Part shown: in pieces, positions 1-64,000 of the stretch
How the letters are laid out: every line of letters begins with the position of its first letter
How positions within the stretch are numbered: the stretch's first letter is position 1
Assembly: GCA_021234155.1 (NCBI GenBank)
Contig: JAJEKV010000114.1
Coordinates: 1,760,224-1,824,223 of the forward strand
Direction of reading: 5' to 3'
From: Isoetes taiwanensis
Taxonomy: Eukaryota > Streptophyta > Lycopodiopsida > Isoetales > Isoetaceae
DNA: 64,000 bases
The notes under the pieces: model-generated
Database searches by the model: none
Told to the model about the DNA's origin: nothing
What the model saw: only the letters and a program-made list of their open reading frames with translations
Position numbers and translations under genes: made by a program

Positions 1-3000
1 TGCCCTCTCTCTGCCACATATTAAGGACCTCCAGCAGCTCAAGCTCGGGACCACGGAGTTACTTGAAGCACAATTTTCAACCAACTTTAACTACTTACTA
101 CAACATGATTCCCATGTAACAATAAATCAAATAGAACTTGTTCAAACACTTAATATTTTCACATACCTACTTAAGTTGTTTGGACCTTCACCAAAACGAC
201 ATTTCAAGACCTTCTCAAAATTTAAATCTATTTCTAAGAAACTTTCTGAACTTGATAGCTTCCTAATGCTCTCTTACATAGCATCAAGAAACACATTTTC
301 CGTAGGGGCAAATAAACCAAAATTTCAAGGTACCTCGTGTCTAGAATGTCTCTCATGTAATGATACTTTAGTGTCACTGTTTCATTCTCTTGCAGTTCAG
401 CGTATCACATGAAACCTACAATTCTTTGATTATCTCACACCAAAGTCATTCCCTGTGGCCTCTGACTAAATTCACTCATAACTCGAACTAAATGGTTTTA
501 AACAAGGTGACCTATCAAGTACGCACTTGAATGACCTCAAGTAGCTGTACTCTAATAACAGAATATTCCCTAAGATTCCTGTAACATAGTTTTGGCATCA
601 AACTTTGGGTAAAAGAAGGTATATTTTCTGTGAGTGCGCGGCCATTTTCTGGGTCAAAGAAGAAAATTGACATATAAAAAAAAAAAAAAAATTTTATTTG
701 AAGGGTCAATGCATTTTAGAATAATTTTAATCAATGTCTCTTGGAAGACCAGATAGAAGATATAGAGTACACATAAACGATAAGGCAAGAACCAAAGTTT
801 GAAAAAGTTCATATGAAGAAGCCCCTTTGCAAGCACTCCATTTACTAATTTATATACATCGCTAAAAAATAAAATAAGGTCATCAAGCATGTCGCTGGTA
901 ACGAGCAAAAAAATAACACGAAGCCTATGTGTGTATAAAGCACCTGTTTTAGACAAAAAAAAGATCCAAATTATAAAACCTCAAACACAGGTCGTATGGT
1001 ATAAACACCAAGGTATTCAAAACTTGTTGTTGCACTTTTGCTTTTGAGGATGTACCCGTGGTGACCATTTTTTCCTATCAATAGGTTAAGGGAGCCATTT
1101 TTTTGCCCCTTTCTCCTTTTGTACCATTGTGGCGGCCGATTCAAGCATCTCCGCCTTTTTGGTTTTAGATTGCGGAGCGTTAACCATGGCGCGAGTAGAT
1201 GTTCAAAAATCTCATTGTGGATTTTTCATACTGTATTTTTCTCCATCTTTCTCTATTTCAACCTCCCATGCCGCGGCAGTAAATGACATTCTCAGAGGCT
1301 TCTTCTCGCGGTTTCCGGGCTATGTATTATGTGCAACAGATTCTTGGTGTAGATTCAACATGTTTAAAGACCCTTGGCATCCACAAAAGAGGTCGGTCAT
1401 TTTGGCAAAGCTTGGGTGTAAATGCAGCTTCAGGATAACACAGAATAATCGAGCTCGGATTTTGCATACTGATTCAAAGGCTCAAAGCCAAGGTAACGTG
1501 CTTTTACACCGGAGTAAGATTTAGTGTTGATTTAAAGAGTTATTTCCATTTATCTGTGGGTATTTCTATATCCTGCTTGTATCAAAACTATTCCGGTGAG
1601 TATTAAAAAGCAAACCAGTATTAAATCGGTTATGGCGACGACATTCCTTAGTCGCCTGCATTCTTCTAGGGATAAAATCACGTGATAGAAAAGCACAAAG
1701 CCTTCGCTTCCGCGAGTTATGCTCGTGTTTGTTTTTGTTATGCCTTCCCTATTTGACCCCAGCCTCCTTCGCTTGTTTTAAAAGAAAAAGACATGGTTTT
1801 GCAGGCTATGGCTACGAATCGCTCTTTCTAAAGAAACATAAAAAGAGACAGAATATAGTATTGTTAACCGGCAAACTGACTTTAAAAGACCACGGTGAAC
1901 CAGTTGAGCTGAATTGGAAGACCCAACTTCCATTCCATGAGATCGCATGGAGTAGACACGCAGTCGACACTTTTAAATATACACGCCTAATGCAAAATAC
2001 ACCCCCGCTTTCTATATTGCAATGGAGGTGGTTCGCGATAAAGCTGTGACAACAATGATGAGTCTACTTAGAGAAGCCGGTATATGATAACAATATATGT
2101 CTATCGCCAGATTCCTTTGTATAGGAGCAAAACCAATTTTGACTAAAAAAAGGGGGAAGAGAATGGTCATGCCTAGGCTTTGCAATGTACGGTGATGTAT
2201 TGGGAGAATCCAATGCCCTTTTTTCAAAAAGCAGGAAAACGAAAATGAAGTGTCCCCATTTTCGCCCTCATCCGATGGTCGCTCCCGCCACGGGCGTATT
2301 ATCTTTCAGAATCACCTACCTTCAAACATTTTTTTAACCTGGTATTTTTGCAGCTGGATCGCATTTAAATCAAGGTACATTACGTAGATATTCATCAAAC
2401 TTATTTCATCGTGATACTATTACGATTTATATGGTCGTTTCATAGACCATAAGACTTTGCTCCCAATGCCATAGCCGGGCTTTAATACAAAGACAAGATA
2501 ATAGGATAGCTAAAAGAATAAGGTACCTTGGAGATGCTTCCTAAAACCCATTAATTCGAAACGGCCGAAGCTTCAATAAAAACATATAGTTGAGTTCCTG
2601 CTCTTGCTCTCTCGCATGCATCCCATAAAAGCTACCTACCACTAACACCAAAACTACCGCATGCATCCTATAGAACCACCAACCCAAAATTGAGTCTCCG
2701 CTACAAAAAGCAGACCGCCAAGGGAGATAAGCCAAGATTTGCAACTAACCTCGCGATCCCCAAAGATCTCCCCGACCGTGACATCGTTAAATAAACACAC
2801 GACACAAAGAATATATGCAAAACAACGAAACAATCATGGGACAAACGATAAAATCATGCAAAAGAGCCAAAACCAAAGGAAACAAAGGGTCCATGGCAAG
2901 AAAGAATCACGGAAGCACTCAGAAAAATCTCTAACTGGTGAAGAAACAGAAACTCTCCAGAATTTGCTAAAGACCACCAACCAACGACCTTTCAAGAACC

Positions 3001-4215
3001 ATGGCGCTTCTCCACCTAAAAACTACATCAAATTGACACGCCAAGACGCCTAGAAGAGCTTTCAAGAATGCCGCCATCGCCATAAGGCATGTCGCTATTG
3101 GCGAGGACGCTTTGCACTTAGAGTTTGGCAAAATGCGTCAGCCGGGTAAATGGGACACTCATCATCAGTTAATCAATGGGCTTAGTGCGTCTAGTTTCCG
3201 CCAGGGGTCATTCCTGGCTACATCCGCCAGGCCAATTTCTAGGCTGAATGTCACACCAAAAAAAGAGAGCATCTCTTAGCTGACCCAACATAGCGTTAGT
3301 GCCAATAGGGCAAAGACATTTTGACGCCCATGACCAAGATATGCAAAGCCTTTTGAAATGGGATTTGCCCATGATGGTATATGTGCAAGGCCTTTCGCTA
3401 AATGGATTGCCCATGAGGAATAAGCGGCATTTTTTGGAAAACTACTTTTGCTGGGCAGACAGTGGGAAAAGAAAGCTTTTTCCAAACAAAGAAATGGTTG
3501 AGCAAATCGAGGAGCAGCAACGCATTCTACACGGCGCCTAAGAATTTTTATCTAAAATCCAAATCATGGAGATTTGGCTTCATTCGTATTTATCTAACCT
3601 TGTTTTATTCGTAAGACCTGACAGATTTAATCCGATGACCATACCGCTGCCTAAGGAAAGCCGTTTGCCGTCTCAAGATATTTGTGAATGTTTCAAAAGG
3701 AACATGCATAGCCAAAGAGAGAACAGTATTGTTATGGCAACTTTTAATTTGACCTTTCAGTAAAATCTATTGATTTTTGTTTGTTTATGCCGCATTTTTG
3801 TGAAATTCTAAGCTTTTGATGCTCTTTTGTTGAATTCTTTTCGTAATCAGATTCTCAGACATTGTCCTGCTTTCTTTCTGACTTTTGCATATTTCTCTTC
3901 ACCATAGGATTTCATGTTCAAATTAATCTCTTTTGTTCAATTCTTGCCTAGGTAATACACAAAATACATGTAATAGTAGAATGGGGCGTGAGTCCAACAA
4001 ACCACCCGATAGATATTTCTATTCATCTCTTCACAGATTTTCTGATTAATGTAGGGATTATCGTAAGGGGTAGCCTACGCTTAACCACCCATGAAAATAA
4101 AAGGAAAATCCAATTATGTCATTTGAACCTTAAAAGGTTAACGCTAATAGATGAGGAGTCATGTACCAATAAAGTTTATCAACAGATTAAAACCACTCTT
4201 TCGTGTTTCGGTGAA
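1..4215. other. AT-rich non-genic stretch
   Basis: I see no convincing gene here. The longest open frame (1129-1524, +, 131 codons) has no motif I recognise and no flanking splice sites that I would trust. A poly-A run lies near 677-692. At 3339-3377 and 3378-3418 there is an imperfect tandem duplication of about 40 bp containing the phrase TTGCCCATGA; it produces overlapping small ORFs on both strands that look like by-products. Anything real here would be a short exon or an old repeat that I cannot name. Confidence 0.5.
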
Positions 4216-4429
4216 AACCTAGAGCGAAGCCTCTAAGGGGCTTGGACAAACGTAAAGGCATAGGAAATCGCCTCCTAAAACCCCGCATGTGGAGAAGTCT
4301 AAAATGCATAAAGCTCGCCAACCCTCGGTATTCGCGACATCACCAGTCACAATGGAACGGTGACAAATACAAACATACCAGTAATACGTAACCGGAACGC
4401 ATCGATATCTATCAAATCCAAAGCCACAG

Positions 4430-4542
4430 TAAAATGTTCCTATGGTGTAATGAAAGAGGCCTTTGGCTGATCCTCCTTTGGCGTTTATATTTGATTGAAA
4501 CCCCGAGAAGCCATCCAAGAAAGAATAGATTTTCTTGCACAA
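4430..4542 (-). pseudogene. Reverse transcriptase fragment (Ty3/gypsy-like)
   Basis: The minus-strand frame starting at 4542 reads IYSFLDGFSGF, then a Lys/Gly-rich stretch, then IGTF. In gypsy reverse transcriptases the block YSFLDGFSGYNQI is followed about 15-20 residues later by WGTFxY, so the order and spacing fit. The downstream catalytic YxDD box is not visible in any frame. The remainder of the ORF to 4219 does not resemble polymerase. This is best read as a small scrap of an old LTR element; a chance match is possible because only one short block is strong. Confidence 0.4.
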
Positions 4543-4559
4543 AGATGCACAGCTTCTTC

Positions 4560-7500
4560 CAATTTAAAGGAAAAGGGTAGCAACACCCTTTAATAGTAGC
4601 CTTTATTTAAATCCTCTATAGTCAATGCAAAATTTTATGGTTTTGTTTTTCCTTCTCTCAACAGGTATAATGCAAGATAACCATTTCGATTACAATTATG
4701 AGATCACACCCTCAAAGATCTTTCATCTTGCATAATTCTTCCTTTGGATTAGAATGCTAAAGATGGCATTTATTCTCCTAAGCTTTTAACAACACGCCGC
4801 GCCTCCTTGATCTTTATTTCAAACTCAATGCACTTTGTCAACACCAACTAATTCATTATAAACAACGCTCAAAATTGAATGCACTAATCTTTTGATAATG
4901 CACTTAAAAGAAGATTCCTAAAGATTCTCAAAAAACAAGTAGTTTCGCTATTTTTGTGGTAATATTGATAATTTAGACATTTTATACCCTGTAATTCTAT
5001 TTTGGGTTTGTGTGAAAACTGAGGTTGCATATTTTTTTGTTCCAACTCCAACTGTAAAATAACCAAATATGGAACAAAACAAAAAACGCACCCTAACTCC
5101 TAATGGTAGTAAAATGAAAATATCTCAAATCTTATAGTAGAGATGGACGCATAAAAGTAGTTTTAAATTGTAAATTTATAAGAGACACCAACAAGCATAA
5201 TAAAACATATTAATTATGAAATGCGGGCACGACTTGCAAATTACCGAACAACCATCTTGAAAAATAACCTATCTAAAATATAATTTGACTTTGGTTTGGG
5301 TACGTGATCTATCTCATCATCGATTCGCTGACACCGCGGTCGGTATTAATCGCCAGGTTTAGTGCTCACTATCGAGGTGGATAGTTGGAACGGTCCTCCT
5401 CATCATCACCCACTAGTAAAATGTCATCTTCTTCTCACGAATATTGTCGTACATTTTGATCAGCACTCACCCAGACCATGTTATTTTAGTAGCTTTTAGG
5501 TCTCACACTGCTGTTGGCTTTCAGGGTAAAGTCAGCATGCAAGGATTTTTACTTCTGAGATGAAGCATATCCGCTCTTGTCAGTGCCTCGCCTTTTTGCC
5601 TCTATTAATTTCAACATCCAAAGTCATACTGTCCATCAAATGTATTTTTGATGTAGTTCTCATCTTAATGCACTTTAATTAGGGTAATCCCTCCTAACAA
5701 CACTGCAGGACTTTTGCCAACCAAAAACATTCGCCTTCCCCATCACTGTATCCCCAAACAAAGAACTAGCATTCCCTTTGTATCAAGTGGCTCTGTATAC
5801 CTCAGCTTGTTGTATCGTTTTCTAGGGTCTGTGGTAGGCTGCAGATAATGACCTTCCTCGTCTCTAGCTGAGAACTGTTCAACTTCGCTTATTGCTACAT
5901 CATCGGCCAGAAGCACACAGAGACTGGCCACCTAATAATTGCTGTCATTCTATGCCACCCTTTAAGGTTGCCTGCTTACTAAAGGAAAGAACTCCACCAA
6001 TAAACAAAGCCTGCTTCATCAAAGCATTGATAACAAAGCTCGAATACTTCTTTCAAATGCACTAAGGATTTTGATCAAATGCCTTTTCCTCAGGACCTAA
6101 GTTATCTAAATAGATTCTTATGGCATTTGCTCCGCTAACATCATAGTATATTAGGATCGAATATAATCTAATAAAATCGTAGGACCATCCTTGGCAACTT
6201 TGATGTAGCATATTCTGTAATAAGGTCCTGCCATTTCTGTAGAAGAACTGTATGAAAAGGCCGAAATGTGATGTTCCTTTAACGGCTCATTACTAGCACA
6301 ACCATCTCCATCTTTATGGGTTTAACTGTAAATCAAAAGTTCTTCCTCGATTAGCTTAACTCTGCTGAGGATTATAAGAATTTTGATAAATTTCTAAAAC
6401 CGACAGCAAAGTAAACGCCTTTCTAGCAAGACGCTTGAGAATCTCGCTGAAGAATTCCATCAATGGTCAAGTGCCCAACTAGTAGAAACCAATCTTTACT
6501 TTCTTAAAGATTTGTTTCACCAACATGGCACAATACAAAGACCACTTGATTTTTATTTTCTCTTGTAGTGTTGTCCAAATAAGTTGTATAATCAAGGCAA
6601 TTTGTTAAAGAATCTTTGAAAAATTGTAAATGGCAAGATTTGATCATCAGAAGATTTGATAATTGAGAAAGTTTTGCAACGGTGCTAATGGGGAAATTAT
6701 CATGCCAACAATATGTAGGTGAATGAAGTCTTGCTCGAAGATCCTAGGCAATATTCACAAAGTGAGGTATCGTTGCTTTTGATCCATGCCATCTATTGCT
6801 AACCGAAGATACCAAGGGGTTTCTAGCTTAATTTTTCCTGCTTGGACATTTCTTTTCTAACAATTGTCGCTTCCTCAGGTTGTTAAGTTGCCCTGAGCAA
6901 TTCACACACAAAATAGTTGCCTAATGTTCCTAGAGCAATGCCAAAAATAAAGGATTCTTCGTTATCTTACTTTTAACATGTAGCTTTTACTTGCCTCTTA
7001 GCCTTCAACTCAAATGCGATGTGAGCAAAATACTGGCTTCTCGGGAATCCCTTGGCCACCTGTTTTAATTCTTTCCTCCACAAAAACGCTGAAATGAACA
7101 AGAAAACCTGGCGACACCAGATTCTAGGTATGTTTTCTTGTAGTTGTTGTAGACTTAATGCTTTGTGAATTATCATTCAAATGGTACATTGGACTATTGG
7201 GCAACTTTTCACAAGATTCTTTGAAGAAGTTTCCATCCAAGCAAGGCTATTCTAGAGCATGAGTAGTCACAAATATCTGAGTGGCAGAATTGCCAATTCA
7301 GATTCTTATCGAAATTTTTCAACCTTGTTATTCCCGCCTAAACAGATGATTTAATGGTTCATAAACTTCAATTTTACAGTAATAAAGAAACTTGTCTCCT
7401 CTGGCTAGGCCTTATATTGTATGCCGATAACCCTTTGGTCCTACTAAAAGTCATTGCAATCAGAAGTGATCACTTAGGTAACCCTTAACTCTCAAACTTA

Positions 7501-8810
7501 TCTTTGAAATACATACTATTCACAACAATGCCGAATGCTACCTCAAGCCCAGTTCTACCATGAGTTCAAGGCCCAGAGCTTGCGCCCTTTTGCGCATTTC
7601 CTAAAGCTGTTGCTCCCAGGTTCCTTTGGAATCAAACAATTTGCCACATGTTCTCCAATCCTCTTCCCAAATCATCTTCATCTGAAATGACCTGCTTCTG
7701 GTACTTCCAAATTGTGTAGGTTGATTACCTTGTTGGAGACGTCCCAACCCCGGGAAAAGCAGCCTTTGAAGACTGGAAGTGCGTAGCACCGGAAAGCCAT
7801 TAAAGGTCGGCGTTGTCTCCCAACTAACTAGGGATTACAAAAGGAATTTCAGGCAACATCCGCTTCATTTTGAGAGGTTCCTCTCGGGCGCGTGATTCTA
7901 ATGTCAATTGTAATTAACTGAAAGTGGGAATGAGGGGGTGGATCTTGCCGGATTGTCTTGGAGTAACTCTTGCATTGGTGAAGTGGCAAAAAGACATTGC
8001 ATCCGACGTCGCGGTGCAAAGCGTAGAAGTATAAAAGAAGAATTGCTTTGGAATACTTTGTTTTGTCAAGACCGCAAGCAAAAATTGTCTCGCCTGGAAG
8101 CGGGTAAATTGTAATGGGGTGGAATTTAATACACCGGCGGGTGGAGTGAATCACTGAGGGTGGGCAAACTACTGCGGGTTAACCGGAGTGATCTGCGCCG
8201 AGGCTAATCTTACAAAAATGCGGTATCCCGGTAAGTTATCCGCATTGAGTGGAATGCGCACTGCGGGATGTGTAAGTGACCCGCATTGGAGGTGGAAATC
8301 CAAAGTGAACGTGACGCTCCATCCCCAAAAGCAATAGCTGGTTTGAATTCACATACCACTGCTTTTAGACTGTCAATGGTACAAGCAAATGAGCAATTTA
8401 TACCAATGCTACACTCCACACAAATTCTAGAAGGGTTAAGTAGAGCAAGCTTGCATGAATTAAGGCTCATACAATCCCAAAACACACGTAGACCAATTTC
8501 AATTGTGTAAACAACTTCCAGCAATGCAACTCTATGGCAATGCACAATTAAAAATCCTAGGATGAAAACATACCAAAATGTATTTCTCTAACTCTCTCTC
8601 ATTTCTACATACCAAATTTCACCAAGAAGCCATCTCAAAATCAGCTTCTTTCACCATGAAGTGACCTATAAAGCCCTCACAGATACCCGGGACATGACCA
8701 AAGTGAGCCACGTGACGCCCCATTACCTTAATGTCTCTAGTATGCTTTTCATTTTTCTTCTCGTATCATTCCTTTTAAATTTATACTTGTACCTTGAGGG
8801 CTAAGAATAA
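4560..8810. other. Non-genic stretch, no recognised feature
   Basis: No recognisable protein family is seen in either strand. Two minus-strand frames look slightly protein-like: 7601-7789, which would continue past a stop with EMRKRAQALG, and 5743-5931, which contains TDPRKRYNKLRYTEPLD. Both lack clear splice borders and homologs I can name. They could be decayed exons of a leftward gene. The rest is AT-rich sequence without repeats that I could detect. Confidence 0.4.
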
Positions 8811-8816
8811 GTTTGT

Positions 8817-8852
8817 GGTATGAATTTATACCGTGGTGGTATTAATTATACC
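8817..8852. repeat. Two adjacent GGTAT-AATT-ATACC palindromes
   Basis: GGTATGAATTTATACC (8817-8832) is followed six bases later by GGTATTAATTATACC (8838-8852). Both are near-perfect palindromes of the same design as the cluster at 26.46-26.89 kb. They sit in AT-rich non-coding DNA. The role is unknown; a protein-binding site or the hairpin of a small mobile element are both possible. Confidence 0.6.
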
Positions 8853-9025
8853 ATCATGTAAGTTGTTGAATATTTATCGCCACAACTTTAAGGCATTGAC
8901 TTTAAGATCGATGACTCGTGATAAATTACACCGCCTTTCACAAGAGAGAGTAAAAGCGGGATTAATTAATCCCAAAAGTGCATTTCTAGAAGTTCGCTTC
9001 CAGATTAGAAGGCAAAATGTTGTAT

Positions 9026-9040
9026 GGTATGAATTCATAC
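9026..9040. repeat. GGTATGAATTCATAC palindrome
   Basis: This is another member of the dispersed palindrome family, centred on GAATTC. The right arm ends ATACG instead of ATACC. Similar copies with a TATGAATTCATA core occur at about 11416 and 11535, inside a short tandem array. Confidence 0.55.
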
Positions 9041-9864
9041 GGTTCCTTTTCTTTCAAAGTGCCATCCTTAAAATAACATCTCAATTGCTAAAAACATTCT
9101 ATCTTTTAAATTTCCTATCATGTTGACGCAGTAACAACAACTGCCCTTTTCCTGTAATTCAAGCATTGGTTTAAGACCGACGCTGCAGAAAACCAACAAC
9201 AGCGGTAATCAAACGCCCTCTAATTCCAAGACCCCAAGAATGCCAGTAATCGGCAAGAAACTCCAGTTCGACAAGCGTAAAATCGAAGTTAGAAACAAAC
9301 AGAATTCCGCGCTAGGAAACCGTAACGCGCATGCAGAAATCGATTTTAAAGGGAACCAAGAAAAGGAAATCGATTTGCAACTTAAGAAATTGTTCATGCT
9401 GCACTTCATGTAGAACAAAATAAAATCTCCAAAAGCTGCACTAAAACAATCAAAATTGGCCGTTTCCTTTGCAAACAGACTAGATTACAAACATTTAAAT
9501 ATTTTCACCGAATCGAACCAGACTCCGAACAATTGAAAAATCAGATGAGAAGTTGAAAATCGGTCAGAGAATCATAAAATCTGTTGTAGAAATAGTAAAA
9601 TCGGTAGTAGAAAGCCAATTCACCGTTAATTTGGCACATCTTTTGTACTTAATAAGAGTAGATATTTTGGCGCATGCATAAGGAAATTGGACAAAGTGAT
9701 GAAATCGGCCAGTTTTGCTGCACTTTTTAGTAGCTTTTTCCACATTTTTTCCTCGGGTAAAAGGACTTCCGATGATTGATTTTAACACTTGGCTGGTTTT
9801 TGTTGAATCAAATATCTTCTCAAGAATTCATAGATAACAAAAGCTTTATAGCAGTAAAACTTAA

Positions 9865-12370
9865 ATGAGTTTTAAAAAACTTTCCGGAGAAGCTGACTTA
9901 AGGATACAAAATGTTAAATCACCGCTGGGTTTCTTTTCAGAGGATTTCAAGATTAGCATCCGCGACAAATTTTATTTTGGACAACAGCCATCTCCTCAAG
10001 AAACTTTAAAGAAGGACGACTTTTATGTCCCCGAAGAATTTTCGCAAGAGGGAATGGATTCTGCAAACCAAGTGGTATTTCGATAATTAGCTTGGTAAAG
10101 AGAGCCGTGAATTGTTTTTAAATAGTGTTTTCATGAAGATGTTACTGTGTTTTCCCCACGATTTGAAGGGAGTACATCCGCGCTCTGTTAAACCATTGTG
10201 GGTAATCACAATTTAGTTTGTTTGCATTTTAATGTTCAAGAAACCGATAACTTTGTGCAACAGGATATTATTGATGTCCTCCAAAATGTTCTGGCTTGTA
10301 ATTCAAAGAAGATTAAGGTAGGTAAAGTCTACCCCGAAGATGAATCGTAGGGAGTGAAAAGTGAGAAGAACAATTGAGTGGGGAAGAAGAATAAGAAGCA
10401 AGCAAATAAGAGTGAAAGAGGACGGAGATGATGGTGGAGAATTAGATAGAGCACTGGATAAGGACTCTGCTTAAAAACAAAAGAAAACATGTCAAGGAAA
10501 TTGCTGAAGAGGAAGGTACAACGCATTGAGGGGATCGGCGCCCAAGGAGAAGAAAAGAGCTCCCGGATGTGCGGGATTAAAAGCAAGGAAGTTGATAGGA
10601 GCACAAAGCTGTTGAATCGCGTCAATGCAACCAAGCTGTTGATAATGATGAGGTTTCTTTACAAAGCCATAATCAAAAGACCTCCTAAAGACGCTCGGGC
10701 AAAGGCCTCCGCAGGTTAGGGAAGTTATATGTCTACACGCTGACATTTCCTAAAAGATAGAATGAGGGCTAAATCTCAAGAAGCAGAGTCACTCCTATGA
10801 TTGTTATGGTTGACCCAAATCAATGTACATCTCTAAAAAGAGTACAATAAGGCTGACTTTGAGTACCATCTAAGATATGTCTCTGTGGAACACACACATA
10901 AAGCAAGAAAGGAACTAATGAAAAGAAGACAGCAAAAATCCCCGCTGGAAAGTGGTGAAGCCAAGGTTTATGTTGCCCAACAGATGAAGAAGCAAAAGTT
11001 CTAGCCATTTCTCATAATGTTGATAATGAGTACCTCCAAATGAGTTTCATTGATCAGATACTTTATGCATCGAATTTATAAACTTTGAAATCGTATCTAC
11101 TGCGAAGACTTTAGAAAGAATGGTACACTTTCCTTAAGCCTCGTGGAACCAGTAATGCACGTTGCTCGTATGATAGTGATCTCATTACCCACTCCAAGGT
11201 TTTAAAAGTTTGACAACTATTTTCAACTAGCCTTCTCGGGGAAAGTGAGGGTCTCAGATCTAAACTCAAGATGGCATATGGTGTTTGTGTTTAAAAGCTA
11301 GTATGACCATATCATGCGGCACTCATTTATAGTAATTACTTGTCAAAAAATCTTACAAAAGGTCCAGATTTAAACTCAAGTTGGCATGTTTATTGCTTGT
11401 GTTAAAAAGCTAGTGTATGAATTCATACCAAGGCGGCACTCATTTACGTGAGATTTACTTGTCAAAAAATCTTAAGAAAAAGGTATGCATTCAAACTGAA
11501 GTTGCAATGTTTATTGCTTGTGTTAAAAACTAGTGTATGAATTCATAACGCGGCACTTAGTTACGCGCATTTGTCATAAAATCTTAGAAATAAGTATAGT
11601 TTTGATGTTGCCATCCAAAGTTGTTTCTTATTGTAGTTAAAACAAATGGCAACTTCGCACTAATAGTTTGCTTTTTCGCATATGGGAACTTCAAGAAAAA
11701 TTTTTTCCATGTTTCAAGACAACCAAATTTTAAACACAAATCAGAGGGAAAAATTTCAAGGCAAAGCAAGAAATTATCTAAACCTGCTAAGGTGAAGGAG
11801 ATGACTATTGTTCCTTGGATTTCTTCAAGGAATTAAGGACAAGAGGCTACTAGTCCATCTTCTACAAAGTCGGGCTAAGGAGCTTACTTTAGAAGAAATG
11901 GCAAATGAAGCAAAGCAAGAAGGTGTTTGTTTTGTGGATTAATCAGAGATGTTCTAAAATATTTTATTGTTGGCATACTGTGACAAAAAGATATTGTAAT
12001 CCTGCCGCTAGAGCTACCGAAAAGCACTTAACTGATGCTTGGGAAGACCGCAGCAAATTATCCACGACAACCACAGATAGCTGATAAAAGAATATGCCCT
12101 AACTTCAGCAAATGGGTTAGTACTTCAAATTTCATAGATAAGTTCTATACTACAATGTTTTTTTGAACTTCATAATATATCAATTTCAGATAAAGAATAA
12201 CTTCTTTTCTCAGAGAAAAGTCTAGTGGATTGCCTCATCGGATTTTAAACCTTGTAAGAAGGTGTAAAGAAGAAAGGCAAAGCTTAAAGCACAAGGTAAG
12301 GTCAAGCCGCTTAGTCGCGAACAGCCTAATGATCTTGAGAGTTTCTATTTTTCAATCAAGATGCATTATA
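9865..12370 (+). pseudogene. Upstream part of a decayed gene, function unknown
   Basis: A 73-codon frame at 9865-10083 starts MSFKKLSGEADLRIQN and looks protein-like. Further plus-strand fragments follow at 10489-10719 (rich in Lys and Arg) and around 10.80-11.05 kb. They are separated by stops and possible introns, for example AAGATTAAG followed by GTAGGTAAA near 10320. I link them to the methyltransferase-like block downstream only because they share strand and spacing. I recognise no domain here. The block could equally be several unrelated relics. Confidence 0.3.
11257..11590 (+). repeat. Three imperfect tandem repeats of about 110-120 bp
   Basis: Three consecutive units share the order: AACTCAAG(A/T)TGGCAT, a GTTTAAAAGCTAGT-like segment, CGGCACTCATTTA and TTGTCAAAAAATCTTA. 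The second and third units carry a palindromic GTATGAATTCATA core where the first has ATGACCATATCAT. Divergence between units is moderate, so the duplication is not recent. It interrupts the decayed gene around it. Confidence 0.6.
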
Positions 12371-12371
12371 T

Positions 12372-13075
12372 AAAGTCAGAGTTGGAGACTCCGCAGTTAT
12401 CAAACAAGCATTCCAACCACGTAACTTCACATTGTGCATAGTTGATATACCTTATGGCTTCAAGATAAAGACAAGCTTGGATGACAAGGTTTTTTACTTG
12501 GAAGGAGGTAGAGTCACTTCGGAAGGATTTTAAAGAGGTCACCACCTCCTCCCATTGGAGAGTAATTTTATTTCATTCGATGTTCAAACAATGTCCGATA
12601 AAGCCATTGGTTCACAATATGCAATGCCGGTTTTGAGGGTTGCGTGGTAAGTTTAAACTTTTCTTCATTTTGAAATATGTAAATCGCTCAATGCCGATTA
12701 AGTTCTTGCGTGATAAAACAAATGTTAAAGGCAATGGTGGTGGAGCTCGCCTAGTTAGTAAGTTTGAGCATCTCCATATTGATATTATAGTGTTGATGGT
12801 AAAAGGAGGCGCAAAGATACAACACAACAGATGAAACTCAACCACCAAGCAACGTGGTTTTGTTATCCAACAAGCTCAAAGTTGAAAGATCCCCGAGACA
12901 GACAAATAGTGTCACATTATCAAAAGCCCTAAGTTAATTTCTAAGCTATTAGTTGGAGCCAAGACCGTGGATCAGGTCGGATGCATTTTCTCGGATCGGG
13001 ACAACTGTACAGTTTTAAGAAAGGAAGAAATACATTCCATTGATATTGGATCCAGATAATGTTAGTTTTATAAAA
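12372..13075 (+). pseudogene. N6-adenine DNA methyltransferase-like relic (DPPY class)
   Basis: From 12372 the frame reads KVRVGDSAVIKQAF, then NFTLCIVDIPYGFKIKTS. That is the arrangement of a (D/N)PPY-class amino-methyltransferase, in which a hydrophobic strand leads into the catalytic DPPYG loop; here the loop is DIPYG. The frame ends in a stop near 12531. About 390 bases further on, past frameshifts, the text QKP..LISKLLVGAKTVDQVGCIFS is followed in another frame by GTTVQ and RKKYIPLILDPD. In this class a KP-L-I helix leads to the SAM-binding FxGSGTT motif, so motif order fits a permuted beta-type enzyme. Such enzymes methylate adenine in DNA. The copy is broken by at least one stop and several frameshifts. 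A phage-derived or transposon-borne origin is possible; a chance likeness is less likely because two motifs occur in the right order. Confidence 0.5.
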
Positions 13076-13379
13076 CAAGAATAAGTTCTGTATCCTGTCA
13101 GATGAAAATCAGATAGGCGCACAAAAAGCTTCAAGTGGAAATCTAATGCAACTTTCTCTCGAATTCAAAATTTCCACCACCTAGTGGTAGGCCCGATGAT
13201 CTAGGTTGGATTTTGCAGAGCTTGATCCTCATCGTAATTCCAAGAAACTCCTAAGGCTTCATCAACAATTCCTTTAGTAAACATTGGTCTTGGAAGAGGA
13301 GAAAGAGAAGAATGGAACTGATGAAGAAGAACCCATTGACATCAAGTAGTTTAATATTTTCGCTGGAGACACGGTTAAG

Positions 13380-14300
13380 AACTTATAAATTTCTATTTTG
13401 GTAGTCGCTTTTACTATTTTGTCATTTGCTTGAGATATGAAGTTTAAGAACTATTGTTGCGGAATTAATTTGTTTATTTTGTGATTGTTTTTTTCCTTTA
13501 GTATTATGCTTATGATCTTTTAATTTTAAGAATTGTCTTGTGCTTTTAGTTGAATACCTTTAAACCTTATGTTTTTGTCACCATCTTCTCAACTAGTAGA
13601 AGCTTAAAATTGATAATTTTTATTGGTTATTGTTTGAATCCTACTTCCTTTTAAAAAAAAGGGACAAGAACAACCATTTAACTTAAAAACTATTTGAAAG
13701 AGACTAGTTCGGGATTATTTTGGGTTATAAGTGAACAAATTAAGTAATCTTAAAGAAGAATAATTGATTGCATGCTTGTAAATCTACAAAATGAAGTTTT
13801 AATAGAGATGAATGCTTTAAGATCCTTTCTTTGTCAATGCTATTTTCTTTAGAAGCAACTTCATGCATTAACAAATTTTGTAAAAGTTACACACAAAGGA
13901 TGTTCTTATTGGATGATCGCAGATAGAAAAAGCATATTACCAAAAATGCATAATTTTAAGCTTCTATTCATCAATAATTTCAAGTAATGATTAAAATAGG
14001 CTAAAACGTACTCAAATTTATGTCAGCCATGCATTAACAATTTAAAGTCTTGAAAAAGAGCCTTTTTCTCGACTTCATCCGCTTTTTCTAAGGAATTTTA
14101 AATGCACTTTAAAATAAGTGTTTAATTTAAGACGTTGTTCAATAATTCAATGACATAAAAGGGATACAATAGAACAGAAATGCATGAGACTATTCCAAAC
14201 AGCATTTTCCAAGTTCGAGGTACATAAACACAATAACATGGTATCAGATAGCATATAGCAAAGCACAACAAGACCAAAAAAGTTAGGCGTGGATAATATT
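13380..14300. other. AT-rich stretch without genes
   Basis: Very AT-rich sequence with runs of T and A. I see no open frame above 60 codons, no repeat and no RNA gene. Confidence 0.55.
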
Positions 14301-14307
14301 AACTTAC

Positions 14308-14439
14308 CTGTCCAAAGGGCCATCTTGATCTGTCGCAACAAAAACGTAACATTTCAGAGTTTTGGATCCATACACCGTCATTTGAGGGAGATCCACAAAT
14401 TTGTTCATAGGATTGTCATCCCTGGAAGATACAACAAAC
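14308..14439 (-). CDS. Internal exon of an unidentified gene
   Basis: On the minus strand, TATGCAG at the right edge looks like a splice acceptor and GACAG|GTAAGTT at the left edge matches the plant donor consensus well. The 132 bases between are fully open in the frame FVVSSRDDNPMNKFV...LKCYVFVATDQDGPLD (43 complete codons plus split codons at both ends). The peptide is acidic and soluble-looking, without a motif I can assign. A following exon further left was not identified. The frame 14971-15342 on the same strand could be an upstream exon of the same gene. An exon of an active host gene is the simplest reading. Confidence 0.5.
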
Positions 14440-14970
14440 CTGCATACACGATACATCAATACCTTGTGACATTGAACTCACGAAATAATACCTTGTGGCA
14501 TTGAACTCACGAAAGGCTCAGAACTGACGGCCTCCAATTTACTCAGCTCTGGGCGCAGGATGCAGCCATGAAGAGGAAGCTGACAGATGAAGGAAATGGG
14601 AAGGAAAATTACTGGATTTCATATTTCTTGCAAGCAACTAGTTTTTTCAAAGCAAGCAAATGGCAAAGGCTCTGTAATTCAGTAAATGCATTTCCTTCCA
14701 GCTCCAGTCATTTTATGATATAACAAGACAATGCACATTGCTTAAGTATTCGGTTTCCTAGGGTTTCTAAAATTCTTCAAACCGTATTTTCTATGTGTAT
14801 ATTGCGAAAAATAAATATGCTTGACATACGTGGTTGTAATTCGCTAAAGAAAGTTAAGGATAAGTGCAAACAGTAACTTACTTAACATATGCCATAGAAT
14901 TTAGGCGAAACAGAAATATAGTACAGCAACTGATTGGGTTTATTTACAGAGTTGCTGAAGTACCCAAATA

Positions 14971-15342
14971 TCAAAGAAGAGCTCCAGCTTGTATTGATAT
15001 TTTATGTACAGACAACCTATCTAACTGGTGTGTCATAATATTTTCGCAAATCTGGCGACCACGCCAGAAGTAGCAATTAGGATTAGCAGGGGGCCCAATT
15101 CCAGCAGCATACCTGCCGTATTCATAAGCACAAGCCGCAGCTTGAGGCCAGACGCCACAGGGGTCTCCAACGGTAACAACACAGTCTTTCTTCTACCGGC
15201 CATCTCTGTAAAATCTGGCAAACGGGATTCTTGTGATTGTGGTGCAGATGCAGAATATGGCCCAGATGGTGACGGAGAAAGAGGCTGATTGGCGAACCAT
15301 CGAAGGGGCCGGAGATTGAGCCCCATCATTTTGTGCTGCCAT
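14971..15342 (-). pseudogene. Cys-containing ORF with one internal TAG
   Basis: Starting at ATG 15342 a single frame runs to TGA at 14971-14973, 124 codons, interrupted only by TAG at codon 50 (15193-15195). The first half has a hydrophobic stretch FSVTIWAIFCICTTI that could be a membrane segment or signal anchor. The second half contains five cysteines, in GDPC, AAAC, NPNC, RQIC and the DC before VVTV. The same frame is maintained on both sides of the TAG, which suggests either recent inactivation, a sequencing error, or a short intron. I do not recognise the family. Possible readthrough has no supporting context (the next codon is AAG). Confidence 0.35.
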
Positions 15343-15419
15343 TTTGACATTAAAAGAAATATGATACAGTGAAAACCACTAAAACTCGCGCCATCTATAA
15401 ACTCTTTCAAAGTTGATAT

Positions 15420-18400
15420 GAGATTGTTCTCAGGTTAATTCTATACATTGCTTAACGCCATTTTTGTCGTTACGGATTGCTGTTGACCACACCACAGCCT
15501 TGGGCGCATTAGGCTACGTTCATCTTCCATTGTCTATGTAACAAGGTTTGTACCCGAATAGTGCTTACGGGCAACCCTCGGGAGTATGGGGCAAGACGCA
15601 TAGAGGGCTGATTGAAGAATCTTGTGGCATATCCCTTTGTCGACGGCCGCGGACTTTGGGATTTGAGGACCCTCAATACACTTTAGACGGGTATGATTCC
15701 AAACACGAAATTCCGGGCGGAGGGTGGGATGTGGTCGGCAAATCTCTCAGCTCCAAGCCCGCTGCCATCGATAGTTCCGCCTGTGGATGATTTCGTAAGT
15801 CATAGTGGTCATAGGACGACATTTGCCATGGTTTTTATGGCATAGGATGATCCCGAAGGCCAAAGAATCGATCTTCTACACAACCTCAAGCTTCTCCCCG
15901 CTCTATCGCTAACTTCTTCTTTTGATTCGTGGCTTGCTCGCCGCTAGCATTTTCACCTTATTGTCTTTAAAAAGCCGAAATGCATTCAAGGATGTATCTT
16001 CATTAAGAAATCAAATGTTTTGTTGCCATGGTGAATGAAGGCAGGATGGAAACCTCAATTCAAAGAGTTGAAGCAACATATTTTCTCGATTTCTAAGCCG
16101 CAAGGAAGGAAGATTAGAGGACGGAGTTGATTTATCTTGAGAGACAAGGCTTCACTGATGACTGGCTAATGCTCACGCATGTATCCTCTAGTGTGTGGTA
16201 GAAAAGGCAATTCTTGAGCTTGTTCCCATCGGGCTTCTTCAACCTTCCCCGTGATTATGGCCACACTCCGCCTTCAAGCAGAGAATCGACTATGGAGTTC
16301 CATTTTTCCGACTTGTTTTCATAGATTCGTTTTCATAGATTCTTTCTCAGATTGTACATCTCATTAACCATACCACAGGAAACAATGAAACTTTCAACTT
16401 TTGTATTCTTTTCTCTCAAAACCTCAACTCTATTCAAAGATGCCGCTTAATAGTTTGGTCATATAGTATGAACCCTATGTTATCCTGAAATTGATGTAGG
16501 CCCCAAGCCAAATCGGTTCATGTATAAGGCAAAGGTGAGATTAGATATACTCCTAAAGATTACATGTTAGAACATATGATTCATAGTCGTCGAAGAGTTC
16601 ACAGTCGCTTCCGAATTCTGTGGCCACCGGCCCTGGTAGAGGTGGCCATAAAGCCGGAATGTGTTTCTATTGTCTCCAAATTTCTGCGATGCCAATAAAT
16701 GTCGGGCCTTTTGCAAGGAGCAGCAAAAGAAATTGGCCCTTTTATTTATTGCTAGCTACGTTTACTCTTCCGTGATTAGATAATCGCTAAACTTCTTTCC
16801 ATTACGCATCATTGTCGTGGGCTAGTATGTAACTAATTTAGGCATAGGTTTAAAATGAATCAATTCGTTGATGTCACCGACCCATTTGTGTTTCGTCAGA
16901 TTGGTAGTTGGTATTAATTCGATATGTGAGGCATCATTGACGTGAAGTAAGACGGTTAGATTTACAGAGGTAGATGTGTGCTTATACTGCCCGCGAAATG
17001 GAGAGTATCCATCGAGACCAATTTCATATCGGCCTGCTTTTTATGTAAGGCGATTTTCCATGTTGCCATTTTCCATCACCGATTGCTAACCATTTATGCT
17101 TATAAGATCCTGCTTTTGCGTACTATATCACCATCAACATTATCATTAATTAGAAACAACTCATCATTTTTCCACAACATGCCCCATTTATTTCGGCATC
17201 ATCCTATTTTTTATCTGTGTTTCCATTTCAATGTGTGACACTGCCAAGCCTTTCAGCTTCCATAACTTTCGTCTTTGTAATGGTGGATATTTGGACACCT
17301 ATTCGTTCTTGCATCTTGCTTCCTCGAATTTTAAATCTGGACTGGACCCATTGTAGCCCTTTTTATCTTTTGCCCTATGCAGAGCTGCCTCGCCGAAAAG
17401 TTTTCTTGGTTTACATAGAAGGCACGCCTCGCAGCTTTGTAATTATGAATTGTCTACTTAAAGTTAATTTCCCATTTGAAGAGCTTCCATGGATGCCAAA
17501 GCAAATTTTAAAGAATGTCATCCTTGTCAGTCTAAAGACCGAATCGCCTTTTGATCAGCTTTTTAGCAACAATGCCCCCGTTAAAACATCCAAGGATTGC
17601 CGCAGCAACTTTTTGGTGCTTTTATCGTCATAATGTGTTGCATCAACTACACGTATTCCTCATACTACATTAGGAAAACAACTCATGAGTTCAAAATATA
17701 AGGCTCTAAGAAAATAAAATAATACCACGCTAGGCTACCCATTCATCATGGCACAAGATGGCTTCCCAAAGGCAAAGAGATTTTATACAAAGGTTTTCAT
17801 CCATAGATCTTAATATGAGCCCTGGGATCTCAAGGAATGCATAAATGAGTGAAAAGATTTTATTAGTCGTCAAGAACAAATGAAGTAAACTCGGGTTATA
17901 TAACTATGCCAACCTTTATGCCTTAAGCACCGCTATAGAATATAAAACAGCGTAACTTAAGGCTTGATTCCTATTACATGCATATCTACATAATAGTACC
18001 TTCAACTCAATTCTTTGCATGAGCACATTCTTCCTTTATATTCACGCATTCTCTTGCTCGGGTTCTTTAATGGATTTTCATAAGGTGCTATAATCATTAA
18101 ATGCGGTCTGGTAAAGAAAATGAAACAAGAATCGATATGCAATATGCAAAGTATGTGTCAAGTTATTTGGTGCTTATTTTTCCCTCTTACATTGATCTAT
18201 CTTAGATCTCTTCCTTTGATTAGATGTAAGTATTACATAGCTTTGCCTCGCTTAGATGTGCTTGCACCCAGATAATGCATGTAGCTCCATAAAGATGCCA
18301 AAATTGTACCTACTACGATGCTAGAGAGGGTAACAAGGCAACTGCTTTTAACGGGTCGTGAAATTGTATTTGTTTGTCGTGGACACGTACTACAACAGCC

Positions 18401-20000
18401 GTATTCACAACAAATAATCGGTTTAATTCCAAACTGATCATGAAAACCATAAGTCTCTATTTTGTTAACTATAACTGTGATGTTTTACTCCAAAAATTTC
18501 GTGGTGTTATATAAGTTCATGGCCCATCATGTGGCTTTGCATGGGATCAACAATTGACATGCAGAGGCTTCTGTTTACAGCTTTCATGTAAAGTTCAACA
18601 AACATTGATGTTGTCATTGACGGGCTTATAAAGCACTTTAAGAACACTGCACGAAATGGCAAGCTCGATGAAATCGTGAGACACTATGAAGCTACATTGT
18701 ACACATAAAACTCCTACATAATGATAATATACAACCGTTAATAAACTCGCCAGATTTTGTTTGATTAGTGGTAATCCTATTGTTTTCAATTTCATAGGAT
18801 TGCATTTGTATTTTGTATAGGTCTCCGCCTATAATTTTGATTGGTTTTTCTTGTTACTGCTAAGTCCATAATCGTGACATTTGATTCAAGATGCACACCC
18901 AGAATTTCTTTAACTCACCTCAAAAAAGGCACCATTGACTATAATATTTTGGCATCTTTTCAAATGAGTGAATTTTACTATTTTTGTGCAGATCATTTTA
19001 AGTTGAGCCTTGAAGCAAAGTGATGCTCGGGTTTTTCCCTTCACAGAAGAATTACGCTAGCGGGAAATACAATTTATTTTGCATGAAAAGTACATTTTAT
19101 TTCCACGAGGCTACTATAACAAATGATGGTTCGTTATTCCTTGCTTTTTGATGGTGCACATATTGTCAGCAGAAGAGTTAGAAATGCAATATGTGGACCT
19201 AGGTTAATTGTTTTAGGTTAATTGTTTGACGTAGGTTCAAACATGTAGATTGTTTTATGGTGTTAAAGTTGGCAAGGTCTAAATATCAAAATGGGTACAT
19301 GCAAAACATTAATGCAAACTTCCAAATTATTGATTGAATTGAAAGCACCCATTTCTACATGATAGAAATTAGTAGGTGGTATATGAGTGTCACGACACTT
19401 TACAAAAAGGAAGACAACGACGAAGTAAGGAATTTTAAATAACATTTTTACCAATATTTTCTTGCAATGGATAATTGAATGATTGGAAGAATATTCTTTG
19501 ATAAGTTGTTTACTATGCTTATGTGATTTAATAGGACCTAGAGGAATCAAGTCAATGTACCCTATGGATTCAAATCTAAATTTGACTACAAAAGTTTAAC
19601 AATTTATCCCTATGGATTCAAATGAGTTTTGACTACGATAATTCAATTTGAGTTGATAGAACATAGAGGAAGTGGCAGCCATAATGTGACCTATATAACC
19701 AAGCTAGCACAACTACATTGCCCAATTTGTTCATTGAAGATAAAGACTCTCAACAAATCTAAACGCAAGTAATAATTTGATAATTTGATACTTAATACTA
19801 TGCATATTCTTTGAAGGTTTGAGACCTCTTTATAACAAGCTCCATACTATTAGCAACCTGCTCTAACAAAAAGCTTCCTTCCATAGTCCTGCGCCCGTGT
19901 TAGCTTCTCCTGTAGCAAGTCTATGGTATCATGCGTGCTTACAACAACGAAACCTCACATGGTATGATTGTTGCCTTACACATGCTTCTCTAACCATGCA
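15420..20000. other. Non-genic stretch, no recognised gene
   Basis: No family could be recognised. The longest frame, 17217-17633 (+, 138 codons), is rich in hydrophobic residues and Cys but matches nothing I know; the frame 15548-15790 is Gly-rich and also unassigned. A short direct repeat, CCTATGGATTCAAAT, occurs at about 19560 and 19610. The sequence between is AT-rich and without obvious tandem arrays. Confidence 0.4.
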
Positions 20001-20120
20001 AACCTTATATCAATATGATTAAAGCCAAGTTGAAGTTGAAGAATAGGAACATTGTTGCCATCCCCAAGATCCCAAAGGGTCCAACACCAATAAAACCCCT
20101 TGATGCGTTAGCATCTTTTA

Positions 20121-21385
20121 TTATATACAACATTTTGTGTACATCTCTATGATCTTTTCGTAATGCACCTTGACGTGATAAGCCCGTATTAGCAATTTTG
20201 ATTCCTCGGCTCGAGAAGTGCACCTTTGAGAGATAAATACAAAGTTGACCATGTGTAAAAAACTAGGGCCGGAAAGTAAAGTCCAACAGGGCCCTAGAGA
20301 TTGGCCTTGCGACTTGTTTATTGTCATCGGAAAGCCAAGCGGATTGATATTGTCTCCTCGGGTAAAATGATATGTGCGAATCCACTTCACACAAAGCTGA
20401 TCTTTTGGGAGCAAGATTGGGGTGCCTCCGATTGACTCAGAATTATTTCCTTCAGAGGATTCTTTCAGCGATGGTGATGCGCAAGCGTTGTCCCATTGCA
20501 CAAATTAATTCGAGGATACATGTTCTTTACAACATTACTATTGCTCCTACCTTGATGTTGAGCTTGGAGGCGTGCATTCCGAGGGGTGTGAGGTGGTTAA
20601 TAAATTCAATTGAAAAACGTCTTATGTCCTCTTCATTCTTCCAGTGTTGACAAAGATCGATGTCGATGTATGGATGCAAAACTCCATGCAACCTTTGGGT
20701 TTTACGAGTTTTAGTGTATCCTCATTTTTGGAGATAGTATGGATTTTTCAAATAGGTGTTCCAACGCTTTGTTGAGTCGATGCTGCTTGTTCCAAATACC
20801 TCATCAATAATGTTGTTCTCACAGAATGCATGTGCTTGGCGCTTGAACTATCTGTGAGGGAAGTGTAAGGCTTGTCGCCCATCCGCTCTCCATCTCAAGT
20901 TTTAGGTAATCGTACTATTCTCTTTTCGCCTTTATGGAGACGATGTTTGTTGTCAATCAATGTCTTAAAATATTTCCATAGAGGGTTGCTTTTGACGATT
21001 TTGAGAGGATTTCCATCTTTTTGGCTCGCTTTGATTACGTGGTAGTTGCCGCTCAAATCACCGCCACCAATACAATTATTCCTCCAAATGGTCTGAATCA
21101 CATCGAATTTCCCTCAAGACAAGATTAACCGGCGGAGCGACGGAATGTGTCATACTCAATTCATCCCACACCAAAGTGATGCTTTTCTTATTTTGTCCGC
21201 CATTTGCTTGTGGGTCGCAGTCGAGGTTCATTCAAAAGTTAGCTTTTAGCGGAGCTTGAATGTAGAGTGGACTGTTTGCTTTTGAGCGTAAGGCTCATTA
21301 TACCCGGCCCATGCGATCGCAATAACACCAAGCTCTCTTCCTCTCAAGATGCTACCAACGCATGATATGTTTTTTCCGTAGCCCC
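20121..21385 (-). pseudogene. Pif1-like helicase domain of the Helitron
   Basis: Pif1-family helicases unwind DNA with 5'-3' polarity and in Helitrons are thought to help strand displacement. Visible from right to left: LTPDQK near 21455, just upstream; a degraded Walker A (GGYGK) near 21370; TVHSTFKLR near 21255, matching the TAHSRFKIP block; motif II as VWDELSM near 21160; GGDLSGNYHVI near 21055, matching GGDFRQ..PVI; LTPLGMHASKLNIKVGA near 20590; and FPMTINKSQGQSLG near 20330, the strongest Helitron/Pif1 signature. Frameshifts separate several of these, and the best single frame is 20121-20501. The catalytic Lys and the DE pair are still present. Confidence 0.8.
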
Positions 21386-22117
21386 CTATTCACGCTTATG
21401 CATGAACGAATGGCCGAGTTCCATCAAGTGCAAGGAGAATGGCATCACCATTTTTTTGGTCCGGAGTTAATTTCTGCATAACACTCATCTCCCTAGCCTT
21501 TTCAAAGGACACATTAAAGGTCTAGCTGATATTGCATCATAGCAAAGGGTTTCGCCTTCGTGAAGTCGATACGATTGACAATTTGTTCCGCTGCAGCAAG
21601 GAAGATTGCATTTATGAATAATAATGTCGCTAGGCGTATGCATCTTCTTCGATATGTCACGGCATAATCCTCTCAAGCAATGGTGTTTGAACTTGCCCTA
21701 TAATTCGTGGTGGATCCGAAGGAGGTCCATAGATGCATGAAGGCAAATGTTTGTCGAATTAGGGTGCATCCGGTGCCAGCAACGATCCCTTTCGTTTTGC
21801 CTTCCCATTCTCGCCATCTCGCATAATAGTCCATTTCTTTTTGTCAGCCATGAAATGTGGTGCATGCCTTCCATTGATATATTGATGTCTTCGGCTAGTA
21901 GCTTTTTCCGCGCGCCGTTAATAGGGCGCAAGTGATATCTCCATGTCCTTTGATATGTATATTGTTGAGTCATGATCAATTTTATTTAGCTCAACAAGGC
22001 AAAGGAGCATCGTGGTGTTTTGTTGCAAAAGACGCTTTAAGGTAGCTCTTTTCTTGTCCTTCTTCATAATAATATATTGTTTGTTTGTTAGGTAAATGAA
22101 CAGTAACTGGATTGCCC

Positions 22118-22300
22118 ATCGCAAGGGTGGTTTAGTGGTAAGGCCTTGGGTGGGGTGACTTTACTTAGGGTTCAAAACCCACTGAAGACGTGATATCATA
22201 GATATTTTGTCTCGCTCGCCCGATGAAGCCCCACTTGGTTTCTCATGTTCATTTGCCACCCCTTGTCGCCAGAGGGTATTAACAAACAAAGGTAAGAGCG
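22118..22300 (+). mobile_element. tRNA-derived SINE-like sequence
   Basis: GGTGGTTTAGTGGTAAGG (about 22126-22143) resembles a pol III A box (TRGYNNARNNGG). GGGTTCAAAACCC (22168-22180) resembles the B box GGTTCGANNCC with flanking tRNA T-stem bases. Spacing between the boxes is within the range of tRNA genes, but the sequence does not fold into a full cloverleaf by eye and lacks a clean acceptor stem. Plant SINEs have a tRNA-related head and an unrelated body, which fits the following unrelated sequence. It lies in the gap where the Helitron Rep domain should be. Its 3' end and target duplication could not be set. Confidence 0.5.
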
Positions 22301-22482
22301 CCAATGTATGGGTCAAGTAATGCATATATTCCTTAGGTCACGGCTTTTGATGGATGCATATGTCTCTATTAAAAGGTAGTTCCCATCCGATTTACAAATA
22401 TTACAAATAATTCATTAACAAATGCATCTCCTCAAATCTAGCCCTCCCTCGCTCTATCATCATTGAAATTCCTTTACTGTGC

Positions 22483-22908
22483 TCATTCAATCGATGTGCA
22501 CTTTCCTCTACCTCGCATCATATGTAGAGCTTGTGCAAATGGGTTTATGTTCCTTATTTCCAAGTCAAGCCGCTTCATAAGGTCCATATCGCACTCAATT
22601 GTGCACATTTTATGACGCTCATCATTCGTGATATTCCATGTCCAAAATGTATAATCGGGTATATCTCTACGACGATTATCATCTGGATGAGCAAGCCCAG
22701 ATCTATGGTAGACTTGACCGTGGATCTTAAAACAATATGGGCCCGTGTGTTGAATTTCGATGTCCGCTCCTAATGATACAAATGCCAATGCATTATTGTA
22801 AATCCCGATGTGGGACTTGAACTTTTGCTCTTTTGGGTGATCTCCTTTGAGCAAGTGGTATAGCAATGGGGCATTGTCACAACTGAGGGAGGCCAATTTT
22901 TCCGCCAT
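22483..22908 (-). pseudogene. Helitron-like N-terminal domain
   Basis: This 141-codon frame contains FKSHIGIYNNALAFVSLGA, GPYCFKIHGQVYHRSG and later INPFAQAL. These correspond to the RxYNSALAFxSLG, GPYxFRIHGxIYHRxG and NPFVQxxR blocks of the Helitron-like N domain found at the start of plant RepHel proteins. The block is intact over its whole length, unlike its neighbours. An overlapping frame to the right (22770-22973) carries CKYCHALTFKHD, a zinc-ribbon-like motif typical of the segment just before this domain. Together they identify the element with high confidence. Confidence 0.88.
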
Positions 22909-23087
22909 GGCAAAGACTTTGTATCATCGTGTTTAAATGTTAGTGCATGGCAATATTTGCACTCCTGGTTCAATTCTCCACATTGATGAGTTTCATGTGT
23001 TGGATGGTTAGTTCGAAAGCACTTGAAGTATTATCTCTCATGAACGCCCTTGTTGAGTCTCTCACGCCTAGCCTCTCATCATGTTGT

Positions 23088-23330
23088 TCATCGGCAACTT
23101 TCTCTCGCACTATAAAGGCCAACTTCGCAACATGCCCCCGCCTCGCTTTTACTTTTTTCTTTTTGTGCTCTTCTATTCCTCCGTTCAGCAGCTCTATCGA
23201 GTCTTGCTCGACGCCTCCGTGTCTCTCTTTTGAGCATGCGCTCTTCTATTTTAAGCGATCTTTCTCTCGCTATGTGCGATTTGGCTTCCCTCGCTTTAAC
23301 GCCTCCCTCCCCCCAACAAGGCTGCATCAT
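23088..23330 (-). pseudogene. Basic N-terminal segment of the Helitron protein
   Basis: The frame is dominated by Arg, Lys and Glu (for example KIEERMLKRETRRRRAR), which would form a charged helix and possible nuclear localisation signal. Plant Helitron proteins often begin with such ERxRR repeats before the zinc-binding cluster. The assignment rests on position and composition only. Confidence 0.5.
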
Positions 23331-23399
23331 TCTACTTTTACTATTCTCATGATGAACAATGTGTTCTCATACAAACAATAATGCAGAAGCAAGGTGGTT

Positions 23400-25850
23400 A
23401 AAATAGTTTTGTTCTAAGGTGTCTACAATCACACCGATACATAGAAATGACGCCACAAATGTTCCTAGAACATTCTAGACATTCAAGAGCTTCTATAGTA
23501 TTCAATTAATGCTTCTCCCCGTCAAGCATTCCGTGCAAAGGACAACAATGAAAGCCTAGATCATTTGAATTCAAACAAATCATGCTTCAATGTTTGAATC
23601 GAACTGGCATTCAATGAGAAAATGGACAATAAGAACTAAACACCGTTTTATTGTCGCTTAGAGTGGAGAGACAATCTTAGATTGTACTAACTCCATACTA
23701 CTCTTTTACGAGGTTATGATCATTTCCGGTACCAAACAACCACCACCGCTATTCAACCTTTGTTTATCAAATGTGCACACAATGTCACGCTCATTAACTT
23801 ATAACTTGCCACTACAATTCATTGGAAACATGTACAGAACAAAGTTTGGCTTCAATCTGATCAATAATCTAATGGCATGTCTGGTACATTAGAGTAGTTA
23901 TTTTGAGAGCAATATGATGCTCGCAGAATAGGAATTTAAGTCTCTAAACCCGGCCGGTCGGTGCTAACTTCCCCGGTTTCGCCAAGGCTAGCTCCATGGT
24001 TGGCTGCAATAAACATGCATATGCTACTCTAATTTTCACAATTTTCTGAGACATACTACTATACCCTTTTAAATATAGAACAAAATGAGCATTGAATAAT
24101 AAATTTCTAGACTACTTAGAAGGTCTTTGTTCTGCATCAAAGAGTCTCCTACTTTGATTCAACAAGTTCTCTCACTTGTCGCCATTTGAATATTCCTCGA
24201 TGAAGTCGCTAATAGGCAAAGTATTGCTTTGGCCTCGATTTAGGGCTGCTCCATATATTTTTACATGGAATGTTTGTGTAATCTAGACCATTATCTCCAC
24301 TTCTTGTGCCTCCACCAGGCCCGCATGTGATCTTCACAACCCCACAATGAAATCGCCAGAGAAAGCATAGTGAAGAGGTAATTCCCATAATTTTTCTAAA
24401 TTCCTCACCATAGATGTAAAAATTTCATGATCCGAAGGACATAGGATGAATTTAGCCGAGGTGGACCGCAATGTGGACAAGCTAGAATTGAAGGAATTGT
24501 TGTAGGGGGTTAGGCGTGTTGGATTTATCATGCCATGATCTAGGATGCATATTTTATTTATCTTATTGGAAACACATGTCATTTAATATGCATGTCTGCG
24601 GAAATAAGCTATAAAAAGGGGGGATCAAAATTGTAAACTAACACGTGAAAAAAGTTTTGTTGAGCAAATGGATTTGGTGAAGGAGATTGTGAAGGAGACA
24701 GAGTCTTGGCATACTTGTTCGAATCCCAAGCTCGATTCTAACATTGGTATCGTGAGCCGATAGAAGAAACCGAAGAAGAATCGATTGGAGCCGATCATTG
24801 TAACCGGATTGAAAAATTCGAGGCAATTTGGTCGGATTAGTTTAAGGATTGTATGTCTTCGCCTGCGATCTAATCAAAGAGTAATCAGCCTCTAAACAGG
24901 CCGGATTTCTCGTGGGTCTTCAAAAGAAGCCAAAACCCGCCTTGATGGTTTTTATCGCAATATTTTGTTGCCCGTGCTTTTCTAGCCCGATTTTCAACAA
25001 ATGCGGAATCGCCTTTTGCTTATGCCGCCTGGTTTTTCTAGCCCTGATTATTCTTCCATAGTGGTGGATCGCCTGCACTTATGTTGCCAACCAATTATGT
25101 GCTCAGATTTTCCAAAGATGTTGCCAACGGATTCATGCCCGGATTATGTGCTCAGAAGTTTCCGTGTATTCTAAATTATTGATTACGAGCTATAGTCCGT
25201 TGTACTATTGTCATATATCCAATCAAGAAGGGTCGTTGATTTTATAATCTATATTGTTTCTGTTATCAAAATCAATTGTTGGTGTTACTGTCATTTGCAA
25301 ATTCTTCAGTCAGGTCTTAGTTGCAGAATCGATAAGAGAAAGAAATGCAGATAACGGAGTACATCAGAAACCTTTTGAATTACTAAAAGGCTTGATGATG
25401 CCGAAAAATGCTGAAGTGTTGATTTTAGTTGCTGGGCATTGAATTGAGTCAGTGGATTCCTGTTGCAGGGACTATTATGATGCTGCAGAATTAAATCGAT
25501 ACACAGACGGGGAGTCAAGAGACAGCCAATTCGATTTTAATCTATGAGGAGATATCAGACTTGAAGCATATCATATCTGAAAGAGTTGCACCGGTTCTTC
25601 AGATTGGATTACAATCTGTTCCCGAGTGTTGGAGCTAGCATATAAAGTTGTTGCAGGGTGTCTGATTGCAAAGACAGCATGATCAGATTTATGCTTAGTG
25701 CACTGGCCAGGGAAAATTTTAAGGGACCTATAATTTTGTATAAGTATAATAAATTGGCCATTTCTTGTAAAATATGCTCCCAAAAGTGTGGCCTAAACTG
25801 GCCATTTTTTCTATTTTTTTCTAGATTGGCTGCAACCCAATTGGCGACTT
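23400..25850. other. Non-genic stretch between the Helitron and the TIR element
   Basis: No gene family recognised. Minus-strand frames at 24334-24582 and 24638-24826 and a plus frame at 25254-25442 are short and unassigned. The phrase TTTTTCTAGCCC(T)GATT recurs at about 24979 and 25035, a weak duplication. The Helitron 5' end should lie near the left edge of this stretch but was not found. Confidence 0.4.
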
Positions 25851-25857
25851 TTGAACC

Positions 25858-25873
25858 AAATTTCTAATAATGT
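25858..25873 (+). repeat. 16-bp direct repeat, left copy
   Basis: AAATTTCTAATAATGT occurs here and again, identical, at 28320-28335, flanking the AT-rich TIR element on both sides. It could be a long target-site duplication, a remnant of an older duplication, or chance in AT-rich DNA. The right copy abuts the proposed start of a copia LTR. Confidence 0.5.
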
Positions 25874-26462
25874 GTAGCTCAAATGGCAATTTTTAAACAA
25901 AGTTTAAAATGAAACGCACTAATTTGCTCAAAACGCACTTCAAAAGGAATCTTTGAAAGATTCCCTAAAATCCCCCCAAAAAGGTCCCTTTTCATGGTAT
26001 ATTTGTGACAAGTGTGACAATTTGAAAATTTTAGGCATCATTTTTGAGGGGGGGTGTGAACTTAGCTTCCATTCAAAATTGTTTGACATCCCTTTTTGGC
26101 CCCCCTAGTTTGGTTTGAGAAATAGTAATATTTTCAAAAACTAAACAAAATACACATTGAAAAACAAAGAAGCACACTAAAGTGCCAAAAATGTATTTTA
26201 TTCAAAGTTTTCAAAATCAGTACAAAACTATGAACAAAACTGTAAAAAATGCAACACATTTTGACATTGCCTCATTGAAGCAAACATTTTCACATGAAAG
26301 TATGCCTCATTGAACAAACTTACACTTTGAAGCTGCAAGTTGGAGTCGAAGACGCCGCTTCGCCTTATATACTTGCTCTTATTTGCTCATCCTCTTGCTA
26401 TAGACTTATGTATACCGCGATGACAATGCGGACATAACGCCTTCAAAATAAATTTTTTGGGT

Positions 26463-26886
26463 GGTATAAATTTATACCAATAATAGGTAGTGTTGTGCGG
26501 ATATAACATGCCAAAGAGTTCGCATGGTATAAATTTATACCGAATGGACTCGGAGCGTATAAATTTATACCGAAGAGGACTCGAGCAAGATAAATTTATA
26601 CCGCGAGAGCTCTCTTTGATTCATCAAGAGAGCCCCACTAATGATAAATTTATACCGTGAGAGCTCCCTCATTATACCGCTAGCTTTCTCAGATAAATTT
26701 ATACCACGACAGCCTTCCCTCTGTGATAAATTTATACCGCATACAACCTTCGCAGACAATCAATTTATACACATATATGTGTATATATATATATGATAAT
26801 ATATATACATACTTACATATATATATCCCAAGAAAAGAGAACTTTATGTATAAATCTATACCGAGAAACTAAGATAAATTTATACC
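26463..26886. repeat. Cluster of GGTATAAATTTATACC palindromes
   Basis: About ten copies of a (G)ATAAATTTATACC core lie in 424 bases. Full 16-bp palindromes are at 26463-26478 and 26526-26541. Variants follow at about 26556, 26587, 26642, 26691, 26724, 26848 and 26872, most followed by G or CG. A further copy lies at about 27575. Spacing is irregular (roughly 15-110 bases), so it is not a simple tandem repeat. Later copies keep the right arm (TTTATACC) but lose the first two bases of the left arm. Repeated binding sites or hairpin-prone insertion hotspots are possible roles. Confidence 0.75.
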
Positions 26887-27240
26887 GAAGTTGCATATAT
26901 ATATAAACGCTTATATATATATGTATATATATATATGCAAAATCCAGAGGTAAAGTATATATCGTGGTAAAATCTTTTGGGGTCTTTCTTACTCACCAAA
27001 GGGTTTGGCAACCGAAAACTACTAAAGTAACACACATAAGGGATAATTTTACACACTTTTCTTAGTTTTTTAGTCTAAAAAGTTCTAAAACGGTTCTAAA
27101 ATTTCTGAGCTTGTAATGCAAATGTTAGAGCATAAAGTAGTCGAATCATGTTGTTATTTCTACTTTTTTTTTTTCTACATACATGCTAACTTCACTTCAA
27201 AGTGCCTAAAAATTGCTACTTAAGGCAAAGAACTCCAAAA

Positions 27241-27602
27241 TATTATGGTGACACAGTGTTTGACTAGAAGGAAACCACGGGTTTATCCAGAGGGCAAAGG
27301 AGTAGCAACCCCTCGTAAGTTTACCTATTTATTTACAAAATATTTAGGAAAGGGTAAGGCGCATCTAATATTTCAATCGCCAGAGAAATGCATGGTGCCC
27401 ACCGCTACGATGACGAATTGTGATGAATATGTTCAACATTGCTAAGGAGATTGATTATCTCCTCGAGCATCACCATGTTGTAGATTGGTATGTGCATCAA
27501 AAATACATCTCCGAGAATAAAAAAAGGAGGGCATGTAATCACATGGCTTCATTACTTCAACTTTTGTATCCTCTGATAAATTTATACCGCATCATCAACT
27601 AA
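27241..27602 (+). other. Short unassigned frames inside the AT-rich element
   Basis: Two small overlapping plus frames (27245-27445 and 27420-27602) lie here, with a possible donor CCTCGTAAGT near 27310. They have no recognisable domain. They may be a captured exon or nothing. The right-hand frame ends within another palindrome copy. Confidence 0.2.
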
Positions 27603-28332
27603 AACTTCAAATTTTAACTACAAAATATCGTGGATGTATTGGTAATTGTAATACTATGTGATGCAAAACAATGGTTTGTCATTCAAGAAGTTTGTTCAAC
27701 TGCCTCCCAATGTGTTTTAAGGTCCATTAGGATGTTCAAATTAAAATGGTTGTGAAATAACAAATTTCCCTGCCTTCTAAAACAAATTTAATATAAAAAT
27801 TTCAGTGGACAAGGTACAAAAGCATCTAATTTCTTCATACGAATTTGCCCCATAGTAAATCTTTGAATTTCATTGTAGTTCTTTCCCCCTCTACAATGGG
27901 ATTTTTTTTGTGTGTGTGTTTTTCCTTAATACTAAGTCTTCTTAAAATGTCTGTTTTCACGAGCAGTTTTATAAATCTTTGCACTAAAGGTAATAAAAAG
28001 GCCCTTTTTAGAGGGATTTCAGAATTTTATAAATTTTCGTATGAATTTTTCAAACGCACTTCTTAAATAAGTGCGTTTCATTTTAAACCTTATTTTTAGC
28101 TAGATTCTTATTAAATATAAAGCTAGTTGCCCAAATATAAAGAAGTCGCTACCCTATATAAATGTGTTTAAGTTACATGTACAGATAATGTACAGATTGC
28201 TGGTAGGGAGAATCGGAAATCGGATGCCGGAGTCTTCGTAAAGAGGATTGAAAAGTGCCTCGACATTTGATTTTCCAAAAGAGCGATTATTCTTAGTTGG
28301 TAGATATATTTAGGAATAAAAATTTCTAATAA

Positions 28333-28505
28333 TGTTGGCCCCCGTAAGTGACAGATTAATGAAGGGGCCTCTAATGAGTTAAGATTTGGCTAACTTAAGA
28401 CATTACAGATTTGGCCAAGTGGCCTAAATGGCCATTCTATAAGCATATCCAGCTCTCACTTGGGACTAAATTGGCCCTAAAGTCGATACCACTCTAATTA
28501 GCAAA
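28333..28505 (+). mobile_element. Left part of a copia 5' LTR (split by insertion)
   Basis: TGTTGG at 28333 is the typical start of a copia LTR. It is followed by 170 bases that end exactly at the left inverted end of the 12-kb DNA transposon. The other part of the LTR would be 40527-40776, followed by a tRNA-Met-like primer site and the copia gag-pol frame. Joined, the LTR would be about 420 bp, a normal size for copia. The start is inferred from the TG dinucleotide and geometry; no second LTR is in the window for comparison. Confidence 0.45.
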
Positions 28506-28610
28506 GGGTGAAAGCATGTTGTAGTGGAACAAAAACGTGCATTTTAGCACCACATTTTTGGGTGCTAAGTGTGGTGGGAACTACCGAATTTGTAGTGGAG
28601 AGGGAGTTAT
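28506..28610 (+). repeat. Left terminal inverted repeat of the 12-kb transposon
   Basis: The first 26 bases are identical to the reverse complement of 40498-40523. Further in, TTTTTGGGTGCTAAGTGTGGTGGGA and ATTTGTAGTGG parallel the right end at the same depth. The inner part already contains the GTGGTG motif that recurs through the element. Confidence 0.85.
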
Positions 28611-28649
28611 TTTTTCAAAAATACACATGATTACTTATTCAAAATTTTG

Positions 28650-28800
28650 TCCTTTCAGCCTTATTCAAAGAACGCACACGATCATTTTCCCTCAAAACTC
28701 GGACACGCCCCTTAATCCGCAAGACCATTTCTCGATTCTGAATTTTCATTTTCCTCAAAAACTCGACACGCCCCTTAATCCGCCAAGACCATTTCTAATT
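28650..28800 (+). repeat. Short tandem duplication in the left arm
   Basis: CTCGGACACGCCCCTTAATCCGC-AAGACCATTTC is repeated about 60 bases later with small indels (around 28697-28730 and 28756-28792). It precedes the first ATG of the rightward gene and may be part of its leader. Confidence 0.5.
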
Positions 28801-28823
28801 TCCGCAAGAAGATCGATCACGAA

Positions 28824-29375
28824 ATGGCTCGATCATACCGGACTTGAATGCCACGATACACCTACAAGGAAATGTACAGCAAGAAAAGCATTACGCCACA
28901 CAAGAAGAAATCGAGTCCGTTTGGGGACCGAAAGTATTAGGAAAATCCACTTACAGTGGGTTGCATTCTAGATTCTGGGGATGCCCATGATTCTCTCGTT
29001 GTTTAGAATATTGTTTTGTTTCATCATGCAAAGTTGAAGAATCCGAAAGCAAGGAGAGGTATAATGAATATATGTGCCTTTACAAAAAATCACAAAGGTG
29101 AAGTGTGCCCTGGGAGGCATGGCCTCACAGACTATGGTCGCTATGCGATTACCTTCACACAAAAGGAAAAGAAATAAACCGGGTTGAGTTTCCGCAATAG
29201 CTTAAGAGAAAAGGGTCTCAAGACTCTCCGTCCCCAACGTAAGAGAAAGCATGCAAGCATTTCAAATAGTGTGGAAGCAGAGCAACCTCGCCACGATGAT
29301 GCTTCCTCTTGAAATGACTAGGCCACAATTCAAGCCTCCTCAAGTCGAAGAAGAATCTCGGGAAAATCACCAAAA
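28824..29375 (+). pseudogene. Proposed first exons of the rightward accessory gene
   Basis: From ATG 28824 fragments in shifting frames read MARSYRT, MPRYTYKEMYSKK, a basic stretch, then later GEVCPGRHGLTDYGRYAITFTQKEKK and RPQRKRKHASISNS (a likely nuclear localisation signal). The fragments are separated by stops and frame changes. Position mirrors the transposase at the other end, each about 300 bases from its TIR. I recognise no family. A DNA-binding accessory protein, as in many two-gene transposons, is a reasonable inference and nothing more. Confidence 0.3.
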
Positions 29376-29559
29376 AATAGGTACTTTTCAACCCTCTTCT
29401 TCCGAAACCACCATATGATGCAATTTAATATTGAACCGCTATTTTCCAAAGAAGGTCTAGCAAGCTTGAACAATCGTACACCACTTACTTCTTCATTTGG
29501 GTGTGTTGTGAGTTATGTGTAGGAAATTTGTGCCGCTAGTTTCGAAGTTGTGGTGGATA

Positions 29560-30125
29560 ATTTCAGTTCACAAAGAGTATGTAGCTCCAAATGTGTTACA
29601 GATGACGTCATATGGTGCCAATTATATGTTAATAATGTAGTTTGTAGCATATGTAGTGTCACATATAGTACCAAACAATGGTACCTTATCCGAATAGTGA
29701 ATTGGCTTCCATATGTTTCTATACTTAGTGTCATATGTGATGTTAGATATGGTGATACTTGTGAATGGTGGATTGTCCGCCATATGTGGTGCCAATCGCC
29801 GCCGCTTAAATATTGCACCACGCCATCCGCCACATATGGGGTGGTGGATGCCCCACCGGATGTGGTGCCTTCTTTGCATTGTGGTGCCACATGTGGTGTT
29901 TAATGTGGCACCACTATGGATCTCATTTTGCACCACATGTGGTGTCTTTGACGCCATTTGTGGTGCGGCAATGGATTGCCATATGTGGTGCCTTGGGTGC
30001 ATTAGGGTGCCATAGGTGGTGGGCACCAGCTTGTGTGGCACACCACATGTGGTGAATATGACGCCACATGCCACACCACATGTGGTGAATATGACGCCAT
30101 TTGTGGTGCAAAGTTTGTCATGATG
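29560..30125. repeat. Cluster of ACATGTGGTG / CACCACATGTGGTG motifs
   Basis: TGTGGTGC-type heptamers and the palindrome CACCACATGTGGTG are repeated many times on both strands, most densely at 29815-30115. Intervening words such as AATATGACGCCA recur too. The overlapping long ORFs on both strands here (for example 29622-30155 on the minus strand) are by-products of the repeat. The motif is the one found in the TIRs and in the other arrays of this element, so it may be a transposase-binding site. Confidence 0.75.
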
Positions 30126-30159
30126 GAATTTGAGGTGTGTAAAGTGGTGCCTCAAGTGT

Positions 30160-30273
30160 CATGTGGTACTAACCTTGATTACTTTCCGCTTGAATTCAAC
30201 AGACACCGAGAATGGATCAACTCTACAAGATCGGAAGTGATTCAAAGGTGTAAGGCAAGATCGGTGATTCAAA
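30160..30273 (+). CDS. Possible exon of the accessory gene
   Basis: The frame NLDYFPLEFNRHREW and on to a G|GTAAGT donor at 30273 is followed 100 bases later by a pyrimidine-rich acceptor TTCTCTTTGCAG at about 30374. The donor and acceptor are both strong. The exact frame is uncertain because of likely indels. It would join to the 30375-30510 exon. Confidence 0.35.
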
Positions 30274-30374
30274 GGTAAGTCCGCTTCGCCTCTTTGAGGT
30301 ACTTCATAACAAAATTCCCGGAAGTGCTTAGTATAATTGTATTCTCATTGACAAATTTGCATTCTCTTTGCAGG

Positions 30375-30510
30375 ATTTGCAATCACCGCTGCATTGAGAA
30401 TTGTTGTCATGAATTTTCTACAAAGATGGGTACAAGCCTTAGGTGTGAGTAGGGAGGATCAAAAGCAACTTCAAGCCACCGAGGCACTTACAGTGAGCAC
30501 TTATAGGTAG
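30375..30510 (+). CDS. Exon copy 1 with conserved 33-codon C-terminus
   Basis: After the TTTGCAG acceptor a frame reads FAITAALRIVVMNFLQRW, then VQALGVSREDQKQLQATEA and on to TAG at 30508-30510. The ATG within it (30409) and the stop are conserved in a second copy 650 bases downstream. The one difference inside the shared 33 codons that I noticed is synonymous (GCC/GCT). The peptide would be a short amphipathic helix-rich tail. The function is unknown. The duplicated form could be an alternative terminal exon. Confidence 0.4.
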
Positions 30511-30574
30511 CTTAGTTTACATGCTAAGGGCCCGATGTAAGGGACAGATGCCAATTAGAATTAGTGGACTTCCT

Positions 30575-31405
30575 AATCTTTCACCCGCTTAGTCTCTTCG
30601 CTTGTCCCCGCTTGATGTGTCTAATTTGCCCCTAGGATGAGGTCGCCACTCATTTTAGGTGGCTAATTAGATACATCAAGCAGAAACTCGAAATGAGAGT
30701 AAGCCCTCGCTTAGTCTCCTTCGCTTTCTCGCTTGTTGTATCTAATTTGCCCCTAGGATGACATCGCCACTGTGGCTTAATTAGATACATCAAGCAGAAA
30801 CTCAAAAAGGAGTAAGCCCGACATAAAAACAAGATCCCGGCCGGCTTAGTCTCTTTTGCTTCTCCCCGCTTTGTGTATCTAAAGTGCCGAATGCGGATTG
30901 TCAATGCAAATACCAATACCATCTTCCATGTCCGCCAAATTTTTTGAGGTACTTCATAACAAAATTCCCCAAGTGTTTAGTATAATTGTATTCTCATTGA
31001 CAAATTTATGCTCTCTTTGCGGATTTGCAATCACCACATTGTATTGAGAATTGCTATCATGAATTTTCTACAAAGATGGGTACAAGCCTTAGGTGTGAGT
31101 AGGGAGGATCAAAAGCAACTTCAAGCTACCGAGGCACTTACAGTGAGCACTTATAGGTAGCTTAGTTTACATGCTAAGGGGCATGATGTAAGGGATGATA
31201 CATCAAGCAGAAACTCGAAAAAGAGAGTAAGCCCGGCTTAGTCTCCTTCGCTTTCTCGCTTATGTATCTAATTTGCCCCCCTAGGATGACATCGCCACTG
31301 TGGCGCATTAGATACATCAAGCAGAAAACTCAAAAGGAGTAAGCCATAAAACAAGATCCCGGGCGGGGCTTAGTCTCTTTGCTTCTCCCCGCTTTGTGTA
31401 TCTAA
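30575..31405. repeat. Foldback repeats of about 85-110 bp, four to five copies
   Basis: The unit begins TTAGATACATCAAGCAG and ends GCTT-TGTATCTAA, with inner arms AAACTC..GAGAGTAAGCC and GGCTTAGTCTC..TTTCTCGCTT. It is therefore a near-complete imperfect palindrome able to form one long hairpin. Copies lie at about 30659-30750, 30778-30885, 31196-31275 and 31305-31403, with a half copy at 30578-30630. Most are preceded by CCCTAGGATGACATCGCCACTGTGG or followed by its start. The copies are diverged by small indels. A MITE family or an RNA hairpin array are both possible. Confidence 0.7.
30943..31200 (+). repeat. Second copy of a ~250-bp block containing the exon
   Basis: This block repeats 30291-30545: GAGGTACTTCATAACAAAATTCC, then TAGTATAATTGTATTCTC, the acceptor region, the exon and GGTAGCTTAGTTTACATGCTAAGG. 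In this copy the acceptor reads TTTGCGG instead of TTTGCAG, so splicing there may be lost, and a TGA sits upstream of the conserved ATG at 31059. The ORF from that ATG to TAG at 31158-31160 remains open and of equal length. Confidence 0.75.
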
Positions 31406-31631
31406 AGTGCCAAGTCAAGTCAAGCCCGTGAGGGTGCTCCAACCGACAACAATCCGCATCGCCAGATGCATTAAGTCATGCTCCACACCAATCCGCCAAA
31501 TCGCCAGATGCATCGTGTTGTGATCCTAACAAATCGCTTGGTGAATGTAAGTCACAAGGTAACTTCCAACCTTTTGTGCCTGGGTCTTCTTTTAATTTGA
31601 CCCATATAGTTACCGAATCCGCTAAATTTTT

Positions 31632-31957
31632 GCAGCCGGAAGTGTCTCGTAAAAAGCAAGAGCAGAATTCCAAGCAAAAGACACCTCCAAGACATTCAAG
31701 CATATATGTGTCTTGCTATATGTGTCTTTTGTAAAGCATGTTGTGGCTGCAAGAATAATGAGGCTTGGACATACTATCCCAATGCAAGGTGAGTTCAGAA
31801 TTTGAAGGTATTACTCATCCAATGTGAGGCCTCGATATGTTTGTTGCAGGTGTACCAATTTCTAGTTGCGAAATGCTGGACACGCCAAAGCAAATGATGA
31901 TTGATGTTGTGAAGCACAATTGTCGTAGTAATGAAGTCGAGGCTGATGATCAATAGA
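31632..31957 (+). CDS. Proposed last exons of the accessory gene
   Basis: An acceptor TTTTTGCAG near 31637 precedes the basic peptide PEVSRKKQEQNSKQKTPPRH. A second acceptor TTTGTTGCAG near 31849 precedes VPISSCEMLDTPKQMMIDVV and an acidic end VEADDQ with TAG at 31954-31956. A plant-like T-rich 3' region with TTGTAAT and ATTGTATAC phrases follows. Strand, splice signals and end suit a gene running from about 28.8 to 32.0 kb. No family is recognised. Confidence 0.4.
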
Positions 31958-32179
31958 TCTTTACTTGTAATCACATGTTTGTATTATTGTAACCAAAGAG
32001 GTTATTCTTGTAACCTATTCTTTCATTGACACTCTAATGTACATTGTTGTATACTATTGTATACAATAGACTTTTTCCGGCTGACCGTGAGCAACACTGG
32101 GGGAGTTCAAATCTCCGTAAGAAATTGATGTATTCAAAGATTCATGACAATGTGGTGTTACATGTCGGATAGATGTGGT

Positions 32180-32880
32180 GATGCAAATGGTGCATGTGGT
32201 GAATCATGTGGTGCGCTTTGGTGAACCATGTGGTGAATCAAGTGGTGAATCATAGGTGGCATGTCGGAGCTTACGCGGCATGTTGGAGCCTAGGTGGCAT
32301 GTTTGAGCCACCTTGGCATGTTTGAGCCTAGGTGGCATATTTGAGCCACCTTGGCATGCTTGAGCCTTTACATGACCTTTGTTACATGTTTGACTTTCAT
32401 TGACCAACATGTTTGGTGATGCAAATGGTGCATGTGGTGAATCATGTGGTGCATTTGGTGAATCATGTGGTGAATCATAGGTGGCATGTTGGAGCTTACG
32501 TGGCATGTTGGAGCCTAGGTGGCATGTTTGAGCCACCTTGGCATGTTGGAGCCTAGGTGGCATTTTTGAGCCACCTTGGCATGCTTGAGCCTTTACATGA
32601 CCTTTTGTTACATGTTTGACTTCCATTGACCAACATGTTTGGTGATGCAAATGGTGCATGTGGTGGATCATGTGGTGCATTTGGTGAATCATGTGGTGAA
32701 TCATGTGGTGAATCATAGGTGGCATGTTGGAGCTTACGTGGCATGTTGGAGCCTAGGTGGCATGTTTGAGCCACCTTGGCATGTTGGAGCCTAGGTGGCA
32801 TGTTTGACCCACCTTGGCATGTTGGAGCCTAGGTGGCATGCTTTCGGTCTATGTGGCATGCTTGACCCTTTACTGTGGCA
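32180..32880 (+). repeat. Tandem array, three units of about 226-238 bp
   Basis: The phrase GATGCAAATGGTGCATGTGG starts units at 32180, 32418 and 32644. Each unit contains runs of GAATCATGTGGT, followed by alternating GCATGTTGGAGCCTAGGTG and GCATGTTTGAGCCACCTTG words, so there is a second, shorter period of about 19-38 bases. The array encodes Met/His-rich open frames on the minus strand that I regard as by-products. It contains the element-wide TGTGGTG motif. Confidence 0.85.
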
Positions 32881-32894
32881 TGTTGGAGCCTAGG

Positions 32895-33370
32895 TGGCAT
32901 GCATGCAAACGCCCCTTCTCCTCTTCTCGCCTCATTCCCAAAATCGTATGGATGCCTACGATTTGCATCCCTTTTATTCCCAAAATTCCGCCCCGCAGCC
33001 TTCATTCCGCCCCCATCGCCTATTCCGCCATCTCCTTCACTCCTTCCCCATTCCGCCCATCTCCTTCACTTCCGCCATGGCCAAGTTCAAGACTACACTC
33101 CGCAGAACACTATCCCGCCATTGTGCTCGCTCCTTCGCAAAAAGACGGTCGAACCGTGGCTTCCCTCAAGGAGGATCCGTGGTCTTCCTCCACCGCAGGA
33201 GGCCGCCTTGCAACAGGTTGTTCACCCACCGCAGGTGGAGAAGCTCATCATGGATCATCAAGTTGTCGCGCCGCTGCGGGTGCTCGAGTGGGTGCATGCA
33301 AAGTTATGATGACGAGGGAGCGACTCCTAAATGAAGATGTATGCCTCGCGAGGACGACCTCCATATAGAG
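32895..33370 (+). other. Three overlapping open frames after the tandem array
   Basis: All three plus frames are open for 140-180 codons (ending 33309, 33334, 33368), which usually means biased composition, here C-rich sequence on the plus strand. The frame from ATG 33079 is very basic (MAKFKTTLRRTLSRH); the frame ending at 33309 contains VEKLIMDHQVVAPLRVLEWV and looks most protein-like. No domain is recognised. One of them may be a captured gene fragment, but I cannot choose. Confidence 0.3.
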
Positions 33371-33399
33371 CCCAAGATGGCCCCTCACCGACATTAGTT

Positions 33400-35120
33400 T
33401 AGATTTGTATTGTAATCCCCGGTTTCAATTTTTTTTGGCAATAGTCCTTGTGACTATTCTTTGTAAAGGCTTTTCATTAATGATGTAACTTGTTTTGCAA
33501 TAGTCCTTGTTTTGCAATAGAACTTGTTTTGCTTTTAACTGTTTCTCCGAGTTTCCACTCGTTTTTCGCTTAGCTGAACTTTTTGTCATTAATTATAAAA
33601 TGCAAACAAGGAATTTGAAGGTGCGTAATCTATGATCCGCACACTAACAAAATATGGTAACCAAATTTCAAAGAAATAGGAAAATATGAGATGGGTGGCT
33701 CGGGTTCAAAAAGAAATAGAAGCAAAAGAAAGAAAGAATTCCCAAGCAAAAGTTAGTGGCCTTGCAAGAATCTTTTGCACAAAGCGTAGCTCAATGAATT
33801 TTGGCCTCATATCAATTCAGGACCTAATTTGGGATCCATATATTGCTATCACCAAAATCACCAAGATACTATCAGAATCCCGAGAGCCATTCCATTTTCC
33901 TCCGGGTCAAAAATGGTCAATGCCCCGGGCCGATTATGGTGAAATCTGTGGTGAAAGTCGTGGTGAAAAAATGTGGTGAAAACCGTGGTGAAGCCGTGGT
34001 GATGCAAACGTTGTTTTATATTTCAAAGGGAGAAAATACATATGGAAATCTACCACACCCGGTGAGAATAGTTCATACTTTTATGAAATGAAGTATGCGA
34101 AAAATCGTGGAAAACTATAACCCCGAGCTTCTAGTATTATCAAAATGCAATAGAGATATAATAATAGCGCTTTGAAGAGGTTAATGATGACATACAGCAT
34201 CGGGCCTCAATCGATCCTCGCATTGTGAGATCCAGAACTCTTCTTCTTCCAAGTATGTCCAAGATTTCATCAAGTTTTTCTCACTGAATAGTTGGTGAAA
34301 TCCAAAGAACACTAAAACATGAGCTTCTCGCTTCCCCCCACTTATGATACAGATTCACAAAGTATTGTCTCAGTTGTTGTGTTCCATGCACCGGCTGTTG
34401 AGCACTTTTTTAATGGTGAAGCATGGATCATTTCCTGCTTTAGTTCGATGAACATATCCTCTTCCTCAAGCATGGGGAGAGCTGCAACTCATCCTCGAAT
34501 CATACGCCACCCCTGTAAACCCCCCGCTGGCCGCACCAGCTCAAGTAAGTCTCCCCGACCGCATCCGTAAAACAACATCATTAGTAATAAGAAAGGCAAC
34601 CGCCTTATCAACGCTTTGGCTTCTAATTCTTAAGCCCATCGAATTAACCTATGTTTTAAGCCTAGAATACCTCTAATGCATGGGTCCTCCGCCTCCTCTA
34701 ATATCCGCCTGCTCCTCGGGTTTATTTGCTCCAAAGATAGGTCTTACCAGATGCGACGCATTTGAACCCAAGGCGAAATTGTTTGTGCCCGCGTTTCTCA
34801 TTCTCGCTTTCTTCCGCCATAGCCGGATTCGATAAGCCAATGTCCGCATGCAAAACTAGATTTAGGGTTTCCTCCAATCTTTCCCGCAACCCAAAGATTT
34901 TTGAATGATTGAACTTGCATTTGATGTGACAGATTTCCAAAGGGTGGGTTTCATCATGTGTTTCTCTATCCCATTCCGCTCATCCTTAATGTAATTTTTC
35001 TCAGGTCACTTTCACCCTCACAATTAAACAAGAAAGATTGAAGAGTGAAGATTTATATTAAACATATAAAATGATTACATAAGGTTACATTTCAGATTAT
35101 ATACACTTGTTTTCATTCCC
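33400..35120. other. Transposon interior, unassigned frames and a GTGGTGA run
   Basis: At 33936-34005 the plus strand repeats GTGGTGAAA-type words about six times, another patch of the element-wide motif. The plus frame 33686-33979 and minus frame 34722-34940 (containing FGLRERLEETLNLVLHADI) are protein-like but unassigned. The rest shows no gene. Confidence 0.4.
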
Positions 35121-35130
35121 CGTGGGTCTA

Positions 35131-35954
35131 TCAAAAGAGATCTGGGTCCAAAGCCTCCTCGCCATCTTCTATGATCACCGATCGCTGGCCACACCCTGTC
35201 AGCTTCCCAAAATTATTTGCTCCCATTCTAGAGGGAAAGCAAAACCATAATGGTAGAGTGTTACCAAACGTAATAGCAGCTTTCCATGTCCATCCCGCAA
35301 GGCCTTGTGATGATAGTACATATCCCCAAGTGAAGGAATTGGTCCTCAGAAACAACCTATCATAACAAAAGAGGAACCTGCTTAGCGTAAAGGCTTGGTA
35401 GCCATTAAGCGTAAAAGGTCTCAACCTTTGCGCATCCTGGTCAATAGTATGAGGAACGGGCCAAAGATGCTGGTGTGTAAAAATTTCAGTGGAGGCAGAG
35501 TAAGTTGAGAGGTCTGGGAGCTGTGGTGTACAATTCAACCTCTTGGTGAGAGTTTTCAGCATTTCTGTGGTCATATTCTCATCCGGTGAATAGAGTAATT
35601 TCTCTATCCTGAGCATGTCCATCCATTCTGCATGGCTGAAAATCGGACAAAGACGCCTAGGTATTATGGGCTCTTCTTCTCTCGTCACATTGTCCCATTC
35701 CGCACTCCATCGCTTTTGCAAAGATCCAAGAGGTGAAGTTGGGCATGTTCGCTGTAGTAGCCGCCGTAGTCCGTGAAACCGTAAACCGCTTCCCCACCCA
35801 CCAGAAAAACCAGAAATCGCTTCCCAAGGACCTCGCCGTTTAAAACCGTCAGCCTCCCGAACCGCCAGAATAAATCAGAAACTCGGGTCGGGAGCAAGAA
35901 GAATGGCATCTCGCCTTTTGGGTTGCCCGAGGTCATTAATTTTCGCCATCCCAT
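35131..35954 (-). CDS. Unidentified ORF pair inside the transposon
   Basis: The frame 35131-35721 is open for 196 codons, the longest intact frame inside the element that is not made of repeats. It begins near KRWSAEWDNVTREEEPIIPRR and ends with an acidic DGEEALDPDLF tail, as real C-termini often do. An overlapping upstream frame (35685-35954) in a different register may be its N-terminal part, so one frameshift or an intron is likely. It is rich in Trp, Leu and Pro with no visible catalytic motif, signal peptide or repeat. It could be cargo captured from the host or a third transposon gene. Confidence 0.4.
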
Positions 35955-36121
35955 AATGATTTTTTCGCACGGCTGTCACACCAAAGGATGATGAAGGAAT
36001 TGATGGGATCGAGACAATTTAAGGAAAAGGAAAGTATTTCAAGAGAAAAGCCGCTCGTATGGATCTATCCGTGTCGGAGAAGAGAGATGAAAAGTGAAAC
36101 ACGCAGGTGAAACATAGTGAA

Positions 36122-36172
36122 CATATGTCACCACATGTGGTGAAACACATGTGGTGAAACATGTGGTGAACC
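36122..36172. repeat. CACATGTGGTGAAA short repeat
   Basis: Four near-identical CATGTGGTGAAAC words, including one CACCACATGTGGTG palindrome, occur within 50 bases. This is another patch of the element-wide motif, between the two gene blocks. Confidence 0.7.
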
Positions 36173-36487
36173 CGGGGCATGTTACATCAGGGACATCAAA
36201 ATACAATTACATATTACATCAGAAGCAAACATATTACATTGAAACAAGGGACATCAAAATACAATTGAGCATGGAATTGAGTTTCTTATATTATTCCCAA
36301 ACAAGGCAAGACACAACAACATATTCAAAATTTCTGAATCATTTCCTAACCTGTAAGAATGTGTTCAACTATTCTTCATCAGACATTAGAGGTAATTTGA
36401 GATCTCCTTTTGTCCCCATAAGAATCCTCCAATAGAATGAGTACTCTACATCAAACCGCAATTAATGCAAAGATAATAACTTCATTA

Positions 36488-36785
36488 CTGTCGTTTTTTC
36501 CCTATAACTTTTGATCTACTCATGAAAATGTTGCGGCGTTTGTTGCATTAGATGCAGAATGAAAAGATCTTTCAAGTGATATATGGTTATGATGTATTTC
36601 AATACAAATCATATATGTTAACCTTAAAAAATATGGTTTTTTGCTCTTTTCTTATATATTTACATCCCAAAAGATATAACAATGGGTTGTCATTAGAAAG
36701 ATCTTGAGGAGACGTAATCCATTACTACAAAATCGTTCGAATCGAAGTTTTTGATCAAAAGTTATAGTAGAAAGATGACACCGCA
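36488..36785. repeat. Inverted repeat of about 100-bp arms
   Basis: TATAACTTTTGATC near 36502 pairs with GATCAAAAGTTATAG near 36753, and AAAGATCTTTC near 36566 pairs with GAAAGATCTTG near 36697. Similarity between arms is patchy but ordered, giving a foldback of roughly 300 bases. The interior is AT-rich. It may be a MITE inserted in the larger transposon. Confidence 0.5.
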
Positions 36786-37059
36786 AAAGTTAGTTAGAAC
36801 TGCATTACACTATCACGCCACATAATACCGGAATAAAATACAATCGGAGCTCTTCTCTTATTGGACAGCTTTAAAAAGTCGATGTGGCTTTTTAAGCATC
36901 CCTTAATGGGACAAAATGAGATCTCAAATTACCTCTAATGCATGCTATCTTCATCGATAAAACCCCTCGCAAGTTTTCTAGAATCTTTTCCTCATCCGCC
37001 TGTCTAGCCTCAGAAACAGCCGAGCACCTTTCTTGATCTGCTGCATGGGAACTCGAATA

Positions 37060-40000
37060 GCACAAATTTGAGTAGAGAATACAAGTGACTTTGGCCGCTT
37101 GTCAACAACTCATACATCACCTTGACCGAGGCTTCTTTCTATAGTAAATGCCTCCACAACGGTTTCACCTCTCATAAACAAGTTTCCGCTCGCTTGAAGT
37201 CATTTTCAACTTCAAATTTTGGCTTGGTGCATAGCAACATCCAAAATACGTAATCCTCCTCGCTCCCTTTAGGTGCAGAAACGCAGCTGCTCCCTTCTCT
37301 AAGTGCTTCCGCAAGTACATTTGCCAAGGTTGAGTATAGTGGCCTGTAGACTTGGCGGTCTCTTCCACATCCGCATGAACATTGGAGGATGGTTCAACGA
37401 CTACAAGGTCCCATTCATCTACATACAATTCGTTCTCACACATGTCCCATTTTCCATCCAAACAATTGTCGCAAAAACATGATAGCTTTACGGTATGTAG
37501 CCAGTGTTGGATTTCCCCGCTTTCAATCCATGGACTGAATGAATTTGCCCGTTTCCGAATTGTCTCTCTGCACCCCAAGCCTTTTTCCCCGTTGATATCC
37601 TCGTGTTTTATTTCCCGTAAGTATCTCCTCGAACTTTTCTTCCATTTTCACCCACTCAGATGTACCACATTGAAATTGTTTCTCCGCAATTTTCACCACA
37701 TCATGGGCATTATCTAGTTTAATGTCGATGTTTAAGTCGAGACCTCGTATCCATCTTTTCAATTCTGGCCGCCTTCCCATCATGTTCACCTTTTCCATGG
37801 TTTGATCCAAAGAAGTTCCACATCATGTTGACCTCCTCGTATCACAACCGTACCTTCCAACAAAAATAAAATGATCCGCCGCTTTGAATTGTGATGCGCC
37901 ACTATCCGAAAATACATAGTGCTGTTTGGGGACATTGCCTTTCTGCTTTAAGTACTCAAAATGTTTCATAAAACAATGTTGAACAAAAAGAGTGTCATGT
38001 TCCCTATCATCCGACACATAGTAGTGTGTTTCCTTCTCAATGGTGTCTGTCTGTGGATCAACCCGATAGGTTATTTGAACAAATATAGTTATCTGGTTGT
38101 TGACCCAGCAAGCATGGACCTAACTTCATTCTCGCTCCTTAAAAGTATAATTCTCTGCGAAGTCAACCACGGATAGGTAAGCATCTCCAGGCAAGTTATC
38201 AAGGAGTTCTTTGTACTGGCCTGCCTGCCACTTATATCTGAAGTTGTGTAAAGGAAAATTTGGAAGCTTCTCCAACATTTTGTTCACCAGTGGAAGACTT
38301 GCAATTTCATTGTGTTGGTGAAACGAGCTTAGACTTCTTGCGCCATCTCCGAATACAGCTTTTTTTTCATAGTCTAGGTATTCCCACTTCACCATGCCAC
38401 TATCACTAGATTGTTCATGTGGGCGTATAGGGAACTTCTTAATCCCACACTCTTTACACTCACCCGTAATGCATTCCCTCTTATGGTAAGGTTGGAAGCT
38501 AGTTTTCTCACATAAAATTCCCCGCCATGCACTTTGTGCTACTTATTTTGTATTCGGGCGCCCAGATTCACCATATATATGTCCTCCTGCAAAGCTGACA
38601 AGTGCAACTACGCTTTTTGGGTGCTTAGTTCTCATACTATTGAAGCCATCTATTAGCATCTGCATTCTAACATGGTATATACAAGCAAAGAACTATTGAA
38701 GTCCTTTAATTTTACAACAAACCATGGTTTCAGCTTTTCAAACATCCTCCTTTGATCATAACACTAGGATGTTCCGCCTTGAATTTCCTGAACAATTGCA
38801 ACTGCAAGGAAGATAACAAGGTGATCAAAGATATTTATTGCACACTACATTTTCCACCACACTAGGCACCACATAGCATATATATATTATGTATATTCAT
38901 CTTACACCTCCTTATTCACCACACTAGGCACCACAACGCGCATATATTACATAATTTATTGTACACCATATTTTTCACCACACTAGGCACCACATAGCAT
39001 ATATTACATATATTCATCTTACACCTCCGTTATTCACCACACTAGGCACCACATAGAATATATTACAAGATTCATTTTACACCATATTTTTCACCACACT
39101 AGGGCACCACACTAGGCACCACACTCGGGCACCACACACGGCACCATACTAGGCACCACACTAGACACCACACTAGGCACCACACCATGTTATTCACCAC
39201 ACTAGGGACCACATAGCATATATTACAAAGATTTATTTTACACCATGTTATTCACCACACTAGGCACCACATAGCATATATTACAAAGATGTATTTTAAA
39301 ACCATGTTATTCACCACACTAGGCACCACAAAGCATATATTGACAAAGATTTATTTCACACCACGTGCCTCACCACAAAGAACCACATATCACAAGCAAT
39401 CACTAACCACATATCACATACCACATTAACAATAAAAATGTGGTGAAGATGAAGAAATGAAATAACCCTGTGATTCTTCCGAGATAGTGAGGGCATGATC
39501 CTCTCTTTACATTTCGCTCCAATCTTCAACTTAACATCCTTTGCATTTGAGAGACCCTACTGCTTTCGGTCCAAAATTGCCGCACAAGTTCTATGACGTA
39601 ATTGGGAATTGCATCCGCTCTTCTAACTCTTTTGTACAAAACCCATTTCCCCTTTGCAATCTATCTCTTCCCTCTTCAATTTTGCTTTGGTAAGATTCCT
39701 AGGATGAACACCCAGCCAGCTTACCAAAACCCCGAGCAAAGATCGATAGGATTAGCACTTTCTGATTAATGCTTCCTCTTACGGCCATAGCAAGGCAACT
39801 ACTCTTGGCGCTAAACCGTCATTGCTGTTAGACTTCTTCACAAGTTGAATGGAAGCCCCGAGGTTGTTTTTCCACAATGCTCTTGGCTTGCAAATCTTTC
39901 ACTCTTCGCCAAGTCTGGTCCATTGTGTCATCCCCAGATAATCTAGTAAAACCTCTTTCTTATCATTTGTTAGACAAGCCTTTAGTGGTGCTATGAAATG

Positions 40001-40215
40001 AAGATAACAATTTTAATACCATCCGACGCCTAGTAGAGGCCGCTCGTGGATCCTCCTCCGCTGATGCAATTTTTGCTAATTCTTCTTTAGCTTCCCTTTG
40101 TCTTTTCCTTTGGCGCCTTTTATGATCCCGTTCTTGTTCCGGAGTTCTCTTTCTCTTACCAGGTGCTCCGGTTTGAGATTTTAGGCAGATTTGCTTCCAA
40201 ATTAAATGATTGAAG
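37060..40215 (-). pseudogene. Transposase-like protein, decayed, of the 12-kb transposon
   Basis: Read leftward, fragments give: a basic N-terminus (KRKRTPEQERDHKRRQRK, near 40160); blocks RKSR..AIPNYVIELV near 39610; a zinc-binding-type region with ACIYHVRMQMLIDG near 38670 and GECKECGIKKF near 38460; then an open core. The core has VDFAENYTFK (Asp codon 38162-38164), ITIFVQITYR, SDDREHD, a long helix, YVFSDSGASQFK (Asp codon 37904-37906) and SNHGKGEHDGKAARIE near 37790, which supplies a Glu. This D...D...E order, with DFAENY and HGKGxHDG, matches a transposase-like family I recall from seed-free plants and some animals but cannot name with certainty. The C-terminus has CFCDNCLDGKWDMC near 37450. 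Multiple frameshifts separate the pieces; an intron holding the 60-bp array likely splits N-terminus and core. Confidence 0.65.
38856..39440. repeat. Tandem array with ~60-bp unit, CACCACACTAGGCACCACA
   Basis: Seven to eight long units share TTCACCACACTAGGCACCAC, AGCATATATTAC, then AAGATTTATTTTACACCAT. In the middle (39090-39190) the short word CACCACACTAGG is repeated without the spacer. It lies between the N-terminal and central transposase fragments and is free of open frames, so an intron is the likely setting. The CACCACA word is the reverse complement of the TGTGGTG motif elsewhere in the element. Confidence 0.85.
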
Positions 40216-40429
40216 GTATGAACCGGATTGATCCACAACCGGATTAAAGCGCCATAGCCGCAAAGCCGTGAAAGGCGCGTGGGTCGTGGGTTTAGAAATC
40301 GGGTTCCGTGGAGATTGGAATGGGACCGGGTGGCGAGGAAATTGGAATGGGACCGGGTATGAGGAATTGGGTTGTTGCGGTTCAAGAAATGATTGAATCC
40401 GCAAGGCATATGCACTAGGCCAAAACAAA

Positions 40430-40523
40430 CATTTAAAATCGCACCACAAATTTGATATCTCCCACCACATTTTTAGGGGGACAGGGGACACCTGTGGTGT
40501 TCCACTACAACATGCTTTCACCC
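40430..40523 (-). repeat. Right terminal inverted repeat of the 12-kb transposon
   Basis: The outer 26 bases are the exact inverse of the left end. Inside them CACCTGTGGTGTTCC, CCCACCACATTTTTAGG and CACCACAAATTTG give further GTGGTG motifs at depths like those of the left end. The AAA at 40524-40526 matches the AAA before the left end. Confidence 0.85.
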
Positions 40524-40526
40524 AAA

Positions 40527-40776
40527 CATCTAATTGGCCATTCTAACGTCGTAATAGGGTAATAAAGTGCCATGAAATGGCTAATCTGCGTAGTTTGTAG
40601 GTAAGGCATCCTATTCAAACCGTCAGTCGCATTTTGCCCGAATGTGTAATTTGTGGCCAAAATGACCCCAGGGAACCACTAAAATTTTTGCTGCCACTGG
40701 CTTATCTAGCCGGTCAGGATATGTTGCAGTGAATCGCTGGTTGAGTTGTTGGTGTTGCAAGATAGGAGGTTCATCA
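40527..40776 (+). mobile_element. Right part of the copia 5' LTR
   Basis: This 250-base segment lies between the DNA transposon and the copia primer site and ends in CA one base before it. It is too short and lacks a TG start, which supports the view that its beginning lies on the other side of the transposon at 28333. Confidence 0.45.
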
Positions 40777-40777
40777 G

Positions 40778-40789
40778 TGGTATCCGATC
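40778..40789 (+). promoter_or_regulatory. Copia primer-binding site (tRNA-Met-like)
   Basis: TGGTATCCGATC differs at a few positions from TGGTATCAGAGC, the complement of the initiator tRNA-Met 3' end used by most plant copia elements. It sits one base after a CA and 128 bases before the gag-pol frame, as expected. Confidence 0.6.
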
Positions 40790-40917
40790 TTATTGAAGAT
40801 TTAACTCACACTCAAGGCTTTCAGGTATTCTATATTTGAAAATTTTAGAGTGAGGCTAAGAAACTTTGAAGTTGATTTTGTTTACTGGATTTATTGGAGT
40901 TGAAATCTTGAAGTAGT

Positions 40918-41631
40918 ATGGCATCTAATTATGGAGTATGTTATTATTGTCATGAAGCTGGACATAAAAAAATTAATTGTCCAAAATTGAAAGAGATATT
41001 CTGTTATAATTGCGGAGGATTGGGACATACCTTCGTTAGATGCTCTAATCCTAAAAAAATTGAACAATATGGACGTCAATCATCAAGGGGTATTGATATA
41101 GCTCAAAAAATGGATGCAGAACAGAATTTTGAGAAGCAAGAAGATAATCAAGCGGTAAAATCATATATTTTGTCAACTTATGAGATTAATGAATGCTTTT
41201 TTAATCATAAGGTTGATGAATTCATAATTGACAGCGGTGCTGAACGATTAGTAGTTAACTCCGCTAAGTTTTTGACTAATGTTTGTCCCAGTAAATTCAT
41301 GAGCCATGTGCAGTTGGGAAATGGAGACTTGCAGGAAGTAACTGGCAAAGGAATGTTGCAGTTATTTGATCTCCATGGGAATAGCGTTGATGTTGGTAAT
41401 GTTTTGTGTGTTCCGGGTTTGCACAAAAATTTGATTTCCGTCTGTCAATTAGTTGATTTGGGATATGAATTAAGGTTTGACAAAAAGGTTTGGGTTTTGC
41501 TTGATGGTGAATTGAAGTTTCTTGCAAAGCGAGTTGGCAATCTGTTTGAGTTCCCAAATAATGACTTGGAAAGTGTGAATGTGTTGGAAGTCACTAAATC
41601 CTCAACATGGCACAATAGGCTTGCTCATACG
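40918..41631 (+). pseudogene. Truncated copia polyprotein: zinc knuckles, protease, GAG-pre-integrase
   Basis: The frame starts at ATG 40918. Two CCHC zinc knuckles come first: CYYCHEAGHKKINC (residues 7-20) and CYNCGGLGHTFVRC (residues 29-42). They bind the element's RNA. Around residue 102 FIIDSGAERLV is the aspartic protease active site (DSGA), which would cut the polyprotein. Near residue 236 TWHNRLAH is the start of the GAG-pre-integrase motif (normally LWHxRLGH). The frame ends abruptly there because a gypsy-type LTR begins at 41632; ten further codons are LTR sequence. The N-terminal capsid part of gag is also missing upstream, since only about 130 bases separate the primer site from the knuckles. 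Integrase, reverse transcriptase and RNase H are not in the window. Confidence 0.9.
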
Positions 41632-41769
41632 TGTGACGTTCCAAAGACAATATACGCCCCGTGACGATATTGTATCGCCACGCCACGCCATTACACGCCA
41701 CCCCGATTGGCGTGTACCCAACGATAAAATAAGTGGGTAGCCCCTAGGGGGCAACTTGCTAAGAATGTG

Positions 41770-41950
41770 CATTAGTATTAATGTGCACATTTTCCAATGT
41801 ACACATTAATGTGGGCACACATTTCCATGTGGCCACTTGATGCCAAGTGGGCCATACCCATAGGTGCAATTAATGTGCACATTTTCCAATGTACACATTC
41901 ATTAATGTGCACACATTTCCATGTGGGCACATTTGGCCACCTAGCCCTTA
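41770..41950 (+). repeat. Imperfect tandem duplication in the LTR U3
   Basis: TTAATGTGCACATTTTCCAA, TGTACACATT, AATGTG and CACACATTTCCATGTGG recur in the same order at about 41779-41834 and 41872-41927. GTGCAC and TGTACA cores make several short palindromes. Such duplicated U3 segments often serve as enhancer-like elements. Confidence 0.7.
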
Positions 41951-42020
41951 AGGGCAAGTGGGCCCATTTCCAATTATCCCACATGCCAAAAGGGGATAAT
42001 TGGAAACCCTAGCCAACCCC

Positions 42021-42034
42021 CTTGCCTATATAGG
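42021..42034 (+). promoter_or_regulatory. TATA box of the long LTR
   Basis: GCCTATATAGGG is a clear TATA element and is also palindromic. It lies about 390 bases into the LTR, a usual place for the U3/R border. Confidence 0.6.
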
Positions 42035-43307
42035 GTTGGAAACCCTAGCTAACCTAATTTTCGATTTTAGGGCTTCAGAACTCTGTTTTGGCTGCCTCAA
42101 CAAATTAAAACCGCATCCCGTGACTCGACCGGGAGAATTGCATCCTTAGTTTCTCCGGGGTTCGAAAGCTTCAGCAGGATGGTCGAGCTCCAGTCGAGGA
42201 GCCCCTCAAGGATCGGTATTTGGTCAATTAGATAGTCTAAACCCTATTTTAGTCATTGAATCAGAGGGTTTAGCCTATTAGATTGGCCAATGAGCCCTCT
42301 AGATCTCTAGATAGCGATTCTAACCAAAGAACCTAACTCTATGTTGTAGATTAGATTTAGTTCTTTAGTTCTCTCGGAAGTATGTGGATGATGCATCTCT
42401 ATGAACTCCTTTGTATTGGGAAGGGGGTAGAGACCTAAAGGTTTGTAGTTGATGCTCCTAGAGTAGCCTCTCTAGCACACTCGTATATGCGGCCAGGCAC
42501 AAGAGCCACACCTGGTTGTGGGTGAAGGGGCCAGACTGGCTTATAAGGAGGTTCATGTTCTGACTCTTGAACGACCCCTATGGTGTGTTAGTACTGCCGG
42601 GGGTCACTGTGACTAGGTCTAATGGCTTGCCACTGCGTGTGGGCAAGGCATGGGCTCGACACTCGTGAGGTGGTGAATATGACCTTCCATTGAGTTCAAG
42701 TCGGATACGGGCAGTGGCCCTCTAGTCACCTTGAGTCAGCATTGTAGATCTCTGGAGGGAGAAATCCCTACCTGCCCCATCGGAACTGGGGAGATGTAAC
42801 CTGTGATATAGCCCCTTGGCTATGCATCCCAATGGGCTACGTCGGGTCCCAACACTTTTCAGCCTACTCTGCAAAGTGTGCACAGGAGGGGCGGATGGAG
42901 TGGACAACCCAATGCCATGTTCTTATGCCAGCCAAATCCATTGCCATGAATTCTGTCTGCAATGAACTCTGGAGACCCAAGCTTGTCAGTCCATCCCTGT
43001 GTCTGAGCCTTGGGTAGGATTCCCTATGTGATGTGCTGATCTTTGTCTATGCAGATATGTGGAGGACCATCCTTCGTGATGGTCATATGATGTTGATGTA
43101 TGTGCTACTGACATGTATGTTTACGCTTCCGCAGCTAGGTAGGCCCCCGAGGGAGACGGGTGCAATGACCCTTCCACTCTTCCCACTCGGAACCCGCCAC
43201 GGTTGCGGTGTCATGGAGGGCCCCGTATTAGCATGGAGCTGGTATGGGGATGAACTCCTGCTTGTATAATGATGAGGGGCACCGTGATACGAGTAGGGGA
43301 CGCCACA

Positions 43308-43324
43308 GTGGGTATCGAGCTATG
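43308..43324 (+). promoter_or_regulatory. Primer-binding site of the long-LTR element
   Basis: GTGGGTATCGAGCTATG resembles TGGTATCAGAGCYATG, the tRNA-Met-type site of many gypsy and copia elements, with one inserted G and one lost base. It directly follows the CACA end of the LTR. Confidence 0.6.
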
Positions 43325-43384
43325 TTCTTGGAGACCAAGAGCAAAGCAATCGCCATGTTCCCCGGCACTAACTTGATAGGATCC

Positions 43385-43930
43385 TCAAACCTCGAAAAAA
43401 AAAAAGAAAAATTTTTCTCATTTTTGTAGTTTATGCTAAGCTAGTAACAGCTTAAAAAGAATAGAAACGTAAAAAGACTAAAATTGATGAGCCAACATCC
43501 AAAAGTAGGATGGTCACACGTCACTAGCCAGACGCATTTCTACATTCTAGAAATCGGGCCGGGCGCAACGCGCAGACATTCACTTTGACACCAAAAAAGT
43601 TGTAAATTACAAAGAAAAATATCTTGATAATTCTAAATTTAAGCTAAGAATTAGTAGATTTTAGCATGTTACATGTTAATTTAATAGTGGGTTCCCACCA
43701 TGTCTCACACGCCGCCCGGAGACAGTTTCTAGATTCTAGGAATCGGGCCGGGCGCAACGCGTGAGACCTTGCTTAATTAGGTGTTTTAGATGCCTTAGAC
43801 AACCCAAAAGGTAGTTTAAAAGTTGACCTAAATTGGCCCTATAAATAGAACTGACCCTTCCCATTTTTCCCCGCCCCTTCCCGAGAACTTCGCCAGATTG
43901 TCAAGGCGATCTTCCGGGCGCCAGAGCTCC
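43385..43930 (+). mobile_element. LTR-like promoter block with hairpins (family X, copy 1)
   Basis: After a poly-A-like start (43386-43396) this block holds two GC-rich hairpin repeats (about 43512-43577 and 43702-43767), a TATA box CCTATAAATAG near 43837 and a GCGATCTTCC phrase near 43908. The same order occurs at 56.1-56.76 kb. I infer an LTR because of the TATA box, the paired occurrence and the coding-like sequence that follows. The exact ends are not defined. Confidence 0.5.
43702..43767 (+). repeat. GC-rich hairpin repeat GTCTCAC...GTGAGAC
   Basis: GTCTCACACGC, CGCCCGG, then CCGGGCG and CAACGCGTGAGAC form paired arms around TTTCTAGATTCTAGGAA, itself nearly palindromic. A degraded relative lies at 43512-43577 with the core TTCTACATTCTAGAA. 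Confidence 0.7.
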
Positions 43931-44298
43931 AATCGACGAACCGAAAATGATGGCCCGCACGGCGCATCGCAAGGAAGCCTAGCCAAAGCGATCCTCCAAC
44001 ACCAGCCTACCGCCTTTCACAGATTCTTTCGAACGCCCCACGCCGACGATTCGCCGAAATGAGGAATCGGGTCGGACCGAGCTTACCACACGAGATTTTG
44101 AGGACGAATTTACATCGCCATGGACGAGATCCTCAACGAAATTGCACGGGCAGAGGCGTGAAGTGGGAGCAGCAGGAGCAACACTGTGGGACGCCAACCC
44201 ACGTGAGGAGCAGAGGGAACAAATGCAGAGGAGCAGGAAAGAGAGGAGGAGCAGCCACGCAACTCACCCCTGAGGAAGAGGCCGACCTAGCACTCGCT
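43930..44298 (+). pseudogene. Internal region of family X, left of the Athila-like insertion
   Basis: Plus-strand frames are charged and Glu/Arg/Gln-rich, for example MDEILNEIARAEA after ATG 44119 and EEQREQMQRSRKER in another frame, as in disordered parts of retroelement gag. The region ends at CGCTT, which is duplicated at the far end of the inserted element (55249-55253). It should continue at 55254. Confidence 0.4.
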
Positions 44299-44874
44299 TG
44301 GGGTCCGGGTTCGAACTCCCTGAAGATGCCCTCCGTGAGGACCCGTGGATCTAATGAGAGTCCTGGGACTATGTCACGGGATTTGTCAAAAAGAAGAAAA
44401 GAAGAAAACAGAACAAATGAGAGAAAGGTGATAAGCTTCCTTTGATATCAATGATGAAAATACATGAGCTCTCGCAATAGAGAGAAAACTCAAGGAGACA
44501 AGACTCAAAACTCATCTAAAAAACTTATGAGCTAACTCTACTCATATATATAGTACAATGGCCTTGGGGCCCAATATAGACACTCTGGTGATCTCTGCCA
44601 AATTGCCGACTCGGAAGGAGGCCTGATTTGCAGGAATGTTGGCGTGCCTCTTGAAGTGCCCTCGAATCACTGACGCCGACGCTGGGGTGACGGGTCCGTC
44701 ACTTGTCTCGAGCGGCGCTCTTGTTGATGTACCGGGCTTTGATCAAGGTGGTCTCGCCGCTTAGTCTTCTCAGGAGGCTTGGATGTCTGACCCGTGGTTG
44801 ACCGAGGATCCTTGAGCTTGACTCGTCTGTCAGATGCATGAATAGTCCCCGTACCGTGAGGCATAGGACTAACA
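44299..44874 (-). repeat. 3' LTR of the Athila-like element
   Basis: In the element's sense it starts TGTTAGTCCTATGCCTCACG at 44874 and ends GGACCCCA at 44299. It aligns along its length with 54683-55248. A TATATATA stretch near 44540-44552 would be the TATA box. Near its end it carries a GGTTCGAACYC word, like a pol III B box, seen on the plus strand at 44307-44318. Confidence 0.85.
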
Positions 44875-44886
44875 CTCCCCCACCAA
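44875..44886 (-). promoter_or_regulatory. Polypurine tract of the Athila-like element
   Basis: TTGGTGGGGGAG immediately precedes the TG of the 3' LTR. This is the expected RNase H-resistant primer for plus-strand synthesis, and it fixes the LTR start. Confidence 0.8.
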
Positions 44887-45089
44887 ACGACATTATCGAG
44901 TGAAGAAAAGGAGGAAGCGTTTGAGGGCGGGAAGCCATCGGCTGAAAAGTGATCCTCACGGGAGTGAGGATCGCACCTGCTATGGTACCGGGCTTATGAG
45001 ATCCTCGGGCGTGATTGAAGAGCTTGAGGAGTGTTTTGACCAAAAGGCGGGATCGGCATCTATAAGAAAGCGAGAGGACCATGTCTTCA

Positions 45090-48000
45090 AGGGCGCGTGA
45101 GCGTCTGAAGAAATGTAAATCGACATTCCATGAGGAGACAGTCCGAAGGCCAAAGGCACTGACTGGCATTTGGATTGCGGTGAAAATGGGACGCCGATTT
45201 AAGGAGCTCAAAGAAGATGCATTTGAGGGCAGCACAAAAATCCCGCTTTGAAGATGGACGTAAGGATCGTGAGGTGGAGGCATTTTGCAAGAAGTTGTTG
45301 AGACCATGAAGCGCATCCGCGGCTGATGCCAACCACGCCATTAGCAATGTAGATCCAATTGGTGGTGTCGCCCGAGTGGCACCTTCTTCCCAATGTGAGC
45401 GGCGAACAAAACGTGGATCCCACCGGAGATCCGCCGAGATCCGAGGTGGTGTCCACCGCATGACCATCCATGACCTTGGTCCAAAACGAAGTCGCCAATC
45501 GGTCAGAACCCGGGGCGTGGAGGTACGCCTGTGAAGCATAGGGAGAAGGAACCATGCCCGTATGGGTTCTTGAAAGCAGTCTCCGATTGATCGACAAGAT
45601 CCGGATCAAGTGCCCGACACCAACGATCCCAAAGAGAAGCAGAGAGCCGAGAGTTGACAGGGGCTATCCCATCCCGGTGGGGACCGCCTTGCTATCCAAC
45701 GAGCTTGTAATCGATTGTAACCAAAGAAGGTGCTGCATATAAATTTGTGCATAGGGAAGATCTTGGATGTCCTAGATACTTCCTAATTTGTTGTACGCCC
45801 TTCCGCTTGCCGAGAGATAAATGATTGGCAAGCTTCGAGGCATGTACTCCCTCGATGAAAAAGTTTGGTCCGAGCAGGATCCGCAAGATATGGATTGTTA
45901 TCCCGAAGCACCCATTGCGCAGTTGGGGTCACCCCGAAAAGTCGGGCGTGGCCCATTTCCAAAGTTTTCCGTATCACCTAGATAGAAATCATGAAAGATG
46001 TAAAGCCATGGGCTGAACCACTCAAGGTGAGAAAGCTCCGATCGCGGCACACGGTGTATGAGATCAAAGACGACAAGGGCACAAAGACAACCCTTTGTCT
46101 TCAATGGAGAGTTCGCCAAATCAAGAAAATCAGCATCGCTTAGTGGGATATCCACAGGGCCATCGGCCGCGTGCCACTTTGAAAGGAAGAGGTGGCGTCG
46201 AGCAACCACATAATCATGATAGCAGGAGGGAGCTGGGAAGTCCACTGGCATTCTGTGAAGAATTGAAGTCTGGGCGTCAAGTTTGGTTTGAGCCTCATCA
46301 GCAGACTGAATAGCTTGCTGCAGCTGTTGTTCGAGATCACGGATCCCCATTGTCCCTTTCGAGTAGCAGCGTGGATCGGGTCACTAACCCGCTTCGAGAA
46401 GGATTGACCGGGAGGAAGATTTCCTGGTATTGAGACGGCTAACGCTAATCTCTCGCCATCTAATATTTTCTCGCTTCTCGACCCGTAATGATCTTGAAGA
46501 GAGGTGAGCCGAGAGGTTCTCGTGGTAGAAAGCCGAGTCGTCAAGAGGCTAATTTGAGCGCCCCGCTGAAAAGATTCTGAGCTTGAGTGCTGAAATTTTC
46601 ACACGCCCGGTACAAGGCATTGAGTTTAGCAACATTCTGTCCTTTGTACCTCGAGAGCTTGTGCTTTGGACTTGTTGTGCTCCAATAAAGTCCGGACCGA
46701 CCGAGTCGAGCCCGTCATTGGTCCATGAAAGTTGGCTGATTTGAGCTTCAGACTTTTGAGATCCGCATGAGCCCGCAGAGCTTCATGTTTGTCTTGAAGT
46801 TTGGCTCCAAAGTTGCAAATTGGGCGCTTGCCTTTGAAGGTCTTGTGTACCGCGACGAGGCCTCGAAAAGTTCGCTGAACCCCACCATAAGAGTGCCTTG
46901 GGATTCTTTTGTAACTTAAGAGCAAAGCAGCTCGAGCATCCTCAATGACACGATACAAATAACCGACGGGGGTGTTGTGGTGGTGGAGCTTCGCTGCCCG
47001 GTTTGGGAGGTCCGGGAAAAATGGTGTGAAGTGGATGGTGTAGCGAGGAAGAGACAACAGGATAGAGTGACCGTGGTCATGACCAGGGAAGATGGGCGGA
47101 TGTGCCAACTTTGTGAGTGATTGGAAGGAGCCCGAGTGGAATTATGAGAATTTGGTGGTGGGGAGGGAAGTAATGACTCCGATGAGGGCTTGAAAGTGCC
47201 CTCCCACGTAAACTTCGAAATGGAAGTGGTACCGGGCGGTCCATTTCTTGGAGAAGACGATAGAACATCATTTGGGGCCAATCTATGTGGTGTTTGGAGT
47301 GTGTAGCAAGAAGGACCGTTATAGAAAGGTTTATTGATATGGGTGTTCTGATAGAATACCCAAGGAATTTGCGCCCGCGTAAATTTAACAAAGGTCTCGC
47401 GGAGGTTTGGTCGATATTGGTCGAATGATGGACATTGGCATGATAAGCAGGTGCACCAAACTCGCGGACGCCAATATCCTGTGATAGCGTAATTCCATGA
47501 TACACAAGGAGTGTGCAAGGAATATGAAATACCTCAGAAATCAAATGTTGAGTCAATGAAATAGTGGTGCCATCGATCACGGCGGTGTAACCTTTATCCG
47601 TTAACGATATTGGCGGCGAACCGCCGCGAACCGGTCGATTTGGAGCCTAAGGTCCATTTGAGAGAATTCAGAAAGTTGGGTCGCTCAAAGAATCGCTTTA
47701 TTGGGGCCAACAAGGGCTTCACCTGAAAGTGGGCGCCAAGAAAGATACAGATGCAAAAGGGCCTGGATCCTTGGGAGCGTAGAGCTTGAAGTGTAGAAAA
47801 TCTTGGGGCAGCCATGGGAATGATGTGCTGAACGGCGAGAGATGCCAAAGGCGGAGGACGAAAGTCGAAAGTACGGAGGACGGGCGCAGAGGAACGGTGC
47901 TGTTTGTTTTAGGGCGCACAACCGAGGCGGCAGAGGTGTGAAGAGTGCGAACCGGAACCGCTGATGGTGCCGGGATGTCAAAAGATGCGAGAAAGGGTAT

Positions 48001-48420
48001 TGAGAGGCAAAATTTGGCTAAGTCCCAAAACGTAAGGGAGAAGCAATGAACGTGAGGATGAGACGTAAGAAAGATCGGATGTGACAGATGGCAAAGGACA
48101 CCCATTAATGTTCGACGGGCGTGAAAAGAAGGAATGGCATTCAATGCCGGGCAACTCAAGGGATATCATTAAAAGGAAATGTGTCGAAGGTACCATGGCT
48201 AGATATGCGGGAGAACAGATTCTCATTTTAGAAACAAAATTTGCATTGCAAACACGTTGGCGACAGGATTGGTCCACGCCGACAAGGAGTTCCTCGCTGG
48301 AGCTATATAAGACGAACCGAGCGAAACGAAGGCATCCGATGGCGCCAAGATGGCCGCCGGCTGGGTTGAACGAAAATTGCACAATGCCCACTAACCGCCG
48401 AGAGGGATCACTTGTAAGAT
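45090..48420 (-). pseudogene. Additional ORF region downstream of integrase (env-like/aORF)
   Basis: The 3.3 kb between integrase and the 3' LTR keeps long minus-strand frames in coding sense: 47978-48391, 47719-48159, 47077-47580, 46916-47518, 46626-47108, 46140-46544, 45898-46350 and others, linked by frameshifts. Notable text: RFFERPNFLNSLKW near 47680; AVIDGTTISLTQHLISEVFHIP near 47580, resembling the V-x-G-x-x-I-x-x-S...I...fgIP blocks of plant transposon accessory proteins; GVREFGAPAYHA near 47480; and LEQQLQQAIQSADEAQTKLD near 46330, a coiled-coil-like helix. Athila-type elements carry an env-like ORF in this position. I see no convincing signal peptide or paired membrane segments, so an accessory ORF of unknown role is the safer name. 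Confidence 0.6.
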
Positions 48421-48789
48421 GAATTGTTCGATCTCTCGCGCTGCCACAACCGTGGCATTCGCATGGACGGCTGGTGTGCCGGGATGGCTGAACATCCCGA
48501 ATTCAAGACCAACGGGATGGAGGTGGTTCTCAGACCTTCACTGGGATCCGGAGCGTAACCTCTACCATCTCCTCCGCATCACCTCTCCCAACCCCGAGTA
48601 GAGGGTTTTTCCTCTTAGGACTTAGTAGATAGGGCTCGAGCCCGCTTTTTGTATATAGGGCGCGCCATAGCGAAATAGCTACGGCATTGCCCACATTTTG
48701 TAAAAAATCTCCACTATAATATAATCCACCCTTTCTAGTCACTTTGGTGTTTTGTTTTTGAACTGCTCGTGGTGTTGATGTTCACTTTC

Positions 48790-49670
48790 TTGTGATGAAA
48801 TGCTTTGAGACTAAAACCATTAACCAATGTAGGTAATGGAGTGCCATCTAACTCACCTAGTTGGAAAAACGCTTGGTCTAACCACTTTGAACAATTTGAT
48901 AAGGGCCAAGCCAACTAAACTTGAGTTTACCCGGAAAATTTTTGTACCGAATCATAAAGAAGAACCAAATCTCCTGGCTTTGAATGTTTTTGTCTTCACA
49001 CGCTTGTCATGTAAAGATTTTTGCAACCTTGTCCATGAAGAACACGAATATAAGCATCCCTTCAAGTTCATCCAACTCGTTTCTAATTGATAGACCCGCT
49101 TCTTTGAGAGCACCGTGGATTATGAGCAAGAGCCAATTGAAAACTGAAAGTGTTGGAAGGATGTATTCAAATGGCATGAGAGCTTCCCCGACCATAAACC
49201 AATTTAAAAGGAGGTGACCGTGAGCAATCTTGAAACAAGTATTGTAGGCCCAAAGAACAAAGAGGGAAGTTTTGTCCGCCAACTGCGCGGGAAGCGCCAC
49301 AAATTTTCTTGAGAATGGTGACCGAAGTTTTGTTGGTGCTTTCCGCCAACCCATTGCCTTGAGGATAGTAAGGTGTGCTCTTGTGATGATGTATCGAAGG
49401 ATAATCCGTCGGCTCCTTGATAGTATGATTGATGAAATGAACACCACGGTCACTGACCAGCTCGGGGGGCAATTTAATCGCTGATAATTTGTTGATAGAG
49501 AACTCGAGCTGTGGCTTTGCAGCAGTGTTGTCTGGAAGGGCACAAAGCTTCCGCCCATTTGGTGGCGTGTCAGTGAGAACCAGAATGTATCGCACGAAAG
49601 TCGCCGCCAGAGGATCTATAGGTCCCACAAAGTCCATTCCCCATTTGGTCGGCGGGAAGCGGCGCGGCAA
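48790..49670 (-). pseudogene. Integrase core and C-terminal domain
   Basis: The frame 49670-49167 is intact for 167 codons and shows the whole catalytic triad: WGMDFVGPI (D), ELVSDRGVHFINH (D) and YYPQGNGLAESTNK (E), with the usual D-D-35-E spacing roughly kept. It would insert the DNA copy into the genome. Past a frameshift the text MPFEY.LPTL, YQLDELDE and further left GDLVL..KFPGKLK.SWLGPYQV and LPTLVNG corresponds to the gypsy integrase C-terminal region, ending near 48790. The N-terminal HHCC zinc domain (expected 49.7-49.95 kb) is degraded; only CHAACGACRGWG is seen. No chromodomain follows. Confidence 0.88.
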
Positions 49671-50059
49671 TCACGCCAAGGGAAGAGCCGCCACGCCGTC
49701 AGTCCCCACCCGCGGCAAGCCCCACACGCGGCGTGGCATGGAGCATCTTTGAAGAGCGTGGGCCAATAATACCCTAAGAAGGATTTTGCGCGCATTGGTG
49801 TCACCATGAAAATGACCACCACCGAGCCCCTTTGATGAGCTTCTAACAATGTCCGGAACTTCATGAGGTAGAACACAATGAAGGCGATGGTGTCCTTACT
49901 TTTTGTAGAGATGTCCAGCAACCATGGTGTAGTCACTGACCTCCTGAGAAATTGATGGCTTACCGGATTGGCGCTGGCGAGAGAGCTGCCTCATCTTCCT
50001 CGTGGAAGAGCACCCGTGAGGAGGTAAATCAATGAAAATCATGGAACCAATGTGGTGTT

Positions 50060-51270
50060 GCCGTGACTAAAAAGAGCCGAGCATCGTGAAAAAGCGCCGA
50101 GACCCCAAGCCTTTGGGATCATCCGCGTGGATGCGGAAAGATAATCCGAACAACATGAGATTTGCCAAAACCTTATGAATCCATTTCAAAGGAGCAAATT
50201 TTTGAGAAGAAGGACCCAACGAAAGCAATGCGCCCGTGGGTGTGGACTTGTTGATCAAACAGAGAAGTGCTTGGTGGTCCACAAAGAACTTGATTTTGAT
50301 CCGCCTAAAAGGTAATGACGGCCGCGTTGGACACGTAAAATGAGACCCAAAGCTTCACGCCCGTGGCGTAATAGTTGCGCCAGCCAGAATTGAGTTTCCT
50401 ACCGGCGAAGCGATTTGGTTTATCAAGCAGCGATCATATTCTTGAGAAAGAACAGCTCAATAGCAAACGCCGAGACATCGACATGAACGCGGAAAGGGCT
50501 TGTCCCATTGAGGAGGAACAAGAACCGGTGCCTGAGTAAGCAAAAGCTTCAGCTGTTGGAAAGCAGCTTCCTCCTGGGAATTCCAAGCCCAGGTGGATTC
50601 GTCACCCGTGAGTTTATGAATGGGATCTGCAATGGCTGCCAGTCCAGGTATGAAGGTGGAGTAATAATTGACCTTTCCCAGGAAAGAGCGTGTCTCTTTG
50701 ATATTGGCTGGTGCTTGAGCCTTGAGCACAATAACCGATTTTGGCGTGATCAGGGTGATTCTCGCTTTGTCGACAACATGGCCTAACGTAACACCGGTGA
50801 CGCAAAAGGTGCATTTCTCAGATTGAGACTAATGCCCCACTCATCACATTTCTGGAAGACGAAGTTCCAATTTATCCAAATGGTCAGCCATGGAACTGTG
50901 AGGGCAGAGAAGTCATCTTGAAAAATTTGCAAAGAACGGATTTTCCTTCATGAAATCCCCAAAACCGAGAGCATGATGCTGAAATGTTGAAGGAGAGTTG
51001 ATAATCCAAAAGGAACCACCTTGTAGGCAAAAAGTGCCCACCTGGGGTGGTGAAAGTGGTCTTGAGTTGATCGATTCTTTGATGGAGATCTGATTGTAGC
51101 CAGAAAACCATCCATAAAGGAGTACATCTCATGTCCACCCACTTCTTCCGAACTTGGTCCGTGAAGGGAAGTGGAAAATGATCACGCCCGCGGCCCGATT
51201 GAGTTTCCGATAGTCCACACGCACGCCGGATCTTACCATTGTGCTTAAGGGCAATGACGATGGGGCTCAC
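50060..51270 (-). pseudogene. Reverse transcriptase and RNase H
   Basis: From right to left: SPIVIALKHNGKIR near 51250; VDYRKLN near 51210 in another frame; RDHFPLPFTDQV near 51175; YSFMDGF near 51120; DQLKTTFTTPGG near 51060; the YxDD box as FQDDFS near 50912; LDKLEL..QKCDEWGISLNL near 50870-50820. The connection and RNase H follow: ETRSFLGKVNYYSTFIPG (50457-50729, intact), WAWNSQEEAAFQQLK, and VDHQALLCLINK near 50270. All landmark motifs are present, but at least four frameshifts divide them. The enzyme would copy the element's RNA and degrade it. The FPLPF motif and absence of a chromodomain downstream support the Tat/Athila branch. Confidence 0.88.
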
Positions 51271-51464
51271 CCATTCGTATGTTTGACCTCATAGATCAAA
51301 CCCGCAGAAGGAGTTTGTCAATTTCCGCCTTTGACGCGATCACGGTAATTAGGGTTGAGCTCAGGCATCGCTGCTGCTACAATCGGGTCGCATCATCGAT
51401 TTGGTAGGAATGGTAAGTTCCCCAAGCTTTTGTTGATTCCCCCAAGATCTTTGTAACTCCAGGC

Positions 51465-52660
51465 TTAAAATGTGTTTGAATTTTTGAATGCTGACGCCCT
51501 TGTTACGATAAGGAGCCGGAAGGTTTGCAAAGAATGCGACAGTTGATTGTTGCCAACGCCCACAATCTCGACTTCGAGTCCTAATATGGGTATGACTTCA
51601 GATTCCCGGACAATGTGTGCAGGAGGTTGGAGCATAACCGGATGCGGCACTTTTCGCGGTGAAAAAGAGAGGTTGCCCAGGCCATCTAGCGCGGTTGTTT
51701 CATGATCGCGTACATCAACAGGGTTGCAGAGTGTCGCGATTCGAAAAGTGATCAACGCTGCTGGATTCGATTGCAAAGGAGCCGTAGGGTCAAGCAAGGC
51801 AGCCATACCGGTCCCGATCAAGAGTCATCTCCCCAAGGATCGATATTCGGTAGGATGACGCAGGCGCACTCGCAGTGGAGCCCCGAACTTGATAAATATT
51901 CGGAGCTTCTTCGTAATCGCTCTCCGAGAGAAGGTTCCGCATTGTCACCGTAAATGATCCCGCCCTCGCTTGCAAGTCCATGGTGGCATTGAGATGACCA
52001 TCGCTGATGACTAACCGTCCGTGGCCCAAGAATGGATACTTTTGCCCCGGAGAAAAGGTCTACCCACCAAAGATTTCATAGTCACCGGATCTTCGCCAGC
52101 TTTCCACACTCCAAATTCCATGGGAAAGCCGAGATCACCAATGTTGATGTGAAGAATAGGTGTGACGCCTTGAGGTCTCGTGGATATGGCCATTAGCCAA
52201 TTTGATGTCATATGGGGCACGAAAAGAGTTGTGTGATGCCCATTTGTTTTGCGAGTTTATCCGATGAGATTGACCGCGCTACCTCCATCGATTTGAACAT
52301 GGTTGACTTGCTGATTTCCCACCGTGGCATGGACCGTGGGTGTAGAGGTAGCCACAATGTTAACTAAAACAATGGGAGGGTAACTGGTCCTTGAGAGCAG
52401 ACGAAGTTTTAAAAATGGTTGCCAAGCTTAAAGGAATTTTGATCTTGGCAAGCTCCTCTTGGAGTTCGAGAGGTACATGAGAAAAAGGATCTCACTGGTT
52501 CCACCAACAGCGGAGTGCGTGGGCAGGAAGCAAAGAATCTTTTTCGAGTAAGTCAACCCTCGGCCGCAATATTGGGATATGTCCGAGAGCCGGAGGTTGA
52601 GATGTTGAAGGTGTATCTTGTCTTTGTTGAGCTCTAGTGGTGGCATGAACATTTGCCAAC
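51465..52660 (-). pseudogene. Gag-pol linker and aspartic protease
   Basis: Around 52275-52289 the minus strand encodes IDGGSAVNLI, the protease active-site block in which Asp-Gly/Ser-Gly/Ala is catalytic in this family (D-G-G here, as in many Athila elements). Upstream and downstream frames (52011-52220, 51465-51821, 51790-52029) are protein-like linkers. Stops follow the active site directly, so the protease is inactive. Confidence 0.65.
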
Positions 52661-52999
52661 GTGGCGGCCTTCAAAGAAGCCTTTTGCATGAGGTTCAAAA
52701 TGCTTTGGCTAAACTTTGGGCATGACATGTGGCATGAGCTTTTCCAAGTCGCGCAAAGTGAACCTTTTTTCGTCCCCATGAGGAATGGTGTCCACCGCAA
52801 AGGCGGTTAGTTGCGTCTGCCCTTCTCAATAGTCAAGGGACGGATGCCTTGGTCCGGCGTGAAACTAGACCAACCCAATTTGACTACTGGATCGGGTGGA
52901 TTAAGTGCCCTAAAAATTTCCTCTTGGGCTTGTTGATCCAAATTACTGAGGTTGATTTGCTGGAGCTGGTTGATAGCGTGATTGCCGAGGCGCTTTGGG

Positions 53000-54480
53000 G
53001 CTTCTAAGAACTGGTCGCGGCCTTGTTTGCCATTAGCGAGCCATAGTTGGTAAGCCGTGGAGGCTTAACCGATGTGGTCTGATTTGTGCCGTGAAGTCGT
53101 ACCTCAACTTGTGGAAGTTGAGGACACGCCGTGGTGGTATGACCCCATTCTTGACAGTGATAACACCGAGCTTTAGAAGGATCAAAAGGAGGACGCTGGG
53201 TTGATCCCCGTGGTTGGTCCCCCGGGCGGATAGAGTTGCGCGGGCCGCACCAAGAGGTGGCCGCCGATAGTGTGATTGTTGCCGAGGTGTGGTTTGCACT
53301 TGATAAACCATTTTGTTATGGAACGGTGGGATGAGTGCGAGTGCACTCTTCCGCGGCATGATTGCACATGTTGCATCGCTTGCAATGAGGCGGGCCATTG
53401 GTGGAGTTGCACCCATTGGCCAAATGGCCTTGATATTTGCAAATATGGCACCGTGATTTGATCATACTGCGGATTAGCGGTTGAGGCTGAAACAGCCGCT
53501 TGTGGAACCATGATCGGTGGAATGAATGGGAGCTCTTGAAGAGCCACCGGAGGAAACATTGACGAGTGATTGACTAGGTCAATAGCCCCGCTCCAAAGTT
53601 TTTGGACGCAGTATTCAAATATGAGTCGAATAGCAGGAGGAAGTCCTTGAAGAAACCAGACCAAAATCCGCCTCGGTAGGGTACTCCTTGAGCTTACTTA
53701 GCGAATGTGAAGTCTATCCGCGAAAATCCCAGGCACTGCGGGCTCTTGTTGAAGTTCATTGAGTTGCTTGAGATGAAGTTGATCATCATCCGTGGTCCCA
53801 GAATGAGACGTAAAAAGCAAAGCGGCGATTTTTCGACCAAGCTTTGTTTCCAATGGCTTTTGTTGGACATGAGCCATTGATGAGGAGAGCCCTCACAGGT
53901 GGTGGAAAAGATATGGAATTTCAGTTGAGGTTGCGCTGGACCATTTAGGACAGCTAGAGCCCCAAATTCTTCCATGTGGGCCTCGAGCACTTTGGTCTAA
54001 CGGTTTGCCTTTCGTGTTACCAAAGGTGGGATAAGTCGGGCCAAAGTCCGAAAGGTAGATGTGAAAGTGCCGGGCCGCAGAAACAAGATAGTGAGGATAT
54101 GGAGGTTGAGGTGGATGGGGCATTGTTGTGACCGACGGACCCTCGGCGAAGGGGTGACCGCGCTTGAGAAACCGGCAGCCGAGCATTGGTTTTGAGATCC
54201 GTAAGGTTGTAAAATGGAAGAGCAAAGGGGAAACGAGGGAAAGGATAGTCCCGGTAGGCAAAGGAGACATGTGGATAGCCGCCCACCCACCCGGGAGATG
54301 ATGGTTGTATGGGAAGAGGCGTATGGCCTGAAGAATGATGGATGTAGGCATGTTCAGGGGTGTGAAAGTACGGGTTGAGAAGGTTGAGCCGGATAAGGCT
54401 CCCCGGATAGTGATGAGGGGACCGAGGTTGTGAGCAATGTTTGCACGCTTTGGGGCGGGAAGTGGACGAGATCGACACGA
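53000..54480 (-). pseudogene. Gag with three CCHC zinc knuckles
   Basis: Three CX2CX4HX4C boxes lie in one frame: CHICKYQGHLANGC (53409-53450), CKRCNMCNHAAEEC (53343-53384) and CYHCQEWGHTTTAC (53124-53165), with one stop between the second and third. Knuckles of this type bind genomic RNA. Upstream, the frame 53694-53990 has a FEEFGxLA-type block (HMEEFGALAVLN) and WLM, as in retrotransposon gag capsid regions, and 54017-54478 is Pro/Ser/His-rich, probably disordered. Two knuckles close together plus one separate is unusual. Confidence 0.75.
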
Positions 54481-54660
54481 GGGGTGGGTGGCGGACCGAG
54501 CCCTAGGACCAAGATGGCCCCTCTATGTCATAAGCGATCCATACATGTCGCTAACAGCTTCCGACCCGATGGCGCCCCAAGCGAGATGCCGTCCGAGAAA
54601 GGAGTTCTTCCGGCGGAAATTACTGACGCATATGGCGCATGTAAGAAAGGGATAAAATCG

Positions 54661-54677
54661 ACCCGGCAATGGCGATG
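54661..54677 (-). promoter_or_regulatory. Primer-binding site (tRNA-Asp-like)
   Basis: The minus strand reads CATCGCCATTGCCGGGT, close to TGGCGCCGTTGCCGGGG, the complement of the tRNA-Asp 3' end used by Athila-type elements; GCC-TTGCCGGG matches at all but one position. It lies six bases after the 5' LTR. Confidence 0.65.
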
Positions 54678-54682
54678 TTGTT

Positions 54683-55248
54683 TGGGGTCCGGGTTCGAAC
54701 CCCTCGAAGATGCACTGCGGAGGACCCGTGGATCTAATCAGAGAGTCCGGGGACTATGTCACGCCGGATTTGCTTTGAAAGAGAAGAAAAAGAAGAAAAC
54801 AGAACAAATGAGAGAAAGGTGATAAGCTTCCTTGATATCAATGATGAAAATACATGAGCTCTCGCAATAGAGAGAAAACCGAAGGAGACAAGACTCAAAA
54901 CTCATCTAAAAACTTAAGGAGCCAACTCTACTCATATATATAGTACAAATGGCCTTGGGGCCCAATATAGACACTGACCGATTCTTAAAAAAGGCCGCAC
55001 CGGAAGGAGGCCCCGATTTGAATGTTGGTGCTCTTGAAGTGCCCGAATCACTTTGACGCTGGCGGTGACGCGGGTCCACTTGTCCGGAGCGGGCATTTTG
55101 TTGATAGTCGGCTTTGATCAAGGGGTCCGGCCATAGTCTTCATGAGGTTTGATGTCCGGACTGCGGGTTGGATCGAGGATCCTTGAGCTTGACTCGTCCG
55201 TCAGATAAGAGGAATAGTCCTGCACTCGAGGCAATGGACTGGTAAGCA
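54683..55248 (-). repeat. 5' LTR of the Athila-like element
   Basis: It aligns with 44299-44874 over its full length with many short indels. The TATATATA stretch is near 54934-54948, and the GGGTTCGAACCC word near 54691-54702 is a perfect pol III B-box-like palindrome. It is flanked on the right by CGCTT. Confidence 0.85.
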
Positions 55249-55253
55249 CGCTT

Positions 55254-56095
55254 CGGCCCACCAAGTAATGGTCAAAGAGCTACCGGAGCAGAGATCAAAG
55301 GGTCGAAGACGGCTGATCCAAGAAGAGGGAGGGGCCAAGGCCATCAAGGGGCAAGAGGAAGCCGGTCAAGGTTGGGAAGAGGGCAGAAAAGAGTCATCAA
55401 CGAGCCGCTTCGGAGGAGACCTCACTTAATTCACCGACGACATTCGACTAAGACTACACGTGGGCGCCAGACGGGGCAAGCTCTTCAAAGCCCCCTGTGA
55501 GTAGAGGAGGAGGTACACGAGCGCACGGCCCAAGAGCAGAGGAGGCCGGCAGTATGGCCCCCCACCATTTCCGACGGGATAGAGTCAAGACCCCACGGCC
55601 AAGCAATGGAAGTTTCAGTGTGATAGACCCCTTAAAGGTCTATCGAAGAGAATGAGGGAGCACAACGTGATATATGGCTATGGAGGCCTTACAACACCTA
55701 TTACCAGTGAGCACCGGTGAGAACGATTGAAGGCGGCAACTAATTAAGAGCCGCCACACACTAAAGCCCCCTCCACCAAAGCCCAAGCCCCCAATGAAGC
55801 ACCCGGAAGAAGCGAACAAGAAGAAACAGAGGAAGACAGTACCAAGGAGATCCGCCACTTCCGTAAGAGTTAATGACTCGACTCCCCGCCGCTCCAACAC
55901 CGTCCGGAGTCATTCAAGAATACAACACGCATTACGCGCGCGACAGAGATGTTGCTGTGCTTGCAAGAGGCTACGAAGCCCACTTTAGTGAAACATTTTG
56001 AAGATTCAACGGCCTGCATCTGCACGCCAAGAGGGTTACCCTCATGAGGCGTGATATGTATCTTGCCGTACATCAAGGGCGAAACGACCTTGAGT
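55254..56095 (+). pseudogene. Internal region of family X, right of the Athila-like insertion
   Basis: Charged plus-strand frames continue after the insertion (for example HPEEANKKKQRKTVPRR near 55795 and KELPEQRSKGRRR near 55275), with several stops. No protease or polymerase motif is visible. Together with 43930-44298 the internal region of this copy would be only about 1.2 kb between two LTR-like blocks, which would suit a non-autonomous derivative. Confidence 0.35.
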
Positions 56096-56099
56096 TTTG

Positions 56100-56790
56100 T
56101 AAATAACCGGGAAAATTTTGTTAATATAAAGAAATTTTTGTGTAAATAAAGTGTCAAACCTTGTTTAAATAGGTCAAGATATCGATCCCTAGCTTTTTGT
56201 TTTAATTAAATTGGAGTTTTGAGCAAAATTGAGACGATGTCTCACACGCCGCCGCGGGACAGATTTCTACATTCTAGAACGGGTCAAGCTTAACGGTGAG
56301 ACCATGCCCAAAAATGCCCAAAACAAACTCAAATCGACCAAGTAAGGTGAATTCTGCCTAACTTTCGATGAGTTTAGTGGAATTACAGTCTTAGATCACC
56401 TAAATCGGAAAGTAATCCTAGCCCAATTAGGGACCTATGCCTCATCGTGTGACAGACATTTCTACATTTTAGAAATCTGGTCGAGCAACGGTGAGACCCC
56501 CGCATTCATTTCATCACCAAATGATCTCCAAATTGCAATAATAGGTTCAAGATCCCCTAGCATGCTCAAACTCTAGAAATATACTAAACTTGCAATTGCA
56601 TCACTTAATAGGTTAGAATTGCCTAATCTCAAGAAGTTCTAAGTCACCCAAAAATTAGGGTTTTCCCTTTCTATAAATAAGTTCCCCATTTCTCAATGGG
56701 TACCCTCGCAAATTTGCTCCCCCCCGCTTAGGGCGATCTTTCAGCCCCTCGGCTTACAAGATCCGCTTGATACCCCTTCCTTGCTAGATC
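56100..56790 (+). mobile_element. LTR-like promoter block with hairpins (family X, copy 2)
   Basis: It has the same plan as 43385-43930: an AT-rich start with AAAGAAATTTTTGTG, two GTCTCAC/GTGAGAC hairpins (56239-56302 and about 56440-56497), a TATA box TCTATAAATAAG near 56669 and AGGGCGATCTTTC near 56728. Divergence from copy 1 is strong outside these landmarks. It could be the 3' LTR of the short element to its left, the 5' LTR of the gypsy element to its right, or both. Confidence 0.5.
56239..56302 (+). repeat. GC-rich hairpin repeat, copies in block 2
   Basis: GTCTCACACGCCGCCGCGG, then the core TTTCTACATTCTAGAA and AACGGTGAGAC form a hairpin like that at 43702. A weaker copy follows at about 56440-56497 (GTGTGACAGACATTTCTACA to ACGGTGAGACC). 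Confidence 0.7.
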
Positions 56791-56791
56791 A

Positions 56792-58320
56792 ATGGCTAAT
56801 GCTGATTTCTATGGTACAGCATTAGTGCCCATGCATCGAGGCGGATGTCAACGACATCTTCCAAGTCTTTGTGAAAGAAATCGACATCCAAGCTACGGTG
56901 AATGCAACCCCAAAGATATAGGTAAGGTGTGCTAGCTTTAATTTCAAAGTTAGGTGGGACTCTCCCTTGTCCAAGTCCCCCTTGCATATTGTGTTTTTCA
57001 CCGCCCCTTCCTTCAAGCAGCCTTGGGCGATGTCCCCAACATCGCCAAATACTTGACTAACAAGGCAGACTACTACCCGACATATTGGTCCCCGACAGCA
57101 ACGGACCAAGTACTTCTTACATCACAAGCTCTAGCCATCTTCTTTATCCCACCAGCTACCAGAACCCGATGGGGGCAACTCCCTATCCCTCGATGGAGGT
57201 AGACCCCATAGCCGAGCAGAGGGGAAGAGCAAATGTCACTGGGCAGTGATCAACAAGAACAGAAGCAAGAGAGGAGGAAGAAGAGTCGGACGAATAAGGA
57301 TACACTCCGGAGCTCGACTCTGGACGGAAGAACGGCCAAGGAGAGCAGAGTCATCAATTTCGAAGCGCAGCCAGGACGGTATCGAAGTTGTTCCCCAATT
57401 GGGCTGTGGGCATCAGCAAGCCTAGCCCCTATCATCATCGACCGGAGAGGAGTATCTACTCCTCAAAATGACATCCGTAACCTCCCCGGTGTAGGGAGAG
57501 GGAGCTCAGGTTGACTTAACCACTTCACCTGCGGCAAGGCAGACACCGGACGACTTCATCGTCCGGGAGCATCGAACTTCCCCCCAAGTGAGGGAGTCCG
57601 ACACCTACACGGGAGGAGACGACCTCCGAGCATCCGTGCCTACAAAAAGATAAGGCAATTGATGGACGAAAGGAGTCTGCCAACGAGGAGGAGTTCCTCG
57701 CCTCCAAGAGCAGATGGGGATCCGTGGAAGACCACGGTATCCTAATGCCGGGTCCTTCAATATCACCCTTTGCCAAAAAGGAGAAGGAATCGACCTCAGA
57801 GGCTCGACCGCACAATTGAAGACTACAGGAGCTCAATCACCGTAGAGGTCGACGAACGCCGGCTGCACAGAAATCGAGGCCAAACAAGCGAAACTTCGCC
57901 ACACACAACGACAGGTCAGCCAGTACTACTTACCACCACCGGATGGGGGAGAATAGCGGTAATTCACCGCAGTTCAGCCCCGTGCAGGCGAAGAAGGAGT
58001 GTTTATGCCGATGGCACTTTCGTGCTTCGGCAGGCATGCTCGAATAGCACCAAATGTCGACTATGTTTGCCTTAGTCAAGAGGGCAATGGCACTTGACCT
58101 CTTCGACTTCGCCATCCCCCACCGACGCCGGGGAGATTAGCATGCTGATCATGCCCTTACATCCCAATCGCTAGGTAGAAGACCCGTGAGAGCCATCCGG
58201 GAGGCTCGCCACCAGTATCATCGAACTTGGGTCACCTCGGTAGGGACGCCCAAGTTAAGAAGTTTCTTGAAGACAACCCGCCTTACCGGGCGATTTCAAG
58301 ACTAGCTAGACTCTTGATCC
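56792..58320 (+). pseudogene. Gag-like leader region, poorly preserved
   Basis: From ATG 56792 a frame begins MANADFYGTALVPMHR and, after one frame change, continues ADVNDIFQVFVKEIDIQ to a stop that overlaps a possible donor TAG|GTAAGG at about 56920. Downstream frames (57233-57514, 57770-58075) are charged and of low complexity. No knuckle or capsid block is recognised, so gag identity is inferred from position between an LTR-like block and pol. It could also be a spliced host-like exon. Confidence 0.3.
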
Positions 58321-58640
58321 CTTTAGACTTTTGTATCTAAAATATTATATGATATATAAATACAATTCTCACAGACTTTAAATGTTTTGTTGATGTATTT
58401 TGGCCCCACAATTATACCAACAAACATAAACAATGCAAGAAAACAAATGGAACTAACCATATAGCCATTAATCACTTGTGGATGCAAAATTAGAGGGCTG
58501 TTGCTGGGGAACAACAAACCGCGAGACCTTATAGAAGAGCAAAAAACGCCTGCACTACCCCCGGCGGAACCTATTTGAAGATAGGGAACCCATGACCCCA
58601 GAGCAGAGATAGCCCGATGAGGACGGATCCGAGCAGATAA
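58320..58640. other. AT-rich insertion-like segment
   Basis: This stretch is much more AT-rich than its surroundings (for example ATATTATATGATATATAAATAC near 58340). It has no plausible frame and separates two gag-like regions. A small insertion is possible. Confidence 0.35.
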
Positions 58641-58649
58641 AGGCATTAT

Positions 58650-59430
58650 CGTCCGTGTGTGCTGTGGAGTGGGTTCGGTGGGCAATGCTCGCCTGCCGCA
58701 AGCATCAGCTCTGAGGGAAGGAAGGACAAGAAGAGGAGCAAGAGAAGGAGATCCCCAACCGAATCTTCCCGACTAAGTTCGACTCGACCGACTGAGGAAG
58801 AGGAAGAGCGTGCCTCGTGGAACCAACGTAGGGAAGGCAGAGGAACACCCCTGAGGGACGACAAAGAGATACCGTGGCCTCCGACTACCGTAAGAAGGTA
58901 GATTCCGCGACCGGCAAATGTATGGAAGGCCCGAATCGAACAAATCGTGGGAGAACAGCGTCGCTTGGAAGCGAGGCATGGCTCGGACGAAATGAGCGAA
59001 GTACCGGAAATGCTTATGGCATGAAGGATAAGGACAAAGGCAGAGTTGCAACAGCCAACCTGAAAGGAGCCGGATTTGGTGGAAGGGTTATGCAAAGGCA
59101 CACGGCTTAAGGTGGATGCCAGTGTTCGTAAAGTTTGCTAAAGCCTTCAAGCCATTACGCTCCAAGGGAACATAAGTCCAAAGATGATGCAAAGAAGCTT
59201 TACGTTGGCAAAGAAGCAACAAATCAGTTCAAAATATACGAGGAATTCATGAGGCTAAGGTCAGATGTGCCGGGTTGGGAGAGAAGCATGCGTGAAAAGC
59301 TATATCGAGGGGTGAATGAGGAGATCCGCAAGCTTGTGAGAGCAATAAACCCTTGGACAAGATCGGGCGTAATCCAAGGCTATAAGTTTGCGGGGGTCGA
59401 CCTCTAATAGCGGGCACAAGCAGCAGATTT
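58650..59430 (+). pseudogene. Gag of the chromodomain gypsy element
   Basis: A Lys/Arg/Glu/Ser-rich stretch (58659-59110) precedes a helix-rich block at 59135-59407 containing KIYEEFMRLRSDVPGWERSM, KLYRGVNEEIRKLVRAINPW. Chromovirus gag proteins have, near their end, FxxLxQ..S/DV..Y...F..L and L.GL...I...V.. blocks of this kind. Zinc knuckles follow only as a degraded CFQPGH near 59660. Confidence 0.5.
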
Positions 59431-59595
59431 CCGTGAGAAAAGGCAAGGCGACAGAAGCTATAGCCCCTGTGGCGCCCAGTCCAGTGTCCAACTAGAACCC
59501 AATATGGTGGGAACCAGGGAAGCAAAGCAGAGAAGAAGCAGTGTCCTTCAAGGACAAGCAGAGAAGTCAAACTACTCCAAAGCAGTGCAATCCTT

Positions 59596-60476
59596 TTGCA
59601 AGCCGATGCCCAAGGAAAGAGGCAGGAGTGCATAGAAAGCAATTGGCTTGTGTGCTTCCAGCCGGGCCATAGGACAGCAAAACCCCCCTCGGCCATGAGT
59701 GCAGCCCTAGCGGAGTTGGGAGATTGGGACATCCTGTCGGACGACGACGGCGAAGAGGCCCGCGACTACATTCAGGGTGAGTGTCACATCTTTGCCGCAA
59801 TAGATACAGAGCAAGCCGAGAGCCAGTATAAGGTAATTTCCACAGTAGGGAAGGCTAAAGCTAAGTCCTTCATAGTCTTGATAGACTCAGGAAGTAGCCA
59901 TAACTTTGCATCCCCCAGAATGGTTCAGATGTTGAAGTTGAAGCCGCTAAAGTCAAAACCAAGACCCGTTGTTTTAGCAAGTGGTGCAAGTAAGCGCGAC
60001 GGCGGGTAAGAGAATTAACTCGACATCGACTTGCCGTGGATTAATATCCGATGGGAGCAGAAGTAATGGGCATTGGAAAGTATGACTTGATCATAGGAAT
60101 GGAGTACCTTAAAAGCGGGGCCATTATCGATCGTGGAAAGCGGAAGGTGACCTTCCCAACGCCGGCCAGCAAGATCATTGAGATAACAGGTAAAGAAGTT
60201 GTTCCCATCATGCAGTGCATGTCTTCTAAACGGCTGTTCAAGTGCATCAAGAGTGAGCAAGTGGCATACATCTTCAAGCTTGAGATTAGTGAGCCGGAAT
60301 CAGAAGGAAGCAAAGAAGACAACGCCACGCCAGTTGCCGGGCAAGTATCTCAAATAATCACGGAGTTCCATGATCTCTTTCGTGATGAGATCAAGCAGCT
60401 CCCTCCTTATAGGGGAGTCGAAAGCGTGATAGCACTCAACCGTGAACAAAGCCAACAAGCAAGGCTCCATATAGAA
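59596..60476 (+). pseudogene. Aspartic protease and linker to reverse transcriptase
   Basis: After CFQPGH (a broken CCHC knuckle) and an acidic linker (SDDDGEEARD), the frame reads FIVLIDSGSSHNFASPRMV with the catalytic Asp at 59884-59886. This is the typical chromovirus protease site D-S-G-S-S-H-N-F. A frameshift near 60015 separates the next piece (60051-60479), where KYDLIIGMEYLKS matches the xYDxILGMDWL block and VAGQVSQIITEFHDLFRDEI matches the region before polymerase. The active-site residues themselves are intact. Confidence 0.85.
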
Positions 60477-60479
60477 TGA

Positions 60480-61020
60480 CAACGCAGGAGTTGTCGGAGC
60501 TGAAGAAGCAGCTAGGGAGCTGCTCGACCTAGGTTTCATTAGACCTAGTGTCTCCGCCGCTTGGGCGCCCATTATTTTTGTCAAGAAGAAGGATGGATCC
60601 TTGAGGATGTGCATAGACTATAGACGCTTGAATAAGCACACCATTAAGAACAAGTATGCGCCCCAAGATCGTACGACTTGATGGATCAGCTCCAAGGTGC
60701 AAAGATCTTCTCCAAAATCGACTTTAAGGTCAGGTTATCATCGATCGTGATAAAGGAAGAAGACATCCATAAGACCGCCTTCAAACGCGCATGGGCATTA
60801 TGAGTTCACAAGAATGCCTTCGCTTATCAAATGCCCCCGCAACGCTCATGAGGCTCATGAACGATATCTTCGTGGAGTTCCCCGACACCTTTGTGATTGT
60901 TTTCTTTGACGACATTTTGGTGTATAGCAGATCCTTTTGAAGAGCACGCATAACACTTGAGAAGGGTGCTAGAAAAGTTGAAGAGGCACCCTGCCAGGTA
61001 CGCCAAGTTGTCGGCGTCAA
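60480..61020 (+). pseudogene. Reverse transcriptase
   Basis: [40 protein letters not shown] (60571-60640) and [11 protein letters not shown] (60896-60928) are the standard chromovirus motifs, the last containing the catalytic DD of the YxDD box (here FFDD). Between them frameshifts and stops occur every 50-100 bases, so the SKIDLRSGYHQ and FGLxNAPATF blocks are only recognisable in pieces (STLRSGYH, then HEFTRMPS..KCPRNA). It would synthesise DNA from the element RNA if intact. Confidence 0.88.
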
Positions 61021-61249
61021 TACCGCAACGTAAAAGGTGGAGTATCTAGGTCATGTGATCTCGCCAGAAGGCATCTCAACAGACCCGCCAAGATTGAAGC
61101 CGCCATTCAGCGGGTCGGCACCAAGAATGTGCATGAAGTCGAAGTTTCTCCGCCCAGTGGTACTCACTGTGAAGTTCAGAAGAACTTTGCTAAGATAGCA
61201 GCCCCGCTAACGCACTGACGAGGGCGTAGAAGGTGAAAGATTGGGTAGA

Positions 61250-61720
61250 GCATTGGCACAAGAAAGCCCAAAGGGGTTCGAATTGTTGAAGGAAGCTTTA
61301 ACAACAAGCCGCCTTTAACCCCACCGGACCCGGAGAAAGATAAGCTTGTAGCATCGATGCGAAAGTAAGATAGCTACAGTGCGCTTATGCAAGAAGAGCG
61401 CGGTGGTAGCGTATGATTCCGTGAAGATGAACGACGCCAGACGCCGCTACCCAACGATCGATCGAGTTGCTTTATTGTCGGGCATTAAGAATATGGAGGC
61501 ATTATCTCTTGGGAAGGAAGTTCCAATTGGATACCGACCATCGAGCCTCCAATATGTATTCACGCAAACCACACCTTAACTGGCGCGCCGGAGATGGATG
61601 GAGTTCCTCAAGAATATGACTTTTGATATAGTCTACAAGCCGGGGAAGCTCAATGTGGTAGCAGATGCTTTCAAGGCATCCCCCGACAACTAGAGTGCAT
61701 TGCAATGTAATTTCGACGCT
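61250..61720 (+). pseudogene. RNase H domain
   Basis: GFELLKEALTT near 61275 starts the connection. ARRRYPTIDRVALLSGIKN near 61436 corresponds to AExxYPxxDxELLAVVxAL, and SLQYVFTQ near 61547 to SLxYIFTQ. The piece PQEYDF..IVYKPGKLNVVADA lies across a frame change near 61600-61665, matching the QEYDFDIxYxPGKxNVVADALSR end. Order and spacing are right; the reading frame is broken at least three times. Confidence 0.8.
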
Positions 61721-61929
61721 CTCCAAATGACTTTGGTAAAAGGATTGAAGAGTCCTTGCCAACGGATGTGGATTTCAGGGAAGTATGGGCAAGCCTTTCG
61801 AAGGAGGCCAGAACAGATAAAGAGCGGGAGGCCTTCAAGCATTATAAGAAGGAAGGCAACCTGTTATACCATAAGAACAAGTTGTGCGTGCCGAATCATC
61901 GGTGTAAGGAAGTTGATCCTCCATGACAC

Positions 61930-62580
61930 GCACAACATGCCCCAATAGCCGGCCATGCGATTCATGAAAACATATTTCAAAGTACGCAAGCAGCTATTAT
62001 TGGCCGTGAATGAAGAAGCAGGTAGCTCGCTACATCAAGGAATGCCGCCTATGTCCGCCAGACAAAGGCGGAGCAACCGAGTCGGGCATTAGAGCCATTA
62101 GCGGTGCAAACGCTAAGTGGGAGGTAATCAACATGGATTTTATCACAGGACTCCCAAGAACAGCGAGAGGCAAGGATGCCTTGATGGTAGTGGTCGACAA
62201 ATTGTCGAAGATGGCACATTTTGTGCCTTGCAGAACCACAGATACAGCCATGGATACGGCAAAGCTCTTCACCAAAGAGATCTTCAGGCTTCATGGCATG
62301 CCAAGGAGATCATCTCCATGTGGATCCGGTTCATGAGCCTTTGGCAAGACCTCTTTATGACGATCCGCACGGCTATCCATGAGCACGCATATCATCCTCG
62401 ACGGATGGCCAGACGGAGCGGACCAACAGGATTTTAGAGGACATGCTACGAAACTATGTCTGGAATAAGCAAAGTATGTGGGAAGAATTTATTCACTTGG
62501 TGGAGTTTGCATACAATAGCACCAAGCAGGAATCATCCCAAATGTCGCCGTTTATGATCAATTACCGCTATCGCTTTTAA
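61930..62580 (+). pseudogene. Integrase
   Basis: YIKECRLCPPDKGG near 62035 gives the CC half of the HHCC zinc finger. INMDFITGLPRTARGKDALM (62126-62185) holds the first catalytic Asp, and LSKMAHFVPCR follows. The second Asp block is damaged: where SDRDPRFMS is expected the sequence gives SMWIRFMS. TDGQTERTNRILEDMLRNYV (62401-62460) contains the catalytic Glu at 62416-62418. FAYNSTKQESSQMSPF near 62510 matches FAYNxSxHxSxGxSPF. The lost Asp, or an indel there, makes this copy inactive. Confidence 0.88.
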
Positions 62581-62810
62581 CTCCGCACACTTGGCACAAC
62601 CCCCGTGTCAAAAGTGGAAGTTTCGCAGCGAGATGTTGGCGATATGCAGCAGCTTCGTGAGAGGAAGTTCGTGGCTATCCGCTAGCAGCAAGAAGTCGCC
62701 AAAAGAGCATCGCCGACAAGCATCGAACGCAAGAGAGTTCAAAGTTGAGATGATGTTTGGCCCAAGATTAAGGTGAAGCAGCGAAGCTCAGATCGGCAAT
62801 TGCAAGAAGC

Positions 62811-63218
62811 TTGCTCCAAGGTGGGCGGACCTTTCGTAATAGTCGAGAAACTAGGCAATCAAGCCTACAAGCTAGACTTTGCCAAAGACACCTAAAAATT
62901 CATAAGGTCTTCCACGGAGTTTGTCGAAGAAGCATACCCCAAATCCGCATCGGTCTTGATTCCGCCAACGCTGTTGGAAATGACGGAGATAAAGCCGGAA
63001 ATAGTTCCGCATTGATTCTTGATAAAGCTTTCAAGAAAACCAGGAGATCAGAATTCCCAAAGTATTTGGTCAAGTGGAAACACTTACCGCTGGAAGACGC
63101 CACGCGGGTACTTAAGAAAGATTTAGTAAAGCAAAGACCCACGCTTTATGGAGCAATGGGACGGCAAGGTCATCTCCCAAGAACGGAAATCGCCTGCATG
63201 TCGATTTGTGTAGGTTAA
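62811..63218 (+). pseudogene. Integrase C-terminal end with chromodomain
   Basis: Frames across this region read KLGNQAYKLDLP, LKIHKVFH, then ILDKAFKKTRRSEFPKYLVK and WKHLPLEDAT (about 63012-63100). This is the group II chromodomain found at the integrase C-terminus of plant chromoviruses (YLVKWKGLPxxEATWE). Chromodomains are thought to guide integration to particular chromatin. Aromatic residues of the methyl-lysine cage are reduced, as in other group II domains. The stop is at 63216-63218. Confidence 0.85.
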
Positions 63219-63224
63219 TTCTTG

Positions 63225-64000
63225 TATAGTTAAGATTAATCCACGATGCCACCTACGCTTAGTATGGGTCGCATGCTTGTCACCGATGATGGGACCACTA
63301 CGGGTGATCTCTAGGGCGTGGTGTAATGTCAATGTAGGCATGACCGCTTTCCGCTATGAAAGTGGAAGGTAGATTAGAAAGTCTACTGTCCCACTGGAAG
63401 TAGACGACCTCGAGAAAGGAGGTTATTGAGGAATGCATTGATAGGAAAAGCACCTTTAGCCCCATATATGCTTTGATAGGGAGGAATCTATCCTTTACCC
63501 CCCACGGTGAAGGATATCCTCCACGTTGGGCAACTAGAGGTGTAGGCATGAGCGGCATATAGGCATGTAGGCCGCCTCCGCGCCATAATGGAAGATTCAC
63601 CCTCTTCCTACGGGGAGATTAGCCATGCATCCATGTAGATAGGTGGGTGGTCACCATATAACCAAAAAATTTTAATTAATAATTAAATGGTACTAACGTA
63701 GTGTCGACCTGCAGCCAAAGAGAGCGCCCGAGGGGGCAAGGAGGTCGAAGTTACGAAGACTTGCAACACAAATTTTGTTGGAATGTGTTGCAAGGAATCA
63801 AGGGTACCTCTAACGCTAATTTTAAATTTTGATAAACTTAATAGTAATGTTAAGGGAATGTTGAGTAACTGCTTAGTAATGTTGTGAATTGATAAGTTAT
63901 TTTATAATATAATAATGTGATAAAAGTATTACCTTAAGGTAATCGTAATAAATGTATAAGTATTATAGTAGTATATCGCATGCATCGGGTTGATTGCAAG
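63225..64000. other. Region after the gypsy element, possible 3' LTR start
   Basis: The 3' LTR of the chromodomain element should start here. A purine/GT-rich GGGCGTGGTG before TGTAATGTC near 63320 is a candidate junction, but I could not match the following bases to either family X block or the long LTR at 41.6 kb. From 63660 the DNA is AT-rich, with frequent TAGTAATGTT and AATAATGTG words. No gene is visible up to the window end. Confidence 0.35.

Follow-up and report, generated by a model that had tools for sequence, protein, structure and literature searches.

The interval 28506..40523 of the window (the whole stretch of Isoetes taiwanensis DNA that was analysed, 64,000 nucleotides) is a genuine DNA transposon copy, though a broken one. 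It is very probably a decayed, large cut-and-paste DNA transposon with a 4-bp target site duplication, a putative D-D-D transposase, at least three subfamilies and a NIF-like partner gene. The original prediction of one mobile unit with intact ends was borne out, as copies are many and their ends sharp. The 26-bp perfect terminal inverted repeats it described were found at both ends (28506-28531 and 40498-40523), the inverted ends reading GGGTGAAAGC, and a search of the window for this 26-mer, allowing up to five substitutions, returned those two sites only. Two oppositely facing gene blocks had also been placed near the ends, and each indeed starts about 0.35 kb inside: the second gene lies on the plus strand (traces at 28877-29415) and the transposase on the minus strand. 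The features of the element and its flanks are as follows.

28502..28505, plus strand: left target site duplication, CAAA (from the C1037 copy and eight empty sites)
28506..40523, no strand: whole transposon copy, 12,018 bp, with sharp ends common to many copies
28506..28531, plus strand: left terminal inverted repeat, 26 bp, perfect (26-mer search in window and genome)
28877..29415, plus strand: what is left of the second gene's N-terminal region, a homologue of the gene in subfamily 2
29506..30505, plus strand: left subterminal region, holding 12 TGTGGT; beyond the element this word occurs at 0.25 per kb
30884..30949, plus strand: weak match (E 0.083), possibly a trace of the second gene's RING-like part
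32193..32901, no strand: internal minisatellite arrays of 12-, 19- and 38-bp units, which show as ORFs in other copies
35134..35694, minus strand: orfX, an additional ORF, present too in copies L009, L013, L021 and L023
36384..36945, no strand: nested insertion of ~555 bp with 23-bp inverted ends, missing from copies L009 and L013
36940..38800 (approximate), minus strand: transposase second exon region, with zinc-binding part, putative D-D-D core and C-terminal part, carrying stops and frameshifts
38831..39377, plus strand: right subterminal array with CACCACA units, in the opposite orientation to the left array
39481..40190 (approximate), minus strand: broken first exon region of the transposase, encoding the basic N-terminus
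40498..40523, minus strand: right terminal inverted repeat, 26 bp, perfect (26-mer search in window and genome)
40524..40526, plus strand: right target site duplication, reading AAA, the first C of CAAA missing (C1037 copy and alignment)
40524..41631, plus strand: host repeat right of the insertion, continuing the repeat left of 28505

The 26-bp end recurs throughout the genome. In 1.66 Gb, the exact 26-mer occurs at 659 sites (330 forward and 329 reverse), and the reversed 26-mer, used as a control on the same genome, at none in either orientation. Among the 100 places listed out of the 659, neighbouring ends on the same contig face inward in 27 of 32 pairs; 11 of these 27 pairs are spaced 9.1-11.0 kb apart, and none is closer than 9 kb, as short derivatives would be. 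Two fetched copies are shorter, at 7.5 and 7.7 kb. The interiors of the copies are colinear, and between copies with unrelated flanks similarity stops at the element end. That two 26-bp ends were paired by chance, or stem from two different elements, is hardly credible and was ruled out by the inward-pair counts, the colinearity and the target site duplications. A lack of further copies, or similarity running past the ends, had been named beforehand as grounds for refuting the prediction; the genome-wide check of both favours a mobile element.

The target site duplication is 4 bp long. A perfect 4-bp repeat flanks 12 of 13 other copies and 18 of 20 further end pairs, a total of 30/33, leaving three pairs of the window's family without one. 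Its sequence is variable, with 27 different words among the 30 and TTAA absent. The 3-bp AAA duplication of the original prediction is ruled out by these pairs and by the empty sites, all eight of which, when fetched, were uninterrupted and carried a single CAAA. The proposed AAA/AAA flank was correct as a reading of the letters, the left flank ending and the right flank beginning with AAA; it was wrong as the duplication. One copy, at C1037, has the same flanks as the window and reads CAAA/CAAA, and thus the window's right duplication appears to have lost one C; in the alignment, the right flank is without its first C and the gap adjoins a run of Cs. Although it sits at the target site of the window's element, the C1037 copy is itself more similar to other copies.

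The lineage comprises at least three subfamilies with a common end sequence and duplication length. Besides the window's own family, two further subfamilies were found in the genome, one with an open transposase. The ends GGGTNAAAGC and the 4-bp duplication are common to all three, the latter found in the one pair of subfamily 2 and in 9/10 of subfamily 3, where one of the nine duplications is TTAA. The elements measure 12.0 and 9.8 kb, with perfect 26-bp ends. Two third-subfamily copies (C1081 and C1045) show one end each in the fetched pieces, and of two copies with an open transposase (C1033 and C928), the one at C928 has no recognisable inverted-end pair within 18 kb. A Gypsy-type polyprotein lies to the left of the C928 copy.

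The window's transposase is interrupted by 11 stops; it belongs to a family that spans plants, streptophyte algae and animals. The source assembly is described as a polished Nanopore assembly, and ten left ends show 0.27 gap events per mismatch; some broken frames may be assembly indel errors. Pfam searches with the transposase pieces, the homologues (including P0001) and seven distant homologues gave no family above cut-off, and an NCBIfam search with P0001 no match. Five motif strings of the family were not found in the literature searched. The predicted model of P0001 has an RNase-H-like core, in which D222, D305 and D346 sit at the expected strand ends and helix start; these residues are kept in 29, 30 and 31 of 31 aligned homologues, respectively. 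On the basis of conservation and predicted secondary structure, they probably form a D-D-D triad. Among the chains compared, the predicted core is nearest to retroviral integrases. In a Foldseek search of the PDB, the best matches were NurA nucleases with TM-scores of about 0.1, followed by proteins of RNase-H fold, Argonaute and endonuclease V among them, and the IS621 recombinase, all with poor superposition; RAG1/2 chains appeared at E 0.09 or worse only. Queried by sequence, with either the transposase or the profile, the PDB gave nothing useful. Neither the 16 pattern matches in viral_contigs nor the 7 in the bacterial and archaeal collection (genome_contigs) included a confirmed relative of the transposase.

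The second gene faces inward, opposite to the transposase, and encodes RING-like (weak) and NIF-phosphatase-like parts. The N-terminal, RING-like and NIF-like parts are ordered alike in subfamilies 1 and 2, the RING-like part being present in both with Pfam scores below their cut-offs. Pfam found no NIF domain in the subfamily-2 pieces. Outside this genome the second-gene composite matched a single protein, a NIF protein of a grass, and the gene has therefore not been seen elsewhere. The first motif of the NIF-like domain reads ELDGV or DFNGV, so the domain may bind and not cleave. Some copies have an Ulp1-like part, which had no match in Pfam and one weak line in the PDB, to an Ulp1-like protease (E 0.57). 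A literature search on NLI interacting factor and transposons gave no relevant work among the matches listed.

Transposition would begin with binding of the transposase to the ends and, in this subfamily, perhaps also to the inverted TGTGGTG arrays just inside. Cleavage would be carried out by the putative triad (D222, D305 and D346 of P0001), and insertion would follow with a stagger of 4 bp, slightly favouring A/T at the middle two bases. The oppositely transcribed second gene, NIF/FCP1-phosphatase-like and, in subfamilies 1 and 2, RING-like, accompanies the transposase; its probable role is to regulate either the transposase or host factors.

CACTA/EnSpm comprises large plant elements whose subterminal regions hold repeat arrays, and the present element resembles them in both respects; it differs in its ends, GGGTGAAAGC and not CACTA/CACTG, in its 4-bp duplication, and in having no Pfam match to a CACTA transposase. 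PIF/Harbinger elements are two-gene DNA transposons with a 3-bp TWA duplication; the two genes are shared, whereas the duplication here is a variable 4-bp one and no Harbinger transposase was matched in Pfam. The original prediction that the element is neither CACTA nor Harbinger therefore holds for ends, duplication length and Pfam content alike. Ginger1 and Ginger2 come close in their 4-bp duplication and integrase-like fold; as excerpted, PMC2836005 gives Ginger1 CCGG/CCGT duplications, TGTNR ends, a Gypsy-integrase-like transposase and, in some transposases, Ulp1 protease domains. Against this stand the variable duplication, the ends GGGTNAAAGC, and a Pfam search of the transposase pieces and homologues without a match to a Gypsy-like integrase domain. 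TTAA, expected of Kolobok/piggyBac, is found in 0/30 duplications of the window family and in one of nine in subfamily 3. It is very improbable that the ends have drifted from those of a CACTA, Harbinger, Ginger, hAT, Mutator or Tc1 element, for all the CACTA-like subterminal repeats, Ginger-like duplication length and integrase-like predicted core: three subfamilies share the same ends and a 4-bp duplication without fixed sequence, and none of the transposase or integrase families concerned was matched in Pfam. CACTA, Harbinger and Ginger in particular are not supported by ends, duplications or Pfam.

The likeliest placement, held with moderate confidence, is within the Sola superfamily, as judged from the way Sola has been described. 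Sola1-3 reportedly go back to Bao et al. in 2009. Pfam is not known to include a Sola model, and the lack of a Pfam match consequently says little about an undescribed superfamily. In the available portions of PMC10741241, Sola elements have a D-D-D transposase, a 4-bp duplication, a size that is mostly 2-9 kb but exceeds 15 kb in some, and inverted ends of 11-1124 bp, and occur in the moss Physcomitrella and in bacteria; the superfamily also figures in the parts seen of PMC3627910, PMC4455052 and PMC9033089. Membership is likely because the D-D-D signature (31-homologue alignment and predicted model) and the 4-bp duplication (30/33, 9/10 and 1/1 in the three subfamilies) fit this description; the 12.0 and 9.8 kb sizes, the 26-bp ends and the hosts, non-flowering plants and animals, agree with it as well. 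Unlike Sola as described there, the element has a partner gene that combines a NIF-phosphatase-like part with a RING-like one, and no bacterial or archaeal relative of the transposase was found in the collection searched. A superfamily hitherto undescribed, built on an unnamed transposase family of plants, streptophyte algae and animals, is a tentative possibility, to which the missing Pfam and NCBIfam matches and the motif strings absent from the literature searched would point; the D-D-D residues, duplication, size and non-flowering plant hosts, however, fit Sola in the excerpted PMC10741241. It is rather doubtful that the element is an ordinary, already catalogued Sola with a second gene captured by chance. 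The Physcomitrella record and D-D-D plus 4-bp description in the same excerpts, and the single outside match of the second gene, speak for it. The gene, however, is not a single capture, because its NIF-like matches lie tail-to-tail with diverged transposases, 47-75% identical to the query, and because the order of its parts is kept in subfamilies 1 and 2. More speculative, and rather unlikely, is an undescribed, old superfamily of two-gene transposons that spans streptophytes and animals at the level of the transposase. Its lineage in this genome would have retained a RING-like and FCP1/NIF-type regulator, with a Ulp1-like protease part in some copies, as a lasting companion of the transposase, and the element would transpose by manipulating ubiquitin/SUMO or phosphorylation signalling of the host.

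The phosphatase-like partner gene is the most interesting part of the finding. Elements of this widespread family are likely missed or unclassified in plant genomes because there is no Pfam model for them; the ends GGGTNAAAGC, the 4-bp duplication and the D-D-D signature make the family searchable, and activity could be assayed with the open transposase copy of subfamily 2. If the phosphatase-like gene is kept across diverged subfamilies, it would give an example, open to testing, of a transposon that brings along its own regulator of host signalling.

The 26-bp inverted ends described in the original prediction were borne out at both termini of the element, and the 26-mer has no other match within the window. 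The features discussed here are the following.

28506-40523: DNA transposon copy of 12,018 bp, transposase on the minus strand and broken here, remains of a second gene on the plus strand
28506-28531 and 40498-40523: 26-bp inverted ends
35134-35694, transposase strand: orfX
36384-36945: insertion of ~555 bp with 23-bp perfect inverted ends, within the element at the 3' end of the transposase gene
40912-41664: Copia-type zinc knuckles in the right flank, by our own reading

In the searched genome (1,658,258,908 bases in 1110 pieces, the window being C924:1760224-1824223), the exact 26-mer occurs at 659 places (330 forward, 329 reverse; 0 and 0 for the reversed control). The expectation that other copies would carry it as inverted pairs held: on contigs holding at least two of the 100 listed places, 27 of the 32 pairs of neighbours point inward. 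When the first 195 bp and the last 200 bp were used as queries, all 40 scored copies start at base 1 in each case (of 569 and 458 first-look candidates, respectively). Ten copies were fetched at 20 kb each, six of which have the right end within reach; the left ends of ten fetched copies and of the window share 90-97% pairwise identity. Among the rows shown, colinearity with the window is largely preserved in copies L009, L011 and L013, at 90-92% and interrupted by internal gaps; L015 and L017 are more rearranged. The ~555-bp insertion is missing from L009 and L013; orfX, for which no clear family was found, is retained in four other copies.

Insertion creates a 4-bp duplication of variable sequence, not the 3-bp AAA duplication initially proposed. 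In subfamily 1, the window family, it is perfect in 30 of 33 other end pairs: 12 of the 13 copies having both ends, the exception being L019, which has no duplication and differs in the last base of its right end, and 18 of 20 further pairs (one has 3 bp, one none). Those 20, with three of the first 13, make up 23 of the 27 inward listed pairs; the four left out span 36-61 kb. The 30 perfect duplications comprise 27 distinct words; A or T occupies position 2 in 24 of the 30 and position 3 in 23. The copy at C1037:14933403-14944908, which has the window's flanks, is bounded by CAAA/CAAA; the window reads AAA/AAA because its right flank lacks one C beside a C run. Elsewhere, the insertions L041/L042 (contig C1040) and L085/L086 (C46) lie ~7 bp apart, apparently in the same Copia-type coding repeat by our own reading, a spacing that hints at target preference or chance.

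The window insertion sits within a host repeat. With the joined flanks as query, all 40 scored matches (of 404 first-look candidates) cross the junction at 89-91%, and the empty sites sought were found, uninterrupted and with a single CAAA in all eight fetched. The C1037 copy shares both target position and orientation with the window copy. Their left flanks are 94% identical over 1.5 kb and 91.5% over the next 4 kb, and their right flanks 98% over 1.1 kb. The C1037 element itself is less similar to the window element than to L013 and L011 (both ends) and L021 (left end). One target in the repeat (28505/40524 in the window) is shared by elements of different sublineages; either gene conversion or repeated insertion into one site could account for this.

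The window copy and six others have an excess of TGTGGT inside the left end and of ACCACA inside the right one, with 13-15 and 23-29 occurrences per 2.2 kb and a maximum of 6 in 200 block shuffles per end. This inverted layout would suit putative transposase binding sites, though a further 19 TGTGGT occur in the central part of the window copy. In subfamily-3 pieces both motifs are frequent, the opposite sense being dominant at the ends seen. Subfamily 2 is without this enrichment, and the repeats are therefore not general.

A transposase search of the genome yielded 71 scored matches of 11,913 first-look candidates, the longer ones at 47% to 79% identity. Two of the 71 are full-length and stop-free: C1033:1677491-1679332 and C928:1080308-1082143. 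The first of these lies in the subfamily-2 element C1033:1675681-1685451 (9771 bp), which has ends GGGTTAAAGCATGC and GGGTCAAAGCACAA and AAAA on both sides; its upstream exon is open, and the opposite strand carries a second gene. The open C928 frame encodes 626 residues and has a Gypsy-type polyprotein upstream. No inverted ends were recognised within 18 kb of it, and the frame may belong to a truncated element or be a domesticated gene. The subfamily-3 end GGGTAAAAGCACGCTGTGGTGT occurs 184 times forward and 190 times reverse (control 0), with a perfect 4-bp duplication in nine of ten fetched pairs, a subset drawn from the listed places. The window transposase contains 11 stops, and in its assembled form the copy cannot encode a complete transposase; PMC8566536 describes a polished Nanopore assembly, which may add indels. 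Among animal homologues, P0051 and P0060 have long C-terminal extensions; P0060 gives a weak OTU protease match (E 0.033, under cut-off).

Subfamilies 1 and 2 share a conserved N-terminal part of the second gene. The next part, in C1033, resembles BRE1 (6.9e-6) and RING-H2 (2.1e-4), both below Pfam cut-offs; L017 and L027 have a RING-like stretch in the corresponding position, and other copies have fragments of one. The NIF phosphatase domain is above the Pfam cut-off in subfamily 1 (L027, 24 bits vs 21.8) and strong in the subfamily-3 copy C1081 (59.5 bits, E 4.3e-16; UBLCP1 at 1.2e-4 in PDB). In subfamily 2 Pfam detected no NIF; an NIF-like part is seen through the similarity of C928 to L027, L017 and L025 (E 4e-25 to 1e-7), and in C1033 only its first piece is visible. 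Subfamily 2 has ELDGV as its first catalytic motif and C1081 has DFNGV, and phosphatase activity is therefore doubtful on sequence grounds. An NIF query of the genome gave 2,506 first-look candidates and 186 matches, of which the 150 listed ones were counted. Among the matches listed, at least 14 of the 71 transposase loci have one within 12 kb, against 0.15 expected under uniform placement of both, an assumption that may not hold in a genome of nested repeats. Thirteen of these 14 are on the opposite strand and 12 are downstream, tail to tail, nine of the 12 at 0.97-1.42 kb from the transposase. In two of the ten subfamily-3 pairs (C346:317248-330392 and C907:44351212-44361338), a listed NIF match lies between the ends. 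An Ulp1-like stretch (HW..YHFDSL..CGP), without Pfam support, is best preserved in L017, L025 and L027; L009, L011, L013, L015, L021 and L023 retain end fragments of it, and C928 and C1033 show none. The window copy matched neither NIF nor Ulp1-like queries. Outside the source genome, a single protein matched the second-gene composite.

The ends, duplication, copies and empty sites are established, as are transposase-family homology and the predicted fold. The transposase would bind the element ends, act by D-D-D catalysis and insert with a 4-bp stagger, and the second gene may regulate. As described in PMC10741241, Sola elements have a D-D-D transposase, a 4-bp duplication, a size of mostly 2-9 kb (some >15 kb) and inverted ends of 11-1124 bp; the testable features of our element agree with that description. 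The C1033 transposase, ~850 residues by our own exon reading, compares with the 888 of a Sola2 transposase, likewise with 4-bp duplications, reported in PMC3627910. On these features the element would work like Sola and is probably a member of this superfamily, which, according to PMC10741241, is found in Physcomitrella and is uncommon in flowering plants.
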